From positions 1,240,001 through 1,304,000 of the forward strand of contig NZ_CP011807.3 in NCBI RefSeq assembly GCF_001029105.3: DNA of 64,000 nt, read 5' to 3'. Of the stretch, positions 1-64,000 are shown piece by piece. The notes below the pieces were generated by a model. It had not been told where the DNA came from and did no database searches. It saw nothing but the letters and a program-made list of their open reading frames with translations. Position 1 is the first letter of the stretch. Each line of letters begins with the position of its first letter. The position numbers and the translations under genes were made by a program. The DNA comes from Pandoraea faecigallinarum (GTDB taxonomy: Bacteria; Pseudomonadota; Gammaproteobacteria; Burkholderiales; Burkholderiaceae).

Positions 1-236
1 GGCGGTCCCCGCACGCCACTCCGGTAAGCAAGGAGACGCTCGCGAACGTTGTGAATGCAGCGTGGCGGCAAGCGACAGGATTGACGTCGGACTATAAGGG
101 CCTACCGTATAGCGTAAGTGGTGGAGTTGGCCGGGTAATGCCCCCGCCGAAGCAAACACGGTTCTTGGTCGGGAGAGGGCACTTCAGAAGCAACTTTACC
201 TCTAGTTTTGACCTGTACCGATATTCCGGGGACACG
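1..236. other. Accessory DNA with no supported gene
   Basis: No convincing gene is seen here. One short plus-strand reading frame (51-245) has no ribosome binding site and no recognisable motif. On the minus strand this is where the rest of the broken methyltransferase at 237-506 should lie, but I could not find its NPPY-type catalytic motif in any frame. Confidence 0.4.
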
Positions 237-506
237 TCAATCTAAGGCATCCCCGACGTGATGCCTGAATATTTTTCCGTGACGACGGGTCAAACTTGCA
301 CTACCGGCATGCTTGTCAATGTCGACGGTAACAAAGCGAGTAGACGTCCATCGTTTCGACGCCTCTTGCACGAGTGCGCCATCACCCGCCCCGAGATCAA
401 TCGCTAGGGATGGACTAAAGTTAGGCATCGCCTCGAGAAGTAGCGAGGCGATAGTGGTATCGGTGTAGTAACGGCCTAGGGGGGCGGATGTCTTGGCGAA
501 GCGCAT
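237..506 (-). pseudogene. N-terminal fragment of an N6-adenine DNA methyltransferase
   Basis: The 89-residue frame starts at an ATG at 506 and contains the SAM-binding motif I (AIDLGAGDGALVQEA) followed by an acidic strand end (VTVDID), as at the start of N-6 DNA methylases of restriction-modification or phage-defence systems. An upstream GRYYTD segment fits the N-terminal helix region of the same family. The frame stops at a TGA just after GDALD, before any NPPY-type catalytic motif, while family members are several hundred residues long. It is therefore read as a truncated or nonsense-broken remnant. The frame is open further upstream to a TTG at 551. No restriction endonuclease or specificity subunit is visible beside it. 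Confidence 0.6.
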
Positions 507-551
507 ATTTTCGTGCAATGACGAGCAATTCTTTGCGAGCGAGTGTAGCAA

Positions 552-757
552 GAATGTTGCTGGCCCACCTTGTCTTTATGATTGGAAAGCCTGCAAAACG
601 CGCTTCGACGCGCTTTGGACCCAACGGGGGGCATTGAGGCGTGACGTTTCGTCATCAAGCTGAGCATTCAACGCTTGCAGCGCTCCGATCATCGCATGTG
701 ATGGCGACTGACGTTCGCTGGTCCAGAGGCCGGCCACGCCCGCACTGGCCCGTGCGA
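552..757. other. Gap between methyltransferase remnant and HEPN-like gene
   Basis: Short frames exist on both strands but none has a plausible ribosome binding site or recognisable product. I see no RNA gene or clear repeat. Confidence 0.35.
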
Positions 758-1438
758 TTACCACTCGTTTTCCAATGCGAGTCTTGCGCAACGAAAGAAG
801 TCTTCGGAAGGGCATTGAAATGCGAGGGTCTCTTGCTCCCATTGTGCATTACCGCGACGCGAGATGAAATGAAGGTGTGCACGGGCGCGCTCCCAATCAA
901 AAGCCATTGCCTTAAGAGTGATTGTTTGTCCTTCTATGATCACATCCTGGTTGATTTCGATGTCGCTGGGTTGGCGATTTATCCAGCGTTGCGTGGAAGC
1001 AGCAAACAGGCTTGTCACATCAATAAATGTTTCAACTTCTGATCGGTGGGGAGCAAGGTATTCATGCTCGACTTGATTGCGAAGTTGATTTAGCCGGTTA
1101 AGTATCCTTGGAGCGGTAACACCTACTTTGGATAGGAATTCGACCATGCGCGGAAATGAGCGTCGTTCCCCAAAGCTTGCAAAGCCGAAGCCAAGGCAGA
1201 CATCTTCCATGCGCAGGTGAAGGGCTCGTTTCGCATTGGTTAGGGCGTTCACTAGGTGACGTTCCGACTCGCCTTCCGACAAGTCACTTTCTGCGAATTT
1301 CAGATACTGCGCCGCTGAGATTGGCTCATCTCGAGTCCTGATCCAGGACCATGTGTAGATCCAATCCCCGTCCGGCTTGAATGTTCGAAGATCGAACTTC
1401 GTTACCAAATCTTTTATCGCTAGCACGAGCCGCCCCAT
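758..1438 (-). CDS. HEPN-like protein with RNxxxH motif (outside the att-bounded element)
   Basis: A 226-residue protein from the ATG at 1438; the frame is open to a TTG at 1522 but the internal ATG gives a more natural start (MGRLVLAIKDL). The middle is helical, with a segment NALTNAKRALHLRMED followed about 45 residues later by LNQLRNQVEHEYLAP. The RNQVEH string matches the R-(N/D/H)-x3-H form of the HEPN RNase/nucleotide-binding motif. HEPN proteins act as toxins or RNases in toxin-antitoxin, abortive infection and CRISPR systems, but many are uncharacterised. No partner antitoxin such as an MNT nucleotidyltransferase is adjacent. The neighbour is a broken DNA methyltransferase, so the locus resembles a decayed defence island. 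Function is inferred from the motif only. Confidence 0.6.
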   Translation of the reverse strand: MGRLVLAIKDLVTKFDLRTFKPDGDWIYTWSWIRTRDEPISAAQYLKFAESDLSEGESERHLVNALTNAKRALHLRMEDVCLGFGFASFGERRSFPRMVEFLSKVGVTAPRILNRLNQLRNQVEHEYLAPHRSEVETFIDVTSLFAASTQRWINRQPSDIEINQDVIIEGQTITLKAMAFDWERARAHLHFISRRGNAQWEQETLAFQCPSEDFFRCARLALENEW

Positions 1439-1713
1439 CTTGCTGATGTCGAAATATTCTAACGTGTTCCCGGGGGTGCGAGCAGCATGAGCAGGCGGGG
1501 CGACCGATCTAACCCGAGGCAACAGAGTGCGTGATTCGCCGCTACGAGTGTTGTCGGATGTGAAGGTGACCCAACTCGAACTTCAGTCCGCCGAGGCGGG
1601 TGAGCAGGTTCAATCGCCAACGCGCTGATCGCGTGGAGGATCTATGGGGGGAGAAGCGATCATTACGCCAAAATTACGCCAAACCACCGGGGAAGTCTTG
1701 CCAGATAAGGCTG

Positions 1714-1732
1714 TTGTGGTGCCCAGGGCCGG
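1714..1732. repeat. att site, distal copy (direct repeat of tRNA-Leu 3' end)
   Basis: The 19 bases TTGTGGTGCCCAGGGCCGG are identical to 8758-8776, which cover the CCA end, acceptor strand and part of the T arm of the tRNA-Leu gene. Beyond the repeat the match decays (GGTAACG versus GGAATCG). Together with the integrase at the tRNA end this defines the borders of a 7.0-kb element integrated in the tRNA gene. Confidence 0.85.
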
Positions 1733-1785
1733 TAACGCTACGCAACTCTCAGCCCGCAAGGCTATATCTGGCCTGAAGGGGATTC

Positions 1786-1822
1786 GTGGGGTAGGTTGAA
1801 TTACCCCGCGATGTTACCCCAC
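1786..1822. repeat. TTACCCC-type repeats, candidate integrase arm sites
   Basis: GTGGGGTA at 1786-1793 is an inverted copy of TACCCCAC at 1815-1822, with a further TTACCCCGC at 1801-1809. The same TTACCCCAC occurs at 8673-8681 between the integrase start and the other att copy. Short repeats at both ends inside the att copies are typical of arm-type sites for tyrosine integrases. This is inference from position and sequence. Confidence 0.45.
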
Positions 1823-1857
1823 CCTAGGCCTTGCGTCGAGGCAGTCCCCGCCGTGAA

Positions 1858-2757
1858 TCAGATGAATCCGGCTTTAGCTGCTGCCTTCACGTTCATCCAC
1901 TTCCCGTCGATGCGCACAAGATTTCCGTTGACCTCGTAGCCATTTGCTTGGAGTGCTCCGAGGTTCGGGGCAACACCACGCATAAACCCAGCGATGAGTG
2001 GCTTCCACGCGCTCATATCTCGCCCGTATGCCTGTTGCTGGATGGCAGTTGTGAGCATTGCCTTCTGTCCGCTCTGCTTGGCCCAATCGTAGAAAGCGGG
2101 AAGTTCATCAGCGTTGAGGCCATTCTTCGTGAGGAAGTTATCGGTCTGCGCCTGATACGCGTCCATCACGAATTGAACACGCTCGCCTGCTTGCGACGGG
2201 TCCATGCCAGACCGCTGTGCCACGCCTAAGACGACATCCTCAATTGCCATATCGCCGGTAGCGGCTGCGATGGCATGGGCTAGACCAACATCCAGTGTCG
2301 ATTGGTCGAACGGCTCCACTGCGGCATCTACCGCTGAGGCCACTTCTTCGGGCATCGTGGCGGCGTCCGGGCTTGTCTCTTCGGTGCCCTCGTCGGTGTC
2401 ACCCGCGCTATCGCTAGATGCCAGTGCGAAGCCATCCGCAGTCTCTCGCAGTACACCCGCCTTAATGAAGTCGCCAACCTTGGCATTCATGCCTGAGATT
2501 TCAACTACGCTATCAGAGGTGATGTTGTTGGTGGGGAAACCCATTGAGTTTCGGGCTGTGCTGCGCCAGTCATCAGCGGAATACGGAGAGAGGTCACTAG
2601 CGGAAACCTCGGCATGCTGACTAAAGTTAGATTTGGCCTCATTGCCGTTCAACGTAATCGAAGTCGTTCCGCCAGTAACGCGGGTTGTGGGGCCGGTGGT
2701 CGGGGCTGCTGTTTCGTCGGTAGGGACGTAGGTGGAGTAGCTGTTGTAGTCGCTCAT
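1858..2757 (-). CDS. Phage-like protein of unknown function, 299 residues, related to the 102-residue neighbour
   Basis: The first 50 or so residues are Thr/Ser/Gly-rich and low complexity. Around residues 85-115 is a module VVEISGMNAKVGDFIKAGVL, then an acidic Thr/Glu/Asp-rich linker, a helical Ala/Gln-rich middle (about 150-255), and a short C-terminal module GYEVNGNLVRIDGKWMNV ending in AAKAGFI. Both end modules recur in the 102-residue protein encoded just upstream (2786-3094), which lacks the middle part. It is the last gene of the minus-strand run before the left att site. The layout suggests a structural, scaffold or decoration protein of a phage or satellite, but I do not recognise the family. 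Confidence 0.7.
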   Translation of the reverse strand: MSDYNSYSTYVPTDETAAPTTGPTTRVTGGTTSITLNGNEAKSNFSQHAEVSASDLSPYSADDWRSTARNSMGFPTNNITSDSVVEISGMNAKVGDFIKAGVLRETADGFALASSDSAGDTDEGTEETSPDAATMPEEVASAVDAAVEPFDQSTLDVGLAHAIAAATGDMAIEDVVLGVAQRSGMDPSQAGERVQFVMDAYQAQTDNFLTKNGLNADELPAFYDWAKQSGQKAMLTTAIQQQAYGRDMSAWKPLIAGFMRGVAPNLGALQANGYEVNGNLVRIDGKWMNVKAAAKAGFI

Positions 2758-2785
2758 GGTCGTAGTCTTGGTTTGAAGTGGTGGG

Positions 2786-3094
2786 TTAGATGAGGCCGTG
2801 TTTCCGTGCCTCGGTGATGCGGTAATAGCCCCCGTCGATCATCACGCGGTCTTGGTCGAAGGTTTCCCCTCGCAACACGTTATAGCCCCGCCGGGTCAAT
2901 CCCTCGGGGCTGTATGGGTCTGGGGCAGGTGCTGAGGAGAAGTCTGGGGGAGCCGCCGGGATGGGCCGATGGGGAAATTTGCCGGTGGTCAGAAAGGCAC
3001 CTTGAGGGTCACGCTGGAGTAATCCAAGGCGGATCAACGCGGACGCTGACGCTGTGATGCCGGAGACGGTGAATACTTCGTCGTCACTTTGCAT
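2786..3094 (-). CDS. Small phage-like protein, short paralogue of the 299-residue protein
   Basis: 102 residues. The N-terminal half (FTVSGITASASALIRLGLL) aligns by eye with VEISGMNAKVGDFIKAGVL of the 299-residue neighbour, and the C-terminal end (GYNVLRGETFDQDRVMIDGG, then YYRITEARKHGLI) aligns with its GYEV...VRIDGKWMNVKAAAKAGFI end. A Pro-rich linker joins the two modules in place of the neighbour's acidic and helical middle. The start overlaps the stop of the 74-residue gene upstream by 11 bases, so they are probably co-transcribed and translationally coupled. Function unknown. Confidence 0.65.
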   Translation of the reverse strand: MQSDDEVFTVSGITASASALIRLGLLQRDPQGAFLTTGKFPHRPIPAAPPDFSSAPAPDPYSPEGLTRRGYNVLRGETFDQDRVMIDGGYYRITEARKHGLI

Positions 3095-3308
3095 CGACCA
3101 ATCTCCGTAGCCTCGCCTCTAGCTCCCATCCAATGAGTAACGAGATCAGAATTTCCATGTGCTCATCACGGGTGGGGTTATCAAGGAGGAGGTCCAATCG
3201 AGCATGGATTGCTTGGCGGCGCTCATTCTCAGCGGCAATGTTGGTCACGCGCTTCGACGGTTTGCGCTTCTTCAACGCTGATGCGGAGGCTTCTGGTTCG
3301 ATAGTCAT
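3084..3308 (-). CDS. Small basic hypothetical protein, 74 residues
   Basis: The N-terminus is Lys/Arg-rich (LKKRKPSKRV) and the rest is predicted helical (AENERRQAIHARLDLLLDN, then MEILISLLIGWELEARLRRL). It sits between a 55-residue frame ending 10 bases upstream and the 102-residue gene it overlaps, so it belongs to the compact minus-strand run of the element. I do not recognise it; a small DNA-binding or morphogenesis accessory protein would fit its charge and place. Confidence 0.5.
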   Translation of the reverse strand: MTIEPEASASALKKRKPSKRVTNIAAENERRQAIHARLDLLLDNPTRDEHMEILISLLIGWELEARLRRLVDAK

Positions 3309-3318
3309 GAGAATGGTT

Positions 3319-3486
3319 TCAAGTGCCGGAGGCGTAGATTTGTGCGAGGTGTTTTGCCTTCTTCATTCGCCTGAGAAGGTCCTTTCGGAAGTAATGCCGG
3401 TAGACGCGAGGAACAAAGCGCTCATACCGGTCTCGCATCGTTGTCAGCAGTTCGAGTGCAACGGTGGGGGATTCAGAGGGGCTCAT
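3319..3486 (-). CDS. Small hypothetical protein, 55 residues
   Basis: An ATG at 3486 opens a 55-codon frame (MSPSESPTVALELL...) ending TGA at 3319, ten bases before the next gene. It contains a basic aromatic segment YERFVPRVYRHYFRKDLLRR and a KKAKHLAQIYAS tail. It fills what would otherwise be a gap in a tightly packed operon. No clear Shine-Dalgarno is seen, so the call rests on spacing and gene-like composition. Function unknown. Confidence 0.4.
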   Translation of the reverse strand: MSPSESPTVALELLTTMRDRYERFVPRVYRHYFRKDLLRRMKKAKHLAQIYASGT

Positions 3487-3531
3487 GGGAATATGGGATG
3501 AGTGGTATAGGTCGGTGTCGGGCGGCGGCTG

Positions 3532-3759
3532 TTAGGTGCCTACCGGTGCCCTCAGAATCGATTTTTGAGGGCGTAGACTGCTGACCCAGAATCCATCCTT
3601 ATTAATTGCCATGCCCTTCGCTTTCATCTCGGGGACAGTCATACATCGACGGTCTTTCCCGAATACGCCTATTCGGTGCTTGTCGAAAGCGTGAGAGGAA
3701 TTGAAATGCTGGTGACATCCGGGGCATTGGTTGCGGTCTCCGGTTAGTCGTTTGCTCAT
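3532..3759 (-). CDS. FDXHR-type putative zinc-binding protein
   Basis: 75 residues from the ATG at 3759 (a TTG at 3777 would add six). It has CPGCHQHF, then AFDKHRIG and RRCMTVPEM, followed by a GMAINKDGFW tail. This CxxC...FDxHR...C...M pattern is that of the small FDXHR family of putative zinc-binding proteins often found in phages and mobile elements. The Cys and His residues could hold one zinc ion. It lies in the minus-strand phage-like run; its role is unknown, with DNA binding the usual guess. Confidence 0.7.
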   Translation of the reverse strand: MSKRLTGDRNQCPGCHQHFNSSHAFDKHRIGVFGKDRRCMTVPEMKAKGMAINKDGFWVSSLRPQKSILRAPVGT

Positions 3760-3777
3760 GATGTTGTTTGCAGACAA

Positions 3778-4064
3778 AAAGAAGCCCGCTCAATGGCGGG
3801 CGTGGATAAGCATCTAAAGGGGGGAACTGAGAGGGAGACGTGTAGCGGCGCTCAGCTTCGCTTCGCTTGGAGACCGAGTCTCTCTGAGGGGGAGACACCC
3901 TTCACGGTCAACCTCCACATTGAATCAGGATATGTGGTCTCCCACGGCGAAGCCGTATCAGAGATGGCACGGAGGTAAAGAGTCCTTGTTGTGGTCTCTT
4001 CCTGTTCTTGTTACTGTTCCTGTTGCCTTAGCGGGGCGCTAACCGGTGGGTTTCTCCCAAGCCC
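3778..4064. other. Intergenic region with short repeats inside the element
   Basis: No gene is supported. The region has several GAGAC/GTCTC boxes (about 3834-3945) and, at 4001-4027, a run of CTGTT/CTTGTT steps (CCTGTTCTTG, TTACTGTTCC, TGTTGCC). Lying next to a DUF1376-like gene, such steps could be iterons or operator sites, but they are too degenerate to be sure. Confidence 0.3.
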
Positions 4065-4406
4065 TTAAAAATCAGCCTCTGCGGCCTCGGGTTTCAACGT
4101 CGAAGGTCTGCCGCCTTTCCTCCCGTTGACTCTGTTCGTTTCAATCTTGGCGATTGCCTTCGCTCGGTCTTGATCGAGATGGGGTGCTTTACGCTTGGGA
4201 AAATACGTTTTGAGGACCTTAGCGAGAACTGCTGGGTCCCCGCCTCGGGCAACGTAGGTTGTCTCAAGCGCCGACTTGGGCGGAAGCTCGCCCGTTCGCC
4301 AATATAGGTCTTCGAGAAACGTCAGCGTGCCAATCTCGGCTATGCTGAGGTGAAGCGTTCGCTCAATCCGCTCCCCGATGTCGAGTTGTCGGAACGGCAG
4401 TTTCAT
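4065..4406 (-). CDS. DUF1376-like protein (phage replication-associated family)
   Basis: 113 residues. The segment LHLSIAEIGTLTFLEDLYW followed by GELPP and then a KVLKTYFP segment matches the DUF1376 pattern (HLSxxEHGAYxxLLxxYYxxxxPLP...VLxxFF), which forms the N-terminal part of many phage replication-initiation-like proteins. A basic tail NGRKGGRPS follows. It is shorter than two-domain replication proteins, so it may act alone or be a reduced form. It starts 7 bases after the stop of the preceding 61-residue gene, indicating one transcript. Family assignment is by eye. Confidence 0.55.
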   Translation of the reverse strand: MKLPFRQLDIGERIERTLHLSIAEIGTLTFLEDLYWRTGELPPKSALETTYVARGGDPAVLAKVLKTYFPKRKAPHLDQDRAKAIAKIETNRVNGRKGGRPSTLKPEAAEADF

Positions 4407-4413
4407 GAGTCGC

Positions 4414-4599
4414 TTACGCCCGCTCGAAGGTGACGATTACCTCATCGTCTTGTGCGCAGGGGGTGGTGAGGAAGACCCCGCTAGCCAATGAAGTTAGTGG
4501 AGCATCTTCGCCATTCACGGTGGCGGTGGGAGTACCTACAAACTCAGGGAGTCCGAAGAACTGTTGTCCTGAAAATGCCTTGTCAGTAATGGTTGTCAT
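4414..4599 (-). CDS. Small hypothetical protein, 61 residues
   Basis: A 61-residue acidic protein (MTTITDKAFSGQQFFGLPEF start, VIVTFERA end) whose stop is 7 bases before the DUF1376-like start. Alternating hydrophobic residues suggest a small beta-rich fold. It is part of the minus-strand run of the element. I do not recognise it. Confidence 0.45.
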   Translation of the reverse strand: MTTITDKAFSGQQFFGLPEFVGTPTATVNGEDAPLTSLASGVFLTTPCAQDDEVIVTFERA

Positions 4600-4622
4600 G
4601 GTCAGTGGTTGTGTTGATTGGT

Positions 4623-4925
4623 TTAGGTGAGGCGATGGAGTTCGGCGTTCTCGCGATCAGCGGCATCACCACTCAGGCCCCGGACATACTTGTCATAGAC
4701 CTGAATGGCGCGCCGCATAATCAGACTGCGAGACGGGATGAGGTTGCCCTTGATGACACATGTAGGATGCTCTTGAAGAGCCTGAATGGTGTCCGCTAGC
4801 GGTCGCTCAAGGCGAACTCGGAGGACATCACTAGTCTCGGGATCAAGCCGCCGTTGATACTGGATGCGTTGTTCTTTTTTCATTTCGAGGAAGAGGAATT
4901 GCGCAGAAACAGAGCCGACCCTCAC
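4623..4925 (-). CDS. Small DNA-binding-like protein, first gene of the minus-strand run
   Basis: 100 residues from a GTG at 4925, which has a GAGAG box six bases before it; an ATG at 4883 would give 86 residues (MKKEQRIQYQRRL...). A strand-like LRVRLERPL and a later PSRSLIMRRAIQVYDKYV helix pair resemble a ribbon-helix-helix repressor, though the spacing between them is long. As the first gene of the run it could be the element's regulator. No second regulatory gene is visible. Assignment is tentative. Confidence 0.45.
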   Translation of the reverse strand: MRVGSVSAQFLFLEMKKEQRIQYQRRLDPETSDVLRVRLERPLADTIQALQEHPTCVIKGNLIPSRSLIMRRAIQVYDKYVRGLSGDAADRENAELHRLT

Positions 4926-5303
4926 GGGTGACTCTCGGGGATGAACTGCCAGGGGAACTGAGGGGGCACTGCTGGTGACGCGAACCGATAGCCAGAAACA
5001 AGAATGGCTATGGTGACGTGTGACGAATGGACTCTATCGAGGGCAATGGGACCGGTGCGCCGTAGTCACACACCGGCCCATGCACACACAAGGCTATGAG
5101 CAATGCCTTGCCTTGTTGCCTAGGGTGTCGCCCGCCTCCCTCTACAGAGAGCGCGACACAGCAGCAAGGCGGAAGGAGACGGCCACGCAATTCCGAGGCG
5201 TGGCTTCTTCCTACTATCGGACATAATTCGGTCGGACGGCAGGATCCTCCTAGTATGCTACCTATCGAAGGGTCTCCTATTGTGTGCCCTAATTCGATCT
5301 GCC
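4926..5303. other. Intergenic region between recombinase and phage-like run
   Basis: 378 bp without a supported gene. On the minus strand it carries three purine-rich boxes (ATAGGAG near 5273-5280, CTAGGAGG near 5247-5254, GTAGGAAG near 5210-5217) and only tiny frames. It must contain the promoter of the minus-strand run, but no clear -35/-10 pair stands out. Confidence 0.35.
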
Positions 5304-5885
5304 CTATGCCGCTTCGCGGCCACGGACCCGCATGATGGTCTGCCGGGTAGTCCCGAAGTCCCGCGCTAGCTGCGCCACTGGGACACCCTCGGCCAACTTC
5401 CGGCGCACCTCCTGCTGCTGCTCAGGGGAAAGCGCTGAAGGCCTGCCGAATGCCTTGCCATCGGCCTTGGCTCTGCGGATACCTGCATTGGTCCGCTCAA
5501 TCAACAGGTCCCGCTCGAACTCTGCTACTGCTGCAAGGACCTGCATCGTCATCCGTCCTGCTGCGCTAGTCAGGTCAACACCACCGAGAGCGAGGCAGTG
5601 AACCCGGACACCTTCAGCGGCGAGGGCTTCCACCGTAGCACGGACATCCATCGCATTACGTCCAAGGCGGTCTAACTTCGTCACCACCAGAACATCACCG
5701 TATTCAAGCTTCTCACTTAGAGCCCTGAACTTCGGGCGATCCATTGCCGTGACGGACCCGGAGATATGTTCCGTGATGGTGCGTCGAGGCGTGAGCGCGA
5801 AGCCTGCGGCCTCAATCTCTCGGACTTGATTGTCTGTGGTCTGGTCGGTAGTGGACACGCGGCAGTAAGCGAAGACACGGGACAT
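5304..5885 (-). CDS. Serine recombinase, resolvase/invertase family
   Basis: 193 residues from the ATG at 5885 ([12 protein letters not shown]), preceded by AGAGATC; the longer upstream frame has no such signal. The catalytic domain shows YCRVSTTDQ with the nucleophilic serine at residue 10, the arginine-bearing MDRPKF region and [13 protein letters not shown]. An interdomain helix ([14 protein letters not shown]) and a C-terminal helix-turn-helix ([20 protein letters not shown]) complete the standard Tn3 resolvase/Pin invertase layout. Its promoter carries three TGTACGAA boxes, so it probably binds its own promoter. No transposase is present, so it may resolve multimers of the element, invert a segment or act as a regulator. 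Confidence 0.9.
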
Positions 5886-5909
5886 GATGATCTCTATGTA
5901 CCAAAGGGA

Positions 5910-5960
5910 TGTACGAATTATAGGTGGTGTACGAAATAATGCAAACCTTAGTTTCGTACA
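5910..5960. promoter_or_regulatory. Operator/res-like boxes upstream of the serine recombinase
   Basis: TGTACGAA occurs at 5910-5917 and 5928-5935, and TTTCGTACA at 5952-5960 forms an inverted pair with TGTACGAAA at 5928-5936 (15-bp spacer). Two boxes overlap the recombinase promoter and the third lies just upstream of its -35, as expected for an autoregulated res or operator site. Confidence 0.6.
5917..5944 (-). promoter_or_regulatory. Sigma-70 promoter of the serine recombinase gene
   Basis: Read on the minus strand: TTGCAT (-35, bases 5939-5944), 16-bp spacer, TATAAT (-10, bases 5917-5922), about 30 bases before the ATG at 5885. This is the best consensus promoter in the accessory region. 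Confidence 0.7.
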
Positions 5961-6043
5961 TATGCCGCAAGGGGAGTACGCAAGTGATCCTCTTCGGACA
6001 GACCCGGCTTGGGTAGAATGCTCGAAACTTGGGGGATATAGGC

Positions 6044-6577
6044 GTGACAAATACAACGTGGTCGGTACTGCCTGAAGATTATTTAAAGTGCTTGGGTGAA
6101 ATGATCTCCGTTCATTCGTTTGTGGAGATGCTCGTGTACACACTCTTTATGGATTGCTGCGGTCTCGATGAGGACTCTGCAAAGGTACTCATTGACAAAG
6201 GCAACCTAAAGCCTGCGCAGATGAAGGAAATCATATCGGCATTGCTAGAGCTTCGGCCATCCGACGATCCAGACGCGGACCGGGCTCTAAAGGCTGCGCT
6301 AGGTGATTACAAGCTCTTAACCGAAAAGCGCAATCAATTCGCCCACTGGCAATGGGGCATATCAAATCAAGGGCCTTCGGTAACCAATTTTCTGAAGCAG
6401 CGTCCCGGCGCTCAACCGACGATGCAACAGGTCTCTACCGAAGACTTGAAGTTTGTCATTGACGGACTTCGTTCGGTGGCGAATCGAATCATCGTGAATA
6501 CGCCATCGGCACGCGCGGCAATGCCTAAGGAAATGAGGCAGATATTTGGGGGTATGGGGGGAGGTTCGCCTAGGTAA
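6044..6577 (+). CDS. HEPN-like protein A (RNxxxH motif), first gene of a two-gene cargo operon
   Basis: 177 residues from a GTG at 6044, chosen because GGGGGA lies seven bases upstream; a TTG at 6029 is the alternative. An N-terminal helical segment ([19 protein letters not shown]) is followed around residues 85-100 by [15 protein letters not shown], in which RNQFAH fits the HEPN R-N-x3-H motif. The C-terminus ends in Gly-rich [16 protein letters not shown] box at 6014-6019 may be the -10 of its promoter. It is followed 46 bases later by a second HEPN-like gene on the same strand, opposite in direction to the phage-like genes, so the pair looks like cargo. RNase activity is possible but unproven. 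Confidence 0.6.
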
Positions 6578-6623
6578 GGTCGAAGGGGAAGGTCTCACAT
6601 TTTTTTTTGTCAAAATTTTGGAC

Positions 6624-7226
6624 ATGCAAAAAATGGAATCGGACGAGTCTACAAGGTCACTAATGAACTCCGCATTTGTTCGGACCATGCTGAATGACGC
6701 CGACCATCATGAGCAATGTGTGGCTGCGTTCAATGGCGAGTACCTTGCCTATTTGGGAAAGGACCGGGAGTTGATCGGCCAGATTTTGCTATCGCATCTG
6801 ATAATTGAGAGATTTTTAGATCGGTACTTGGAGATTGCAAACCCTAATCTCAGCGTAAAACAAAGGGAGCGCATGGGGTTCGCAAAGAAGTGGGAGATAA
6901 AACGGTTGCCGCCTGGCAGCCTTCTTGAGTTGCATGGTGCTGGGGTGGTTGCCCTTAACGCGCTCCGAAATAAGGTTGCGCACGATCTGAGCGCCCATGT
7001 TGAGCCGTCTGATGTTGAACCAATTAAATCGTGCTTTGGCCCGTGGCATTTTGCCTCAGGAAGGCCAGAGCCACTCAGCGACATTCATTGGCTCGTCGCC
7101 TTCACACAGCATATTGCCTTTGTCCTTGATTCCCTCACGAAAGGTATTGTTCGCTACGGTGGTGCTGATGGATTGGATGGTTACGAAGCTTGGCTAATCG
7201 AGGCGGTAAGAACACCTGCCCGCTGA
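6624..7226 (+). CDS. HEPN-like protein B (RNxxxH motif), second gene of the cargo operon
   Basis: 200 residues from the ATG at 6624 (MQKMESDESTRSL); the frame is open further upstream, overlapping the previous gene, without a better start. A helix ILLSHLIIERFLDRYLE and, about 60 residues on, VVALNALRNKVAHDL give the two-helix HEPN signature with RNKVAH as the R-N-x3-H motif. This arrangement is common in standalone HEPN proteins of defence islands and prophages. The gene faces the integrase gene tail to tail, 64 bases apart. Possibly acts with protein A; no antitoxin or nucleotidyltransferase is seen nearby. Confidence 0.65.
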   Translation: MQKMESDESTRSLMNSAFVRTMLNDADHHEQCVAAFNGEYLAYLGKDRELIGQILLSHLIIERFLDRYLEIANPNLSVKQRERMGFAKKWEIKRLPPGSLLELHGAGVVALNALRNKVAHDLSAHVEPSDVEPIKSCFGPWHFASGRPEPLSDIHWLVAFTQHIAFVLDSLTKGIVRYGGADGLDGYEAWLIEAVRTPAR

Positions 7227-7235
7227 CGAAAAGTG

Positions 7236-7290
7236 CTTAGGATGGAAAACCACAAATCCCATTGCCCTCCAATCCTTTGTCTTAGGATGG
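7236..7290. repeat. 10-bp direct repeat between convergent genes
   Basis: CTTAGGATGG occurs at 7236-7245 and 7281-7290, the second copy directly abutting the integrase stop codon. It may be a remnant of a small duplication; no hairpin or T-run terminator is obvious between the two genes. Confidence 0.4.
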
Positions 7291-8652
7291 TCATATTGCC
7301 CTCACTTTGGCTAGCCACTCAGCCATCACTTTTAGGCTGTAGCCCTTCCCGTACTTAGATGCGATGTCTCTCGTAGCCCATCCCCCGATGGCCTGCCGTA
7401 TGTCCTCGGGACACTGCACATCCCGGAGACGATCCGCCATCGTGTGGCGTAGCTCATGGGCTGTGTGATTCATGGCCTTACCGTCTACCTCCAGACTCCG
7501 AATCCACTTTGCAATGGTGTTGCTTGCATGCGTGGCCTTGGTCCCATCCGCCGAGGTGTAGCGGGGGAATGCGAATATCTGGCCCCTACGTGCGGCCTGC
7601 TTGACCCTCTGGGCGGCCCATAGCGCCATGCCCGCTAGGGGCACTGAACGGGCACTAGATGCGTTCTTGAGGGAGCGCCAAGGGTGAGGCTGAATAACGA
7701 CGTGCGGGGTCTCAGCGTCCAACACGAGGTCATCCAAAGCTAGCCCAGTGATTTCCGCTAGACGTGCTCCGGTGTCACCCAGAATGGCAGTCAACCACCG
7801 GACATCATCATCCTTGGTCTTGCACGCATCGAAGAGCGTCCGCAGTTCTGCCCCTGTAAACGGCTCCCGCTTCTTCGCATCGCCACCATTCTCCGGGATC
7901 GGGATGCGGGTGAAGGGGTTAGGCTTGTCCGATTCTTTCTCGCGTAACCAAGTGCCGATGATTGCCCGGATCGTATTCATGTAGCGATTGACGGTGCCGG
8001 TCTTCACCCCACGGGCTATCTCAGCCGCGACATACTTATGCGCATCACTTCGTGACAGGTCTGCAATTGGCTTGTCTCCGACGACATCCGTCAGTGTCTT
8101 GAACACGAGCCGCGTATGTCCCTCAAAACGCTCGTCGGAGCGCTTCGGGTGGACCTGAAGATACAACTCAAGAGCATCCGTGAGGACAGGCTTCACGGTA
8201 CCGGCAATGATTTGCGCTGCTTTGATTTCGACCGGGCTTAGGTACTCGCTGCCATCGGCATCCCGATAGGTCGCTTCGTCCCCGTCTGCGTAGCGCTCCC
8301 GCTTCTCATCGAGATGGTCGCGAAACAGTTCAACGGCATCAGCATCGTCTGGAGTCGGATCGGGAGACAGGCCCCACTTACGGAGCAACTCTATCGCTTG
8401 CCCTTGGATACTCTTCGGGGTCGCTTCGGGGTGGCCGCGCATGAGCGCCCATTCCGCTTCGAGTTCGCGATTAATCTGTTCGATCTTCCGTTTGGCGATC
8501 AGGACATCGCTAGTCCCTAGGCTGGTCTTCACCAGCTTGGCGGAGTAGCGGCCCTGTAAGTCTTTCGGGATTGCTCGCTGGTAGTAAATGACACCACCAC
8601 GGAGGAAGGCATTTTTCAGAGACACGCGTAGGACACCGAGAGTCAACTTCAT
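7291..8652 (-). CDS. Tyrosine site-specific recombinase (integrase)
   Basis: 453 residues from the ATG at 8652; the frame stays open into the tRNA but that extension would read through the att site and is rejected. The N-terminal region (GGVIYYQRAIPKDL, SLGTSDVLIAKRK) is of the DUF6538 type seen in phage integrases. The catalytic domain shows GARLAEITGL (first Arg), HELRHTMADRL (His-x-x-Arg), GGWATRDI (Trp/His position) and SKYGKGYS with the nucleophilic Tyr. It would integrate and excise the 7-kb element at the tRNA-Leu gene whose 3' end lies about 110 bases upstream. No excisionase is recognised. It appears intact, so excision may still be possible. Confidence 0.93.
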   Translation of the reverse strand: MKLTLGVLRVSLKNAFLRGGVIYYQRAIPKDLQGRYSAKLVKTSLGTSDVLIAKRKIEQINRELEAEWALMRGHPEATPKSIQGQAIELLRKWGLSPDPTPDDADAVELFRDHLDEKRERYADGDEATYRDADGSEYLSPVEIKAAQIIAGTVKPVLTDALELYLQVHPKRSDERFEGHTRLVFKTLTDVVGDKPIADLSRSDAHKYVAAEIARGVKTGTVNRYMNTIRAIIGTWLREKESDKPNPFTRIPIPENGGDAKKREPFTGAELRTLFDACKTKDDDVRWLTAILGDTGARLAEITGLALDDLVLDAETPHVVIQPHPWRSLKNASSARSVPLAGMALWAAQRVKQAARRGQIFAFPRYTSADGTKATHASNTIAKWIRSLEVDGKAMNHTAHELRHTMADRLRDVQCPEDIRQAIGGWATRDIASKYGKGYSLKVMAEWLAKVRAI

Positions 8653-8672
8653 GAGGAGTATATCCCATAGGA

Positions 8673-8681
8673 TTACCCCAC
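8673..8681. repeat. TTACCCCAC, candidate integrase arm site at the tRNA end
   Basis: This nonamer matches the cluster at 1801-1822 near the other end of the element. It lies between the integrase start codon and the att copy, where an arm-type binding site or int operator would be expected. Confidence 0.4.
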
Positions 8682-8738
8682 AAACCTCATCGGTGCTGGC
8701 GTTAAGTTGCTGGAAACCCGCATGGATACTGGGATTTC

Positions 8739-8757
8739 GTGGTGCCCCTGGCCGGGA
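8739..8757. repeat. Imperfect second att-like copy abutting the tRNA att site
   Basis: GTGGTGCCCCTGGCCGGGA differs from the att sequence GTGGTGCCCAGGGCCGGAA at only a few positions and lies immediately inside the tRNA-proximal att copy. It may be a relic of an earlier integration or the original element-borne att half-site. Confidence 0.5.
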
Positions 8758-8776
8758 TTGTGGTGCCCAGGGCCGG
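8758..8776. repeat. att site, tRNA-proximal copy
   Basis: Identical 19 bases to 1714-1732, covering the CCA end, 3' acceptor strand and part of the T arm of tRNA-Leu. The tRNA stays intact because the element end restores its 3' part, the usual outcome for tRNA-targeting integrases. Confidence 0.85.
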
Positions 8777-8845
8777 AATCGAACCGGCACGCCTTGCGGC
8801 GGGGGATTTTGAGTCCCCTGCGTCTACCAATTTCACCACCTGGGC
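8761..8845 (-). tRNA. tRNA-Leu (anticodon CAA)
   Basis: Read on the minus strand, GCCCAGG pairs with CCTGGGC before an encoded ACCA end. The D-arm region TGGTGAAATTGGTAGACGC, anticodon stem GGGGA/TCCCC with loop CTCAAAA (anticodon CAA), a long variable arm (GCCGCAAGGCG) and T loop GGTTCGAATCC are all present. The 85-nt length and long variable arm fit a leucine tRNA. Its 3' end is the integration target of the adjacent element. Confidence 0.97.
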
Positions 8846-9029
8846 AGGTGTGCGTGCACCGAACGGTGCCGCAGCGTGAGTCGTTCGAAGAACCTAGGGT
8901 TCACCGGACGAAGGCGAGATTATGACCGATATTTCCGTCGGCCACAAGCCCGCCGCGTTCGCCTGACATGGCCGCCGCTATCGGGCCCGCCGCGCCCCGG
9001 TTCGCCACGCCAATGTCAGGCATCGGGCG

Positions 9030-10199
9030 TCAGTCCGAGACGAACACGAACTTGCCGTTCTGAATCTGCCCCATCACACCGGCACGTTGATCCAGACCGA
9101 CGTGGTCCTGCGCACTCAGGTTCATGATGCCGTTGGGAATCGCCAGGTTACGCGTCGACTCCAATGCGTCACGCAACGCCACACGGAACGCCGGGGTGCC
9201 CGGCGCCGCCAGCTTCGCAGCGCGCGGCACGGCGTCGTTGAGCAGATCCCATACGCCATATGCATCGGCCGCAAACTGTGTCACGGTGTCCGCGCCGTAC
9301 TTCGCCTCGTACTTCTTCGTAAACGCCAGTGCCGCCGTGCGTGCCGGATGTCCGGCCGGCAGCGTCTTGGCGACGACGCCTGGTTGCGTCGGGAAGAGGG
9401 TGCCTTCGACGTCCTTGCCGCCGACACGCACGAAGTCGTACGTTGCGATGCCGTGCGTCTGGTAAATCTTGCCCGGATAACCTCGCTCCTGAAGCGTACG
9501 CTGCGGTAATGCCGCCGGCGTGCCCGAGCCCGCGACCAGAATCGCGTCCGGTCTGGCCGACATCAATTTCAGCGCCTGCCCCGTCACGCTCGTGTCCGTG
9601 CGGTTAAAGCGCTCCTGCGCGACGATCGTCAATTTACGCAACGCCGCGAACTTCGAGAACTCCTTGAGCCAACTGTCGCCGTACGCATCGGCGAAACCGA
9701 TGAAGCCGACGGTCTTGACGCCATGGTTCGCCATATAACGCGTCATCACGTCGGCCATCGCGGAATCGTTGGCAGCCATCTTGAACGCCCAGCGACGCTT
9801 CGCGTCCTGCGGCTCCACGGCAACTGCCGATCCGATCAGCGTGATCATCGGCGTTTCCGCTTCGGAAATCGGGTCCAGCATGGCCAGCGCGCTCGGTGTG
9901 ATGTTCGGGCCGACAATGACGTCCACCTTGTTCTCGCTGATGAGCTTGCGCGTGTTCTTCACGGCTGTGCCGGGATCGGAGGCGTCGTCCAGAAAGATGT
10001 AATGCGCCTTCTGGCCGCCGATCTGGTCAGGCCAGAGTTGCATGGCGTTCTTGCTGGCAATGCCGATGGCCGCTGCCGGTCCCGTCGACGACAGATCGAT
10101 ACCGACGGTCAGATCGGCTCTGGCGGCCGTCACAACACCGGTCAGGGTCAGAGCGAGCAGCACGCCCGACAGGCGAATGCCGCGAAGAGGTGAGCGCAT
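9030..10199 (-). CDS. Periplasmic ABC transporter substrate-binding protein, branched-chain amino acid (LivJ-like) type
   Basis: 389 residues from the ATG at 10199, preceded by AAAGGAGACCC; a longer upstream frame is rejected. Residues 1-28 are a signal peptide (GVLLALTLTGVVTAARA). The mature part follows the periplasmic binding protein type 1 fold: VGIDLSSTGPAAAIG, DDASDPGTAVKNTRKLI, DVIVGPNITPSALAM, and the TVGFIGFADAYGDSWL hinge region. Such proteins deliver amino acids, amides or aromatic acids to an inner-membrane ABC permease. No permease or ATPase gene is adjacent, so it is an orphan whose ligand cannot be told from context. Confidence 0.9.
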   Translation of the reverse strand: MRSPLRGIRLSGVLLALTLTGVVTAARADLTVGIDLSSTGPAAAIGIASKNAMQLWPDQIGGQKAHYIFLDDASDPGTAVKNTRKLISENKVDVIVGPNITPSALAMLDPISEAETPMITLIGSAVAVEPQDAKRRWAFKMAANDSAMADVMTRYMANHGVKTVGFIGFADAYGDSWLKEFSKFAALRKLTIVAQERFNRTDTSVTGQALKLMSARPDAILVAGSGTPAALPQRTLQERGYPGKIYQTHGIATYDFVRVGGKDVEGTLFPTQPGVVAKTLPAGHPARTAALAFTKKYEAKYGADTVTQFAADAYGVWDLLNDAVPRAAKLAAPGTPAFRVALRDALESTRNLAIPNGIMNLSAQDHVGLDQRAGVMGQIQNGKFVFVSD

Positions 10200-10540
10200 G
10201 GGGTCTCCTTTGGGTCGAATCGCGTAAGCATACCGCACCGCCCGCATCTTACCCGCCGGAAAAAATACTTACCGTTTACCTCGGCCTCCCAGCCATCGGG
10301 CCCCGACCCTCGCCGTCTGTCCCATACGCTGCTCCCCACGTCGGATGAGTTCGATGAATTAAAAATTAATTTTGACGAAGCCTTACCATCTGATTTAGTG
10401 TTTTGTCGTTATTGATGTTTAATGAATAATGAAATGACAATTCAAGGGTAATTTAAATTACTTTTGTCTGGCTTTTGGGTGATGGATGCGGATTTAAATA
10501 TCGTCGATTTCATTTTCGCGCCCCGGAGAGCGAACCGCCA
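10200..10540. other. AT-rich divergent promoter region
   Basis: 341 bp between divergent genes, much richer in A+T than its surroundings around 10345-10500. TTGACG at 10372-10377 with TTTAGT about 16 bases downstream is a possible promoter toward the plus-strand outer-membrane genes. No gene is supported. Confidence 0.4.
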
Positions 10541-11881
10541 ATGCAGAGACTGTCGTGGGGGAAGGGCAGGGCAACGGCCTCCGGCAAACTGATGCCGCCG
10601 GCGCGAATCGCGAGTCGCCAAGCGCTGAAGCGTGCCGCTGGCTGCTGCCACATCCTGACACGAAGCACCGCCTGGCGGGGCTTTGCCGCGACCGTCGCGT
10701 TGTGCTGCGCCGTGCCGACGAGCGTCGCCTACGCCCAGACGGCGGATGCAACGTCCGCGGCTGCATCGTCCGATGTGCGCACTGCCACGAGCGCGAAATC
10801 GGATGCCATTGCGACACAGACGTCACGAAAGGTCGCCTGGCGCTCGCCCGACGATGGTGATTTCGATGCCAGCGATTTTCTGCTTAATCACCGCGGCGCA
10901 TTGCCCGTGCCGATGATCATTACGGAGCCGGCTATCGGTTATGGCGGCGGCGTGGCGTTGATGTTCTTTTCCGAATCGATGGCCGATGTGGCGAGAAACG
11001 CCAAAGAAACCGGCGTCATGTCGCCGCCCAACATTACGGCAGTCGGAGGCCTGTATACGGAAAACGGCACGTGGGGCGCCGGGCTGATGCATTTTCATAC
11101 GTGGGGCGGCGATTCGATCCGGTATCTCGGTGGCCTAGCCAAGGTGAACATGAAGACGGACTACTACGGTTTGTCGAATTCGCCGCGCTCTTATCAACTC
11201 AACGGTTGGCTGCTCGTGCAACAGGTGTTGTTTCGCATCGGCAAATCGCACTGGTTCGTCGGCCCGCGCTACACCTACTTCGATTCGAATACTCATTTCA
11301 CAGGACAAATTGCGCAGGAGGTTGGCTTACCCGGCGTCCAGCGGCGCATCGGCAAGGTCGGTCTCGTGATCGACTACGACAGCCGCGACAACATGTTTTT
11401 CCCGGACAAGGGCAGTTATCTGGAGCTCGAGATCCAGGCGGCGCGTCCGTGGGCGGGCAGCTCACAGTCGTTCGAGACATACAACGGACGCGGCTACACA
11501 TGGCTGCCGCTCGCGCGTGACTGGATTCTCGGCCTGCGACTGGACGGCCGCTTCTCGGCCGGCGACACACCGTTCTACGCACAGCCCTACGTGAAGCTGC
11601 GCGGCGTGCAGCAGGGCCGGTATCAGGACCAGAACGCCGCAATGGTGGAAGCCGAATTGCGCTGGAACGTCACGCCGCGCTGGGCCGTGCTCGGGTTCAG
11701 CGGGGCGGGGCGCGCATGGGGCAAATGGAAATCCTTCTCCGAAGCGGATGCCGTGGTTAGCGTCGGCGCGGGCTTTCGCTATCTGATTGCCGCCAAACTC
11801 GGGCTGGCCGTGGGTGTGGACGTGGCGCACAGCAAGGGTGAGAACGCTTTCTACATCCAGGTCGGCAGTGCGTGGCGCTGA
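10541..11881 (+). CDS. Omp85-type (BamA/TamA family) outer-membrane barrel protein
   Basis: 446 residues from the ATG at 10541, preceded by GGAGAG at some distance; the exact start is uncertain. An unusually late hydrophobic signal segment (FAATVALCCAVPTSVAYAQ) precedes the mature protein. It resembles bacterial surface antigen (D15) barrels: EPAIGYGGGVALMF, DYDSRDNMFFPDKGSYLELE and a KLRGVQQGRYQDQNAAMVEA segment that corresponds to the conserved VRGF/Y region of the lid loop. No POTRA domains are present, so it is a barrel-only member, unlike BamA itself. It is followed closely by another predicted outer-membrane protein gene, suggesting a transcription unit. Substrate unknown. Confidence 0.75.
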   Translation: MQRLSWGKGRATASGKLMPPARIASRQALKRAAGCCHILTRSTAWRGFAATVALCCAVPTSVAYAQTADATSAAASSDVRTATSAKSDAIATQTSRKVAWRSPDDGDFDASDFLLNHRGALPVPMIITEPAIGYGGGVALMFFSESMADVARNAKETGVMSPPNITAVGGLYTENGTWGAGLMHFHTWGGDSIRYLGGLAKVNMKTDYYGLSNSPRSYQLNGWLLVQQVLFRIGKSHWFVGPRYTYFDSNTHFTGQIAQEVGLPGVQRRIGKVGLVIDYDSRDNMFFPDKGSYLELEIQAARPWAGSSQSFETYNGRGYTWLPLARDWILGLRLDGRFSAGDTPFYAQPYVKLRGVQQGRYQDQNAAMVEAELRWNVTPRWAVLGFSGAGRAWGKWKSFSEADAVVSVGAGFRYLIAAKLGLAVGVDVAHSKGENAFYIQVGSAWR

Positions 11882-11940
11882 CGCCCGCTCGCCATCCATT
11901 CAACCGGTTAACGAGAACAAGGCGAGAACAAGGCTCCCTT

Positions 11941-13011
11941 ATGCGGACGTTATTGCAGCCACGGCAGACCCGGCGGATGTGGCGAACTTCCGGCCGGACC
12001 GGTATCTGGTGCCTCATGGCCGGCGCGTTGGCGTGCCTGATCGCGGCACCTCGCGACGCCGCCGCCTGGGGGGCCGCCACGACGGGCGCCACGATGATCG
12101 CGCCGACGTCGATGGACGGCGGTGACGTCACGGCGCGTCGCGGCTGGTATCGCGGTGTGATCGGGCCGACGGCCACGCCCTCTCCCACTCCGGAACAAGA
12201 GGGTGCACCGTCGGCATCCGGCGCGCCGGATGACAGGGCGACGGCCAATGCCTCGGCATCGTCGAGCGGGGCGGCATCGCCCGATGCGGCAGTGCCGCCG
12301 CCCGCCACGCCGAAACATTGGGACCGCGCGTTGCCCTTCTTTGCGCAGCGTGTCATTGACCGAGGATACGATCTGCCCAACCCGTATGACGTCGGCTACT
12401 CGTATTTCAACGGCACCCAGCGCTATCAACTGAGCCATCTGATGGTCGGCGCGAACGGCAATGGACTGCACTCGGCCGACTTCGTCCAGTTCGAGCCGTC
12501 GCGCATTCGCAGCGAGTCGAACCAGTTCCAGTTGGGCGCGTGGCTGTTCCCCTTCATGAACGTCTACGCCATTGTGGGCAACGTGCGCGGCGGCGGCGAC
12601 ATCAACATCAATTTTTCGTCGCTCACCGCGCTCGAACAGTTCTTCGGGCTGAACATCGGCTGCGCAGGCAGGCGTCCCGCGCCCAATTGCGCCAATCCGA
12701 TCAAGCTCCCCACAGCGCATGCCGATTACAGCGGCCATACGTATGGGGGCGGCTTCACGCTGGTCGGCACCTATGGCGACCTGTTCTTTTCACTGCCGGT
12801 GACCTACACCGTCTCCGACATTTCGATGTCGGAGTCGCTGATTCATTCGTGGAATATCTCGCCGCGCATCGGCTGGAACGTGCATCTCGGCTCGGCCGGT
12901 ATTCTTACCCCCTATGTCGGCGCGAGGTGGTTTCGCACGAAGGCGGTCATAACCGGCCACTTCGATATCCCGATCGAGGCGGCTGGCGCTTCGAGTTCAA
13001 GCCGCGCGTGA
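11941..13011 (+). CDS. Predicted outer-membrane barrel protein with a likely C-terminal frameshift
   Basis: 356 residues from the ATG at 11941. A signal segment (CLMAGALACLIAAPRDAAA) is followed by an Ala/Ser/Pro-rich linker (about residues 75-125) and then beta-rich, glycine-aromatic sequence (VGYSYFNGTQRYQLSHL, GGGFTLVGTYGDLFFSLPVT, GAGILTPYVGARWFRTKAV-like strands). The frame ends with an atypical ASSSSRA tail at 13011. In a second frame the sequence continues RGGWRFEFKPRVNVRFDVG and ends GVYFQINEAF at 13082, exactly like the final strand of a barrel protein ending in Phe. The change of frame near 12960-12985 fits loss of one base. Either a disrupted gene or a sequencing error; family not recognised. 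Confidence 0.65.
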   Translation: MRTLLQPRQTRRMWRTSGRTGIWCLMAGALACLIAAPRDAAAWGAATTGATMIAPTSMDGGDVTARRGWYRGVIGPTATPSPTPEQEGAPSASGAPDDRATANASASSSGAASPDAAVPPPATPKHWDRALPFFAQRVIDRGYDLPNPYDVGYSYFNGTQRYQLSHLMVGANGNGLHSADFVQFEPSRIRSESNQFQLGAWLFPFMNVYAIVGNVRGGGDININFSSLTALEQFFGLNIGCAGRRPAPNCANPIKLPTAHADYSGHTYGGGFTLVGTYGDLFFSLPVTYTVSDISMSESLIHSWNISPRIGWNVHLGSAGILTPYVGARWFRTKAVITGHFDIPIEAAGASSSSRA

Positions 13012-13082
13012 ACGTCCGGTTCGACGTGGGCTTCGGACGTCAGACGCGCGGCGTCTACTTTCAGATCAACGAGGCGTTCTAG
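13012..13082 (+). pseudogene. Out-of-frame C-terminal end of the barrel protein
   Basis: Read in the shifted frame this stretch gives NVRFDVGFGRQTRGVYFQIN-EAF and a TAG stop. It supplies the last two beta strands and the C-terminal Phe that the preceding frame lacks, and so marks the frameshift. Confidence 0.55.
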
Positions 13083-13136
13083 CGCATCGTCCGCAAAGAC
13101 CGGTACGCGTGCCTGCCGGCCCATCGGCCGGCAACC

Positions 13137-14078
13137 TCAAAGCTCGTAACTCTCGTGTTCGCCGCGCAATGCCTGTTCCACCAGCTTGCGGGTGAGGATC
13201 GGTGAAAGCAGCTCAACCATCGTGAACACGTAGCCGCGCAAATAGGCGCCCTGCTTGAGGGCGACGCGTGTCACGTTGGTGCCGAAGAGATGGCCCACCT
13301 GAATGGCCCGGAGATTGCGGTCGCGCTCCGGATCGAACGCCACGCCCGCCAGAATGCCCACCCCCAGCCCCAGTTCGACGTAGGTCTTGATGACGTCGGC
13401 GTCGATCGCTTCGAGCACGATGTCCGGCTGGACGTGACGCAGCGCGAAGGCCTGATCGATCTTGGCGCGCCCGGCGAACTGCGGGTCGTAAGTGATCATC
13501 GGGTACTTCGCCAGATCTTCAAGACCGACCGACGGCAGTTGCAGCAGGGGATGATCGGGGGGCACCACGGCCACGTGCTGCCACTGGTAGCACGGCAGCG
13601 ACACGAGATCCTTATACCCGGCGATGGCCTCCGTGGCGATGGCCAGGTCCGCCTGATCGTGCAGCACCATCTCGGCGATCTGCGTCGGGCTGCCTTGCAG
13701 GATCGACAGGCGCACCTTCGGATAACGCTTCTTGAATTCGGCCACGGCATGAGGCAGCGAATAGCGCGCCTGCGTATGCGTGGTGGCGATGGTCAGGCTG
13801 CCCTGATCCTGGGCCGCGTAGTCCTTGCCGATCCGCTTGAGGCTTTCCACCTCCATGAGGATCCGCTCGACGGACTCGAAGATGATGCGCCCGGGCTCCG
13901 TCAGATTACGGATGCGCTTGCCATGACGGGCGAAGATGTCCACGCCGAGCTCTTCTTCAAGCTCGATGATGGCTTTGGATACGCCCGGCTGGGAGGTGAA
14001 CAGTGCCTTGGCGGCCTCCGTCAGGTTGAAATTCTGACGGACGGCCTCGCGCACGAAACGGAACTGGTGCAGGTTCAT
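13137..14078 (-). CDS. cysB: CysB, LysR-type regulator of sulfur assimilation
   Basis: 313 residues from the ATG at 14078, the standard length of CysB-type regulators. It opens with the winged helix-turn-helix (MNLHQFRFVREAVRQNFNLT, AAKALFTSQPGVSKAI) and continues into the inducer-binding domain with the CysB-typical TIATTHTQARYSLP and GSPTQIAEMV segments. In enterics CysB with N-acetylserine activates cysteine genes. It lies divergent from a sulfite exporter and the cysHDN-cobA run and most likely controls them; the AT-rich 14079-14211 gap is the natural place for its binding sites. Confidence 0.95.
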   Translation of the reverse strand: MNLHQFRFVREAVRQNFNLTEAAKALFTSQPGVSKAIIELEEELGVDIFARHGKRIRNLTEPGRIIFESVERILMEVESLKRIGKDYAAQDQGSLTIATTHTQARYSLPHAVAEFKKRYPKVRLSILQGSPTQIAEMVLHDQADLAIATEAIAGYKDLVSLPCYQWQHVAVVPPDHPLLQLPSVGLEDLAKYPMITYDPQFAGRAKIDQAFALRHVQPDIVLEAIDADVIKTYVELGLGVGILAGVAFDPERDRNLRAIQVGHLFGTNVTRVALKQGAYLRGYVFTMVELLSPILTRKLVEQALRGEHESYEL

Positions 14079-14211
14079 TTGTATAACTTTAGAAAATATA
14101 CAAACAATTTTTAATTCGTTTGAAGTATATAGCCTTTTCATTACAGTGGGGGCCACTGTTTCGATAACGTTATTCCCTACAGGCATTTAGGACCCACCAG
14201 GAACGTCATCC

Positions 14212-14988
14212 ATGTCGCTGTGGCTCGAACCCCTTTCCGGATTTGGCGTCGGCCTGCTGGTCGGCATGACCGGTGTCGGCGGGGGCTCTCTGATGACGCC
14301 GCTGCTCACGCTCCTTCTGGGGTATGCCGCACCCGTCGCGGTAGGCACTGACCTGGCTTTTGCCGCCGTCACGAAGAGTTTCGGGACGGTGGCGCACCGC
14401 TCGCATGGCCATGTGAAATGGCACATCGTGCGACGGCTCACGCTCGGCGCATTGCCCGGGGCGCTGGTGACCATCCTGTTTCTGAAGCGCCTTGGCGGTA
14501 TCGACGAAGCGGCGCTGCACGTCATCAAGCTGACGATTGCCGCTTCGGTGTTGCTTACGGTGCTCTCGCTGCTGTTCCGCGCCAGACTGCTGGCGACACT
14601 TCGTGCGCATCCCAACTGGCAACTGACGGGCCGTACGCAGGCGCTGGCCACCGTGCTGGTGGGAGCGGTCATTGGCGTGCTGGTCACGATTTCCTCGATT
14701 GGCGCCGGTGCCGTTGGCGCGACGCTGATCCTGATGCTTTACCCGCAGTTGGAACCGGCCGAAGTCGCCGGCACCGATATTGCCTACGCGGTACCGCTCA
14801 CGGCGATTGCCGCGCTGGGCCATATCTGGCTCGAGACGGTGCACTGGGCACTGCTCGGCAGTCTGTTGATCGGCTCTCTGCCCGGAATCTGGCTGGGCGC
14901 GAAGCTCACCCGTCATCTGCCCGAGCGCATCGTGCGCGGGGCGCTGGCGGCGACGCTCACGCTCGCGGCAGTCAAGCTGGCCGGCTGA
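14212..14988 (+). CDS. Sulfite/sulfonate exporter, TauE/SafE family membrane protein
   Basis: 258 residues, almost entirely hydrophobic, with about eight predicted membrane segments in two related halves. The N-terminal half has GLLVGMTGVGGGSLMTPLLT and the C-terminal half VISSIGAGAVGA-like sequence, the paired glycine-rich signatures of the TauE/SafE (DUF81) family, which move sulfite, sulfonates or other anions. It sits at the head of the cys run, 29 bases before cysH, in the place where many Burkholderiales have cysI and DUF934. Export of excess sulfite is a sensible inference from context. Confidence 0.85.
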   Translation: MSLWLEPLSGFGVGLLVGMTGVGGGSLMTPLLTLLLGYAAPVAVGTDLAFAAVTKSFGTVAHRSHGHVKWHIVRRLTLGALPGALVTILFLKRLGGIDEAALHVIKLTIAASVLLTVLSLLFRARLLATLRAHPNWQLTGRTQALATVLVGAVIGVLVTISSIGAGAVGATLILMLYPQLEPAEVAGTDIAYAVPLTAIAALGHIWLETVHWALLGSLLIGSLPGIWLGAKLTRHLPERIVRGALAATLTLAAVKLAG

Positions 14989-15017
14989 CGCCCCACATAA
15001 ACCAAGGAGTTCGCGAG

Positions 15018-15809
15018 ATGCGAAACGAATCCCGCCGGGACCCCACCCCGGCTGCCGTGCCGTCGAACGTTGCCGATGCCGAGCATCAGGACATGGCGCT
15101 GCTCGACGAAATGGAAGCGGTGCTGGCCGAGCGTCTTGCCCGCATCGCCGGTTCGCATCGCCATGTGAAGTTCGCGAGCAGCCTCGCCGCGGAAGACATG
15201 CTGCTCACGCACATGATCCTGCGTCAGCGACTGCCGATCACCATCTTCACCCTCAATACCGGGCGTCTGCATGACGAGACGCTCGGCATGATCGACAAGA
15301 TCAAGGCGCGCTACGGGTACGACGTCGTGCAGTACGCACCGCAAGCCGACGCGGTCGAGAAGTATGTCGCCGAACACGGCGCGAACGCGTTTTACGAAAG
15401 CGTCGATCTGCGCAAGGCCTGCTGTCAGATCCGCAAGGTCGAACCGCTGGGCCGCGCGCTCGCCGACGCCGATGCCTGGCTCACCGGCCAGCGCCGCGAA
15501 CAATCGGTCACGCGTGGCGAACTCGCCTTTGCGGAGCAAGACGACGCGCGCGGTATCGCCAAGTACAACCCGCTGTTCGACTGGACCGAAGCCCAAGTGT
15601 GGGCCTACCTGACCGCACGCGACGTGCCGGTCAACCCGCTGCATGCGCGCGGCTATCCGAGCATCGGCTGCGAGCCGTGCACGCGCGCCATTCGCCCCGG
15701 CGAAGACAGCCGGGCGGGACGCTGGTGGTGGGAGTCGCGCGACAGCAAGGAGTGCGGATTGCACGCGAGCAATCTGAGCAAGATCCCCGTCTCGGTGCAG
15801 CCGGGCTGA
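15018..15809 (+). CDS. cysH: Adenylyl-sulfate (APS) reductase
   Basis: 263 residues from the ATG at 15018, preceded by AAGGAG; a longer in-frame extension across tauE is not real. It has the PP-loop region (FASSLAAEDMLLTHM), a KACCQIRKVEPL motif, GCEPCTRAIRPGEDSRAGR-W and the C-terminal catalytic Cys in KECGLH. The CC plus CxxC cysteines bind a [4Fe-4S] cluster and mark the enzyme as an APS reductase rather than the cluster-free PAPS reductase of E. coli. It reduces APS made by CysDN to sulfite. That fits the absence of an APS kinase domain in the neighbouring cysN. Confidence 0.94.
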   Translation: MRNESRRDPTPAAVPSNVADAEHQDMALLDEMEAVLAERLARIAGSHRHVKFASSLAAEDMLLTHMILRQRLPITIFTLNTGRLHDETLGMIDKIKARYGYDVVQYAPQADAVEKYVAEHGANAFYESVDLRKACCQIRKVEPLGRALADADAWLTGQRREQSVTRGELAFAEQDDARGIAKYNPLFDWTEAQVWAYLTARDVPVNPLHARGYPSIGCEPCTRAIRPGEDSRAGRWWWESRDSKECGLHASNLSKIPVSVQPG

Positions 15810-15953
15810 CGCAGGGGAGCGCGGTGGCGGACACGGGCCCGTCTGCCGCACAACAAGACGGAACGCGGTGTGCCCGCCGGTCGAATGCGGCGGCGGGGCA
15901 TCGAAGCCAATCGAATCTCGGAACAACTCGGAATCGTCAAGGAAGGGAACACT

Positions 15954-16901
15954 ATGGGTGCGATGCACGAAGTCGCGCAGGCCAATGGCTCGCGAATGGA
16001 TCATCTGGACTGGCTCGAAGCCGAATCGATGTACATCCTGCGTGAGGTCGTGGCGGAGTGCCGCAAGCCCGCGCTGTTGTTCTCGGGCGGCAAGGATTCG
16101 GTCGTGGTGCTGCATCTGGCGCTCAAGGCGTTCGGTCTCGGCCCGAATCGCAAGACCGAACTGCCGTTCCCGCTGGTGCACATCGACACCGGCCACAACT
16201 ATCCGGAAGTGATCGAGTTCCGTGACCGTCACGCCAGGGCGCTCGGCGCCGAGCTGGTTGTGGGCCATGTGGAGGATTCGATTGCGCGCGGCACCGTGCG
16301 TCTGCGTCGGGAGAACGATTCGCGTAACGCCGCACAGGCGGTCACGTTGCTCGAAACCATCGACGAACACGGTTACGACGCGATGATCGGCGGCGCCCGC
16401 CGCGACGAGGAAAAGGCGCGTGCGAAGGAGCGCATCTTCTCGTTTCGCGACGAATTCGGTCAGTGGGACCCGAAGGCCCAGCGCCCCGAACTGTGGCACC
16501 TGTTCAACGCCCGTCTGCACAAGGGCGAGCATCTGCGCGTGTTCCCGATCTCGAACTGGACCGAACTGGACGTGTGGCAATACATCGCTCGCGAAAACCT
16601 CGATCTGCCGTCGATCTACTACTCGCACGAGCGCGAAATCGTGCGCCGCAACGGCCTGCTCGTGCCGGTCACGCCGCTTACGCCGAAGCTGGAGGGCGAG
16701 TCGAGCGAACTGGCGCACGTGCGCTTCCGTACGGTCGGCGACATCAGCTGCACATGCCCGGTGGCCAGCGTTGCGTCGAGCCCGGTGGAGATCATCGCCG
16801 AGACGGCGGTGACGGACATCACCGAGCGCGGCGCCACCCGCATGGACGATCAGACGTCGGAGGCGGCGATGGAGCAGCGCAAGAAGCAAGGGTATTTCTG
16901 A
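15954..16901 (+). CDS. cysD: Sulfate adenylyltransferase subunit 2
   Basis: 315 residues from the ATG at 15954, with AAGGAAGGG just upstream. The ATP pyrophosphatase P-loop LLFSGGKDSVVVLHLALKAF is at about residues 42-61, followed by HIDTGHNYPE and GGARRDEEKARAKERIFSF, all typical of CysD. With the GTPase CysN it makes APS from sulfate and ATP in the cytoplasm. It lies between cysH and cysN in the sulfate assimilation run. Confidence 0.97.
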   Translation: MGAMHEVAQANGSRMDHLDWLEAESMYILREVVAECRKPALLFSGGKDSVVVLHLALKAFGLGPNRKTELPFPLVHIDTGHNYPEVIEFRDRHARALGAELVVGHVEDSIARGTVRLRRENDSRNAAQAVTLLETIDEHGYDAMIGGARRDEEKARAKERIFSFRDEFGQWDPKAQRPELWHLFNARLHKGEHLRVFPISNWTELDVWQYIARENLDLPSIYYSHEREIVRRNGLLVPVTPLTPKLEGESSELAHVRFRTVGDISCTCPVASVASSPVEIIAETAVTDITERGATRMDDQTSEAAMEQRKKQGYF

Positions 16902-17002
16902 TTCGCTACTTCGGGTAGCCATCGGAGCCACGTTCAGAGACACCGGCCCCGCGGGCGACGCAACATCGTCGCTCCGGGCCACGCAATCGAGTTGAAAAGA
17001 TC

Positions 17003-18304
17003 ATGAGCCTCACCCCGCATCAGGAAGACCTCGGCGTGCTGCGTTTCATCACGGCAGGTAGCGTCGACGACGGCAAGAGCACGCTGATCGGCCGTCTGCT
17101 GTACGACAGCAAGTCGGTGCTGACCGACCAGCTTTCCGCACTGGCGCGTGCCAAGAACAAGCGCACCGCCGGCGAGGACATCGATTTCTCGCTGCTCACC
17201 GATGGCCTCGAAGCCGAGCGCGAGCAGGGCATCACCATCGACGTCGCCTATCGCTACTTCACCACGGCGCGCCGCAAGTTCATCATTGCCGACACGCCAG
17301 GCCACGAGCAGTACACGCGCAACATGGTCACGGGTGCATCGACTGCGCACGCCGCCATCATTCTGGTCGATGCCACGCGCGTGACCGAAGTCGACGGCCG
17401 CACCGAACTGCTCGCACAGACCAAGCGCCACAGCGCCATCGTGAAACTGCTCGGCCTGCAGCACGTGATCGTCGCCATCAACAAGATGGATCTGGTCGAT
17501 TACAGCGAGACGGTGTTCGACAATATTCGCGCCGCGTATCTGGAGCTCTCGCAGCGCCTCGGTCTGCAAGACGTGCGCTTCGTGCCGGTGTCCGCGCTCA
17601 AGGGCGACAACATCGTGTACGCGAGCGAGCGTATGCCCTGGTATCAGGACGAACCCCTGCTCGACGTGCTCGAATCGCTGCCGGTCGCGCAAACGGGCGG
17701 CGAACTTCGCTTCCCGGTGCAACTGGTCGCGCGTCAGGACGGCTCGCACGCCGACGATTTTCGCGGCTACATGGGCCGCGTGGAATCGGGCTCCGTGCGC
17801 GTCGGTCAGTCGCTGCGCGTGCTGCCCGCGGGCCGCACGGCGACCGTGGCGGAAATCATCGGTCCGCATGGCCTGCTCGAAGAGGCGTTCGCGGGCCAGT
17901 GCGTGACGATCCGTCTGAGCGAAGACGTGGACGTGTCGCGCGGCGACACCCTTGTCGGTGCGGACTCGGTGCTGGAGCCGTCGCGCAAACTCACGGCGGA
18001 CGTGTGCTGGTTCGACGAAGATGCCCTTGCGCCCCAGCGCAAGTACCTGCTCAAGCAAGCCACCAGCACGGTGTACGTGAAGGTCGGCGGCGTGGATACG
18101 GTGCTCGACGTGAGCACGCTTTTGCACGGCACGGACAAGACGACGCTTGCCATGAACGACATCGGCCGCGTGCAACTGACCCTGCAAAAGCCGGTGGCCG
18201 CCGATACGTACGACGTCAACCCGGCCACGGGCGCCTTCGTGCTGATCGATGAAGCGACGCATCACACCGTCGCCGCTGGCATGATTCGCGCACTGGCGGC
18301 CTGA
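17003..18304 (+). CDS. cysN: Sulfate adenylyltransferase subunit 1 (GTPase)
   Basis: 433 residues. An elongation-factor-like GTPase with G1 GSVDDGKSTLIGRLL, G3 DTPGHEQYTRNMV and G4 NKMDL, followed by two beta-barrel domains. GTP hydrolysis drives APS synthesis by CysD. The length corresponds to CysN alone, without the fused APS kinase (CysC) found in some bacteria, in line with direct APS reduction by the adjacent cysH. The stop is two bases before the cobA start, so the two are co-transcribed. Confidence 0.97.
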   Translation: MSLTPHQEDLGVLRFITAGSVDDGKSTLIGRLLYDSKSVLTDQLSALARAKNKRTAGEDIDFSLLTDGLEAEREQGITIDVAYRYFTTARRKFIIADTPGHEQYTRNMVTGASTAHAAIILVDATRVTEVDGRTELLAQTKRHSAIVKLLGLQHVIVAINKMDLVDYSETVFDNIRAAYLELSQRLGLQDVRFVPVSALKGDNIVYASERMPWYQDEPLLDVLESLPVAQTGGELRFPVQLVARQDGSHADDFRGYMGRVESGSVRVGQSLRVLPAGRTATVAEIIGPHGLLEEAFAGQCVTIRLSEDVDVSRGDTLVGADSVLEPSRKLTADVCWFDEDALAPQRKYLLKQATSTVYVKVGGVDTVLDVSTLLHGTDKTTLAMNDIGRVQLTLQKPVAADTYDVNPATGAFVLIDEATHHTVAAGMIRALAA

Positions 18305-18306
18305 CG

Positions 18307-19056
18307 ATGCCGGGCAAGGTCTATCTGGTAGGCGCCGGACCGGGCGCCGTCGATCTGATCACGGTGCGCGGTGCCCGCTTGCTCGCGCAGGCGGATGTGG
18401 TGCTTCACGACGCACTGGTCGAGCCGGAAATGCTCGCACTGTGCCCGCAAGCGAAGCTCGTCGCGGTGGGCAAGCGCTGCGGCAAGCTCTCCAGCGCGCA
18501 GCAGTTCATCAACAAGCAACTGATCGATCATGCCCGCACGCATTCGCTTGTCGTGCGTTTGAAGGGCGGCGACCCGATGCTGTTCGGCCGCGCCGACGAA
18601 GAACTGCGGGCGCTCGAAGCGGCGGGCATCGAGGTCGAAGTCGTGCCGGGCATTACGGCGGCACTGGCCAGCGCCGCAACGCTTGGGCGCTCGCTCACGC
18701 TGCGCGGCGTGTCGCGAAGCGTCGCATTCGCCACGCAAAGCCGTGCGCCCGAATCGGCCGACATCACAACGCAGGCGCGCGCCGATTCGCTCGTCTACTA
18801 CATGGGCCGCGATGCGGCACAACGCATCGCTGCGGACCTGATCGCGGCGGGCAAGCCCGCGTCGACGCCTGTGGCCATCGTGGAGGCGGCGACCACGCCC
18901 CGCGAGCGCCGGCTGTTCCTCACGCTCGGCGACCTGAGCGAAGGGCGCGCCGCCGCGTGGTTCGACGCGTCGCAACCGAGTGTTCTGCTCATCGGTGAAG
19001 TCTTCGCCGGCGCGCGCGCCGAGGGGCTCGCGCGCAGTGCACAGCACGCGGCCTGA
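18307..19056 (+). CDS. cobA: Uroporphyrinogen-III C-methyltransferase
   Basis: 249 residues, a single-domain SUMT. Motifs include VYLVGAGPGAVDLITVRG at the N-terminus, VRLKGGDPMLFGRADEE and VVPGITAALASAA, which form the SAM and porphyrin sites. It converts uroporphyrinogen III to precorrin-2, the branch toward siroheme, the cofactor of sulfite reductase, explaining its place directly after cysN. The dehydrogenase/chelatase part of E. coli CysG is absent; a separate chelatase gene (cbiX) lies at 24018-24404. Confidence 0.94.
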   Translation: MPGKVYLVGAGPGAVDLITVRGARLLAQADVVLHDALVEPEMLALCPQAKLVAVGKRCGKLSSAQQFINKQLIDHARTHSLVVRLKGGDPMLFGRADEELRALEAAGIEVEVVPGITAALASAATLGRSLTLRGVSRSVAFATQSRAPESADITTQARADSLVYYMGRDAAQRIAADLIAAGKPASTPVAIVEAATTPRERRLFLTLGDLSEGRAAAWFDASQPSVLLIGEVFAGARAEGLARSAQHAA

Positions 19057-19154
19057 GGCGGGACTCGCGGGCGTTTGCCGCGCACCCGCCAACATCGCAC
19101 CCGGCACTCCCGATACTTCTCTCGCGCTGTTTCGGTGCCGGTTGCGTCGCTTCA

Positions 19155-21590
19155 TCACACGTCGAACGCTTCGCGCAGCGGGATGATTTCCTCGACGTTG
19201 TTCAGCCAGTTCATGTTCGCCAGATAGTCGATGTCCAGTTCTGCGGCTTCGATCGCCAGTGTCGTGGTGGGGCGCGCAATGCCATACGTCTGCGCCATGG
19301 CGTCCAGATGCGTTTTCACGATGCCGATGAGAGCTTCGAGGTCGTTGTGGATCACCAGCCCGACGTTGGGGTCCATGAAGTAGTACTGCGCGACACCCGA
19401 TTCGTCGAAGCTGCGGCCGAGCAACAAGGTGCGGGTGCCGGCGGTCAGCTCAAAGGCGCGGCGGGTGTCGGACGGTCCTTCGAAGACATCGATCAGTCTT
19501 CGGCTCGGGGCGATCCCGAACGGCTTCGGCAGGTATGGCACCGAGGCTTCGCCCAGTTCTCCCAGGTCCTGCATGAAACTCTCCGAGACAATCGGCGGCA
19601 GCCGCGCCATGCCATTGAAGCGCGTGGCGATGGTGTGGACCGGACCATAATGGGCGGCCAGGGCGGTGGCGCGTGTCAACCCCGTGCGGACGTGACTGAA
19701 ATACGTGCGCGGACGCTGCGTGATCGCGAGATAGCGCGCGCCAATGTTATGCGCCTCTTCGGCGAGCGCACTGATCGCGCTGCACAGGCCGGCCTCCACG
19801 GCGTTCTCGACTTCATCGATACGGCCCGCGAGCGTGCCCAACCGTTCGCGGTCCTGCTCGGCGCTGTCCATGAATTCGAGCTTGAGCAGACGCAGATACC
19901 ATTGGCGCGCTGCCGCCGCTTCGGGCAGCGCAGCGGCGGGGCCGGCTGCCACCGCCCGGCGAGCCTGCTGGAACAGCGCGTCGCGCGAGTCGCGCAGGGC
20001 GTCGTGCCGCGCGCGAAACCCCTGATCGATCCGCCACGCGATAAAGGGATCGTCCAGCGGTGGCGTCGTCCCGGCCGGTTGCGTTACCGTACGCCAGTGT
20101 CCGCCGGACGTGAGCCGCATGAGCGGGCCGGGCTTGGCCGGCCGCCGCGCGTCGGCCCGGGGCGAAACCGCACGGAAGAACCCGGTCTGCATGTCGAACT
20201 CGACGTAGGCACGCGTCATGCGATCGACGCCCGCATACAGTTGTCCATTTCCTCGGTAGAGCCCCGGGATGAGCGACTCCGACGCGATCGGCTTGTCCAT
20301 CACGAAGTAGCGATATTTGGCGTCGCCGGTGAGCAGGCCAAGCGTGCGGTACTGTGCTGCCGCGATGCCTTGTGCGCCGATGGCCGACAGTAACGATTGC
20401 CATCCCTGATTCCTCAGTTCGGAATCTCCGTCCGCTGCCGCGACCGCCAAGCCAAGCACGCCCACGCCCGCGTCGGCGACGGACAGCCCGAGACTCGCCA
20501 TGCGCGCGCCCGGCACGAACCAGGTCGCCACCCCGAATGCAAGATCGATATGCGACAACGTGCGCATGAGCAGCAGGGCGGTGCGCGAGCGCGAGGCAGG
20601 CGTGGGGGTCTCCGTGGCCGTATGCCGCTGGGATTCGTAGGCGGCTTCGAGCAGCGTGAAGGTGTCGACGGGGGCGGTTTCGCTTCTGGTGTCCGCATCG
20701 ATCCGGGAGCCGGCAAGATCGTCCGCCGTCATTGTTGCGTTGGTGTGCAGCGCGCCGAGCAGCCGTTTTCGCCCCGCGGCGTTCTGAGTCTGCGCGGCGT
20801 ACCAGCGAACGAGCGCGCCGCGGTCGTTGAAGCCATGCACGGTGAGCCCGTCGTCGTACAGCGCAATGAGCAACAACGGATCGCGGCCGTCGACCGATAC
20901 CGTCATGAGGTTGGTGTCGTGTCCCATTACGCGCAGCCATTCGCGCCGTGCGTTCGGCGCGTCGATCTCGAGAGAGAGCGAGGCATCCGCCAGACGCCGC
21001 AGTTCGATCGGCCCGGCGACTCTGGCAGCCAGGTTGACCTGTTCGACGGACATGTGGCGCGTGGCGCGTTGCCACCACACCTGTGCGAGGAATTCGGACT
21101 TGACGACCTTGCGAACGTCGGCGCGGGCGTGGTGCCAGAACGTGTCGTAGGCTCGTATCAGCCTGCCGATGAACGCTTCGTTGGACTCCGCATTTAACAG
21201 GGTGCTCGCACTGAGCGGCCGCGCGTGCGGAAAGGTCCTCAGCGTCATGGAGCGCAATTTGCCGTCGGCGTCGCGCTCGAACAGGCCCTGGCCGTCGTCG
21301 ACCCGAGCGCCGGGGACTTCGAGCATATGCACCACGGCGTCGGTGACCGGCAAGGCCGAGTGCTTGCCCTCGATCATCACGTAGACGCGCTCGGGGTCCG
21401 CGTGGATGTACCCCAATTGCGCCAGTCGTTCGGCGGCGAACCCATTGGCTTCATGCCGAAGCCGGGGCACTGCCGCGGAGACCCGGTTACGGAGGGACTG
21501 GAGATGGGTGACGTCGTGAACTTCGGTCGCCGACATCAGCGTCGCTGCCCCGGGCAGGCGCCGGCCAAGCACCGCATAGGTACTGCGCAA
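19155..21590 (-). CDS. C-terminal segment of the interrupted toxin-like gene, 811 residues
   Basis: Open piece three. The first start is a TTG at 21590; the first ATG is at 21536 and has no ribosome binding site. Early residues contain LQSLRNRVSAAVPRLRHE and a long mixed region, then a hydrophobic Ala/Gly-rich pair (about residues 350-400, FGVATWFVPGARMASLGLSV) that could cross or insert in a membrane. The C-terminal 110 residues include LLLGRSFDESGVAQYYFMDP followed by NVGLVIHNDLEAL, which resembles the DPN segment of YopT-type (C58) cysteine proteases; I do not see the catalytic His at the usual distance, so activity is doubtful. May not be expressed on its own. Confidence 0.5.
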   Translation of the reverse strand: MRSTYAVLGRRLPGAATLMSATEVHDVTHLQSLRNRVSAAVPRLRHEANGFAAERLAQLGYIHADPERVYVMIEGKHSALPVTDAVVHMLEVPGARVDDGQGLFERDADGKLRSMTLRTFPHARPLSASTLLNAESNEAFIGRLIRAYDTFWHHARADVRKVVKSEFLAQVWWQRATRHMSVEQVNLAARVAGPIELRRLADASLSLEIDAPNARREWLRVMGHDTNLMTVSVDGRDPLLLIALYDDGLTVHGFNDRGALVRWYAAQTQNAAGRKRLLGALHTNATMTADDLAGSRIDADTRSETAPVDTFTLLEAAYESQRHTATETPTPASRSRTALLLMRTLSHIDLAFGVATWFVPGARMASLGLSVADAGVGVLGLAVAAADGDSELRNQGWQSLLSAIGAQGIAAAQYRTLGLLTGDAKYRYFVMDKPIASESLIPGLYRGNGQLYAGVDRMTRAYVEFDMQTGFFRAVSPRADARRPAKPGPLMRLTSGGHWRTVTQPAGTTPPLDDPFIAWRIDQGFRARHDALRDSRDALFQQARRAVAAGPAAALPEAAAARQWYLRLLKLEFMDSAEQDRERLGTLAGRIDEVENAVEAGLCSAISALAEEAHNIGARYLAITQRPRTYFSHVRTGLTRATALAAHYGPVHTIATRFNGMARLPPIVSESFMQDLGELGEASVPYLPKPFGIAPSRRLIDVFEGPSDTRRAFELTAGTRTLLLGRSFDESGVAQYYFMDPNVGLVIHNDLEALIGIVKTHLDAMAQTYGIARPTTTLAIEAAELDIDYLANMNWLNNVEEIIPLREAFDV

Positions 21591-21644
21591 CTCGCGAACG
21601 CCGGCTTCGGTCTGCGCGGCGTCGGCGCCGGCGAGCCAGCGCCG

Positions 21645-22259
21645 CTATGCCGCGATACGCGCCCCGGTGCCGGCGGCTGCAGCGGACAGGGGCGTGTCCG
21701 CGCGCACGACGTCGAGAATCGTATGGCTTGTCAGCTCCGCGAGGCTGGCGCCTCTGCCGTCCTGCAGTGCCGCAGAGACGGCCCCGATCCGTGCGCGCTG
21801 CGCGGCGACTGCCGGCAGCCGCTGGGCCAGTCGATCGCCAAGGCCCGCGACGTTGTTACGCACGTCCTCCAGCAAGGCCTGGGGGGAGTCGAATCCTCGC
21901 CATGCCATCGGATCGCCTCGCATGTAGAGCAACGTCGTGCCGTTCATCGGCCGTTCGCACAGAACGGCGACGCCCGCGGCGGCTTCGCGGTGCGCCTTGC
22001 CGGCATCCGTGAACGCGAGCGTCAGCCGATAGGCGCGCGGCGCGGCTGGCGAGTTGGCATGAGCGGACGAAGCAGACGATGCCGACGAAGCAGCCCCGGC
22101 CCTGCTCAACTCGCGCATGCCCAGCAGCAGCGCACGCCGTGTGAGCAAACCATTGTCATAGGCAAGCGCAAGATCGCTCGCGGCGAGCCCTGTCACCAGC
22201 CGGGTCGTGAGCGGGGAAACGGCAAGTTCCGCCACAGACCCGGGGAGTGTCCACTGCAC
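21645..22259 (-). CDS. Middle segment of the interrupted toxin-like gene, 204 residues
   Basis: Open piece two, between the two TAG codons, beginning at a GTG without a ribosome binding site. It contains LVTGLAASDLALAYDNGLLT, a Ser/Ala run (AASSASSASSAHA) and GTTLLYMRGDPMAWRGFDSP, similar in style to the 'LLYTP..P..F' segment I associate with DUF6543-type proteins. Probably not an independent gene. Confidence 0.4.
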   Translation of the reverse strand: MQWTLPGSVAELAVSPLTTRLVTGLAASDLALAYDNGLLTRRALLLGMRELSRAGAASSASSASSAHANSPAAPRAYRLTLAFTDAGKAHREAAAGVAVLCERPMNGTTLLYMRGDPMAWRGFDSPQALLEDVRNNVAGLGDRLAQRLPAVAAQRARIGAVSAALQDGRGASLAELTSHTILDVVRADTPLSAAAAGTGARIAA

Positions 22260-22286
22260 GCGGGTCGCGTTCCGGCAGGCGTCGCG

Positions 22287-23735
22287 CTAGTCCGTGACCA
22301 GTGCGTGAAAGCGCTCGGCGCCCATGAGCGAGGGCGTCTCGTATATGGCGCCGGCCGGTGTGGGCAGGCAGACGTCGAAGCTAACGCCATCGCGAGGGCT
22401 CACAATATCGAGTTTGCCCTCGGCGATCTCGCGTGCGGCAACGAGTAACGGCCAGTATCTGACTTTCACGAGGCGCTGGTGGTTTGCCGTACGTGAGTGC
22501 CGTCTCAGCGTCAGCTCGGACAGATTGACGCCCGCGAGTTCCGGCCGCGACGCGAGACGCGCTTCGAACAACGCTTCTTCGGAGACGGGCGGCTCGAAGT
22601 GAAGCAGGGCTTCGAACCGGTGACTCAGTTCCCCGTGAAGCGCGGCGCGTTGCCGCCAGACGTTGGCCGATTCGGTGAGCCGCTTGATTTCCGGCGACGG
22701 CCGGGGCAGGGCGGTCGTGGTGTTCGACTGCGCCGGTAAGGACGAGACGAGCGTCGTCCAGATTTCCCGGTCTGCCGGGAGCGATGCCCCTTGCGCACCG
22801 GGCAGCAAAGGTATCTGCACGTACGTGCTCACATACTCCAGCACGCTGAGAATGCGCCCCGGCAAGCCGGCGCCCATGGCGCTCATCTGCCGGGATATCT
22901 CCGCAAGCACGTGGCCTGCGGTATGCAGCGAGGTCTCGATTCGCCCGCGAGAGCCGGTCGATGAGACGCCGCGCGAGAGGTCTGCGCCTTGGGACGTGGC
23001 GCCGCGCGGTGTGGACCCCGGCTCGAATGGCGTAGCGAGACGCGGGCAGAGCGGCGCGGGCAGGGCATTATACAGCGAGCCGGCATACACCATGGCGAGC
23101 AGCCACCCGGTCTTTCCCGACCGGGTGAAGTTCAGGGCGGGCGTCGCCATGGCGGATTCCCGCATGATGGCGGGATCGACATCGTAGGCCGGAAGGCCGC
23201 GCGCATCATGTCCGGAGCCGAGCCAGCGAAAGTCCTGCAACGCGCGGAGGATGCTGTCACGCCACCGGCGAAAGTCATGACGCCATTCGCCGCCCACCCG
23301 GCATGTGCCGGGGGCCCGCACGCCGGCCCGCACCAGAGACCTTTCGAGGCTGCGCAGGGTCGAATTTCTGAACAGATAGTCGAAAATGTCCTCGACAGTC
23401 TCGGAAGGCGCGAGCGCGCCCAGTCTTTCGGCCAGCATGGTGAGGCAGCAGGCGCCGAGCACTGGCTGGGATTCGGTCAGCTGGGCCAGACGATCGATTC
23501 TCTCGATGTCCAGACAGGCGAGCACTTCGGGGGGCACGCCCCGCTCGGCGAGCGACAGCAACAAACCCAGGGCGGGGCCGGACTCGACCGGTTCGTCGAG
23601 TATGCCGCACGCTGTCTCGGCGAGGTCGCCGAACTGCTGGATCGTGTGCGCACGTATCGCTTCATGTCTTGCTTCGTCGCCGCCAGTGCGGTCGACGAAC
23701 ACCATTCCCGGTGAAGGGGCAACAATGTTGAGCAT
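22287..23735 (-). CDS. N-terminal segment of the interrupted toxin-like gene, 482 residues
   Basis: Open piece one, from the ATG at 23735 to the TAG at 22287. It has no signal peptide. The sequence is helical and repeats no known catalytic motif; a hydrophobic segment (GWLLAMVYAGSLYNALPAPL) lies near residue 210. The final part (LVKVRYWPLLVAAREIAEG, DGVSFDVCLPTPAG) continues sensibly past the TAG into the next piece. If translated alone it would be a truncated product. Confidence 0.5.
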   Translation of the reverse strand: MLNIVAPSPGMVFVDRTGGDEARHEAIRAHTIQQFGDLAETACGILDEPVESGPALGLLLSLAERGVPPEVLACLDIERIDRLAQLTESQPVLGACCLTMLAERLGALAPSETVEDIFDYLFRNSTLRSLERSLVRAGVRAPGTCRVGGEWRHDFRRWRDSILRALQDFRWLGSGHDARGLPAYDVDPAIMRESAMATPALNFTRSGKTGWLLAMVYAGSLYNALPAPLCPRLATPFEPGSTPRGATSQGADLSRGVSSTGSRGRIETSLHTAGHVLAEISRQMSAMGAGLPGRILSVLEYVSTYVQIPLLPGAQGASLPADREIWTTLVSSLPAQSNTTTALPRPSPEIKRLTESANVWRQRAALHGELSHRFEALLHFEPPVSEEALFEARLASRPELAGVNLSELTLRRHSRTANHQRLVKVRYWPLLVAAREIAEGKLDIVSPRDGVSFDVCLPTPAGAIYETPSLMGAERFHALVTD

Positions 23736-23925
23736 GGGAGACGCTCCAGTGGACGCCGGAATCGACGGCGGGACGTGCGGGATCGATCAGCGCATGGCAC
23801 AAGGCCGTTCCTGCACCGCCAGTCTGTTCGGGACAGAGGTGCAACAGCTTGCAGAATGTGTTCAACGTGCGGGCGGCAAGCGACGTCAGGACAGGGAGGG
23901 AACGTCGCCGCGACGCGGAGGCGGT

Positions 23926-23985
23926 GGTGGAGGAAGCGGTGGAGGAAGCGGTGGAGGAAGCGGTGGAGGAAGCGGACGGGGCGGG
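23926..23985. repeat. Five tandem copies of a 12-bp unit
   Basis: GGTGGAGGAAGC is repeated five times without change (23926-23985) in the gap between cbiX and the toxin-like gene. In one plus-strand frame it would read Gly-Gly-Gly-Ser, in minus-strand frames His-Arg-Phe-Leu or Ser-Thr-Ala-Ser, but no real gene covers it. Its copy number may vary between strains. Confidence 0.85.
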
Positions 23986-24017
23986 CGGCGTGGCACGAGG
24001 CCGGCTCGTCCAGGTGT

Positions 24018-24404
24018 TCAGGTGCGGTCGAGTTCGTTCGCGCAGTAGGTCGCGAGCGCATGCAGCACGGCGTCGTCTTCGCCGATAGCGGCGCTTACGC
24101 GAATCTTCACGCCGGGCCAGGCCGCGCGGCACGCGTCGGCGAGCGCCGGCAGATCGCGCCGGACATGACCGCCCTGACCGAGAAACACCGGTACGACGGT
24201 AATCGTCTCGCTACCCTGACGCACGAGGCCCGCTATGGCGTCGCCGAGATTCGGCGTCATGAGTTCGAGAAACGCGAGGCTCACGTCGGCGTCCGGGCGC
24301 TGCGCGCGCAGCTTGTCGCGCAGGCGCTCGAACGGTTCGGCCCAGCGCGGGTCGCGCGAGCCGTGAGCGAAGAGAACGATGCCGGGTTTGCCGCTCATCG
24401 GCAT
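24018..24404 (-). CDS. cbiX: Sirohydrochlorin chelatase-like protein (CbiX/SirB small type)
   Basis: 128 residues starting 5 bases after the lptG stop; a second ATG two codons on is also possible. The N-terminus KPGIVLFAHGSRDPRWAEPF carries the metal-binding His of class II chelatases, and VVPVFLGQGGHVRRDLP carries the second conserved His. The single-domain size matches CbiX-short/SirB enzymes that insert Fe or Co into sirohydrochlorin. With cobA at 18307 it would complete the siroheme branch, although the dehydrogenase step is not encoded here. It is co-transcribed with lptF-lptG rather than with the cys genes. Confidence 0.88.
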   Translation of the reverse strand: MPMSGKPGIVLFAHGSRDPRWAEPFERLRDKLRAQRPDADVSLAFLELMTPNLGDAIAGLVRQGSETITVVPVFLGQGGHVRRDLPALADACRAAWPGVKIRVSAAIGEDDAVLHALATYCANELDRT

Positions 24405-24408
24405 GGCC

Positions 24409-25548
24409 TCAATGCTTATCTACCCAGCGCAACGCCCCGATGGCGAGCACCAGATAGAGCAACGACGGTAACGCCGCCGTGAACCACGCCGGCCAGGTGT
24501 TGAGCAGCCCCAGATGCGAGAACAGATTGTTGAGCAACTGGAAGCTCATGCCGAGCATGATGCCGCCGAACACCTTCAGGCCGATGGCCCCGGCACGGGC
24601 GTGCAGATAGGCGAACGGCAATGCCAGCGCCATCATCACGAACACGGCGAACGGATATAGCAGCTTTTGCCAGAGCGCGAGATTGTAGCGGTCCGTGTTC
24701 TGCTGGTTTTCCTTCAGGTGGCCGATGTAGCGATAGAGGCTGCCGATTGCCATGTTGTCGGGCGAGACCATCAGCACGGACAGGATCTGGGGCGTGAGCT
24801 CCGAGCGCATCTGCACCGAGTCGATGTGCACCTGCTTGCTCTGCACAAGGGCGCGCAGCGGGTCGTCGCTGGTTGTGGCGTCTGCCGTTGCGGTGAAGAC
24901 CGTCTCGGACACATCGGTCAACTTCCAGAAATTCGGGGCGTCGAACTGTCCCAGCTTGGCCAGGCGCACACTGTCGAGTCGCAACTTGTCGTCGAACTCG
25001 TAGATGCGCACGTTCGCGATGGAGTTATCGGGGTTGAGCGTGCCCACGTTGATGAAGCGGGTGACGCGCTGGCCGTCCTGATCCACGGTGTCCTTGACCC
25101 AGACACCTGAGCGAAAGCCCGCCGACACCGAACTGCCCAGCGCTTCGAGACGGATCTTCTGGGCGAGCTGTTCGGCGTTCGGGGCGATGTACTCGCCGAT
25201 GACGAACGTAATGAGCACCACAGGGAAACCGATCTTGAGCAGCGAGCGCAACGCCTGTCCCGTCGACAGACCGGAGACGCGGAAGATCGTGAATTCCGAA
25301 TTGCCGGCCAGTTGCGCGCAGACGTAGATGGCGGCAATCAGCGAGGCGACCGGAATGATTTCATACATGCGCTGCGGTGCGAACAGCAGCACATAGGCCA
25401 GCGCATGCTGGAAGCGGTAGCCGCCCCGGCCGACGTCGCCGAGTTCGCTCACCAGATCGAAGAAGACGAACAGGCCGACGAAGGCGAGCAAAACGAAGAG
25501 GAACGCCAGATAGATCTGGCGCGCAAAGTATTTCTCGTAGACGCGCAT
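24409..25548 (-). CDS. lptG: LPS export ABC transporter permease LptG
   Basis: 379 residues with the LptF/LptG (YjgP/YjgQ) layout: three membrane segments at the N-terminus (RQIYLAFLFVLLAFVGLFVF onward), a large periplasmic beta-jellyroll domain in the middle, and three more segments at the C-terminus (LYPFAVFVMMALALPFAYLH onward). The conserved SEFTIFRVSGLS coupling region lies near residue 90. With LptF and the ATPase LptB it extracts lipopolysaccharide from the inner membrane and passes it to the LptC-A bridge. The start codon overlaps the lptF stop (TGATG). Confidence 0.95.
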   Translation of the reverse strand: MRVYEKYFARQIYLAFLFVLLAFVGLFVFFDLVSELGDVGRGGYRFQHALAYVLLFAPQRMYEIIPVASLIAAIYVCAQLAGNSEFTIFRVSGLSTGQALRSLLKIGFPVVLITFVIGEYIAPNAEQLAQKIRLEALGSSVSAGFRSGVWVKDTVDQDGQRVTRFINVGTLNPDNSIANVRIYEFDDKLRLDSVRLAKLGQFDAPNFWKLTDVSETVFTATADATTSDDPLRALVQSKQVHIDSVQMRSELTPQILSVLMVSPDNMAIGSLYRYIGHLKENQQNTDRYNLALWQKLLYPFAVFVMMALALPFAYLHARAGAIGLKVFGGIMLGMSFQLLNNLFSHLGLLNTWPAWFTAALPSLLYLVLAIGALRWVDKH

Positions 25549-26675
25549 CAGCGAACCCCTCCCGATGCGCGCATGCCGTCGGCGCCGTTGTTACGGCGCC
25601 GCCCGAACAGTCCGCGAAAGCGCACGCGGCGCACGTAAAGCAGCACGATGATCGTCAACGCGAGCGCGTGAAGCAGCCAGACGCCGATGGCCAGCGGCAG
25701 ACGCTCCTGCGCCACCCAGGCCTGCGAGAGGCTCAACAGGTTGGTGTACGCGAGATAGATGAGCACGGCCATCACGAGGTTGACGGTGCGGCCATGACGC
25801 GGGTTCTGATACGCCAGCGGCACCGCGAGCAGCACCAGGGCGAGGGCGAGCAGCGGCAGGCCGACACGCCAGACGATTTCGCCGCGGAAGATCGGGTTCT
25901 GAATTTCACGGAACAGACGCGCCGTGGGCACCCCCTTGGTCGGCGTATTGTCGACATCGGTCGCCGTCGGATTGTCGATCTTCACACCGTAGCGCTCGAA
26001 CTCCATCACACGGTAGTCGGGCTGGCCGGGCACCCCGTCGTAGCGGCGGCCTTTTTCCAGCACGATGTAGCGATTGCCGTCCTTGGCGGTTTCGATGTGG
26101 CCGTCTTTCGAGACGACGACGTTGACCTTGCCGTTTTCCGTGCCGGAGACGAACACGTTATGGACTTTGGTGGCGTCGCCCGAAACCGTCTCGACGAAGA
26201 ACACGCGATGGCTCGCCGCGCTCTCGCGAAACTGGCCGGGGGAGATCATGGAGACATCGTCGCGCTGGGCGAAGCGGGCTTCGAGCGCCGAAATCTGCTG
26301 GTTCGCCCATGGCCATGCGACCAGTGCGCAGAACGTTACGACAGCCAGATACGGCGCGGCGAAGCGCAACACCGGCTTGATGAAATCGGTGATCGACAGA
26401 CCCGAGGCGAACCACACGACCATTTCGGAGTCGCGGTACCACCGGGTGAGCACGAACAGAATCGAGACGAACAGCGTCACGATCAGAATGACGGCGAGGT
26501 AGCCGATCACGGCCAGGCCGATGAGCACGAGCACGTCGCGCGGATCGGCTTTCCCCGACGCGGCGAAGCCCAGGATGCGGATCATCATGGTGGTGAGCAT
26601 GACGGTGATCAGCACCATGAAGACGGCCCCGGCGGTGTAGTTCAGCTCGCGCTGCAGGGAACGCTGAAAAATCAT
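25548..26675 (-). CDS. lptF: LPS export ABC transporter permease LptF
   Basis: 375 residues, first gene of the lptF-lptG-cbiX run. It starts MIFQRSLQRELNYTAGAVFM and has the same six-membrane-segment plus periplasmic jellyroll layout as LptG, with the coupling motif SEMVVWFASGLSI near residue 88. It pairs with LptG as the two permease halves of the LPS extractor. It is divergent from pepA with 90 bases between the start codons, the usual order in proteobacteria. Confidence 0.95.
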   Translation of the reverse strand: MIFQRSLQRELNYTAGAVFMVLITVMLTTMMIRILGFAASGKADPRDVLVLIGLAVIGYLAVILIVTLFVSILFVLTRWYRDSEMVVWFASGLSITDFIKPVLRFAAPYLAVVTFCALVAWPWANQQISALEARFAQRDDVSMISPGQFRESAASHRVFFVETVSGDATKVHNVFVSGTENGKVNVVVSKDGHIETAKDGNRYIVLEKGRRYDGVPGQPDYRVMEFERYGVKIDNPTATDVDNTPTKGVPTARLFREIQNPIFRGEIVWRVGLPLLALALVLLAVPLAYQNPRHGRTVNLVMAVLIYLAYTNLLSLSQAWVAQERLPLAIGVWLLHALALTIIVLLYVRRVRFRGLFGRRRNNGADGMRASGGVR

Positions 26676-26765
26676 GTGATGACGGTTGGGTGCTCTCGCG
26701 GTTGGGCGAGCGCGGAAAAAAGCGGATAATTGCGGCTCGTACGAATTTTACCCGAGGAAAGCGCG

Positions 26766-28277
26766 ATGGACTTTAGCACAAAAGCCTTCGATTCGACCAA
26801 GGCGGGCCAAGCCGGTCTCGCCAACGCAAAGACCGAATGTCTGGTGGTTGGCGTGTTCGAGCAGCAGCCGCTCGCAGGACTCGCCAAGGCGCTCGACGCC
26901 GCGAGCAAGGGCCTGCTCGCGCGCATGGTCAAGCGCGGCGAACTCGACGGCAAGCTCGGCAGCACCCTGATGCTGCACGAAGTCGCCGGATGGAGCCCGG
27001 CACGTGTGCTGTTCGTCGGTCTGGGGCGCGAAGACCAGCTCTCGCAGAAGCACTTCAACGAAGCCTCGCGCGCCGCCGTGCGCGCCGTGCTGGCCTCGCG
27101 CGCGACGGATGCCCTGTGGACCCTGCCGCAGGCGAAGGTCGTCAACCAGGACGCCGCCTGGGCCGTGCGAGCCTCGGTACTCGCCCTGCGCGACGCGACC
27201 TACCGCTTCACCCAGATGAAGAGCAAGGTCGACGCCGCCAATACGGCGCTGCGCAAGGTCGTCTTCCCGGTCGCACCGGACGACCTGAAAGCGGTCAGGC
27301 TGGCCACAAAGCAAGGCGAAGCGATCGCCAACGGCATGACGCTCACCAAGGACCTCGGCAACCTGCCGGGCAACGTGTGCACGCCGACCTACCTGGCCGA
27401 CACGGCGCGCAAGCTCGCCCGCGAGTTCAAGCTCAAGTCGGAAATCCTCGGCCCGAAGCAGATCGAAGCGCTCAAGATGGGATCGTTCCTGTCGGTGGCG
27501 CGCGGCTCGGTTCAGCCGCCGCAGTTCATCGTCCTCAAATATGAAGGCGGCAGCGCCAAGCAGGCGCCGATCGTGCTCGTGGGCAAGGGCGTGACGTTCG
27601 ACACCGGCGGTATCTCGCTCAAGCCGGGCCAGGGCATGGACGAGATGAAGTACGACATGTGCGGCGCGGGCTCCGTGCTCGGCACGATCCGTGCGGTGGC
27701 CGAGATGGGCCTCAAGCTCAATGTCGTCGCCATTGTGCCGGCGACCGAGAACATGCCGAGCGGCCAGGCGACGAAGCCCGGCGATGTGGTCACGAGCATG
27801 TCCGGCCAGACCATCGAGGTGCTCAATACCGACGCGGAAGGCCGCCTGATTCTGTGCGATGCGCTCACCTACGCGGAACGCTTCAAGCCGGCGGCGGTGA
27901 TCGACGTCGCCACGCTCACCGGCGCCTGCATCATCGCGCTCGGCCATGTTAACTCGGGGCTGTTCTCGAAGAGCGATGCGCTGGCCGACGAACTGCTGGC
28001 AGCGGGCCGTACGACGGGCGACACTGCCTGGCGTCTGCCGGTCGAAGACGAATATCAGGAACAGCTCAAGTCGAACTTCGCGGATGTGGCGAACATCGGC
28101 GGACGTCCGGCCGGCAGCGTGACGGCGGCTTGCTTCCTGTCGCGCTTCACCGAGAAGTACGAATGGGCGCACCTGGACATTGCGGGTACGGCATGGAAGA
28201 GCGGTGCGGCCAAGGGCGCGACGGGCCGTCCGGTGCCGTTGCTCACGCAATTCCTGATCGATCGCGAAGCCCGGTGA
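26766..28277 (+). CDS. pepA: Leucyl aminopeptidase (M17)
   Basis: 503 residues from the ATG at 26766 with AGGAAAG upstream; an in-frame ATG 12 codons earlier lacks a site. The C-terminal catalytic domain contains [20 protein letters not shown] with the metal-binding Lys and Asp, and the M17 signature NTDAEGRL. Members are hexameric, Mn/Zn-dependent cytoplasmic exopeptidases; PepA also binds DNA in E. coli. It overlaps holC by four bases (GTGA). Confidence 0.97.
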
Positions 28278-28690
28278 CCCGCGTCGACTTCCATACGCAT
28301 GTGGCGAACCGGCTCCAATACGCGTGCCGGTTCGCGCGCAAGGTCTACGGGGCCGGGCAGACGCTCGTGGTCGTGGGCGAGCTCGACGTGCTGCGCGCGT
28401 TCGACCAGACCTTGTGGACGTTTTCACCATTGGAGTTCGTGCCGCATTGCTTCACCGGCGACGCGCTTGCCGCGAAGACGCCGGTCGTGCTCGCCGCACC
28501 GCACGAGGAGGCGCAGCATCATCAGGTGCTGCTCAATCTCGCCGCCAGCATTCCAACGCACTTCGCGCGTTTCGAGCGCGTGGTGGAGATCGTCGGCGAC
28601 TCGCCGCAGGATCTGGCGGGCGCGCGCGAGCGCTATCGCTTCTACCGCGACCGCGGTTACACCCTGAACAATTACGACCAACGAGGTTGA
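28274..28690 (+). CDS. holC: DNA polymerase III chi subunit
   Basis: 138 residues from a GTG at 28274 that overlaps the pepA stop. The start [20 protein letters not shown], the [23 protein letters not shown] segment and the [10 protein letters not shown] end match HolC. Chi pairs with psi and links the clamp loader to single-strand binding protein. The pepA-holC order is common in beta- and gamma-proteobacteria. Confidence 0.92.
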
Positions 28691-28692
28691 CC

Positions 28693-29052
28693 GTGACGAA
28701 CGAGTCCGAGCGCAACGACCCCGGCATTCCCACGCTGACCGAAGTGCTCGTGACCGGCGAAGCGCCGCCCGGCGTGTCTTCGGACGAGGCTGCGCCTGCG
28801 GCCGCCCAGGGCGTGCCGGCCGACGTGGCGGTGTTCGCCGAGCGCGTGAGCGCCCGGCTCACGCTGCAACTGGCCGACGAGATTACGACGATGGTCGAGC
28901 GCCGTTGTCACGACGCGTTGATCGATCAGACATCGTGGCTGGTGCAACTGATCGGCAAGCAGGTCGCCGACGCCTTGCAGGCCCAACTGCCGGCGCGCAT
29001 CCGGCAGGCGGTCATCGAAGAGGTTGCGAAGCAGGTTCGCAGTCAGGGGTGA
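28693..29052 (+). CDS. DUF2486-like small protein
   Basis: 119 residues from a GTG at 28693, two bases after the holC stop. The beginning NDPGIPTLTEVLVTGEAPPG resembles the IPVLTDV start of DUF2486 proteins found downstream of holC in Burkholderiales. The remainder is Ala-rich then helical (AERVSARLTLQLADEITTMV to IEEVAKQV). Role unknown; co-transcribed with pepA and holC. Confidence 0.65.
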   Translation: MTNESERNDPGIPTLTEVLVTGEAPPGVSSDEAAPAAAQGVPADVAVFAERVSARLTLQLADEITTMVERRCHDALIDQTSWLVQLIGKQVADALQAQLPARIRQAVIEEVAKQVRSQG

Positions 29053-29059
29053 CGGCGGG

Positions 29060-29449
29060 TCAGGACCGCGTCGGGCGCGCCATTCCCAGAATCCATTCCG
29101 CCAGACGGCTGGCCTCGCCCGGGGCCAGTTGCGGACTCGCCGGCATCGGAATTTTTCCCCATTTGCCCAGACTGCCGTTAGCGATGGCGCGCGCCAGTTC
29201 GTCGGCGGCGCCCGGTTGCCCGGCATAGCGCCTGGCGATATCCCGATATGACGGGGCGAGCAGCGTCCGGTCGGGCGCGTGACACGTCATGCAATTGCGG
29301 GCGCGGGCAAAGCTTTCCATCGCCCGTGCATCCGGCACGTCGGACGCCGGGGCCGCCGGCGCACGCGTTTGCGCGAGGGCAGCGCCTGCCGCGAGCGCCA
29401 GGTATACGCTCAACATCATCCCGGCATGGGTGCCGGCAAATCCCTTCAT
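29060..29449 (-). CDS. Small class I cytochrome c, periplasmic
   Basis: 129 residues from the ATG at 29449, with GGGGAG upstream. A signal peptide (MMLSVYLALAAGAALAQ) precedes a single haem-binding motif CMTCH (about residues 53-57) and a distal methionine in KIPMPASPQ, as in cytochromes c551/c552. It would carry electrons in the periplasm. It is convergent with the holC run and stands alone, so its partner oxidase or reductase is not known. Confidence 0.9.
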   Translation of the reverse strand: MKGFAGTHAGMMLSVYLALAAGAALAQTRAPAAPASDVPDARAMESFARARNCMTCHAPDRTLLAPSYRDIARRYAGQPGAADELARAIANGSLGKWGKIPMPASPQLAPGEASRLAEWILGMARPTRS

Positions 29450-29716
29450 TCGATACTCCCCGACCGTTGACGGAATTCCGAGGCGATGCGGCGCGCGGAC
29501 ATCTGTGGACGACGACTTCGGCGAACGCATCGACGCGCCATTATACGGTGGCGAAAGACACCCCGAGCGCGTCACGCGCGCATGTAAAAACGGCACGTCC
29601 GCCCCGGCGAACGTGCCGCTGTGCCCATCGGGCATGCCGCTTCAAGCGTGTGCCGAGGCGTTCGATGCGCCCGGCCGGGCCTCGATGCCCGACGCTCAAC
29701 CCTCAGCCCTCAATCC

Positions 29717-31390
29717 TCAACCTGTCACGCCGCCCTTGTTGGCCGGCTGTGCGAGCGCGGCGTACTTGGCCAGCACCCCGCGCGTATAGCGCGGTGCCGG
29801 GGCTTTCCATGCCGCGCGGCGTTTGGCGAGTTCGGCATCGGCCACGTTCAGTTGCAGCAACAGTTTGTGTGCGTCGATGGTGATCGAATCGCCTTCCTGC
29901 ACGAGCGCGATCGTGCCGCCAACGAACGCCTCCGGCGCCACGTGGCCGACCACCATGCCCCACGTTCCGCCCGAGAACCGTCCGGCGGTGATGAACCCGA
30001 CCGATTCGCCAAGCCCTTTGCCGATGATCGCCGACGTCGGCGCCAGCATCTCCGGCATGCCGGGCCCTCCCTTGGGACCAAGATAGCGCAGCACCAAAAT
30101 GTCGCCCGCCTGAATCCTGTCGCCAAGAATCGCCTCCATCGCGCTTTGCTCGTCGTCGAACACGCGCGCCGGGCCGGTAATGACGGGATTTTTCAGGCCG
30201 GTAATCTTCGCCACGGCGCCGTCTTCGGCCAGATTGCCCTTCAGGATGGCGAGATGGCCCTCCTTGTACAAGGCCTTGTCGATGGGGAAGATCACATGCT
30301 GATCGGCGCGCGGCACCGACGGTACGTCCGCCAGTTCTTCGGCGAGGGTGCGTCCGGTGATGGTCATGCACTCGCCATGCAGCAGGCCCGCGTCGAGCAG
30401 AATCCTGAGCACTTGCGGAATGCCGCCGGCCTTGTGCAGATCGGTTGCCACATACTTGCCCGACGGCTTCAGGTCGCAGATGACCGGCACGCGCGCGCGA
30501 ATGCGCTCGAAGTCCTCGATGCTCCACTCGACTTCGGCGGCGTGCGCGATGGCGAGATAGTGCAGCACGGCGTTGGTCGAGCCGCCGGTCGCCATGATGA
30601 GCGCGACGGCGTTCTCGATAGACTTGCGCGTGATGATGTCGCGGGGTTTGAGGTCTTTCTTGACGGCCTCGATCAGCACGCGGGCCGATTCGGCGGCCGA
30701 GTCGACCTTTTCCTGATCGGGGTTCGCCATCGTCGACGAGTAGAGCAGAGACATGCCCAGCGCCTCGAACGACGAACTCATCGTGTTGGCCGTGTACATG
30801 CCGCCGCAGGAGCCCGTGGACGGGCAGGCATGCTTCTCGATGCCCTTGAAGTCGGCCTCGGTCATGCGCCCGGCAGTGAATTCGCCCACGGCTTCGAAGG
30901 AGGAGACGATGGTGAGGTCCTTGCCCTTCCAGTTGCCGGGCTTGATGGTGCCGCCGTAGACGTAGATCCCCGGCACGTTGATGCGCGCCAGTGCGATCAT
31001 GCCGCCCGGCATGTTCTTGTCGCAGCCGCCGATGACGAGCACGCCGTCCATCCACTGACCCTGAACAGCCGTCTCGATACAGTCGGCAATGACCTCGCGC
31101 GAGACGAGCGAATACTTCATGCCCTCCGTGCCCATCGACATGCCGTCGGAAATGGTGGGGGTGCCGAAAATCTGCGGATTGGCCCGATGGGTCTTGATGG
31201 CGTCGACGGCGGCGTCGGCAAGACGCTGCAACCCCGCGTTGCACGGGGTGATCGTCGAATGGCCGTTGGCCACGCCGATCATCGGATTGTCGAAATCTTC
31301 TTCCTTGTAGCCCAGCGCGTAGTACATCGAGCGGTTGGGCGAGCGTGCCACGCCCTGCGTGACATTGCGCGAACGACGATTGAATGCCAT
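29717..31390 (-). CDS. ilvD: Dihydroxy-acid dehydratase, short (557-residue) type
   Basis: 557 residues from the ATG at 31390, preceded by AGGAGA; the frame is open further upstream without a start signal. Fe-S and active-site motifs are [11 protein letters not shown] and [20 protein letters not shown]. It converts 2,3-dihydroxy-3-methylbutyrate and -valerate to the keto-acids for valine, isoleucine and pantothenate. The overall sequence is of the short type common in beta-proteobacteria, actinobacteria and plants (plant members have a [2Fe-2S] cluster). A second, E. coli-type enzyme is encoded 170 bases upstream in the same direction. Confidence 0.95.
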
Positions 31391-31560
31391 GACGTCTGTC
31401 TCCTGTGAGAATGCGCCACGCCACGGGTTGAGCGCAGCGTCGCACATAGGCGTTGTTGTATCACGCTGTCTTGCTGTGCGGGAGCGGCGCTGGCCTCGAT
31501 GCCGGCCGCCGCTGCGCGACGTCGGGCGAGGACCGCCCGACACGACGTTCCTGCGACGCC

Positions 31561-33429
31561 TTACCCGCGCTTGGCGGGCTTCAGTTGCGACAGGTCGCGC
31601 ACGGCGCCCCGGTCGGCCGAGGTGGCCAGCGCGGCATAGGCTTGCAGCGCCTGCGACACCACGCGCTCGCGGTTGACGGGCTGCCATGCCTGATCGCCAC
31701 GCGCTTGCATGGCGGCGCGGCGGCTGGCCAGCACTTCGTCCGGCACGGCCAGATGCATCTTGCGCTGCGTGATGTCGATCTCGATCACGTCACCGTCTTC
31801 CACCAGACCGATGGTGCCGCCTTCGGCCGCTTCCGGCGAGGCGTGACCGATCACGAGACCCGACGAGCCGCCCGAGAAGCGGCCGTCCGTGAACAGGGCG
31901 CACGTCTTGCCCAGTCCCTTCGACTTCAGGTACGACGTCGGGTACAGCATTTCCTGCATGCCCGGGCCGCCCTTCGGGCCTTCGTAGCGGATCACCACCA
32001 CGTCGCCCGGCTGCACCTTGTCGCCGAGAATGCCTTCGACGGCGTCGTCCTGGCTCTCGAACACGCGTGCGCGGCCCGTGAAGACCCATTGCGATTCGTC
32101 GACCCCGGCCGTCTTCACGATACAGCCCTTCTCGGCGAGGTTGCCGTAAAGCACGGCCAGACCGCCATCTTTCGTGTAGGCGTGTTCCTTGTCGCGGATA
32201 CAGCCGGTTTCACGATTCAGATCGAGCGACGGGTAGGTCGATGACTGACTGAAGGCGATGGTCGTGGGCACGCCGCCCGGAGCGGCGCTGTAGAACGTCT
32301 GCGCGCGATCGTTGGCACTGTCCTTCACGTCCCATCTGGCGATGGCTTCGCCGAGCGTACCGCTGTGAACATTGCCGCACGACGTATCGAGCAGTCCGCC
32401 GCGGGCGAGTTCGCCCAGAATGCCGATGATGCCGCCCGCGCGGTGCACGTCTTCGATGTGGTACTTGTCGGTCGCCGGTGCCGCCTTGCACAGGCACGGC
32501 ACCTTGCGCGAGATGCGGTCGATGTCGGCCATCTTGAAGTCGACGCCGGCTTCCTGCGCCGCGGCGAGCAGGTGCAGCACGGTGTTGGTCGAGCCACCCA
32601 TGGCGACGTCGAGCGCCATGGCGTTTTCGAACGCGGCCTTGGTGGCGATGTTGCGCGGCAGGACCGAAGCGTCGTCTTCCTGATAGTAGCGACGGCACAG
32701 ATCGACCACGAGGCGGCCAGCCTGCTCGAACAGGCCGCGTCGCCAGGCGTGCGTGGCGACGATCGTGCCGTTACCCGGCAGCGCCAGACCGATGGCTTCG
32801 GTCAGGCAGTTCATCGAGTTGGCGGTAAACATGCCCGAGCACGAACCGCACGTCGGGCAGGCGCTGCGCTCGACTTCCGCGACTTCGGCGTCGCTGACCT
32901 TGGGGTCGGCCGCCTTGATCATGGCGTCGATCAGATCGATCTTGGCAATGACCTGGCCGTCGCTCGACTTCACCTTGCCGGCTTCCATCGGACCGCCCGA
33001 GACGAACACGACCGGGATATTCAGGCGCATGGCGGCCATGAGCATGCCCGGGGTGATCTTGTCGCAGTTCGAGATGCAGACCATGGCGTCGGCGCAGTGC
33101 GCGTTGACCATGTATTCCACCGAGTCGGCGATCAGTTCGCGCGAAGGCAGCGAGTAGAGCATGCCCCCATGGCCCATGGCGATACCGTCGTCCACGGCGA
33201 TGGTATTGAATTCCTTGGCCACACCGCCGGCCGCCTCGATCTCCTTGGCCACAATGGCGCCCAGATCGCGCAGGTGCACGTGCCCCGGCACGAACTGCGT
33301 GAAGGAGTTGACCACGGCGATGATCGGCTTGCCGAAGTCGGCGTCGGTCATGCCGGTGGCGCGCCACAGGGCGCGGGCGCCGGCCATGTTGCGGCCGTGG
33401 GTCGAAGTGCGGGAACGGTATTGAGGCAT
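31561..33429 (-). CDS. ilvD: Dihydroxy-acid dehydratase, long (E. coli) type
   Basis: 622 residues, close to the 616 of E. coli IlvD. Key motifs are [20 protein letters not shown] and [19 protein letters not shown], plus [20 protein letters not shown]. It catalyses the same step as the neighbouring short-type enzyme. Low identity outside the motifs shows the two are not a recent duplication. E. coli IlvD has an oxygen-sensitive [4Fe-4S] cluster, so the pair could differ in oxygen tolerance. A LysR regulator is divergent, 155 bases away. Confidence 0.96.
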
Positions 33430-33541
33430 GGTCGTCTCTAAAGCGTGTGGTTTTATGGGGTGAACCGCGGGGGATTACGGGTGAACGCGGGTGAATGCGG
33501 GTGCAATCCGGACGTCAAGATTCGTCTTTCCTTGAATGCTT

Positions 33542-33560
33542 GTCAAATATATTATTTGAC
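33542..33560. promoter_or_regulatory. Palindromic operator between long-type ilvD and the LysR gene
   Basis: GTCAAATATATTATTTGAC has 7-bp inverted arms and fits the T-N11-A core of LysR-type operators. It lies 25-43 bases upstream of the LysR start and faces the ilvD promoter region on the other side. Confidence 0.6.
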
Positions 33561-33584
33561 TCGGATTGAGTCGAAAAACATATC

Positions 33585-34568
33585 ATGGACCTACGCCAAT
33601 TCCGATACTTCGTCGCCGTGGCCGAGGAACGTCACTTCGGGCGCGCCGCGCAACGCCTCTCGATGACCCAGCCGCCGCTCTCGCAGCAGATCCGGGCGCT
33701 GGAGGCGTCGCTGGGCGCGCCCCTGTTCGTGCGCAACAACCGTTCGGTGGAGCTGACCGCCGTGGGACGGCAACTGCTTCCCGAAGTCCGGCGGATTCTG
33801 GCGGATGCCGAGGCGCTGCCCGCCCTTGCGCAGGGATTGGCGCACGGCGAGGTCGGCACGCTGTCGCTGGGCTTCGTTTCCACCGCGGATTACGGCATTC
33901 TGCCGCCGTTGCTGCGCGAGTTCGGCGAGCGCTACCCGCGCGTTCGGCTGCAACTGCTCGAAGCCACGAGCGACGTGCAGGTCGAAGCCCTCATGGACGG
34001 GCGCATCGACGCGGGGCTGTTCATTCCACCGGTGCCCGCGCGCTTCGCGAACGAGTTGTCTTACCTGCCGATCATCCGTGAACCGCTGATGCTGGCCTTG
34101 CCCGCCGGGCGGCGCGATATTGCGGGCAATGGCATGGCGCACGGCGAAGACCGGCGTGACGAGAAGGACAATGCCGTCGACGGCCAGCCCGGCGCCGCGC
34201 TCAGTCTGGCCGATTTCGCCGACGAGCCGCTCGTCATTTTCCCGCGCCGCGTGGCCCCGGCCTTCTACGACACCATCATGGGGTGCTACGCGGCGCTGGG
34301 GCTCACGCCGCGTGTGGGGCAGGAAGCCATCCAGATGCAGACGATCGTGAGTCTGGTCTCGGCGGGAATGGGCGTAGCACTCGTGCCGCAGTCGCTGTGT
34401 CATTTGCGACGTACCGGCGTGACCTACCGCGCGTTGCGCGAGACGAGCGCGCTTATCGAGACGGGGCTGCTCTGGCGAACGGCGGAGGTCACGCCGGTGC
34501 TCGAAGGCTTTCTGGAGACGGCGCGCGGCGTAGCCCATACACCGCCCGGGGCCACGCTCGTCGCCTGA
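33585..34568 (+). CDS. LysR-family transcriptional regulator
   Basis: 327 residues. The N-terminal helix-turn-helix (MDLRQFRYFVAVAEERHFGR, AAQRLSMTQPPLSQQIRALE) is of the CbnR/BenM-like LysR subgroup. The effector domain follows (LSLGFVSTADYGILPPLLRE), with an unusual charged insert of about 30 residues (AHGEDRRDEKDNAVDGQPGA) near residue 180. The gene is divergent from long-type ilvD and has a palindromic operator in between, so it may control that gene and itself. The effector is unknown. Confidence 0.88.
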   Translation: MDLRQFRYFVAVAEERHFGRAAQRLSMTQPPLSQQIRALEASLGAPLFVRNNRSVELTAVGRQLLPEVRRILADAEALPALAQGLAHGEVGTLSLGFVSTADYGILPPLLREFGERYPRVRLQLLEATSDVQVEALMDGRIDAGLFIPPVPARFANELSYLPIIREPLMLALPAGRRDIAGNGMAHGEDRRDEKDNAVDGQPGAALSLADFADEPLVIFPRRVAPAFYDTIMGCYAALGLTPRVGQEAIQMQTIVSLVSAGMGVALVPQSLCHLRRTGVTYRALRETSALIETGLLWRTAEVTPVLEGFLETARGVAHTPPGATLVA

Positions 34569-34710
34569 GCGGATGCGGGCTCGGCGACGCGAACGCGAAG
34601 AGGTCCCGCGCGCGTGTTGCAGCGGCGTGTGCTCGTGGTATTGTGCTGCCCATCCCGCCGCTCGCGGCGCGTTCGCGGAACTTTCGTTCACGAATCCATT
34701 CTTCTGATCC

Positions 34711-35601
34711 ATGCTGATTCATCCTCAATTCGACCCGGTCGCGATTCATCTCGGCCCGCTCGCCATCCGCTGGTACGGCCTGATGTATCTGGTGGGCTTC
34801 ATTCTTTTCCTGCTCGTGGGACGTCTGCGCGTACGTCAGCCATCCATGGCCGCGCAAGGCTGGAAGGCGCAGGATCTCGACGACATGCTCTTCTATGGCG
34901 TGCTCGGCGTGATTCTCGGCGGACGTCTGGGCTATGTGATCTTCTACAAGCTGTCGTTCTATGTGGCGAATCCGCTCGATATCTTCAAAGTGTGGGAAGG
35001 CGGTATGTCGTTCCACGGCGGTTTCCTCGGAGTGCTTGTGGCGATGTGGCTGTTCACGCGGCGCCGCGGGCATTCGCTGCTCGAGGGCACCGATCTGATT
35101 GCGCCGATGATTCCGCTGGGATTGGCCGCGGGGCGTCTGGGCAACTTCATCAACGGCGAATTGTGGGGGCGCGTGACGTCGCCCGATTCGCGTTTCGCGA
35201 TGCTCTTCCCGCAAGCCGCCGCCGAAGACGCGCAATGGGTGTTGGCGCATCCGCAGGCGACGTCCGACCATGCATTGGCGATGGTCTTCGCGCAGTTTCA
35301 CGGCTTGCCCCGCTACCCGTCGCAACTGTTCGAGTTCGCGCTCGAAGGCGTGGCGTTGTTCCTGCTGCTGTGGTGCTTTGCACGCCGCGCGCGTCCCGTG
35401 GGTGCAGTATCGGGCATGTTCCTCGTCGGATATGGCCTGTTCCGTTTCCTCGCCGAATTCACGCGCGAACCCGACGCCTTCCTCGGCCTGTTGTCGTTCG
35501 GTCTGTCGATGGGGCAGTGGCTCTCCCTGCCGATGATCGTGGCGGGCATCATCATGCTCGTGTGGTCGTACCGGCGCGCGCGGGTAACGTCCGCGGCGTA
35601 A
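34711..35601 (+). CDS. lgt: Prolipoprotein diacylglyceryl transferase
   Basis: 296 residues with about seven membrane segments. Conserved motifs are [22 protein letters not shown] and the Lgt signature [20 protein letters not shown], which carries the essential Arg, Asn and Glu. It transfers diacylglycerol from phosphatidylglycerol to the lipobox cysteine, the first step in lipoprotein maturation, in the inner membrane. It stands alone between regulators. Confidence 0.97.
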
Positions 35602-35644
35602 GCCTCGTAAGCCTCGTAAGCCTCATAAGCCTCGTAAGCGAGGC
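35601..35644. repeat. Four 9-bp repeats ending in a hairpin
   Basis: AGCCTCGTA occurs four times in tandem from 35601 to 35636 (third copy AGCCTCATA), and GCCTCG-TAAG-CGAGGC at 35629-35644 forms a hairpin. It follows the lgt stop and may act as a weak terminator; there is no T run. Confidence 0.7.
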
Positions 35645-35682
35645 GAGCGAGGTGAGCGCTGCAAGCGCCACGACGCTGATCT

Positions 35683-36354
35683 TCACCCTGTCTTGCGCGC
35701 CAGCGCGTGCAATGACGCCATCAGATCCGCAAACCGTTCGCCCTGCACGGTGACGTGAGCGCGCAGGTGCTCGGAGGCGGCCTCGGCATCGCCCGCCTCG
35801 ATGGCCCGGAACACGGCGTCGTGTTCCGCGAACGACTGTTGGGGCCGGTCGCGCACCCGCAATTGCAGACGTCGATACACGCGCAGGCGCCGGTGCAGCT
35901 GCAATGCGGTTTCCTGAAGATAAGCGTTGTGACTGGCCTGATAGATGAGCGCGTGAAAATGCGCGTTCACTTCGTAATAGGTATCGATGTCGCGCGCTTC
36001 GGCCGCCGCCCGGCTGGCCTCATGGGTCTGACGCAACGCCTCGAGTTCGTCTTCCGTGATGCGACGCGCCGCGAGCCGTCCGCACATCGATTCCAGCTCC
36101 GCCATGACCTCGAACATCTCGCATAGCCGTTGCGGGTCGATCTGCGAGACGACGGCACCCCGCCGCGGCCGGATCTCGATCACGCCCGAGGACGCCAACT
36201 GAATCAATGCCTCGCGCAACGGCGTGCGCGACACGCCGAATGCGGTGGCGAGTTCGACCTCGTCGAGTCGCATGCCCGGCGGATACTCGCCAACGGCGAT
36301 CTTCTCCTCGATTGCCTGACGCAGCGCTTCCGATCGCTTCGGTTTTACGGTCAT
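35683..36354 (-). CDS. matR: GntR/FadR-family repressor of malonate genes
   Basis: 223 residues. N-terminal winged helix-turn-helix (LRQAIEEKIAVGEYPPGMRL, ATAFGVSRTPLREALIQLAS) and a C-terminal FCD effector domain with metal-ligand positions (YYEVNAHFHALIYQASHN and the later FAEHDAVFRAIE). It is divergent from a TRAP transporter and the malonyl-CoA genes, and the gap holds TTGTATACAC, the core of the operator reported for Rhizobium MatR. It would repress the malonate operon and be relieved by malonate. Assignment rests on context plus operator. Confidence 0.82.
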   Translation of the reverse strand: MTVKPKRSEALRQAIEEKIAVGEYPPGMRLDEVELATAFGVSRTPLREALIQLASSGVIEIRPRRGAVVSQIDPQRLCEMFEVMAELESMCGRLAARRITEDELEALRQTHEASRAAAEARDIDTYYEVNAHFHALIYQASHNAYLQETALQLHRRLRVYRRLQLRVRDRPQQSFAEHDAVFRAIEAGDAEAASEHLRAHVTVQGERFADLMASLHALARKTG

Positions 36355-36703
36355 GACGCTCTCGCTCGGTCGGATCTCGATCCCGTCTGACGGGACTGTA
36401 TGGGGTTCATGGTTACCAAAGTAGCGTGCGAATTCCCTATTGAAGATCGGGGTAAACGCCAGAAGTGTATTTTTTATGGGGCCGATTTGTATACACCGTG
36501 ACGGATTGACTATACGATTTCAATCCGAGAGCGGCAACTCGCGCACTCGAAACATCAAAACAAAGCAGTCATCCGTACATGCAGTGCCGGCGTGCCGGCG
36601 GTGCACCCGGCGCGGGGCCTCCTGAGTTCAGGCAACCTGCGGCGGGCGATGTCAGGCACCGGGCTTCGCTGGTTCATCGCTGACAGAAGTGACAGGAGAC
36701 GCC
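36355..36703. other. Divergent control region of the malonate locus
   Basis: 349 bp without a gene, lower in GC than its surroundings between about 36410 and 36560. It contains the TTGTATACAC operator, a nearby ATTGACTATACGAT stretch (36505-36518) and the AGGAGA ribosome site of matP at its end. Confidence 0.5.
36487..36496. promoter_or_regulatory. MatR-type operator core
   Basis: TTGTATACAC contains the perfect palindrome TGTATACA. It matches the centre of the TCTTGTATACACGA operator I recall for the Rhizobium MatR repressor of malonate genes, and lies between matR and matP. Confidence 0.65.
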
Positions 36704-37750
36704 ATGGAGACAACCCCTTCCCCGCTGCGGCGGCAACTCATGCTCGGTGCCGCATCGGCGCTGGTGACCGGTGGGCTGGCCAGCCCGTGGGGCGGCGCAT
36801 TCGCGCAAACCGGCCCGCTCAAGATTTCCCATCAATTTCCCGGCGGTACGCTTACCGAAGGCGACTTTCGCGACCGGCTGTGCCGCAAGTTCGCGCAGGA
36901 AGTCGAGAAGCGCACCAACGGCGCGCTGAAATTCCAGGTCTACCCGGGCAGTTCGCTCATGAAGACCAATGCGCAGTTCTCGGCGTTGCGCCGTGGCGCG
37001 CTCGACCTCTCGCTCTATCCGCTGCCGTACGCGGGTGGCGAGGTCCGCGAACTCAATATCGGTTTGATGCCGGGGCTGGTGACGTCGTACGCGCAAGGCG
37101 CCGCCTGGCGCAATGGCGAAATCGGCAAGGTGCTTACCGACGTGCTCGCCGAGAAAAACATCGTGATCGTGAGCTGGGTCTGGCAGGCGGGCGGCGTGGC
37201 CAGCCGGGCCAAACCGCTCGTGGCACCGGAAGACGCCAAGGGCCTGAAGGTGCGCGGCGGCAGCCGCGAGATGGACATGATGCTCAAGGAGGCGGGCGCG
37301 GCCGTGATTTCGCTGCCGTCCAACGAGCTGTACGCGGCGATGCAGACCGGCGCCATGGATGCCGCGATGACCTCGTCGACCAGTCTCATGTCGTTCCGTC
37401 TCGAAGAGGTTTCCAGGCATCTGACCACTGGCCGTAACAAGTCCTACTGGTTCATGCTGGAGCCGCTGCTCATGTCCAGGCAGATCTTCGACAAACTGCC
37501 CAAGGATCAGCAGCAGGTGATCCTGCAAGTCGGCGCGGAGCTGGAGTCGTTCGGCACCGAAGCGGCCAAGGCCGACGACGCGCAGATCGCCAGCGTTTAT
37601 ACCAAAGCCGGCGCGAAGGTCTACGACCTCGACGAAGCGACCGTGACGAAGTGGCGCGACATTGCCCGGCGCACCGCGTGGAAGGATTACGCAAGCAAGT
37701 CGGACACGTGTGCCAGGCTGCTCGCGCTCGCCGAGAAGGTGCCTGCATGA
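36704..37750 (+). CDS. matP: TRAP transporter substrate-binding protein, probable malonate binder (DctP type)
   Basis: 348 residues from the ATG at 36704 with AGGAGA upstream. A signal region with RRQLMLGAASALVTGG, possibly Tat-type, is followed by the DctP fold: KISHQFPGGTLTEGDFRDRL, NGALKFQVYPGSSLM, LKVRGGSREMDMMLKEAG and PSNELYAAMQTGAMDAAMT, where the conserved Arg binds carboxylate. It would bind malonate in the periplasm and hand it to MatQ/MatM. Substrate inferred from the downstream malonyl-CoA genes and from the MatPQM system of Sinorhizobium. Confidence 0.85.
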   Translation: METTPSPLRRQLMLGAASALVTGGLASPWGGAFAQTGPLKISHQFPGGTLTEGDFRDRLCRKFAQEVEKRTNGALKFQVYPGSSLMKTNAQFSALRRGALDLSLYPLPYAGGEVRELNIGLMPGLVTSYAQGAAWRNGEIGKVLTDVLAEKNIVIVSWVWQAGGVASRAKPLVAPEDAKGLKVRGGSREMDMMLKEAGAAVISLPSNELYAAMQTGAMDAAMTSSTSLMSFRLEEVSRHLTTGRNKSYWFMLEPLLMSRQIFDKLPKDQQQVILQVGAELESFGTEAAKADDAQIASVYTKAGAKVYDLDEATVTKWRDIARRTAWKDYASKSDTCARLLALAEKVPA

Positions 37751-38352
37751 GCGGGGCTGTCGCGAGCGCGGAACCGGTAGCGCACTCGCGCGTGCTGCGG
37801 CGGCTCGACGCTCTTTTGCAGGGCGTGAGCCGTTTGCTCATGGTCGTGTGCATGCTCGCACTGGTGGGCGCCGCGCTGGTGCTCAGCTACAGCGTGTTCG
37901 CGCGCCACGTGCTCAAGCTCGCCACCGACTGGCAGGACGAGGCGGCGGTGTTCATGCTGGTGGGCGCGACTTTCGTGTCGGGCGCTCACGTGCAGCACTT
38001 GCGCGGACACATCGGTATCGAAGCGATCACCACCTTGCTCTCGCCGCGCGTGAACCGCGTGCGGCGCTGGATCGTCGATGTGCTGACGTTGCTGTTCTGC
38101 GGTTTCTTCGCCTGGAAATCGTGGACGCTCTTTGGGGAAGCCTACGTCGACGGCCAGACGAGCAGCTCGACGTGGGGGCCGCCGCTCTCGATTCCCTACG
38201 GTCTGATGGCGTTCGGCATGACGCTGCTCACGGTGCAGTTGTTGCTGCAAGTCGCGATCGGCGCCTGCGAGATGCGCGGCGGGACCGGTGCGGGCGCGGG
38301 ACATGACACAGACGGGGGGAACGCCCCGGACCGCACGGGAGGGCACGCATGA
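37747..38352 (+). CDS. matQ: TRAP transporter small permease (DctQ type)
   Basis: 201 residues from the ATG at 37747, which overlaps the matP stop (ATGA). Four predicted membrane segments: LLMVVCMLALVGAALVLSYS, the WQDEAAVFMLVGATFVSGAH region, VDVLTLLFCGFFAWKSW and GLMAFGMTLLTVQLLLQVA. The DWQDEAA motif is typical of DctQ subunits. It pairs with MatM to form the Na+-coupled permease. The stop overlaps the matM start by four bases. Confidence 0.88.
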   Translation: MSGAVASAEPVAHSRVLRRLDALLQGVSRLLMVVCMLALVGAALVLSYSVFARHVLKLATDWQDEAAVFMLVGATFVSGAHVQHLRGHIGIEAITTLLSPRVNRVRRWIVDVLTLLFCGFFAWKSWTLFGEAYVDGQTSSSTWGPPLSIPYGLMAFGMTLLTVQLLLQVAIGACEMRGGTGAGAGHDTDGGNAPDRTGGHA

Positions 38353-39692
38353 GCGAGCTTAGTATCGGGTTGCTGTACGGGGGAGCCACGCTCGTCGCCA
38401 TGTTCTCGGGCATGCCCATCGCATTCGCTCTCGGAGCGGTGGCGGTCGCGTTCATGTTCGGGTTCATGCCGGCGTCGTCGCTCGATACGGTGACGCAGAA
38501 TGTCTACGAGGAGATGGCCAGCATCACGCTGCTGTCGTTTCCGCTCTTCATCCTGAAGGGGGCAGCCATCGGCAAGTCGCGTGCCGGGCAGGATCTGTAT
38601 CTCGCGCTGCACGCGTGGATGCGCCGAATTCCGGGGGGACTCGGCATCGCCAACGTCTTCGCCTGCGGGCTGTTTGCGGCGATGGCGGGATCGAGTCCGG
38701 CGACCTGTTCTGCGATCGGCAGCGCAGGGATTCCCGAGATGCGCCAGCGCGGTTATTCGCCGGGCTTCGCCGCCGGGATCATTGCGGCAGGGGGCACGCT
38801 CGGCATTCTGCTGCCGCCGTCGATCACGATGATTCTCTATGCAGTGGCGGCGGAACAATCTCTGGGGCGGCTGTTCCTGGCGGGGATCGTGCCGGCGATT
38901 CTGCTCGTGGCGCTGTTCTCGTGCTACGCCGCATGGCGCTACCGGAAGGAGTACGCCGGCGCGCAGGTCGCACTCGCGCGTGACGGCACGCCGTCTCCGT
39001 TTCCCATCGAGCCGCCGGCCACGATGCGCGAGAAGCTGGCCCTGTTGCCACGCGTGCTGCCGTTCGTCACGTTGCTCATCGGGGTAATGGCGGCGCTGTA
39101 CGGCGGTTACGCGACACCGTCCGAGACGGCGGGACTGGGCGGCCTGCTGGCGCTCGCGCTCATTGCAGCGATCTACCGCATGTGGAGCCCGCGTCAGCTC
39201 GCGCCGATTCTGACCGGCACGCTGCGCGAATCCACGATGCTGATGTTCATCATCGGCATGTCGCTGCTCTATTCATACGTGATGAGCTATCTGCACATCA
39301 GCCAGTCGGCCGCGCAATGGATTGTCGGGCTGCATCTGTCGCGCTGGGTGCTGCTCGCGGCGATTTTGGCAATGGTGGTCGTGCTGGGCTTCTTTCTCCC
39401 TCCGGTGAGCATCATTCTCATGACTGCGCCGATCATCCTGCCACCGCTGCGCGCGGCGGGCTTCGACCTGGTGTGGTTCGGTGTCGTCATGACCATCGTC
39501 ATGGAACTGGGGTTGATTCACCCGCCCGTCGGTCTCAACATATTCGTTATCAAGAACACCGCGCCCGATATCGCGTTGCGCGACATCGTGTGGGGCGTGA
39601 TGCCGTTTGTCGTGCTGATGGTCGTCGCCGTCGTGCTCATCTGCCTGTTGCCCGGTCTGTCGCTGTGGCTGCCGGATCAGTTGATGGGGTGA
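38349..39692 (+). CDS. matM: TRAP transporter large permease (DctM type)
   Basis: 447 residues with about 12 membrane segments. Motifs include LYGGATLVAMFSGMPIAFAL at the start, GSSPATCSAIGSAGIPEMRQ and AAGGTLGILLPPSITMILYA, and near the end MELGLIHPPVGLNIFVIKNT, all characteristic of DctM transport subunits that drive solute uptake with a Na+ gradient. Translationally coupled to matQ. It takes the place of the MatC carrier of the Rhizobium mat operon. Confidence 0.92.
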   Translation: MSELSIGLLYGGATLVAMFSGMPIAFALGAVAVAFMFGFMPASSLDTVTQNVYEEMASITLLSFPLFILKGAAIGKSRAGQDLYLALHAWMRRIPGGLGIANVFACGLFAAMAGSSPATCSAIGSAGIPEMRQRGYSPGFAAGIIAAGGTLGILLPPSITMILYAVAAEQSLGRLFLAGIVPAILLVALFSCYAAWRYRKEYAGAQVALARDGTPSPFPIEPPATMREKLALLPRVLPFVTLLIGVMAALYGGYATPSETAGLGGLLALALIAAIYRMWSPRQLAPILTGTLRESTMLMFIIGMSLLYSYVMSYLHISQSAAQWIVGLHLSRWVLLAAILAMVVVLGFFLPPVSIILMTAPIILPPLRAAGFDLVWFGVVMTIVMELGLIHPPVGLNIFVIKNTAPDIALRDIVWGVMPFVVLMVVAVVLICLLPGLSLWLPDQLMG

Positions 39693-39724
39693 GGGCGCCG
39701 AGAGCAACGTCTTGAGAGGAAGCC

Positions 39725-41323
39725 ATGAAGGATGAGCCGATCATGTCCGCAATGCCTGCCACGTCCGTGCCGGTATCGATGAGTTTGTCGATGCCGTCGT
39801 CCTCGTCATCCTCGCCGTCCTTGCCGTCGCCCTCGTCCGCGCACGGCGCGCCCGGGAGCGTGGCGGAGGTGAGCGCGCCGGTGCCGTCGCCGAAGCCGTC
39901 GCTGGGCGAGCGGCTCGGTCAGTGGTTCGGGCGCGGCGGCAAGTCCGGCGGACCCGGTGGCGCGCCGAGCGACGGTAACGACAGGAAGGACGGCAAGGGT
40001 GACGGCAAGCTCGTCGCGGCAACGCTGTCGACGCGTACCGAGAACGCCTTGCGCCGCCAACTGACGCAATGCCTGTCGGCGCGCTTGACCGATTCGTCGG
40101 CCAACGAGGCGGCGCGCGAGTTCATGGCGCGGTACGGTGCCGCCTCGGCCGCGGAGCAATTGGCGTTGCTCGCGATCGTCGCCGACATCTGCGCGAGTGA
40201 CGGCGAAGCTGGCGCGGATCCCAAAGCGGGCAGGGACGGCAAGGACGTCAAAGACGCAAAAGAGACCCGCCGCGCCGCCACCGGACTGGCCGGTGCGCTG
40301 GGCAGCGCACGGGTGAGATTTCTCAAGCGCTTTAACGCGCTGCCCGACGGCTTGCCTTTCCTCGTGCGCTGGCGGGCGGACATGCTGCACCATCGTGCGG
40401 CGCTGCCCGGACTCGCAGCGCTCGAGGAGGATCTGGGCAGCCTTTTCTCGACGTGGTTCGACGTCGGCCTGCTGGAACTGCATCCGATTACGTGGGACTC
40501 GCCGGCGTCGCTGTTCGAAAAGCTCATGCGCTACGAAGCCGTACACGAGATTTCGTCGTGGGCGGATTTGCGCAACCGGCTCGACTCCGACCGGCGTTGC
40601 TACGCGTTCTTCCATCCGCGCATGCCGCGCGAGCCGTTGATCTTCGTCGAAGTGGCATTCGTGCCGGACATGGCCGCCGACGTGCATTCGCTGCTCGATG
40701 AGAAGGCGCCGCTGGAGGATCTGCGCCGTGTGCGATGGGCCATCTTCTATTCCATCTCGAATACGCAACCCGGGCTGCGTGGCGTGAGCTTCGGTAACTT
40801 CCTGCTCAAACGCGTGATCGACGAATTGCACGTCGACTTCCCGAAGTTGCGCAATTTCGCCACGCTCTCGCCAATACCCGGATTCAACGACTGGCTGCGG
40901 CAACTCGGCGCGCAAACGCTTGCCGAGGTGCTCGGACCCAAGCGCGCGAAGCTGCTCGCGCAGGAGCCGTCGCTGACGGCACAGGCCACCGGCGCGCAGG
41001 TCATGGCGTGGTTGCAGACCTCGCCCGAGCGCAAGAGCGTTCAGGCCTTGCAGCGCACGCTGGGCGAAGCACTGGCGGCGTACTATCTCGCGCGCGAGTC
41101 CGTGCGCGGGCAGCCCCGCGACCCGGTGGCAAGGTTTCACCTGGGCAATGGCGCGCGCGTGGAGCGTATCAACTGGCATGCCGATCTCTCGAAAAAGGGC
41201 GCGAAGCAGTCGTGCGGCATGATGGTCAACTATCTCTATGAGCCCGACGAACTCGACGCCAACCTGCAACGCCTCATCGACGGCCAACCGGCACTGGGTC
41301 GCGCCGTCGCGCGCCTGCTGTAA
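39725..41323 (+). CDS. matA: Malonyl-CoA decarboxylase
   Basis: 532 residues from the ATG at 39725 with AGAGGAAG upstream; a second ATG six codons on is possible. The first 90 residues are Ser/Pro/Gly-rich low complexity, and a Lys/Asp-rich insert (AGRDGKDVKDAKETRRAATG) lies near residue 170. The C-terminal catalytic domain shows VEVAFVPDMAADVHSLLD, FYSISNTQPGLRGVSFGNFL and NFATLSPIPGFNDWL, the malonyl-CoA decarboxylase signature. It converts malonyl-CoA made by MatB to acetyl-CoA. The extra low-complexity parts are longer than in most bacterial members. Confidence 0.92.
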   Translation: MKDEPIMSAMPATSVPVSMSLSMPSSSSSSPSLPSPSSAHGAPGSVAEVSAPVPSPKPSLGERLGQWFGRGGKSGGPGGAPSDGNDRKDGKGDGKLVAATLSTRTENALRRQLTQCLSARLTDSSANEAAREFMARYGAASAAEQLALLAIVADICASDGEAGADPKAGRDGKDVKDAKETRRAATGLAGALGSARVRFLKRFNALPDGLPFLVRWRADMLHHRAALPGLAALEEDLGSLFSTWFDVGLLELHPITWDSPASLFEKLMRYEAVHEISSWADLRNRLDSDRRCYAFFHPRMPREPLIFVEVAFVPDMAADVHSLLDEKAPLEDLRRVRWAIFYSISNTQPGLRGVSFGNFLLKRVIDELHVDFPKLRNFATLSPIPGFNDWLRQLGAQTLAEVLGPKRAKLLAQEPSLTAQATGAQVMAWLQTSPERKSVQALQRTLGEALAAYYLARESVRGQPRDPVARFHLGNGARVERINWHADLSKKGAKQSCGMMVNYLYEPDELDANLQRLIDGQPALGRAVARLL

Positions 41324-41341
41324 GCCTCGGACCACAACATC

Positions 41342-42142
41342 ATGAAGACACATGTGAGCGAAGTCTTGCGCGACGACAGCTTGCTCGACGAGGGATTGGT
41401 CACGCTCACGTTGTCCAATCCCGGCAAGCTCAATGCCATTTCGGTGACGATGTGGCAGGCGCTGCGCACCCATGTGCAGGCGCTCGACGGCGACGCGCGC
41501 GTGCGGGCGATCGTGCTTCGCGGCGCGCAGGGCAACTTCGCCGCCGGCGCCGATATCGAGGAATTTCCCGCCGAACGCGGCAGTTACGACACGCTGCGCC
41601 GCTACCACGGGGAGGTGATCGGTCCGACACTCGATGCACTGGCGCGCTGCCGGCATCCAAGCGTGGCGCTGATCGAGGGCGTGTGCGTGGGCGGTGGACT
41701 GGAGATCGCCGCGCATTGCGACCTGCGCATCGCCGCGGCGGGCGCGCGTTTCGGGGTGCCCATCAACAAGCTCGGTTTTCCGATGGCGCCGGGGGAATTG
41801 CGCGGTGTGCTGGCGTTGGCCGGGCGCGCGCTCACGCTGGAAATCCTGCTCGAAGGCCGCGTGTTCGGTGCAGCCGAGGCGAAGGAGAAGGGATTGCTCA
41901 CGCGTGTCGTCGACGACGAAGGCGTGGAAGAAGCCGGCTACACTTGCGCCCGGCGCATCGCCGCCGGCGCGCCGCTTGCCGCGCAACTGAACAAGTGGCT
42001 GATTGCCCGGCTGGCGTCGAGCGTGCCGCCGCTGTCCGAAGCCGAGTGGCAAATGGCGTTCTCCTATTGGGACTCGCACGATCACCGTGAGGGGGTGGCC
42101 GCGTTCCTCGAGAAACGTCCCCCCGACTTCCGGGGACGCTAA
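41342..42142 (+). CDS. Enoyl-CoA hydratase/isomerase family protein in the malonate operon
   Basis: 266 residues of the crotonase fold: LTLSNPGKLNAISVTMWQAL, the oxyanion-hole segment GAQGNFAAGADIEEF, and VCVGGGLEIAAHCDLRIAA-AGARFGVP. A Gly-Gly-Gly-Leu-Glu region carries one of the usual catalytic glutamates. It lies between matA and matB, 18 bases after matA, so it is co-transcribed. Malonate breakdown through MatB and MatA does not need a hydratase, so its real substrate is open; it could handle a CoA-thioester by-product. Confidence 0.85.
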   Translation: MKTHVSEVLRDDSLLDEGLVTLTLSNPGKLNAISVTMWQALRTHVQALDGDARVRAIVLRGAQGNFAAGADIEEFPAERGSYDTLRRYHGEVIGPTLDALARCRHPSVALIEGVCVGGGLEIAAHCDLRIAAAGARFGVPINKLGFPMAPGELRGVLALAGRALTLEILLEGRVFGAAEAKEKGLLTRVVDDEGVEEAGYTCARRIAAGAPLAAQLNKWLIARLASSVPPLSEAEWQMAFSYWDSHDHREGVAAFLEKRPPDFRGR

Positions 42143-42204
42143 GCGCCGCGTGCACTGCCCCTTTTTTTGCCGACACCTCCATTGTTCTGAATCCGGTTCT
42201 GTTT

Positions 42205-43737
42205 ATGACGCAAGACGCCAACCTCTACCGACTCTTTGCCGAACGTTTTCCTGCCGACAAGACGGCCTGCGCCATCGAGACACCCGACGGGCTCTATTAC
42301 AGTTGGGACGACCTTGAGCGCGCCAGTGCACGTATCGCGAATCTGCTCGCAAGCCTGGACCTGACGCCGGGCGCTCGCGTGGCGGTGCAGGTCGAGAAGT
42401 CGCCCGAGGCGCTGTTGCTGTATCTCGCCACGCTGCGCGCGGGGCTCGTCTACCTGCCGCTCAATACCGCCTATCGCGAAGCCGAGATCGCGTATTTCGT
42501 GGAGAACGCGGAGCCGGATGTCGTGGTATGCAGCCCGTCGAATTTCGGCTGGGTGTCGAAAATCGCCTTCACCAACGGTGCGAAGCACGTCTATACGTTG
42601 GGCGACGACCGCACGGGCTCGCTGATCGAGCGCGCCGCGTGGTTCGGCGACACCTTCGAGACGGTGCCGCGGGCACCGGACGACCTCGCGGCCATCCTTT
42701 ACACGTCGGGCACGACCGGACGCAGCAAGGGGGCGATGCTCTCGCATGGCAATCTGGCGAGCAATACGCGCGTGCTGCACGCGTTCTGGGGCTGGGGCGA
42801 GCGCGAGGGCGGTGACGTGCTGCTGCACGCGCTGCCGATCTTCCACGTGCACGGGTTATTCGTGGCGAGCCATGCGGCGCTGTACTCGGGCAGCAAGATG
42901 ATCTGGCTGTCGAAGTTCGAGGCGCGTGAAGTGCTGCATCAACTGCCGCGTGCCACGGTCTTCATGGGGGTGCCGACGTATTATGTCCGCCTGCTCGCGG
43001 AGCCGGGCCTGGATCGGGAGGTATGCCGTCATGTGCGCCTGTTCATTTCCGGCTCCGCACCGTTGTTGCGCGAGACGTTCGACGCGTTCCGGGAGCGCAC
43101 GGGCCACACGATTCTCGAGCGCTATGGCATGTCGGAGACCGTGATGCTCGTGTCCAATCCGTATCACGGCGACGCGGCGAAGGTGCGTCGTGCCGGCACG
43201 GTCGGTGTGCCGCTGCCGGAAGTGTCGGTGCGTGTCGTCGGCGACGACGGCCGCCCGAGCGCGCAAGGCGACATCGGTCACATTCAGGTCAAGGGGCCGA
43301 ACGTGTTCGCCGGATATTGGCGCATGCCGGAGAAGACAGCGGAGGAATTTACCGACGACGGTTTCTTCAAGACGGGCGACGTCGGAAAGTTCGACGAAGA
43401 CGGGTACGTGCATATCGTCGGGCGCTCCAAGGATCTCATCATCTCCGGCGGTTACAACGTCTACCCGAAGGAAATCGAAGGCTTCATCGACGAGATGGAC
43501 GGCGTGGCCGAGTCGGCGGTGATCGGCGTGCCGCATCCCGATTTCGGCGAAGCGGTCGTCGCCGTCATCGTGCCGCGCGACGGCGCGCAGGCCCCCGACG
43601 AGCGCACCGTGATCGACGCGCTCAAGCAACGCATCGCCAATTTCAAAGTGCCCAAGCGGGTGCACGTCGTGAACGAATTGCCTCGCAACACGATGGGCAA
43701 GGTGCAGAAGAACCTGCTGCGGGACCGGTTCAAATAA
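42205..43737 (+). CDS. matB: Malonyl-CoA synthetase
   Basis: 510 residues of the acyl-activating enzyme family. The ATP-binding motif ILYTSGTTGRSKGAMLSHGN, the HALPIFHVHGLFV segment, ERYGMSETVMLVSNPY and the A8 motif GRSKDLIISGGYNVYPKEIE are present, and the C-terminal catalytic Lys sits in PRNTMGKVQKNLLR. MatB makes malonyl-CoA from malonate, CoA and ATP. With MatA this turns malonate into acetyl-CoA for growth. It is the last gene of the operon, followed by a strong hairpin terminator. Confidence 0.94.
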   Translation: MTQDANLYRLFAERFPADKTACAIETPDGLYYSWDDLERASARIANLLASLDLTPGARVAVQVEKSPEALLLYLATLRAGLVYLPLNTAYREAEIAYFVENAEPDVVVCSPSNFGWVSKIAFTNGAKHVYTLGDDRTGSLIERAAWFGDTFETVPRAPDDLAAILYTSGTTGRSKGAMLSHGNLASNTRVLHAFWGWGEREGGDVLLHALPIFHVHGLFVASHAALYSGSKMIWLSKFEAREVLHQLPRATVFMGVPTYYVRLLAEPGLDREVCRHVRLFISGSAPLLRETFDAFRERTGHTILERYGMSETVMLVSNPYHGDAAKVRRAGTVGVPLPEVSVRVVGDDGRPSAQGDIGHIQVKGPNVFAGYWRMPEKTAEEFTDDGFFKTGDVGKFDEDGYVHIVGRSKDLIISGGYNVYPKEIEGFIDEMDGVAESAVIGVPHPDFGEAVVAVIVPRDGAQAPDERTVIDALKQRIANFKVPKRVHVVNELPRNTMGKVQKNLLRDRFK

Positions 43738-43862
43738 CGGCGTGGTATCCCGTTGAGACGGGCCGCGACGCGTTGCCGCATGACGGCGCGCGGGCATGCG
43801 ACGATGTGTCGCGACGATAGGGGTGCGTCGTTGCCGTCTCGCGACAGCGCGATGCCGACCAT

Positions 43863-43901
43863 AAAAAATGCCGCCTTTTCGACATTTCGAGGCGGCATTT
43901 T
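43863..43901. terminator. Bidirectional rho-independent terminator
   Basis: AAAATGCCGCCT at 43865-43876 pairs with AGGCGGCATTTT at 43890-43901, flanked by an A run and a T run. It serves matB on the plus strand and the convergent SIMPL-domain gene on the minus strand. Confidence 0.9.
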
Positions 43902-43946
43902 CGTGGGGGCTTGTAACATCGTCCGCGCGCGGCGGACGATGACGCG

Positions 43947-44654
43947 TTACTTCATCTGCACCGTGCCCGAGACCGTCACGGTCACTTGCGTCTTGCCGCC
44001 TTCGAGTTGCATCGGCGGTGCCGCGTCGGCGCTTGCGCTCATGGCCATCGCCTTCATGGCGTACGGGCGCGGCATGACCGGCGCGTTCGTGCCGACCTGT
44101 ACCTGACGGATTGTGTAGCCGCTATAGCCGAACGCCTTCACGTTGTTCTGCGCCTGATCGCGAAATGCCTGAATGGCCTGATGGGTCAACTCGGCCTGGG
44201 TCTTCTCCTGCGCTTCGCGCGAGAGCGAGAAGGACACGCCGTCCATTTGCATCGAGTCCGAAATCTGGCTGGCCAGACGCGACGCTGCGCCGAAATCCTT
44301 CGACTTCATTTGCAATTCGGTGCGGCCACGCCACGCCGTGATCTTGCCGTCGCGATTGGTCGTCGGATAGAGCGAGACGTTGCCCGTCTGCACTTCGACG
44401 ACGCTTTGGCTCTTCGCGACGGACATCGCCTTGTTAGCCTTTTGCGTGAGGTTGCGCGACACGGTCGCGGCATCCGGGCCCTGCTCCTGTGCCGACATGG
44501 TGATGTGAACGGTGTCCTGTTCGACCTCCTTCGTGGCGTGGGCCTCGAGACCCAGTACGCCCGAGAGCTGGCGGTTCGACTCGTCGCCCGATTGCGCGTA
44601 GGCGGCGTTGGCGGCAGTCGCGATCAACAGAGCAGCGGCGAGAGACTTGCGCAT
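43947..44654 (-). CDS. Periplasmic SIMPL-domain (DUF541) protein
   Basis: 235 residues with an AAGGA site before the ATG at 44654. A signal peptide (MRKSLAAALLIATAANAAYA) leads into the SIMPL domain: GVLGLEAHATKEVEQDTVHI, LTQKANKAMSVAKSQS, VSLYPTTNRDGKITAWRGRT and the C-terminal KTQVTVTVSGTVQMK strand. SIMPL proteins form periplasmic ring assemblies (BP26, YggE) of uncertain function, linked to oxidative stress in E. coli. A Met/Ala-rich loop (MPRPYAMKAMAMSASADA) is notable. Confidence 0.9.
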   Translation of the reverse strand: MRKSLAAALLIATAANAAYAQSGDESNRQLSGVLGLEAHATKEVEQDTVHITMSAQEQGPDAATVSRNLTQKANKAMSVAKSQSVVEVQTGNVSLYPTTNRDGKITAWRGRTELQMKSKDFGAASRLASQISDSMQMDGVSFSLSREAQEKTQAELTHQAIQAFRDQAQNNVKAFGYSGYTIRQVQVGTNAPVMPRPYAMKAMAMSASADAAPPMQLEGGKTQVTVTVSGTVQMK

Positions 44655-44809
44655 AGTGTTGTCCTTTTTCGAATGTGAGTTCGCATCTTGGCGGCGAACG
44701 TTTGACCGGCTGCCGGCATCAGCAGTGGGTACGCACTATGCGTGTGCCGGCAACGTTATACAGACGCTATCGCAACAAATTTGGTTCCCTGAGGGACCCT
44801 TCCTGCATT

Positions 44810-45280
44810 TCATGCTCTAAGTAAGTGCTTGCTGATGAATTTCCAATGTTCAGGGGCAACCGGGGTGATGGACAGGCGGTTGCCGCGGGCGAGAACCAAC
44901 ATGCCGTCAAGTTCCGGCGTCGCACGCATTTCCGTGAGCGGCACGAGCCGTGTCTTGCGATCGAGCTTGACGTCCACGAGCAACCACCGCGGTGCGTCGG
45001 GCCGCGATTTGGGATCGAAGTACGGACTCTTTGGGTCGAACTGCGTAGGATCGGGGTAGGGGGCTGAGGCAACGGTTGCGAGTCCCGCAATGCCGGGGAC
45101 TGCGCAACTCGAATGGTAGAAGAGTACGCCGTCACCCACGCGCATGTCGTCGCGCATGAAATTACGCGCCTGATAGTTGCGTACGCCTGTCCAGGGCAGC
45201 GTCTGATGTTTGGCGTTGGCGAGGTCGTCGATACTCGCTTCATCGGGTTCGGACTTCATCAGCCAGTAGCGTTGCGTCAT
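44810..45280 (-). CDS. EVE-domain protein
   Basis: 156 residues. The start RYWLMKSEPDEASIDDLA, WTGVRNYQARNFMRDDM-R and VGDGVLFYHSSCAVPGIAGL are the hallmark of EVE (PUA-like) domains related to thymocyte nuclear protein 1, which bind modified bases in DNA or RNA. It stands alone, as is usual for housekeeping EVE proteins in beta-proteobacteria. The exact ligand is unknown. Confidence 0.93.
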   Translation of the reverse strand: MTQRYWLMKSEPDEASIDDLANAKHQTLPWTGVRNYQARNFMRDDMRVGDGVLFYHSSCAVPGIAGLATVASAPYPDPTQFDPKSPYFDPKSRPDAPRWLLVDVKLDRKTRLVPLTEMRATPELDGMLVLARGNRLSITPVAPEHWKFISKHLLRA

Positions 45281-45477
45281 GACGTTTCAATATTGGGTTG
45301 GCTTTAGATGGAGGTAACGCGGGCAAACGTCGCTCAAAAGACCGGAAGGCGGAGGCATTTGTCACAGAATGTTTGCCGCACTGCGATATTGGGCCAATTC
45401 CTATACTATGCCTTTGTGACCTTTGCGTGACGTTTCATCGACATGTTCAACCGCCTATGCCGATAGGAGAGTGAGTC

Positions 45478-46266
45478 ATGGCAGCAGAGCCGTCTGTTCG
45501 TAGCAACGCGTTCATCTTTTATTCTCTCGCCACGGTGTCGTTCATCGAGACCAGTGTCCCGGAATTCGTCTCCACGCTCAATCAGATGTATGGTGAGGAC
45601 GACGAAATGCGCGTCTGGCTTCAGGAAACCTGGCTGCCCGAGGAGGTCGAGCACGGGCGGCTTGCCAAGGACTATATCGCGCGCGTCTGGCCGGAGTTCG
45701 AGTGGCAAGCGGCCTACGATGCGTTTCTGGCGCGCTACAAACCCCGCTGTGACGTGCAATATATGCGGCCCTCGCTCGCGCTCGAGGCGTTGTCGCGATG
45801 CGTCACGGAGACGCAGACGGCCATGATCTACCGCTGCCTCGAATCGTATATGCCGGTCGAGGAACTCAAGCAGATGATGCACAAGCTCAGCAGCGAGGAG
45901 GTCGGTCACTACCGGTATTTTCGCAAGACCTTCGACCGGTACAACGCTGTCGAGCAGCACGGCGTCATCAGCCGGTTGCGCACCATGGTGGCGCGCAGCG
46001 AGCTGGTCCGTGACGAGGACATCGCGTTCGCCTTCGAGCCGCTCAACAACTTCTGGCGCTCGCCGCCGCCGTTCGAGACGATGACGTGGGAGGCATTTCT
46101 CGAGATGTCGGGCGACATCATGAAGCGGTACATGCCGGTGGAGGCCGCAACGCGCATGATGTTCAAGCCGCTGGAGACCGGCTCGTGGTGGCGGGACCGT
46201 CCGGTCAAGGCGCTGATGTCCTTCATGGTGAAGCGCCAGTATCCCCAGTTGGGAAGCGAGGCCTGA
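45478..46266 (+). CDS. Ferritin-like di-iron protein of unknown function
   Basis: 262 residues, with AGGAGAG before the ATG at 45478. It is largely helical and carries two carboxylate-His motifs, PEEVEHGRLAKDY (about residues 58-70) and SSEEVGHYRYFRKTF (about 140-154), plus Glu residues in the first helices (FIETSVPEF) that could complete a di-iron site as in ferritin-like or acyl-ACP desaturase-like four-helix bundles. It is a single-gene unit ending at a strong terminator. An oxidase or hydroxylase role is inferred only. Confidence 0.75.
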   Translation: MAAEPSVRSNAFIFYSLATVSFIETSVPEFVSTLNQMYGEDDEMRVWLQETWLPEEVEHGRLAKDYIARVWPEFEWQAAYDAFLARYKPRCDVQYMRPSLALEALSRCVTETQTAMIYRCLESYMPVEELKQMMHKLSSEEVGHYRYFRKTFDRYNAVEQHGVISRLRTMVARSELVRDEDIAFAFEPLNNFWRSPPPFETMTWEAFLEMSGDIMKRYMPVEAATRMMFKPLETGSWWRDRPVKALMSFMVKRQYPQLGSEA

Positions 46267-46313
46267 GGGCATCCTGTCGGACGCCCTTTGCACGGCCAGT
46301 GTGCGACAGGCGT

Positions 46314-46342
46314 AAAAAAACCCCGCCGAGGCGGGGTTTTTT
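46314..46342. terminator. Bidirectional rho-independent terminator
   Basis: Seven A bases, CCCCGC at 46321-46326, loop CGAG, GCGGGG at 46331-46336 and six T bases. It lies between the convergent ferritin-like gene and the OmpA-like gene and works for both. Confidence 0.95.
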
Positions 46343-46360
46343 CGTAGTCGGCGAACCGTA

Positions 46361-47029
46361 TTACTTGTTCGTGCCGACGACTTCGACTTCCACGCGACGA
46401 TCCGGTGCCAGGCACTTGATCAGCTGAGCGCGGTTCTTCTGGTTGCAACCCGTCGTGACCGGGTTACGCTTGCCCTTGCCTTCGGTGTACACGCGGTTGG
46501 CTTCGACGCCCTTGCTGACCAGGTAAGCCTTCACAGCTTGCGCACGGCGCAGCGACAGACGGTCGTTGTACTTGTCCGAACCGATGCGGTCGGTGTAGCC
46601 CGTAGCAACCACGACTTCCAGGTTCAGGGCCTGGACCTTGCCAGCCAGGTCGTCCAGCTTCTGCTTGCCTTCCGGCTTCAGGACAGCCTTGTCGAAGTCG
46701 AACAGTGCGTCAGCCTGGTACGTGACCTTTTGCGAGACCGGAGCCACCGGAGCGACCGGAGCCGGTGCCGGAGCCGGTGCCTGGGCGATGATCGAGCCAT
46801 CGCACTTGGCGTTGGCCGTGGCCGGGGTCCAGTAGGCATCGCGCCAGCACAGTTCGTCCGAGCCGTTCTTCCAAACCCACTCGCCGCTGCCGTTCACCCA
46901 GTTGTCGTTGACGGCTTGCTTCGAGGCCGCGATCGGGCCCGGAGCGGTCTGGACGTAGTTTTGGGCCATAGCCGAAGCAGCCATCACTGCGGTAGCTGCA
47001 ACGATCGCGAGCTTAGCGAATTTATTCAT
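46361..47029 (-). CDS. OmpA-family outer-membrane protein
   Basis: 222 residues with GAGGAG just before the ATG at 47029. A signal peptide (FAKLAIVAATAVMAASAMAQ) is followed by a short region with ELCWRDAYWTP, a Pro/Ala hinge (APAPAPAPVAPVAPV), and the C-terminal peptidoglycan-binding OmpA domain (ALFDFDKAVLKPEGKQKLDD, VATGYTDRIGSDKYNDRLSL, RRAQAVKAYL, APDRRVEVEV). There is no full eight-strand barrel, so it is the short OmpA type common in Burkholderiales upstream of gyrA. Two Cys in the last 30 residues may form a disulfide. Confidence 0.93.
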   Translation of the reverse strand: MNKFAKLAIVAATAVMAASAMAQNYVQTAPGPIAASKQAVNDNWVNGSGEWVWKNGSDELCWRDAYWTPATANAKCDGSIIAQAPAPAPAPVAPVAPVSQKVTYQADALFDFDKAVLKPEGKQKLDDLAGKVQALNLEVVVATGYTDRIGSDKYNDRLSLRRAQAVKAYLVSKGVEANRVYTEGKGKRNPVTTGCNQKNRAQLIKCLAPDRRVEVEVVGTNK

Positions 47030-47440
47030 ATTTCTCCTCTCGAAATGAGATTACCGCAGGTTTACTGCGAGCCTAGACGACAGAACCAAAGTCTTACATC
47101 GCTCGAAGTATAACATCGGCAAGTGCGCGAAAGCATGGCCCATGCACTTCGAATAATGTCTAACTTATGCCACGGCATTTTGCCATAGCGATTCAGACGG
47201 TCGCGAGAAAAACCCTAGCTTTGCCGCCCGTCGTGGCGCAGTTGTGGTTTGAGCGCAACACCTTTTGAGGCCCCTCGCCAACCGTTCCATTTCTTTCCGT
47301 TGTTTGGCGTTTTGGCGTGCCAGACATCTCTTGTGCATCGCATCACGCGCGTTTCGGATGCCAATGACGGGCATGTTAGAATCGCACGATCATATCGCCG
47401 GCAGCCGCCTATCGCGATTAGGGCTTGATAGACACGGATA
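47030..47440. other. Divergent promoter region of ompA-like gene and gyrA
   Basis: 411 bp with no supported gene; a 69-codon minus-strand frame at 47165-47374 lacks gene features. TAGAAT at 47377-47382 is a candidate -10 for gyrA, 59 bases before its start. The region next to the OmpA-like start should hold its promoter. Confidence 0.45.
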
Positions 47441-50062
47441 ATGGATCAGTTCGCCAAAGAAACTCTCCCGATTTCGCTCGAAGAAGAAATGCGGCGGTCG
47501 TACCTCGATTACGCCATGAGCGTGATCGTCGGCCGCGCTTTGCCGGATGTGCGCGATGGCCTGAAGCCAGTTCACCGCCGCGCGCTGTTCGCCATGCACG
47601 AGCTGAACAACGACTGGAACCGTGCTTACAAGAAGTCGGCACGTATCGTCGGTGACGTCATCGGTAAATACCACCCGCACGGCGACGCCTCGGTGTACGA
47701 CACCATTGTTCGCATGGCACAGCCGTTCTCGCTGCGTTACATGCTGGTCGACGGCCAGGGTAACTTCGGCTCGGTCGACGGCGACAACGCCGCCGCCATG
47801 CGATACACCGAAGTTCGTATGGCCAAGATCGGCCACGAACTGCTCGCGGACATCGACAAGGAAACCGTCGACTTCGGTCCGAACTACGACGGCAGCGAAA
47901 AGGAACCGCTGATTCTGCCGGCGCGCATTCCGAACCTGTTGCTCAACGGTTCGTCGGGGATCGCGGTCGGTATGGCGACCAACATTCCGCCGCATAACCT
48001 CAACGAAGTCGTTGAGGGCTGCCTGTACGTGCTCAAGAACCCGGAAGCGACGGTCGACGAACTGATCGAGATCATTCCGGCGCCGGACTTCCCGACGGCC
48101 GGCATCATCTACGGTATCTCCGGCGTGCGCGAAGGCTATCGCACCGGTCGAGGCCGTGTGGTGATGCGCGCCAAGACTCACTTCGAAGACATCGATCGCG
48201 GCCAGCGCGTGGCGATCATCGTCGACGAACTGCCTTATCAGGTGAACAAGCGCTCACTGCTCGAACGTATTGCGGAACTCGTCAACGAGAAGCGTCTGGA
48301 AGGTATTTCGGACATTCGCGACGAATCCGACAAGAGCGGCATGCGTGTCGTGATCGAACTCAAGCGCGGCGAAGTGCCGGAGGTTGTGCTGAACAATCTC
48401 TATAAGCACACGCAATTGCAGGATACGTTCGGCATGAACATGGTGGCGCTGGTCGACGGCCAGCCCAAGCTGCTGAACCTGCGCGAAATGCTGGTCCACT
48501 TCCTGGCACACCGCCGCGAAGTGATTACTCGTCGCACCATCTACGAACTGCGCCGTGCCCGCGAACGTGGCCACGTGCTCGAAGGTCTGGCAGTCGCGCT
48601 GGCTAACATCGACGACTTCATCGCGATCATCAAGGCCGCTCCGACGCCGCCGCTCGCGAAGGCCGCGTTGATGGAGAAGTCCTGGGATTCGGCGGTCGTG
48701 CGCGAGATGCTGGCACGTGCCGAGAGCGAAACGCAGGGCGGCCTGGCCGCCTACCGACCGGACGGGCTCGACGCCGCGGTCGGTGTGCAGCCGGACGGCC
48801 TCTATCGTCTGTCGGAGACGCAGGCTCAGGAAATCCTGCAGATGCGTCTGCAACGCCTGACCGGCCTGGAACAGGACAAGATCGTCTCCGAGTATAAGGA
48901 AGTGATGGCGCAGATTGCCGACCTGCTCGACATTCTGGCCAGCCCGCCGCGCGTGACGGCGATCATCAGCGAAGAGCTGACGGCCGTGCGCGCCGAGTTC
49001 GGAGACGCACGCCGCTCGACCATCGAACACAACGCTACGGAACTCGATACCGAAGACCTCATCACGCCGCAGGACATGGTCGTGACGCTGTCGCACTCGG
49101 GTTACATCAAATCGATGCCGCTCTCGGAGTACCGCGCCCAGAAGCGTGGCGGCCGGGGCAAGCAGGCCGCGGCGACGAAGGACGACGACTGGATCGACAC
49201 GCTGTTCATTGCGAACACGCACGACACGATCCTGTGCTTCTCGAACCGCGGTCGCGTGTATTGGATCAAGGTTTATGAGGTGCCGCAGGGTTCGCGGAAC
49301 TCGCGTGGCCGTCCGATCGTCAATATGTTCCCGTTGCAGGAAGGCGAGAAGATCAACGTGGTGCTGCCGGTCAAGGAGTACACGGAAGATCGCTTCGTGT
49401 TCATGGCAACGAGCTTGGGGACGGTCAAGAAGACGCCGCTCGCGGCCTTCAGCCGTCCGCTCAAGAAGGGCATCATCGCCGTGAATCTGGACGACGGCGA
49501 CGTGCTGATCGGTGCGGCCATTACCGACGGCGCTCACGACGTCATGCTGTTCTCCGACGCGGGCAAGGCGGTGCGCTTCGACGAGAACGACGTGCGTCCG
49601 ATGGGGCGCGAGGCGCGTGGCGTTCGCGGCATGCAGCTCGAAGACGGCCAAACGGTGATTGCGCTGCTGGTCGCCGAGAACGAGCAGCAATCGGTGCTTA
49701 CGGCGACTTTGAACGGCTACGGCAAACGCACGTCGATCACCGAATATACCCGCCACGGCCGTGGCACTAAGGGTATGATTGCGATCCAGACGAGCGAGCG
49801 CAACGGCCGTGTGGTCGCGGCAACGCTGGTTGAGCCGGATGATGAGATCATGCTGATCACGACCGGCGGGGTGCTGATCCGCACGCGTGTCTCCGAGATT
49901 CGCGAAATGGGCCGGGCCACGCAGGGGGTGACACTGATAAGCCTGGATGAAGGCACGACGCTCTCGGGCCTGCAGCGCATCGTCGAGTCCGATGCCGAAG
50001 TCGCCGAAAACGGTGACGCGCAGAGTGACGACGAAGCGCCAGAGACGGGTGTCACGGAGTGA
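47441..50062 (+). CDS. gyrA: DNA gyrase subunit A
   Basis: 873 residues. Winged-helix/tower breakage-reunion domain with the catalytic Tyr122 in [13 protein letters not shown], followed by six C-terminal beta-propeller blades and the GyrA-box QKRGGRGKQ, which allows DNA wrapping and negative supercoiling. The tail is acidic. The quinolone region reads [15 protein letters not shown]: position 83 (E. coli numbering, codon 47687-47689) is Ala, where E. coli has Ser, while Asp87 is kept. Ala here is the natural state in mycobacteria and lowers quinolone sensitivity. Stands as its own unit. Confidence 0.99.
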
Positions 50063-50203
50063 TACCGGCGTAACTCGATGTAATCTAGGGGCGCATTGCC
50101 CTGAAAAGCCAGTAGAATCTGGCCCGATGCAGTGAAGTGCCCAGGCGAGGATGCATCTATTTATCGTCGGCGAAAGCCGACGGACTTTGGAGTGACTATT
50201 ACT

Positions 50204-50791
50204 ATGCAACGCAACGTCAAGAAGTGGATGTGGCTGCTGCTCGCAGCACCGGCAATGGCAATGGCTCAGCAGAGCGCTCCGCTTGACGCGGACAAGAAGG
50301 CAGCGATCAAGGAGTTGCTGGAAGCCATCGACGCAAACAAGCTTGTCCAGGCTATCGGCGAAGGCGCGCAACAGCAAGCCAAGCAACTGGCCCCGCAAGT
50401 GCTTGAGCGCCAACTGGTCGAAAACAAGACGTTGAGCGACGCCCAGAAGCAAGCGATCGTGCCGACCCTGCAGCAGAACTCGGTGCAGAAGCTGGTTGAC
50501 GGCGCCGGCAAGGTGTTCACGACCGACGCGTTCAAGAACGACGCGGTGCAAGCGCAGTACACTGCATACGGCAAGAACTACACGACGGACGAAATCAAGG
50601 GTCTGACGGCGTTCTACAAGAGCCCGGTCGGCCAGAAGTACATCAAGGTGCAGGACCAGGTCGGCCAGGAAGTGGTTGGCGGTCTAATGCAGAAGTACAT
50701 GCCGCAATCGATCGACGCGACCAGCAAGCAAGCTGACGCCGAAATCGCCGCGGCTGCCAAATCGGCCCCGAAGGCGCCGGCCAAGAAGTAA
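50204..50791 (+). CDS. DUF2059 family exported protein
   Basis: 195 residues from the ATG at 50204 with GGAG about 11 bases upstream. The signal peptide (KKWMWLLLAAPAMAMAQ) is followed by helical sequence; the C-terminal half AQYTAYGKNYTTDEIKGLTA-FYKSPVGQKYIK is the DUF2059 signature. The tail is Ala/Lys/Pro-rich (KSAPKAPAKK). It lies between gyrA and serC, as in other Burkholderiales. Function unknown. Confidence 0.88.
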   Translation: MQRNVKKWMWLLLAAPAMAMAQQSAPLDADKKAAIKELLEAIDANKLVQAIGEGAQQQAKQLAPQVLERQLVENKTLSDAQKQAIVPTLQQNSVQKLVDGAGKVFTTDAFKNDAVQAQYTAYGKNYTTDEIKGLTAFYKSPVGQKYIKVQDQVGQEVVGGLMQKYMPQSIDATSKQADAEIAAAAKSAPKAPAKK

Positions 50792-51095
50792 TTTCGGCCG
50801 ATCCCGCAGGGATTGACCGGTAATGGCCGTTTGCGAGACATCGCGAACGGCCATTTTGCATTGTTGGGCCTGGACGGCAGAGGCCGTTCGGAATATTCCA
50901 GGAAGCGATCGTCCCATGCCCTAATTGCGCCGAACGCCCGCACGTCAGGGCGAACTGGCGGTATAGTTGGTCTTTGCCGCCGCCGCTCAACCGGGATAGC
51001 CCGGTCAATCGCGAGTCCTCGCAAGATGTGAAACGCAAGCCGCACGGGTCGATGTCCGCCGGCTTGCGTTTCACTTTTACTGCTGCAAAACCAAT
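50792..51095. other. Terminator and promoter region before serC
   Basis: 304 bp holding the hairpin at 50822-50857 and, further on, TATAGT at 50962-50967 as a possible -10 for the serC run. A second inverted pair (AAACGCAAGCCG near 51031 and CGGCTTGCGTTT near 51060) could form a hairpin in the serC leader. No gene is supported. Confidence 0.45.
50822..50857 (+). terminator. Terminator hairpin after the DUF2059 gene
   Basis: AATGGCCGTT at 50822-50831 pairs with AACGGCCATT at 50846-50855, with extra stem bases inside (GCG/CGC) and T-rich sequence after it. Confidence 0.8.
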
Positions 51096-52208
51096 ATGAC
51101 GCGCGCATTCAATTTTTCCGCCGGCCCGGCGGCACTGCCCGAGGAAGTGCTTCGACAGGCGGCCGACGAAATGCTCGACTGGCACGGATCCGGCATGGGC
51201 GTGATGGAGATGAGCCATCGCGGCCGTGAGTTCATGAGCATTCTGGCGCAGGCGCAAGCCGACCTGCGCGAGCTGCTCGCCGTGCCGGACAACTATCGCA
51301 TTCTCTTCATGCAGGGCGGCGCGCTTGCCGAGAACGCCATCATCCCGATGAACTTGCTGGGGGGCGAGCGGGGAGGGGAGCGTCGCACGGCGGACTATGT
51401 CGTGACCGGTTCGTGGTCCGTCAAATCGCAGAAGGAAGCGCGGAAGTACTGCGACGTCAATATTGCCGCCACGACCGAAACGGAACAGTTCACGCGAGTG
51501 CCGCAGGTCGCCGAATGGAAGTTGTCGAAGGACCCGGCGTACGTGCATATCTGCACGAACGAAACCATTCATGGCGTCGAGTATTTCTGGACGCCCGACA
51601 TGGCTGCTGCCGGTCTGCCTGACGTGCCGCTGGTTGCCGACGTCTCCTCGCACATCCTGTCGCGTCCGATGGACGTGTCGAAGTTCGGTGTGATGTACGG
51701 CGGTGCGCAAAAGAACATCGGACCGTCGGGGTTGACAGTGGTGATCGTGCGTGAGGATTTGCTGGGCCGTGCGCTGCCGTTCACGCCGAGTGCGTTCGAC
51801 TGGAAGACGGTCACCGACAACGATTCGATGTATAACACGCCGCCGACGTATGCGATTTATATCGCGGGTCTGGTGTTCCAGTGGCTCAAGCGCCGCGGCG
51901 GGCTGTCGGCGATGGAAGCGGTGAACAAGCAGAAGGCCGAGTTGCTGTACGGCTTCCTCGATGACAGCGACTTCTACCGCACGTCGGTCGCCCCGGACTG
52001 CCGCTCGCGAATGAACGTGCCGTTCTTCCTGAACGACGACGCACTGAACGAAACATTCCTGGCCGGCGCTCGCGAGCGCGGCCTGCTGCAACTCAAGGGC
52101 CACAAGTCCGTGGGAGGCATGCGCGCCTCGATCTACAACGCAATGCCGCTTGCCGGCGTCGAGGCACTGGTCGACTACCTGCGCGAATTCGAGCGCAGCC
52201 ACGGCTGA
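51096..52208 (+). CDS. serC: Phosphoserine aminotransferase
   Basis: 370 residues. Starts [20 protein letters not shown], with the helix end [18 protein letters not shown] and the PLP lysine in [14 protein letters not shown]. It makes 3-phosphoserine from phosphohydroxypyruvate in serine synthesis and also acts in pyridoxal phosphate synthesis. It leads the serC-pheA-tyrA-aroA run; pheA begins about 100 bases after its stop. Confidence 0.98.
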
Positions 52209-52308
52209 CGAGCGCGAACTGGCGTCGCGACGGGCCTGTCCCGAATCCTCGAGGAGATCGCGCCGCGAATCGCCGATCATGTCACATCGCAAGAAGACAA
52301 AAAGCTCC

Positions 52309-53391
52309 ATGGAAGACGATCTGAACGCATCGCTGCGCCCATTGCGCGAGAAAATCGATGCAATCGACGCGCAACTGCTCAAGCTGCTCAATCAACGTGC
52401 GGCCATCGCCCTTGAAGTCGGCGAGGTCAAGAAGCGCTTCGGTGCGCCGGTGTTCCGGCCCGAGCGCGAATTGCAGGTCATTTCCCGACTGCAACAAGCC
52501 AACGACGGCCCTTTGTACGGCGACAATCTGGCGTCGATCTGGCGTGAAATCATGTCGGCCAGCCGTGCGCTGGAAAAAGTCATGACCGTCGCGTATCTCG
52601 GTCCGGCGGGCACGTACAGCGAGCAGGCCTCGCTGGCTTACTTTGGCCAAAGCGTGAAGGGCTTGCCGTGTCCCTCGCTCGACGAGGTATTCCGCGCCGT
52701 CGAGGCGGGGAGCGCCGATTTCGGCGTTGTACCGGTTGAGAACTCCACCGAAGGCGTTGTGTCCCGTACGCTGGACCTGCTGCTGCAAAGTCCCCTGACC
52801 ATTGGCGGCGAAGTGGCATTGCCGATTCACCACAACCTGATGTCACGCTCCGGCACGCTCGACGGCGTGACGCGAATCTGCTCGCACGCGCAGTCGCTTG
52901 CACAGTGTCAGCACTGGCTCACGGCGCACTTCCCCAATCTCGAACGCCAGGCCGTGTCGAGCAACGCCGAAGCCGCGCGCCTGGCGGCAGCCGATCCTGC
53001 CATCGCTGCCATCGCAGGGGAGTCTGCGGCGACTCAGTACGGCCTGCAAATCGCGTTCTCGCATGTACAGGACGACCCGCACAACCGCACACGCTTCGTT
53101 GTGATCGGCACGCAAGATCCGGCGCCCAGCGGCCGCGATCAGACGTCGCTGATCCTGTCGGTGCCGAATCGCGCCGGCGCCGTGGTCGCGTTGCTTGAGC
53201 CGTTGGCCAGCAATGGCGTATCGATGACGCGCTTCGAGTCGCGTCCGGCCAAGAGCGGCGCCTGGGAGTATTACTTCTACGTCGACTTCGAAGGCCACCG
53301 GGACGATCCGAACGTTGCAAAGGCCCTTGAGGCGCTTCGTCAGAACGCCGCCTACTGCAAGGTGCTCGGGTCCTACCCGCGCTCCGCCTGA
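52309..53391 (+). CDS. pheA: Bifunctional chorismate mutase/prephenate dehydratase (P-protein)
   Basis: 360 residues from the ATG at 52309 (an ATG at 52279 would add ten). Residues 1-85 form the AroQ chorismate mutase (LREKIDAIDAQLLKLLNQRA). The dehydratase domain follows (VAYLGPAGTYSEQASLAYFG, VPVENSTEGVVSRTLDLL, HNRTRFVVIG with the catalytic Thr-Arg-Phe), then a C-terminal ACT domain (SLILSVPNRAGAVVALLEPL, MTRFESRPAK) for phenylalanine feedback. In several relatives hisC follows pheA; here tyrA does. Confidence 0.97.
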   Translation: MEDDLNASLRPLREKIDAIDAQLLKLLNQRAAIALEVGEVKKRFGAPVFRPERELQVISRLQQANDGPLYGDNLASIWREIMSASRALEKVMTVAYLGPAGTYSEQASLAYFGQSVKGLPCPSLDEVFRAVEAGSADFGVVPVENSTEGVVSRTLDLLLQSPLTIGGEVALPIHHNLMSRSGTLDGVTRICSHAQSLAQCQHWLTAHFPNLERQAVSSNAEAARLAAADPAIAAIAGESAATQYGLQIAFSHVQDDPHNRTRFVVIGTQDPAPSGRDQTSLILSVPNRAGAVVALLEPLASNGVSMTRFESRPAKSGAWEYYFYVDFEGHRDDPNVAKALEALRQNAAYCKVLGSYPRSA

Positions 53392-53410
53392 CAAGCGGCG
53401 GTCAAACACC

Positions 53411-54283
53411 ATGAGTGTGAACAAACTCGTTATCTGCGGCGTCGGCCTGATCGGTGGCTCCCTCGCGCGTGCGCTCAAGGCGGCGGGCGCGGTAAAGGAG
53501 GTCGTGGGCGTGGGGCGCACGCAGGCGTCGCTCGTGCGCGCCTGCGAGCTTGGCGTGATCGACCGGGCTGCCACGTCGATGGCGGAAGCGCTCGCCGGGG
53601 CGGACATCGTCCTGCTTGCCGCGCCGGTCGCGCAGACGCCGGCGTTACTCGCTGCCATTCGTCCGCACGTTGGCGGACAAACCATCCTGACCGATGCGGG
53701 CAGTACGAAGACGGATGCCGTAGCAGCCGCCCGGGCCGCGCTTGGCGACGAGGTGTGGCGCTTTGTGCCGGGGCATCCGATTGCGGGTGCGGAATTGTCT
53801 GGTGTCGATGCCGCGAAGGCCGACCTGTATCGCGACCGCCGCGTCGTACTGTGCCCGCAGCAGGGCAATCGCAGCGACGATGTGGCGCGCGTGAGGGCGA
53901 TGTGGGAGGCGACAGGCGCTCGGGTCTCGGAGATGACCGAAACCCAGCATGATCGTGTGTTCGCTTCCGTGAGCCATTTGCCTCATGTGTTGTCATACGC
54001 ATTGATCGCACAGATTCTCGAGGCCCCGGATGCGGCATTGAAGTTCGGATTTGCCGGTGGCGGGTTTCGAGATTTCACGCGCATCGCGGCATCGAACCCG
54101 GAGATGTGGCGCGACATCTGCGTGGCAAACCGCGAGGCCCTGCTTGCCGAACTCGATGGCTACGTCGCCACGCTCGGCATGCTGCGTCAATTGATCGATG
54201 CCGGTGACGGCGCCGGTCTGGAGGCTGTGTTCGCTCGTACCAGTCAGGCGCGAACGGATTGGGCCAAGCAACAGGAAAAGTAA
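53411..54283 (+). CDS. tyrA: Prephenate dehydrogenase
   Basis: 290 residues from the ATG at 53411. The NAD-binding Rossmann motif VICGVGLIGGSLARALKAAG is at the N-terminus; ILTDAGSTKTDAV and FVPGHPIAGAELSGVDAA carry the catalytic His region; ETQHDRVFASVSHLPHVLSY continues the helical domain. No ACT or mutase domain is present. It makes 4-hydroxyphenylpyruvate for tyrosine. The stop is three bases before aroA. Confidence 0.95.
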   Translation: MSVNKLVICGVGLIGGSLARALKAAGAVKEVVGVGRTQASLVRACELGVIDRAATSMAEALAGADIVLLAAPVAQTPALLAAIRPHVGGQTILTDAGSTKTDAVAAARAALGDEVWRFVPGHPIAGAELSGVDAAKADLYRDRRVVLCPQQGNRSDDVARVRAMWEATGARVSEMTETQHDRVFASVSHLPHVLSYALIAQILEAPDAALKFGFAGGGFRDFTRIAASNPEMWRDICVANREALLAELDGYVATLGMLRQLIDAGDGAGLEAVFARTSQARTDWAKQQEK

Positions 54284-54286
54284 GGA

Positions 54287-55609
54287 ATGGAAACGCTCGA
54301 TCTCGGCCCGTACGGCCACGCCGAAGGCACGCTCCGACTGCCCGGCTCGAAAAGCATCTCGAACCGGGTGCTGCTGCTCGCTGCGCTCTCGCGCGGCACG
54401 ACGCGCGTGCGCGAACTGCTGGCGTCGGACGATACGCAGGTCATGCTCGACGCACTGGCGGTGCTCGGAGTCAAGTGCACGCAAGTCGGCGACTCGCGCG
54501 ACTTCATCGTCGAAGGTTGTGGCGGTGTATTTCCCGTAAAGGCGGCGAAGCTGTTCATGGGCAATGCCGGTACGGCGATCCGCCCGCTTACGGCCGCGCT
54601 GTCGTTGAGCCACGGGAATTACGAAGTCTCCGGCGTGGCGCGCATGCATGAGCGTCCCATCGGCGATCTGGTCGACGGCCTGCGCCAACTCGGTGCGCAA
54701 ATCGATTATCTCGGCAATGCCGGGTATCCGCCGCTCCACATCAAGCCCGCCGACGTGGCCGCACCGCTCGCGCCCATTCGCGTGCGTGGCGACGTGTCGA
54801 GCCAGTTTCTGACCGCACTGTTGCTGACGCTGCCGCTGCTGCCCTCTGCAACGGGCGAGATCGTCGTGGAAGTGGAAGGTGAACTGATTTCAAAGCCGTA
54901 CATCGACATTACGCTGCGACTGCTGCGCCGGTTCGGTATCGACGTGCAACAGGACGGCTGGTCGCGCTTCACGCTGCCGGCCGCCGGTGCGGATGGCGCC
55001 AGGTACCGCAGTCCAGGCGAGATCCGTGTGGAAGGCGACGCGTCGTCGGCCTCGTACTTTTTGGCGGCCGGCGCGATCGGGGGCGGTCCGATACGTGTGG
55101 AAGGGGTGGGGCGCGACAGCATTCAGGGCGACGTGCGCTTCGTCGACGCACTGGCTGCGATGGGCGCTCGGGTGAGGTGGTATGACGATGCCATTGAAGT
55201 GCACGGCGTCGATACGCCGAGCGGCAAGCTGCGTGCGCTGGACATGGACTTCAATCACATTCCCGACGCCGCGATGACCATCGCCGTCGCCGCGCTTTTC
55301 GCCGATGGGACGACCACACTGCGAAACGTGGCGAGCTGGCGGGTGAAGGAAACGGATCGACTCGCGGCCATGGCAATCGAGTTGCGTAAGGTCGGGGCAA
55401 CGGTGGAGGAGGGTGCGGATTATCTGCGCGTGACACCGCCCGCGGCGCTGACGCCAAATGCGGCCATCGACACCTACGACGATCACCGCATGGCGATGTG
55501 TTTCTCGTTGGTCAGTTTGGGCGGTGTGCCGGTGACGATCAACGATCCGAAATGCGTCGCAAAGACGTTCCCGACCTATTTCTCTGAATTTGTGCGCGTC
55601 GCGTCGTAA
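54287..55609 (+). CDS. aroA: 3-phosphoshikimate 1-carboxyvinyltransferase (EPSP synthase)
   Basis: 440 residues, a class I (glyphosate-sensitive type) enzyme by [17 protein letters not shown] and [35 protein letters not shown] and [11 protein letters not shown]-like sequence ([14 protein letters not shown]) carry further active-site residues. It condenses shikimate-3-phosphate with PEP. It ends the serC-pheA-tyrA-aroA run, interrupted from cmk by an opposite-strand transporter gene. Confidence 0.98.
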
Positions 55610-55716
55610 TCGACGGATGTGACCGGCCCGGGCTCATGGGGCCGGGCTCATATCGTCCGCCTCGGCGACGGTGGGGGCTCCGGGCGCCATCGCGCTATCG
55701 TTTTCGGGTCATGGCA

Positions 55717-57042
55717 TTAGCGCTGAGCGGTCATCGTTTGCCAGAGCAGTACACCGTTGAGTACGACGATGGCGGCGGCAATGCCCCATGCCGCGGCGAG
55801 CCATGTTCCTCGCACGCGCCATTGGCCCATGAGTTTCGCGTCGCTGGCAAAACGGACTAGCGGAATCACGGCGAACGGTAATTGCAGACTCAGCACAACC
55901 TGACTGAACACGAGCAAATGCGTGGTTTGCGCCTCGCCGCCGTGGCCAACGATCAGCAGCGCGGGAATCAACGCCAGTCCACGTGTGAACAGGGCGCGTT
56001 GCCACGGCTTCATGCGCAGGTTCAGAAATCCCTCCATCGTGACCTGGCCCGCCAGCGTAGCAGTCACCGTCGAATTCAGCCCGCAGGCGAGCAGCGCGAC
56101 TGCGAACATGATGCTCGCCCATTGATTGCCCAGCAGCGGAGCGAGCAGCTTGTGTGCGTCGCCAAGAGATTCCACCGAAGTGTTTCCGCTCGCGTGAAAC
56201 ACGGCGGCGGCGAGAGTCAGCAGGGCGGCGTTGATGAGGAACGCAAAGCCGAGCGACAGGGTGGTATCCCACTGTGTCGTGCGCAGCGCCCGGTGCATCG
56301 CAGCGGGTGTCCGTTCCGGCATCGCTTCACCGCGCGCGCGAAGCAGCGCCGAATGAAGATAGAGGTTGTGAGGCATGACCGTCGCGCCGAGAATGCCGAC
56401 CGCCAGCCACAACATGCCGGCTTGGGCAACGATTTCACTGCGCGGGCGCAGACCGGACACGGCGGCACCCCAATCCGGATTGGCCAGAGCGAGCTGCGCG
56501 GCGAAGCATCCTGCCGTCAGGAGGATCAAGGCGGCGACGGTACCCTCCAGGCGTCGCTGCCCGAAACCCTGCAGGCTCAGCATGGCAAAGGCGAGGGCGC
56601 CGGCAAGTACGATGCCCACCGGCAGTGACAGGCCGAAAAGCAATTGCAGGGCGACCGCGCTGCCGATGATCTCGGCAAGGTCGCAGGCGATGATGGCCAC
56701 CTCGCAAAGCCCCCATAACGCCACCGAAATGCGACGGCTATACTGGGTACGTGAGAGTTGAGCGAGATCGCGTCCCGTTATCAGGCCCACGCGCGCCGCC
56801 AGCCATTGCAGCAACAACGCCATGACGCTCGAGAGCAACACGACGCTCAGTAGCGTGTAGCCATAGCGGGCCCCGCCGGCAATCGCCGTGGCCCAGTTTC
56901 CCGGATCCATGTAGCCGACGGCGATGAGCGTGCCCGCTCCGGCGAACCCCATCCACCGCTGCGCGCGGCGTGGCGTCGGGCTTTGCGGATTGGGAGGTGG
57001 CACCCATTCGGGGCCGGTTAAGGGATAATCGCGGCTTTGCAT
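55717..57042 (-). CDS. mntH: NRAMP-family divalent metal (Mn2+/Fe2+) transporter
   Basis: 441 residues from the ATG at 57042; an ATG at 57081 would add 13 but has no ribosome site. About 11 membrane segments. The metal-binding motif GYMDPGNWATAI in the first segment and GATVMPHNLYLHSALL in the sixth are the NRAMP signatures (Asp, Asn and the His of MPH). It imports Mn2+ or Fe2+ with protons. A GATAATCATTATC box upstream suggests Fur or Mur control. It sits opposite in direction between aroA and cmk, which adjoin in many relatives. Confidence 0.95.
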   Translation of the reverse strand: MQSRDYPLTGPEWVPPPNPQSPTPRRAQRWMGFAGAGTLIAVGYMDPGNWATAIAGGARYGYTLLSVVLLSSVMALLLQWLAARVGLITGRDLAQLSRTQYSRRISVALWGLCEVAIIACDLAEIIGSAVALQLLFGLSLPVGIVLAGALAFAMLSLQGFGQRRLEGTVAALILLTAGCFAAQLALANPDWGAAVSGLRPRSEIVAQAGMLWLAVGILGATVMPHNLYLHSALLRARGEAMPERTPAAMHRALRTTQWDTTLSLGFAFLINAALLTLAAAVFHASGNTSVESLGDAHKLLAPLLGNQWASIMFAVALLACGLNSTVTATLAGQVTMEGFLNLRMKPWQRALFTRGLALIPALLIVGHGGEAQTTHLLVFSQVVLSLQLPFAVIPLVRFASDAKLMGQWRVRGTWLAAAWGIAAAIVVLNGVLLWQTMTAQR

Positions 57043-57098
57043 GGCAGTCACATTTTCCGGCGGCACAAATAGCGTATACATAGCGCATACATCTAAAT

Positions 57099-57111
57099 GA
57101 TAATCATTATC
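57099..57111. promoter_or_regulatory. Fur/Mur-type box
   Basis: GATAATCATTATC, within AAATGATAATCATTATCGTTT, is a near-perfect match to the Fur box core. It lies 57 bases upstream of the mntH start and 27 bases before the first cmk ATG, so it could affect both divergent genes. Confidence 0.8.
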
Positions 57112-57137
57112 GTTTATATGGGAAGTTTTATTTTTTC

Positions 57138-57860
57138 ATGTGTTGGATAGACAGAGACGAAGGAATGCCTGATTTGACGGTGGTGGACGACTCGATTCCA
57201 GTCATTACGGTGGATGGCCCGACAGCCTCCGGCAAAGGTACGGTGGCACACCGTGTGGCCGACGAACTGGGCTTTCATTATCTCGACAGCGGGGCCCTTT
57301 ACCGTCTGACTGCGCTGGCGAGTGCCCGGCACGGGATCGACCCTGACGATGTGGGGGCGCTGGCTGTGCTGGCCGAGACGTTGGATGTCCGTTTCCGCGA
57401 TCAGCGCGTCTGGCTGGCGGGCGAGGACGTGACCGACGCCATTCGCGCCGAAGCCATTGGCAACCGCGCCTCGACGATTGCCGTGCACAAAGCGGTCCGC
57501 CAGGCCCTCGTGGCGCTCCAGCGCGGCTTCAAGACCGCGCCGGGACTGGTTGCGGACGGCCGTGACATGGGGACGGTGATCTTCCCGGAAGCCGATTTGA
57601 AGGTGTTTTTGACCGCATCGCCGCAGGCGCGTGCCGAGAGGCGGTATAAGCAATTGATAGAAAAAGGATTTTCTGCTAACATTGACAGTCTCATGCTTGA
57701 TCTTGAGGCGCGCGATGCGCGGGATCGTACCCGCGCCGAGGCGCCGCTAAGGCCGGCAGAGGGTGCGCGGGTACTCGACACATCGGGGCTCAACGTCGAT
57801 CAGGCGGTGGCTCAGGTGCTCGAATGGTTCGCGCAAGTGCAGTACCCGCAAGGCGCCTGA
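57138..57860 (+). CDS. cmk: Cytidylate kinase
   Basis: 240 residues from the ATG at 57138 (GGGAAG 12 bases upstream); an ATG at 57165 would give 231 and has AAGGA too close to it. The P-loop [33 protein letters not shown] and [20 protein letters not shown] are typical of Cmk. It phosphorylates CMP and dCMP. With mntH inserted upstream it must use its own promoter, shared with the Fur-box region. rpsA follows 112 bases on. Confidence 0.96.
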
Positions 57861-57972
57861 CCGGATGTTTCATGCAGTCATTCGGTGTGGCTTTGTTTAA
57901 CCTTTAACCCAACCGTTGCACGTTATCGTCAGCCCCCTCGGGAGATGGACGTCAGCGGCGTAATCCACTTTT

Positions 57973-59676
57973 ATGTCCGACCTGCAAACCTCGACCAACG
58001 AATCTTTCGCGGCGCTTTTCGAAGAGTCGCTCTCCCGTCAAGACATGCGTGCTGGTGAAGTCATCAGCGCTGAAGTCGTTCGGGTTGACCACAACTTCGT
58101 GGTCGTCAACGCCGGCCTCAAGTCCGAAGCGTACATCCCCATCGAAGAATTCCTGAATGATCAGGGCGAGGTCGAAGTTCAGGCCGGCGATTTCGTTTCC
58201 GTGGCGATCGACGCCCTGGAAAACGGCTACGGCGACACCGTGCTGTCGCGCGACAAGGCCAAGCGTCTGGCTTCGTGGCTGCAACTGGAAAAGGCCCTCG
58301 AATCGGGCGACCTCGTGACCGGTACGATCACCGGCAAGGTCAAGGGCGGCCTGACCGTGATGGTCAACGGCATCCGCGCATTCCTGCCGGGTTCGCTGGT
58401 TGACACGCGTCCGGTCAAGGACACGACCCCGTACGAAGGCAAGACCCTCGAATTCAAGGTGATCAAGCTCGATCGCAAGCGCAACAACGTCGTGCTGTCG
58501 CGCCGTGCCGTGATCGAAGCCACCCAGGGTGAAGAGCGCGCCAAGCTGCTCGAAACGCTCAAGGAAGGTGCGATCGTCAAGGGCGTGGTCAAGAACATCA
58601 CCGACTACGGCGCGTTCGTCGACCTCGGCGGTATCGATGGCCTGCTGCACATCACCGACATCGCATGGCGTCGTGTGCGTCACCCGAGCGAAGTGCTGTC
58701 GGTTGGCCAGGAAGTCACCGCCAAGATTCTCAAGTTCGACCAGGAGAAGGGTCGTGTCTCGCTGGGTGTCAAGCAGCTCGGCGAAGATCCGTGGGAAGGC
58801 ATCGCACGCCGCTACCCGCAAGGCACGCGCCTGTTCGGCAAGGTCACCAACATCACCGACTACGGCGCATTCGTCGAAGTGGAATCGGGCATCGAAGGCC
58901 TGGTTCACGTGTCGGAAATGGATTGGACCAACAAGAACGTTGCGCCGACCAAGGTTGTCCAGCTGGGCGACGAAGTCGAAGTCATGGTGCTCGAGATCGA
59001 CGAAGACCGTCGTCGTATCAGCCTCGGCATGAAGCAGTGCAAGCCGAACCCGTGGGATGACTTCTCGCGCAACTTCAAGAAGGGCGACAAGATCAAGGGC
59101 GCAATCAAGTCGATCACCGACTTCGGCGTGTTCATCGGTCTGCCGGGTGGCATCGACGGCCTGGTCCACCTGTCGGACCTGTCGTGGAGCGAAGCCGGCG
59201 AAGAAGCCGTGCGCAAGTACAAGAAGGGCGACGAAGTCGAGGCCGTGGTTCTGGGCATCGACGTCGAGAAGGAACGCATCTCGCTGGGTATCAAGCAGCT
59301 CGAAGGCGACCCGTTCAACACCTTCGTGGCAATCCACGACAAGGGCTCGATCGTTGACGGCACCATCAAGGCCGTTGACCCGAAGGGTGCTGTCGTGTCG
59401 CTGGGCGATGACGTTGAAGGCTACCTGCGCGCTTCGGAAATCTCGCACGACCGTGTGGAAGATGCCCGTAACGTGCTGAAGGAAGGCGAAGCCGTCAACG
59501 CAATGATCGTCAACATCGATCGCAAGTCGCGCAACATCAACCTGTCGATCAAGGCCAAGGATTCGGCTGAACAACAGGAAGCGATGAGCAAGATGTCGTC
59601 GGATAGCTCGGCAGCGAGCGGCACCACGAACCTCGGTGCCCTGCTCAAGGCCAAGCTGGACAGCCAGAATCAGTAA
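57973..59676 (+). CDS. rpsA: 30S ribosomal protein S1
   Basis: 567 residues with six S1 RNA-binding repeats, recognisable by recurring G-A-F/V-V motifs such as [40 protein letters not shown] and [20 protein letters not shown], each followed by LHIxDxxW-type ends. S1 brings mRNA to the 30S subunit. The cmk-rpsA-ihfB order is conserved in proteobacteria. Codon use is strongly biased, as expected for high expression. Confidence 0.99.
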
Positions 59677-59688
59677 GGTCCAAGGCCT

Positions 59689-59982
59689 ATGACCAAGTCT
59701 GAATTGGTCAACCAGTTGGCGGCGCGGTTTCCCCAGTTGGTGCTCAAGGATGCCGATTTCGCGGTGAAGACGATTCTCGACGCGATGGCCGATGCGCTTG
59801 CGCGCGGTCATCGAATCGAAATCCGCGGCTTTGGCAGCTTCGGGCTCAACCGTCGGCCTCCGCGCGTCGGCCGTAACCCTAAGTCGGGCGAGAAAGTGAT
59901 GGTGCCGGAGAAATTCGTACCGCACTTCAAGCCAGGCAAGGAGTTGCGAGAGCGGGTTGATCACAAGGCGTCGGACCAATAA
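59689..59982 (+). CDS. ihfB: Integration host factor beta subunit
   Basis: 97 residues. [20 protein letters not shown] at the start, then [25 protein letters not shown] with the DNA-intercalating Pro of the beta arm, and a [14 protein letters not shown] end. It pairs with IhfA to bend DNA. It follows rpsA by 12 bases and is followed by a strong terminator. Confidence 0.98.
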
Positions 59983-60008
59983 GGCCCTTTGGGATCTACT
60001 ACGCAAGA

Positions 60009-60031
60009 AAAGCGCCTTCGGGCGCTTTTTT
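60009..60031 (+). terminator. Rho-independent terminator after ihfB
   Basis: AAAGCGCC-TTCG-GGCGCTTT followed by a T run ending at 60031; UUCG tetraloop. Confidence 0.95.
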
Positions 60032-60229
60032 GTCTCTGATGCCCGGCAACGGACCGCACGTGCGGGCAATTGCCGGAAATGTGAAGCCCTTTGCAGGAAC
60101 GACGCCTCACAGAGCACATCGGGTACAATACGCCCACGTGCCGGCCCGGCGCGTCGGGGGCTCCGGTGTTCCATGCGGGCGGCCCAAGTCGCAAAACATA
60201 CGGCAATCCTGCCGCAGGAGCCTTTCGGC

Positions 60230-60523
60230 ATGAAGCTGATTGTTTGGATCGTTCGTCTGATCGTATTCGTGGTGTTGCTGTGTCTCGCGCTCGCCAACAC
60301 CGGCGAGGTCACGTTGAACCTGTTCCTGGGACATACGTGGACGGCGCCGCTCATCATGATCGGCCTGGCGTTTTTTGTGGTCGGCGGCGTCATTGGCGTA
60401 CTCGCCACGTTGCCGAGCCTGATGCGGCAGCGCCTTGAGTTGCGTCGCGCGCGACGCGATCTGGCGCGCGCCCAGCGTGACCCCGAGGCGAGCGATCAGC
60501 CGCCGATGCTGCCGCCGGTCTGA
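60230..60523 (+). CDS. lapA: LapA-domain (DUF1049) membrane protein
   Basis: 97 residues from the ATG at 60230, preceded by CAGGAG. Two membrane segments (IVWIVRLIVFVVLLCLALAN and LIMIGLAFFVVGGVIGVLAT) followed by a basic cytoplasmic coiled-coil tail (RQRLELRRARRDLARAQRD). LapA partners with LapB in control of LPS synthesis through LpxC turnover in E. coli. A TACAAT box at 60124-60129 may be its -10. Confidence 0.92.
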   Translation: MKLIVWIVRLIVFVVLLCLALANTGEVTLNLFLGHTWTAPLIMIGLAFFVVGGVIGVLATLPSLMRQRLELRRARRDLARAQRDPEASDQPPMLPPV

Positions 60524-60583
60524 CGCGGCGCCGCGCACGACACTCGCCATCTTCATCGACTGTTTCAACGACAACACGCATTC

Positions 60584-61759
60584 ATGGAATTCGAGGTCTG
60601 GTGGCTTCTTGCCATCCCCGTGATCTTCGGCTGTGGCTGGGTGGCTGCGCGACTGGATTTGCGCAGCCTGCTCTCGGAGAGCCGCAATCTGCCGGCATCC
60701 TATTTCCGCGGTCTGAATTTCCTGCTGAACGAACAGCCGGACAAGGCCATCGACGCCTTTATCGAAGTCGCCAAGCTCGACCCCGAAACGACCGAGTTGC
60801 ACTTCGCGCTCGGCAGTCTGTTTCGCCGTCGCGGCGAGACGGAGCGAGCCATTCGCGTGCATCAGAATCTGCTTTCGCGCGACGATCTCCCGCAAGCCGA
60901 TCAAGAGCATGCACTCTATGAACTCGGTCACGACTTTCTCAAGGCCGGATTGCTCGACCGCGCGGAAGACGCCTTCAGCCGCCTGCATACCGGTGCTTAT
61001 GCGAAGGCGGCGCAGCACGCGAAGCTGACCATTTATCAGATCGAGAAGGAGTGGCGCAAGGCGCTCGCGGAGGCCGAAACGCTGAGCGATCTCGACCCGG
61101 CGGTCTCGTATCGCAAAGAGATCGCCCAGTTCCATTGCGAACTGGCGCAGGAAGCCCTGCAACGTAAGGATGTCGAAGCGGTGGGCCACGAGCTGGACGC
61201 CGCACTGGCAGTCAATCCGGCCAATGTGCGCGCACCGCTGTTGCGTGGCGACATGCTGCTCGCCGCCGGCGACGCCGAAGGGGCACTACGCGTGCTGCGC
61301 ACGATCGAAGCGCAAAATCCGATGTATCTCGGTTTGGCCGCCAAGCGCGTCATGAAGGCGTATGAGGCGCTTGGCCGGGCATCGGAAGGGGTGACGATGT
61401 TGCGCGACGCGTTGCGCAAGAATCCGTCGGACGATCTGCTGGAAATCGTCTACGAGAAGACCCTCTCGCTCGAAGGGCCGGAAGCGGCGCTTCAGTTGAT
61501 GCGCGAGCAGATGCACCGCGCGCCGAGCGCACCGGGCATGGCGCGCCTGCTCGAAGCGCATGCCGCAACGGCGCATGGCGACACGCAGTCGGATCTGCAA
61601 CTCATGGGCAAGCTCATCACGCAGCGGACCAAGTCGTTGCCACGCTATGTCTGCGATCAATGTGGCTTTCGCGCACGACTTTTCTACTGGCAGTGCCCCG
61701 GCTGTAACGGCTGGGAGACGTACACGCCGCGCCGCGCCGATGTGCCGGCAGCAACATAA
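60584..61759 (+). CDS. lapB: LPS assembly protein LapB (YciM)
   Basis: 391 residues. One N-terminal membrane anchor (WWLLAIPVIFGCGWVAARLD), then a series of tetratricopeptide repeats and a C-terminal rubredoxin-like zinc site with two Cys pairs (VCDQCGF and WQCPGCNGW). LapB links FtsH to LpxC degradation and balances LPS with phospholipid. It follows lapA by 60 bases, and is followed by ugd. Confidence 0.96.
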   Translation: MEFEVWWLLAIPVIFGCGWVAARLDLRSLLSESRNLPASYFRGLNFLLNEQPDKAIDAFIEVAKLDPETTELHFALGSLFRRRGETERAIRVHQNLLSRDDLPQADQEHALYELGHDFLKAGLLDRAEDAFSRLHTGAYAKAAQHAKLTIYQIEKEWRKALAEAETLSDLDPAVSYRKEIAQFHCELAQEALQRKDVEAVGHELDAALAVNPANVRAPLLRGDMLLAAGDAEGALRVLRTIEAQNPMYLGLAAKRVMKAYEALGRASEGVTMLRDALRKNPSDDLLEIVYEKTLSLEGPEAALQLMREQMHRAPSAPGMARLLEAHAATAHGDTQSDLQLMGKLITQRTKSLPRYVCDQCGFRARLFYWQCPGCNGWETYTPRRADVPAAT

Positions 61760-61780
61760 GTTTCATAACATCGCAAAATC

Positions 61781-63154
61781 ATGAAGATCACCATCATCGG
61801 TTCCGGCTACGTCGGCCTTGTTACGGGTGCCTGTCTCGCAGACGTCGGCAATGACGTGTTCTGTCTCGACGTCGATCCGCGCAAGATCGAGATCCTGAAC
61901 AACGGCGGCGTGCCGATTCACGAACCGGGTCTCCAGGAAGTCATCGCACGCAACCGCGAAGCCGGTCGTCTGCAATTCTCGACGGACGTCGAGGCCTCCG
62001 TCGCGCACGGCGACGTGCAATTCATTGCGGTCGGCACGCCGCCGGACGAGGATGGCTCGGCCGACCTGCAATACGTCGTGGCCGCCGCACGCAATATCGG
62101 CCGGTATGCCAAGAGCTTCAAGGTCATCGTCGACAAATCGACGGTACCGGTCGGCACGGCCGACAAGGTGCGCGTGGCGGTGGCCGAAGAGCTTGCCAGG
62201 CGCGGTGAAGACGTGAAGTTCTCCGTCGTCTCCAATCCCGAATTCCTGAAAGAAGGGGCGGCGGTGGACGATTTCATGCGTCCGGATCGCATCGTGATCG
62301 GGGTGGACGACGATGCGAACGGTCAGCAGGCGCGCGCGATGATGAAGCGCCTGTATTCGCCGTTCAACCGCAATCACGAGCGCACGCTGTACATGGATGT
62401 CCGCTCGGCGGAATTCACGAAGTACGCCGCCAATGCCATGCTGGCGACGCGTATTTCGTTCATGAACGAACTGGCCAATCTGGCGGATCGCGTCGGTGTC
62501 GACATCGAGGACGTGCGCCAGGGCATCGGCTCGGACCCGCGTATCGGCTATCACTTCCTTTACGCTGGCTGCGGCTATGGTGGCTCGTGCTTCCCCAAGG
62601 ACGTGCAGGCGCTCGTACGCACAGCCGAAGACTACGGCCTGCCGCTGCGGATTCTTAACGCCGTGGAAGCCGTCAATGAAACGCAAAAGACGGTGCTCAT
62701 CGACAAGATCGTGTCGCGCCTCGGCGACGATCTCAAGGACAAGACGTTCGCCCTGTGGGGGCTGGCCTTCAAGCCGAACACGGACGACATGCGCGAAGCG
62801 CCGAGCCGTCGCGTGATCGCGGAACTGGTGCGCCGTGGCGCGCGCGTGCGTGCATATGACCCGGTGGCGCTCGATGAGGCGCGCCGCGTCGTGGCGCTGG
62901 ATTTCGCCGACGATGCTCAGGCGCACGGTCGCATCGAATTCTGCGCATCGCAGAACGATACGCTGACCGGTGCGGACGCGCTGGTCATCGTGACGGAATG
63001 GAAGGCTTTCCGCAGCCCGGATTTCGCCAAGGTCAAGTCGGCCTTGTCGCTGCCGCTGATCTTCGACGGTCGTAACCTGTACGATCCCGAGGCCATGCAG
63101 GAACTGGGCATCGAGTACCACGGCATCGGCCGCGGTCTGAGCGAGTCCGCTTGA
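61781..63154 (+). CDS. ugd: UDP-glucose 6-dehydrogenase
   Basis: 457 residues. NAD-binding start [20 protein letters not shown], catalytic Lys region [20 protein letters not shown] and the nucleophilic Cys in [34 protein letters not shown] belongs to the UDP-binding domain. It makes UDP-glucuronate, precursor of Ara4N lipid A modification and capsule sugars. Its place between lapB and rfaE1 keeps envelope genes together. Confidence 0.97.
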
Positions 63155-63171
63155 ATTTCGAGGAACGACGG

Positions 63172-64000
63172 ATGACTTCGACAGCAACTTCGTTGACGCG
63201 TACGGTTCAGGCGCCCGGCGTGCCCAAGGTGCCCCGCGAGGCGCTCACCCGTGCGCGCGTGCTGATCGTTGGCGACGTGATGCTCGATCGCTACTGGTTC
63301 GGCGACGTCAATCGCATTTCGCCGGAAGCGCCGGTGCCGGTGGTGCACGTCAAGCGCAACGAGGAACGGCTCGGCGGCGCGGCCAACGTGGCGCTCAACG
63401 CGACGTCGCTGGGCGCACAGGCCGGTCTGCTTTGTGTGCTCGGCGAGGACGAGCCGGCCGAGCGCGTAGTCGACATGCTCGACGCGAGCGGTGTGACGGC
63501 GTTCGTGACGCGCGATGCCGATCTGGCGACGACCATCAAGCTTCGCATCGTTTCGCGCCAGCAGCAGTTGCTGCGTATCGATTTCGAGAATCAACCGGCG
63601 CGCGAAGTGCTGCTTGCCGTACTCGATCAGTATCGTCAATTGCTCGCCAGCTACGATGTCGTGCTGCTCTCGGACTATGCCAAGGGCGGTCTCACGCACG
63701 TACAGCCGATGATCGAAGCGGCACGCGCGGCGGGCAAGGCCGTGCTCGTCGACCCCAAGGGCAGCGACTACGAGCGCTATCGCGGCGCGACGATCCTGAC
63801 GCCGAACCGCGCAGAGTTGCAGCAGGTTGTGGGCGAGTGGCGTTCCGAAGACGATCTGACCTCGCGCGCGCAGAATTTGCGCGAGTCGCTGGGGCTGGAG
63901 GCGCTGCTGCTTACCCGCTCGGAAGAGGGCATGACGCTCTTCACCGGCGGGGGGGCGCTGCACGTGCCGGCGCAGGCGCGCGAAGTGTATGACGTCTCGG
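63172..64000 (+). CDS. rfaE1: D-glycero-beta-D-manno-heptose-7-phosphate kinase, 3' end cut by the window
   Basis: 276 complete codons from the ATG at 63172 (GAGGAAC upstream) to the window edge, where the gene is still open. A PfkB/ribokinase-type protein: VLIVGDVMLDRYWFGDVNRI, RLGGAANVALNATSLGAQAG, DVVLLSDYAKGGL and VLVDPKGSDYERYRGATILT match the HldE/RfaE kinase domain. It acts in ADP-heptose synthesis for the LPS inner core. Whether an adenylyltransferase domain follows cannot be seen; many Burkholderiales encode it separately. Confidence 0.93.
   Translation, partial: MTSTATSLTRTVQAPGVPKVPREALTRARVLIVGDVMLDRYWFGDVNRISPEAPVPVVHVKRNEERLGGAANVALNATSLGAQAGLLCVLGEDEPAERVVDMLDASGVTAFVTRDADLATTIKLRIVSRQQQLLRIDFENQPAREVLLAVLDQYRQLLASYDVVLLSDYAKGGLTHVQPMIEAARAAGKAVLVDPKGSDYERYRGATILTPNRAELQQVVGEWRSEDDLTSRAQNLRESLGLEALLLTRSEEGMTLFTGGGALHVPAQAREVYDVS

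Follow-up and report, generated by a model that had tools for sequence, protein, structure and literature searches.

Two adjacent HEPN-type genes on a tRNA-Leu integrative element of Pandoraea faecigallinarum as candidate anti-phage cargo

Introduction

A small integrative element at a tRNA-Leu gene of Pandoraea faecigallinarum carries two adjacent genes, here called A and B, whose products differ and each contain an R-N-x3-H motif. The locus, studied within a stretch of 64,000 nucleotides (the window), raises the question of whether both products are HEPN proteins, whether they form one paired system or act separately, and whether they serve in defence. According to PMC12165695, HEPN proteins typically homodimerise, and PMC11437467 proposes HEPN nucleases as prophage defence effectors in Thermus. 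In PMC9879122 the Gifsy-1 prophage gene STM14_3211 is given a predicted HEPN domain; it is not equated here with HepS, which is compared below. The open part of the literature on HEPN pairs, among the matches listed, deals mainly with Cas13 and CRISPR, and also with Las1-Grc3 and Csm6.

Results

The genes are cargo of an element inserted at tRNA-Leu

The preliminary description presented A and B as adjacent plus-strand genes for different R-N-x3-H proteins, located as cargo between the recombinase and the integrase of a tRNA-Leu integrative element, running against its other genes and lacking a nucleotidyltransferase or known antitoxin partner. Each of these points stood up, the last one for the proteins scanned. 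Both ORFs exist on the plus strand, and the R, N and H are invariant in their aligned relatives, while the nine other element ORFs taken as genes (recombinase, integrase and seven small ones) all lie on the minus strand (Table 1). The 19-bp direct repeat encloses an element of 7,044 bp. The tRNA locus is present in 32/32 genus genomes and the element in two of them, the window's own and that of a sister species (G147); in the other 30, locus homology begins at window 8756-8761, the 3' end of the tRNA. A Pfam scan of 8/9 other element proteins detected neither an MNT nor an antitoxin family. One small element protein is a phage zinc-binding protein (PF24071) and another element protein is DUF1376/primosomal-like, below the Pfam cut-off; on account of such small proteins we call the element satellite-like. 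The GC content of the A-B pair (50%) compares with 57% in the remainder of the element and 64% in window 16-64 kb.

Table 1. Positions in the window of the element's genes, ends and target.
Feature	Position	Strand	Basis
Att core, left end, 19-bp direct repeat	1714-1732	.	repeat comparison
Seven small element ORFs	1858-2757, 2786-3094, 3084-3308, 3532-3777, 4065-4406, 4414-4599, 4623-4925	-	ORF list
Serine recombinase, divergent from gene A	5304-5885	-	Resolvase E 4.4e-36; ATG start by inspection, listed ORF begins at 6143
Gene A: HEPN-type protein, 177 aa, RNQFAH then WQWG	6044-6577	+	ORF list, motif, alignment
Gene B: HEPN protein, 200 aa, RNKVAH, HepS relative	6624-7226	+	ORF list, motif, profile
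Tyrosine integrase, 453 aa from internal ATG	7291-8652	-	Phage_integrase E 2.3e-11, phrog_1 E 9.2e-36; start set by inspection of locus L028, listed ORF begins at 8790
Att core, tRNA end, 19-bp direct repeat	8758-8776	.	repeat comparison
tRNA-Leu (caa), integration target	8761-8845	-	tRNA scan

Six of these 30 genomes (G031, G082, G101, G133, G168 and G588) contain a copy of the tRNA end on the same contig at a distance of 1.6 to 27 kb; it looks as though the site takes up different elements. Stretches of such islands were inspected in three genomes; the one at the same tRNA-Leu in G133 (L127, 4577-18172) looks like an integrated filamentous phage with a Zot-like protein.

Two observations concern the region left of the att core. 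A 254-aa protein with the motif RNQVEH (758-1522, minus strand) has no Pfam or PDB match and a weak match to the B-family profile (E 0.015); by its sequence it is perhaps a third HEPN-like protein, in a neighbouring island. A short piece at 237-551 (minus strand) is similar to type II DNA methyltransferases in their first part (PADLOC MTase_II E 9.4e-13, residues 6-93 of 413) and is probably a remnant.

Gene A starts at GTG 6044, with a GGGGGA box at 6031-6036, 7 nt upstream; an alternative in-frame TTG at 6029 gives a protein of 182 aa, to which the residue numbers of gene A used here refer. Gene B follows co-directionally after 46 bp and starts with ATG 6624. Within 6000-7250 the sole change between the window and the G147 copy is one base of a T-run at 6600, which argues against a longer gene B frame from TTG 6546. 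No clear promoter of the pair was found, and a search of 1600-9000 for an RNA partner as with AbiF gave only the tRNA at gathering score.

Ahead of the serine recombinase gene, direct and inverted repeats of the TGTACGAA type occupy 5895-5962 and are perhaps binding sites of this recombinase; the array is kept in the sister copy, with substitutions. The 158 nt upstream of gene A fold strongly (z -3.2; -2.6 in the sister copy). We rejected a structured RNA at this place: the inverted TGTACGAA sites are a simpler cause of the folding, and one base pair changed on both sides between the copies is too little for an RNA claim.

Gene B encodes a HEPN protein, and gene A very probably does

Neither protein matched Pfam (above cut-off) or NCBIfam, and PADLOC-DB 2.0.0 contained no model for either at E ≤ 1. 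Both resemble families of unknown function, A phrog_26374 (E 7.9e-9) and B phrog_5483 (E 5.7e-6). The motifs lie at residues 101-106 of A (RNQFAH) and 115-120 of B (RNKVAH). Since RNx3H occurs in 7/185 background ORFs of at least 100 aa, a single motif says little, and neighbours found by motif only carry little weight. Conservation was more informative for both families: R101, N102 and H106 are invariant in alignments of gene A relatives (11/11 and 18/18 chosen rows), as are R115, N116 and H120 in those of gene B (11/11 and 15/15). The motif also recurred among the non-own loci of wide profile searches (A: 12/14 and 6/6; B: 9/9 and 4/4), counts that are not independent because the profiles themselves contain it.

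The 18-row gene A set (A9) holds four of the 14 non-own loci of the 398-genome search (L014, L015, L023 and L027). Left out were L026, which has in-frame stops, and L019, an open frame without the motif, these being the two misses of 12/14, together with eight loci that carry RN-x3-H (L016-L018, L020-L022, L024 and L025). Also outside A9 are L059, which is nearly the same as L058, and the remaining 15 copies of the L040 phage protein. From the gene B set (A7) we omitted L080, a near copy of L079; L006, whose frame contains stops, was unused.

For gene B, the proposed HEPN likeness was firmly borne out. A PDB sequence search with profile A7 gave four matches at E ≤ 10, all of them HEPN RNases. 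The best was HepS, a distant match (E 1.6e-5, 28 bits, positions 94-130), and Csm6 came second; MtlR/YggD was absent from these four, and no Pfam family was found for B. The predicted model has the HEPN helical-bundle fold, with RNKVAH at the end of a core helix (residues 105-121); its first ten VIA rows are HepS, YggD/MtlR, Csm6 and HepT, with HepS and YggD/MtlR as best structural matches. Some gene B relatives weakly match the PADLOC CARF-HEPN and Csm6 models (best E 0.0023). The product of gene B is a HEPN protein.

The same claim for gene A stood in part. The invariant R-N-H and the alignment with the B profile, motif on motif at 86-90% probability, agree with it, and RNQFAH likewise lies at the end of a core helix (residues 81-105); HepT is among the VIA rows of the gene A model, but the fold match to HEPN is weak. 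Foldseek searches against PDB returned nothing significant for either model, and against viral models one significant match for gene A, to an unnamed protein (E 1.1e-4). We conclude that the gene A product is very probably a HEPN protein. The families near phrog_26374 and phrog_5483 are thus tied to HEPN proteins of phages and islands.

A nearly identical block in a sister species has lost an intact gene B

In G147 the same tRNA harbours this element. Its copy differs from that of the window at 3 positions within 6000-8750 and at 22 within 5750-6000; the remaining aligned stretches of the element are 96.7-99.8% identical (3806-4412 is unaligned), as compared with 86-89% for two nearby chromosomal stretches. 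We read this pattern as the recent exchange of a block that comprises A, B and the integrase gene and has an edge just ahead of gene A. In G147, gene B is broken by a 1.34-kb insertion, presumably of IS256 type, with an 8-bp target duplication, and the frame of gene A is intact. If A is expressed there, it is tolerated without an intact B, which argues against B as an antitoxin for A and would fit A restraining B.

The two families rarely meet outside the element

A and B had been proposed to act as one paired system, and this point of the preliminary description was not supported. Among 200 family genomes, A was found in five (three weak) and B in two; both occurred in the window's genome and G147. 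Profile searches of 398 phylum genomes (A 15, B 8) and 339 class genomes (A 7, B 5) gave both only in the window's own genome; these searches were a loose first look that can miss distant members, and in the 339 genomes neighbours were checked by motif, not by profile. Outside the element, whose G147 copy has B interrupted, the families were thus found in different genomes. The expected co-occurrence of homologues had no second genome in either set and one contig in its favour: a profile scan of 440 ORFs from the collected loci placed one A relative beside a B relative, in Pseudomonas (L081, E 2.3e-15), where the A relative lies 2.2 kb upstream with three co-directional ORFs in between. HEPN-HEPN neighbours with unrelated partners do exist. 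In L087 a B relative lies 232 bp after an AbiU2 HEPN gene (E 1.7e-15), and in L138 (1423-2823) a 284-aa frame with RNALAH (HEPN_RiboL-PSP E 0.051, below cut-off) lies 12 bp downstream of an A relative; these partners are not A/B orthologues. Measured against the condition set for its refutation, homologues that never form a pair, the claim of an A-B pair is weakened by these data but not overturned.

Scans with the single proteins found no close relative of A or B in viral contigs and no close A relative in genome contigs; plasmids yielded a single weak match, to B, and nothing for A, whereas in phages A matched one phage protein, present as three records, and B had no relative.

Some relatives lie among phage tail genes and near defence genes

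In 4/4 inspected phage arrangements the gene A family lies antisense to tail genes, with tail genes on both sides in 3/4. Two minor tail genes flank the relative in Pseudomonas phages vB_PaeS-D14C and PP9W2, and the protein of these phages is present in 16 viral contigs. In L058 the relative has the genes for a distal tail protein and the tape measure on its two sides, in L077 it lies amid genes for minor tail proteins and tail assembly, interspersed with small ORFs, and in L060 it is near a tail assembly gene and has an unknown gene on the opposite side.

Other relatives adjoin defence genes. In L005 (1-3389, minus strand) an A-superfamily HEPN-like gene directly follows a class I pAgo gene (PADLOC E 1.8e-200), which it overlaps by 4 bp, and precedes a PDC-S68-like gene; the HEPN-like gene may be a partner of the pAgo. 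Relatives of gene B are mostly lone genes, with AriA/AriB-like, AbiEi/AbiEii or GajB-like genes within about 1 kb at 3/13 loci. Ten neighbouring proteins picked by eye, without a control set, gave seven clear matches to a named defence system, one weak match and two none. The suggested defence role is likely.

Two further arrangements were seen. A Cas2-like gene lies just upstream of an A-superfamily gene on the same strand in L014 (1453-2476) and L023 (1297-2335), with PF09827 matches of E 1.4e-5 and 0.0024, respectively, the latter below cut-off. In L137 (3-1836) and L081 (2081-4322), two genomes with the same order, an A relative is followed by a gene of unknown function, whose product seems to have a membrane segment, and a gene with an RNC-x2-H motif (RNCITH, RNCVEH).

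Discussion

From sequence and analogy we favour, at about an even chance, the reading that the two genes encode anti-phage HEPN RNases akin to HepS and Tha, which act separately and are stacked as cargo of a satellite-like integrative element. Each gene would encode a small HEPN endoribonuclease, most likely a homodimer with a cleft holding the R and H of both subunits. Both proteins would stay latent until a phage component appears, and then cut cellular and phage RNA, so that infection would be stopped abortively, at the cost of the cell. A phage tail component would be the likeliest trigger, because HepS, the characterised protein nearest to B, binds the lambda J tail tip and A's phage relatives lie antisense in tail clusters. 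Separate action is suggested by the lack of family co-occurrence in the 398 and 339 genomes together with the retention of A beside an interrupted B in G147.

HepS, from the Salmonella Gifsy-1 prophage (PDB 9oij, 9oik), is a small single-domain HEPN protein and the best match of B in sequence and structure; by the title of entry 9oik it was solved bound to the lambda J tail tip. The likeness has limits: the sequence match covers 37 positions, the rmsd is 6.6, and HepS resides in a lambda-like prophage, whereas gene B adjoins a second HEPN gene within a small tRNA-Leu element. Tha-1/Tha-2 of Staphylococcus prophages, compared by description (PMC11087260), are phage-borne HEPN RNases with an R-N-x3-H motif (R265NSIMH270) and an antisense gene context; minor tail proteins switch Tha on, and its H270A form loses protection. 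Unlike A and B, Tha is 301 aa long, includes a separate N-terminal part and comes with the antisense inhibitor gene ith; with their motifs at 101-106 and 115-120, A and B have no such long N-terminal part.

The remaining comparisons are looser. Csm6 has the HEPN fold in common with B, but B has no CARF domain and the element no CRISPR context. The HEPN fold is also that of HEPN-MNT systems (HepT/MntA), HepT being among the VIA rows of both models, but a neighbouring MNT is absent among the 8/9 other element proteins scanned. YggD/MtlR agrees with B in fold and not in sequence. Cas13 resembles A-B in that two unlike HEPN units are encoded together (PMC12165695), but A and B are separate genes and no crRNA family was found in 1600-9000.

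An unlikely alternative to separate action is a heterotypic anti-phage unit, an A-B dimer with a composite active site between unlike subunits, of which one senses and both cut; equally improbable is the version in which the composite RNase site assembles or opens once a phage tail protein is sensed. The co-directional genes 46 bp apart, their block kept with very few differences in two species, the distant relationship of the A and B folds and the other tandem HEPN genes in L087 (AbiU2) and L138 (the RNALAH frame) speak for such a unit. Against it, a second A-B neighbour pair is missing from the 398 and 339 genomes, relatives mostly occur as lone genes, A remains where B is interrupted in G147, and neither tandem partner, in L087 or in L138, is an orthologue of A or B. 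Were the unit real, tandem HEPN genes with varying partners (A-B, L138, L087 and, loosely, L081) would form a combinatorial class that parallels, with separate genes, the HEPN pair inside Cas13. That one HEPN protein restrains the other as in a toxin-antitoxin pair, most likely the upstream A restraining B, we consider distinctly unlikely: two short co-directional genes, the downstream one interrupted in G147 and A intact, as when a toxin is lost, would suit it, but both families retain R, N and H although a pure antitoxin would have no need of them, relatives of either gene in the 398 and 339 genomes are mostly without the other partner, and no known antitoxin family was matched.

A reading of A and B as regulators with a HEPN fold and no RNase activity, B acting like MtlR/YggD, is very unlikely. 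The fold of B resembles these proteins, but its profile finds HepS and Csm6 and no MtlR/YggD sequence at E ≤ 10, gene B has no Pfam match, and R-N-x3-H is invariant in its family. We give as little credence to neutral or decaying cargo with no present function; the presence of the element in 2/32 genus genomes, the interruption of B in one of two copies and the lack of a clear promoter would agree with it, but neither frame is broken in the window's copy, and 6000-8750 differs at only three positions between two species.

For stacked, separately acting HEPN RNases, tail proteins offer a testable guess at the trigger of both families. Two so far unannotated families are linked to HEPN proteins on phages and islands.
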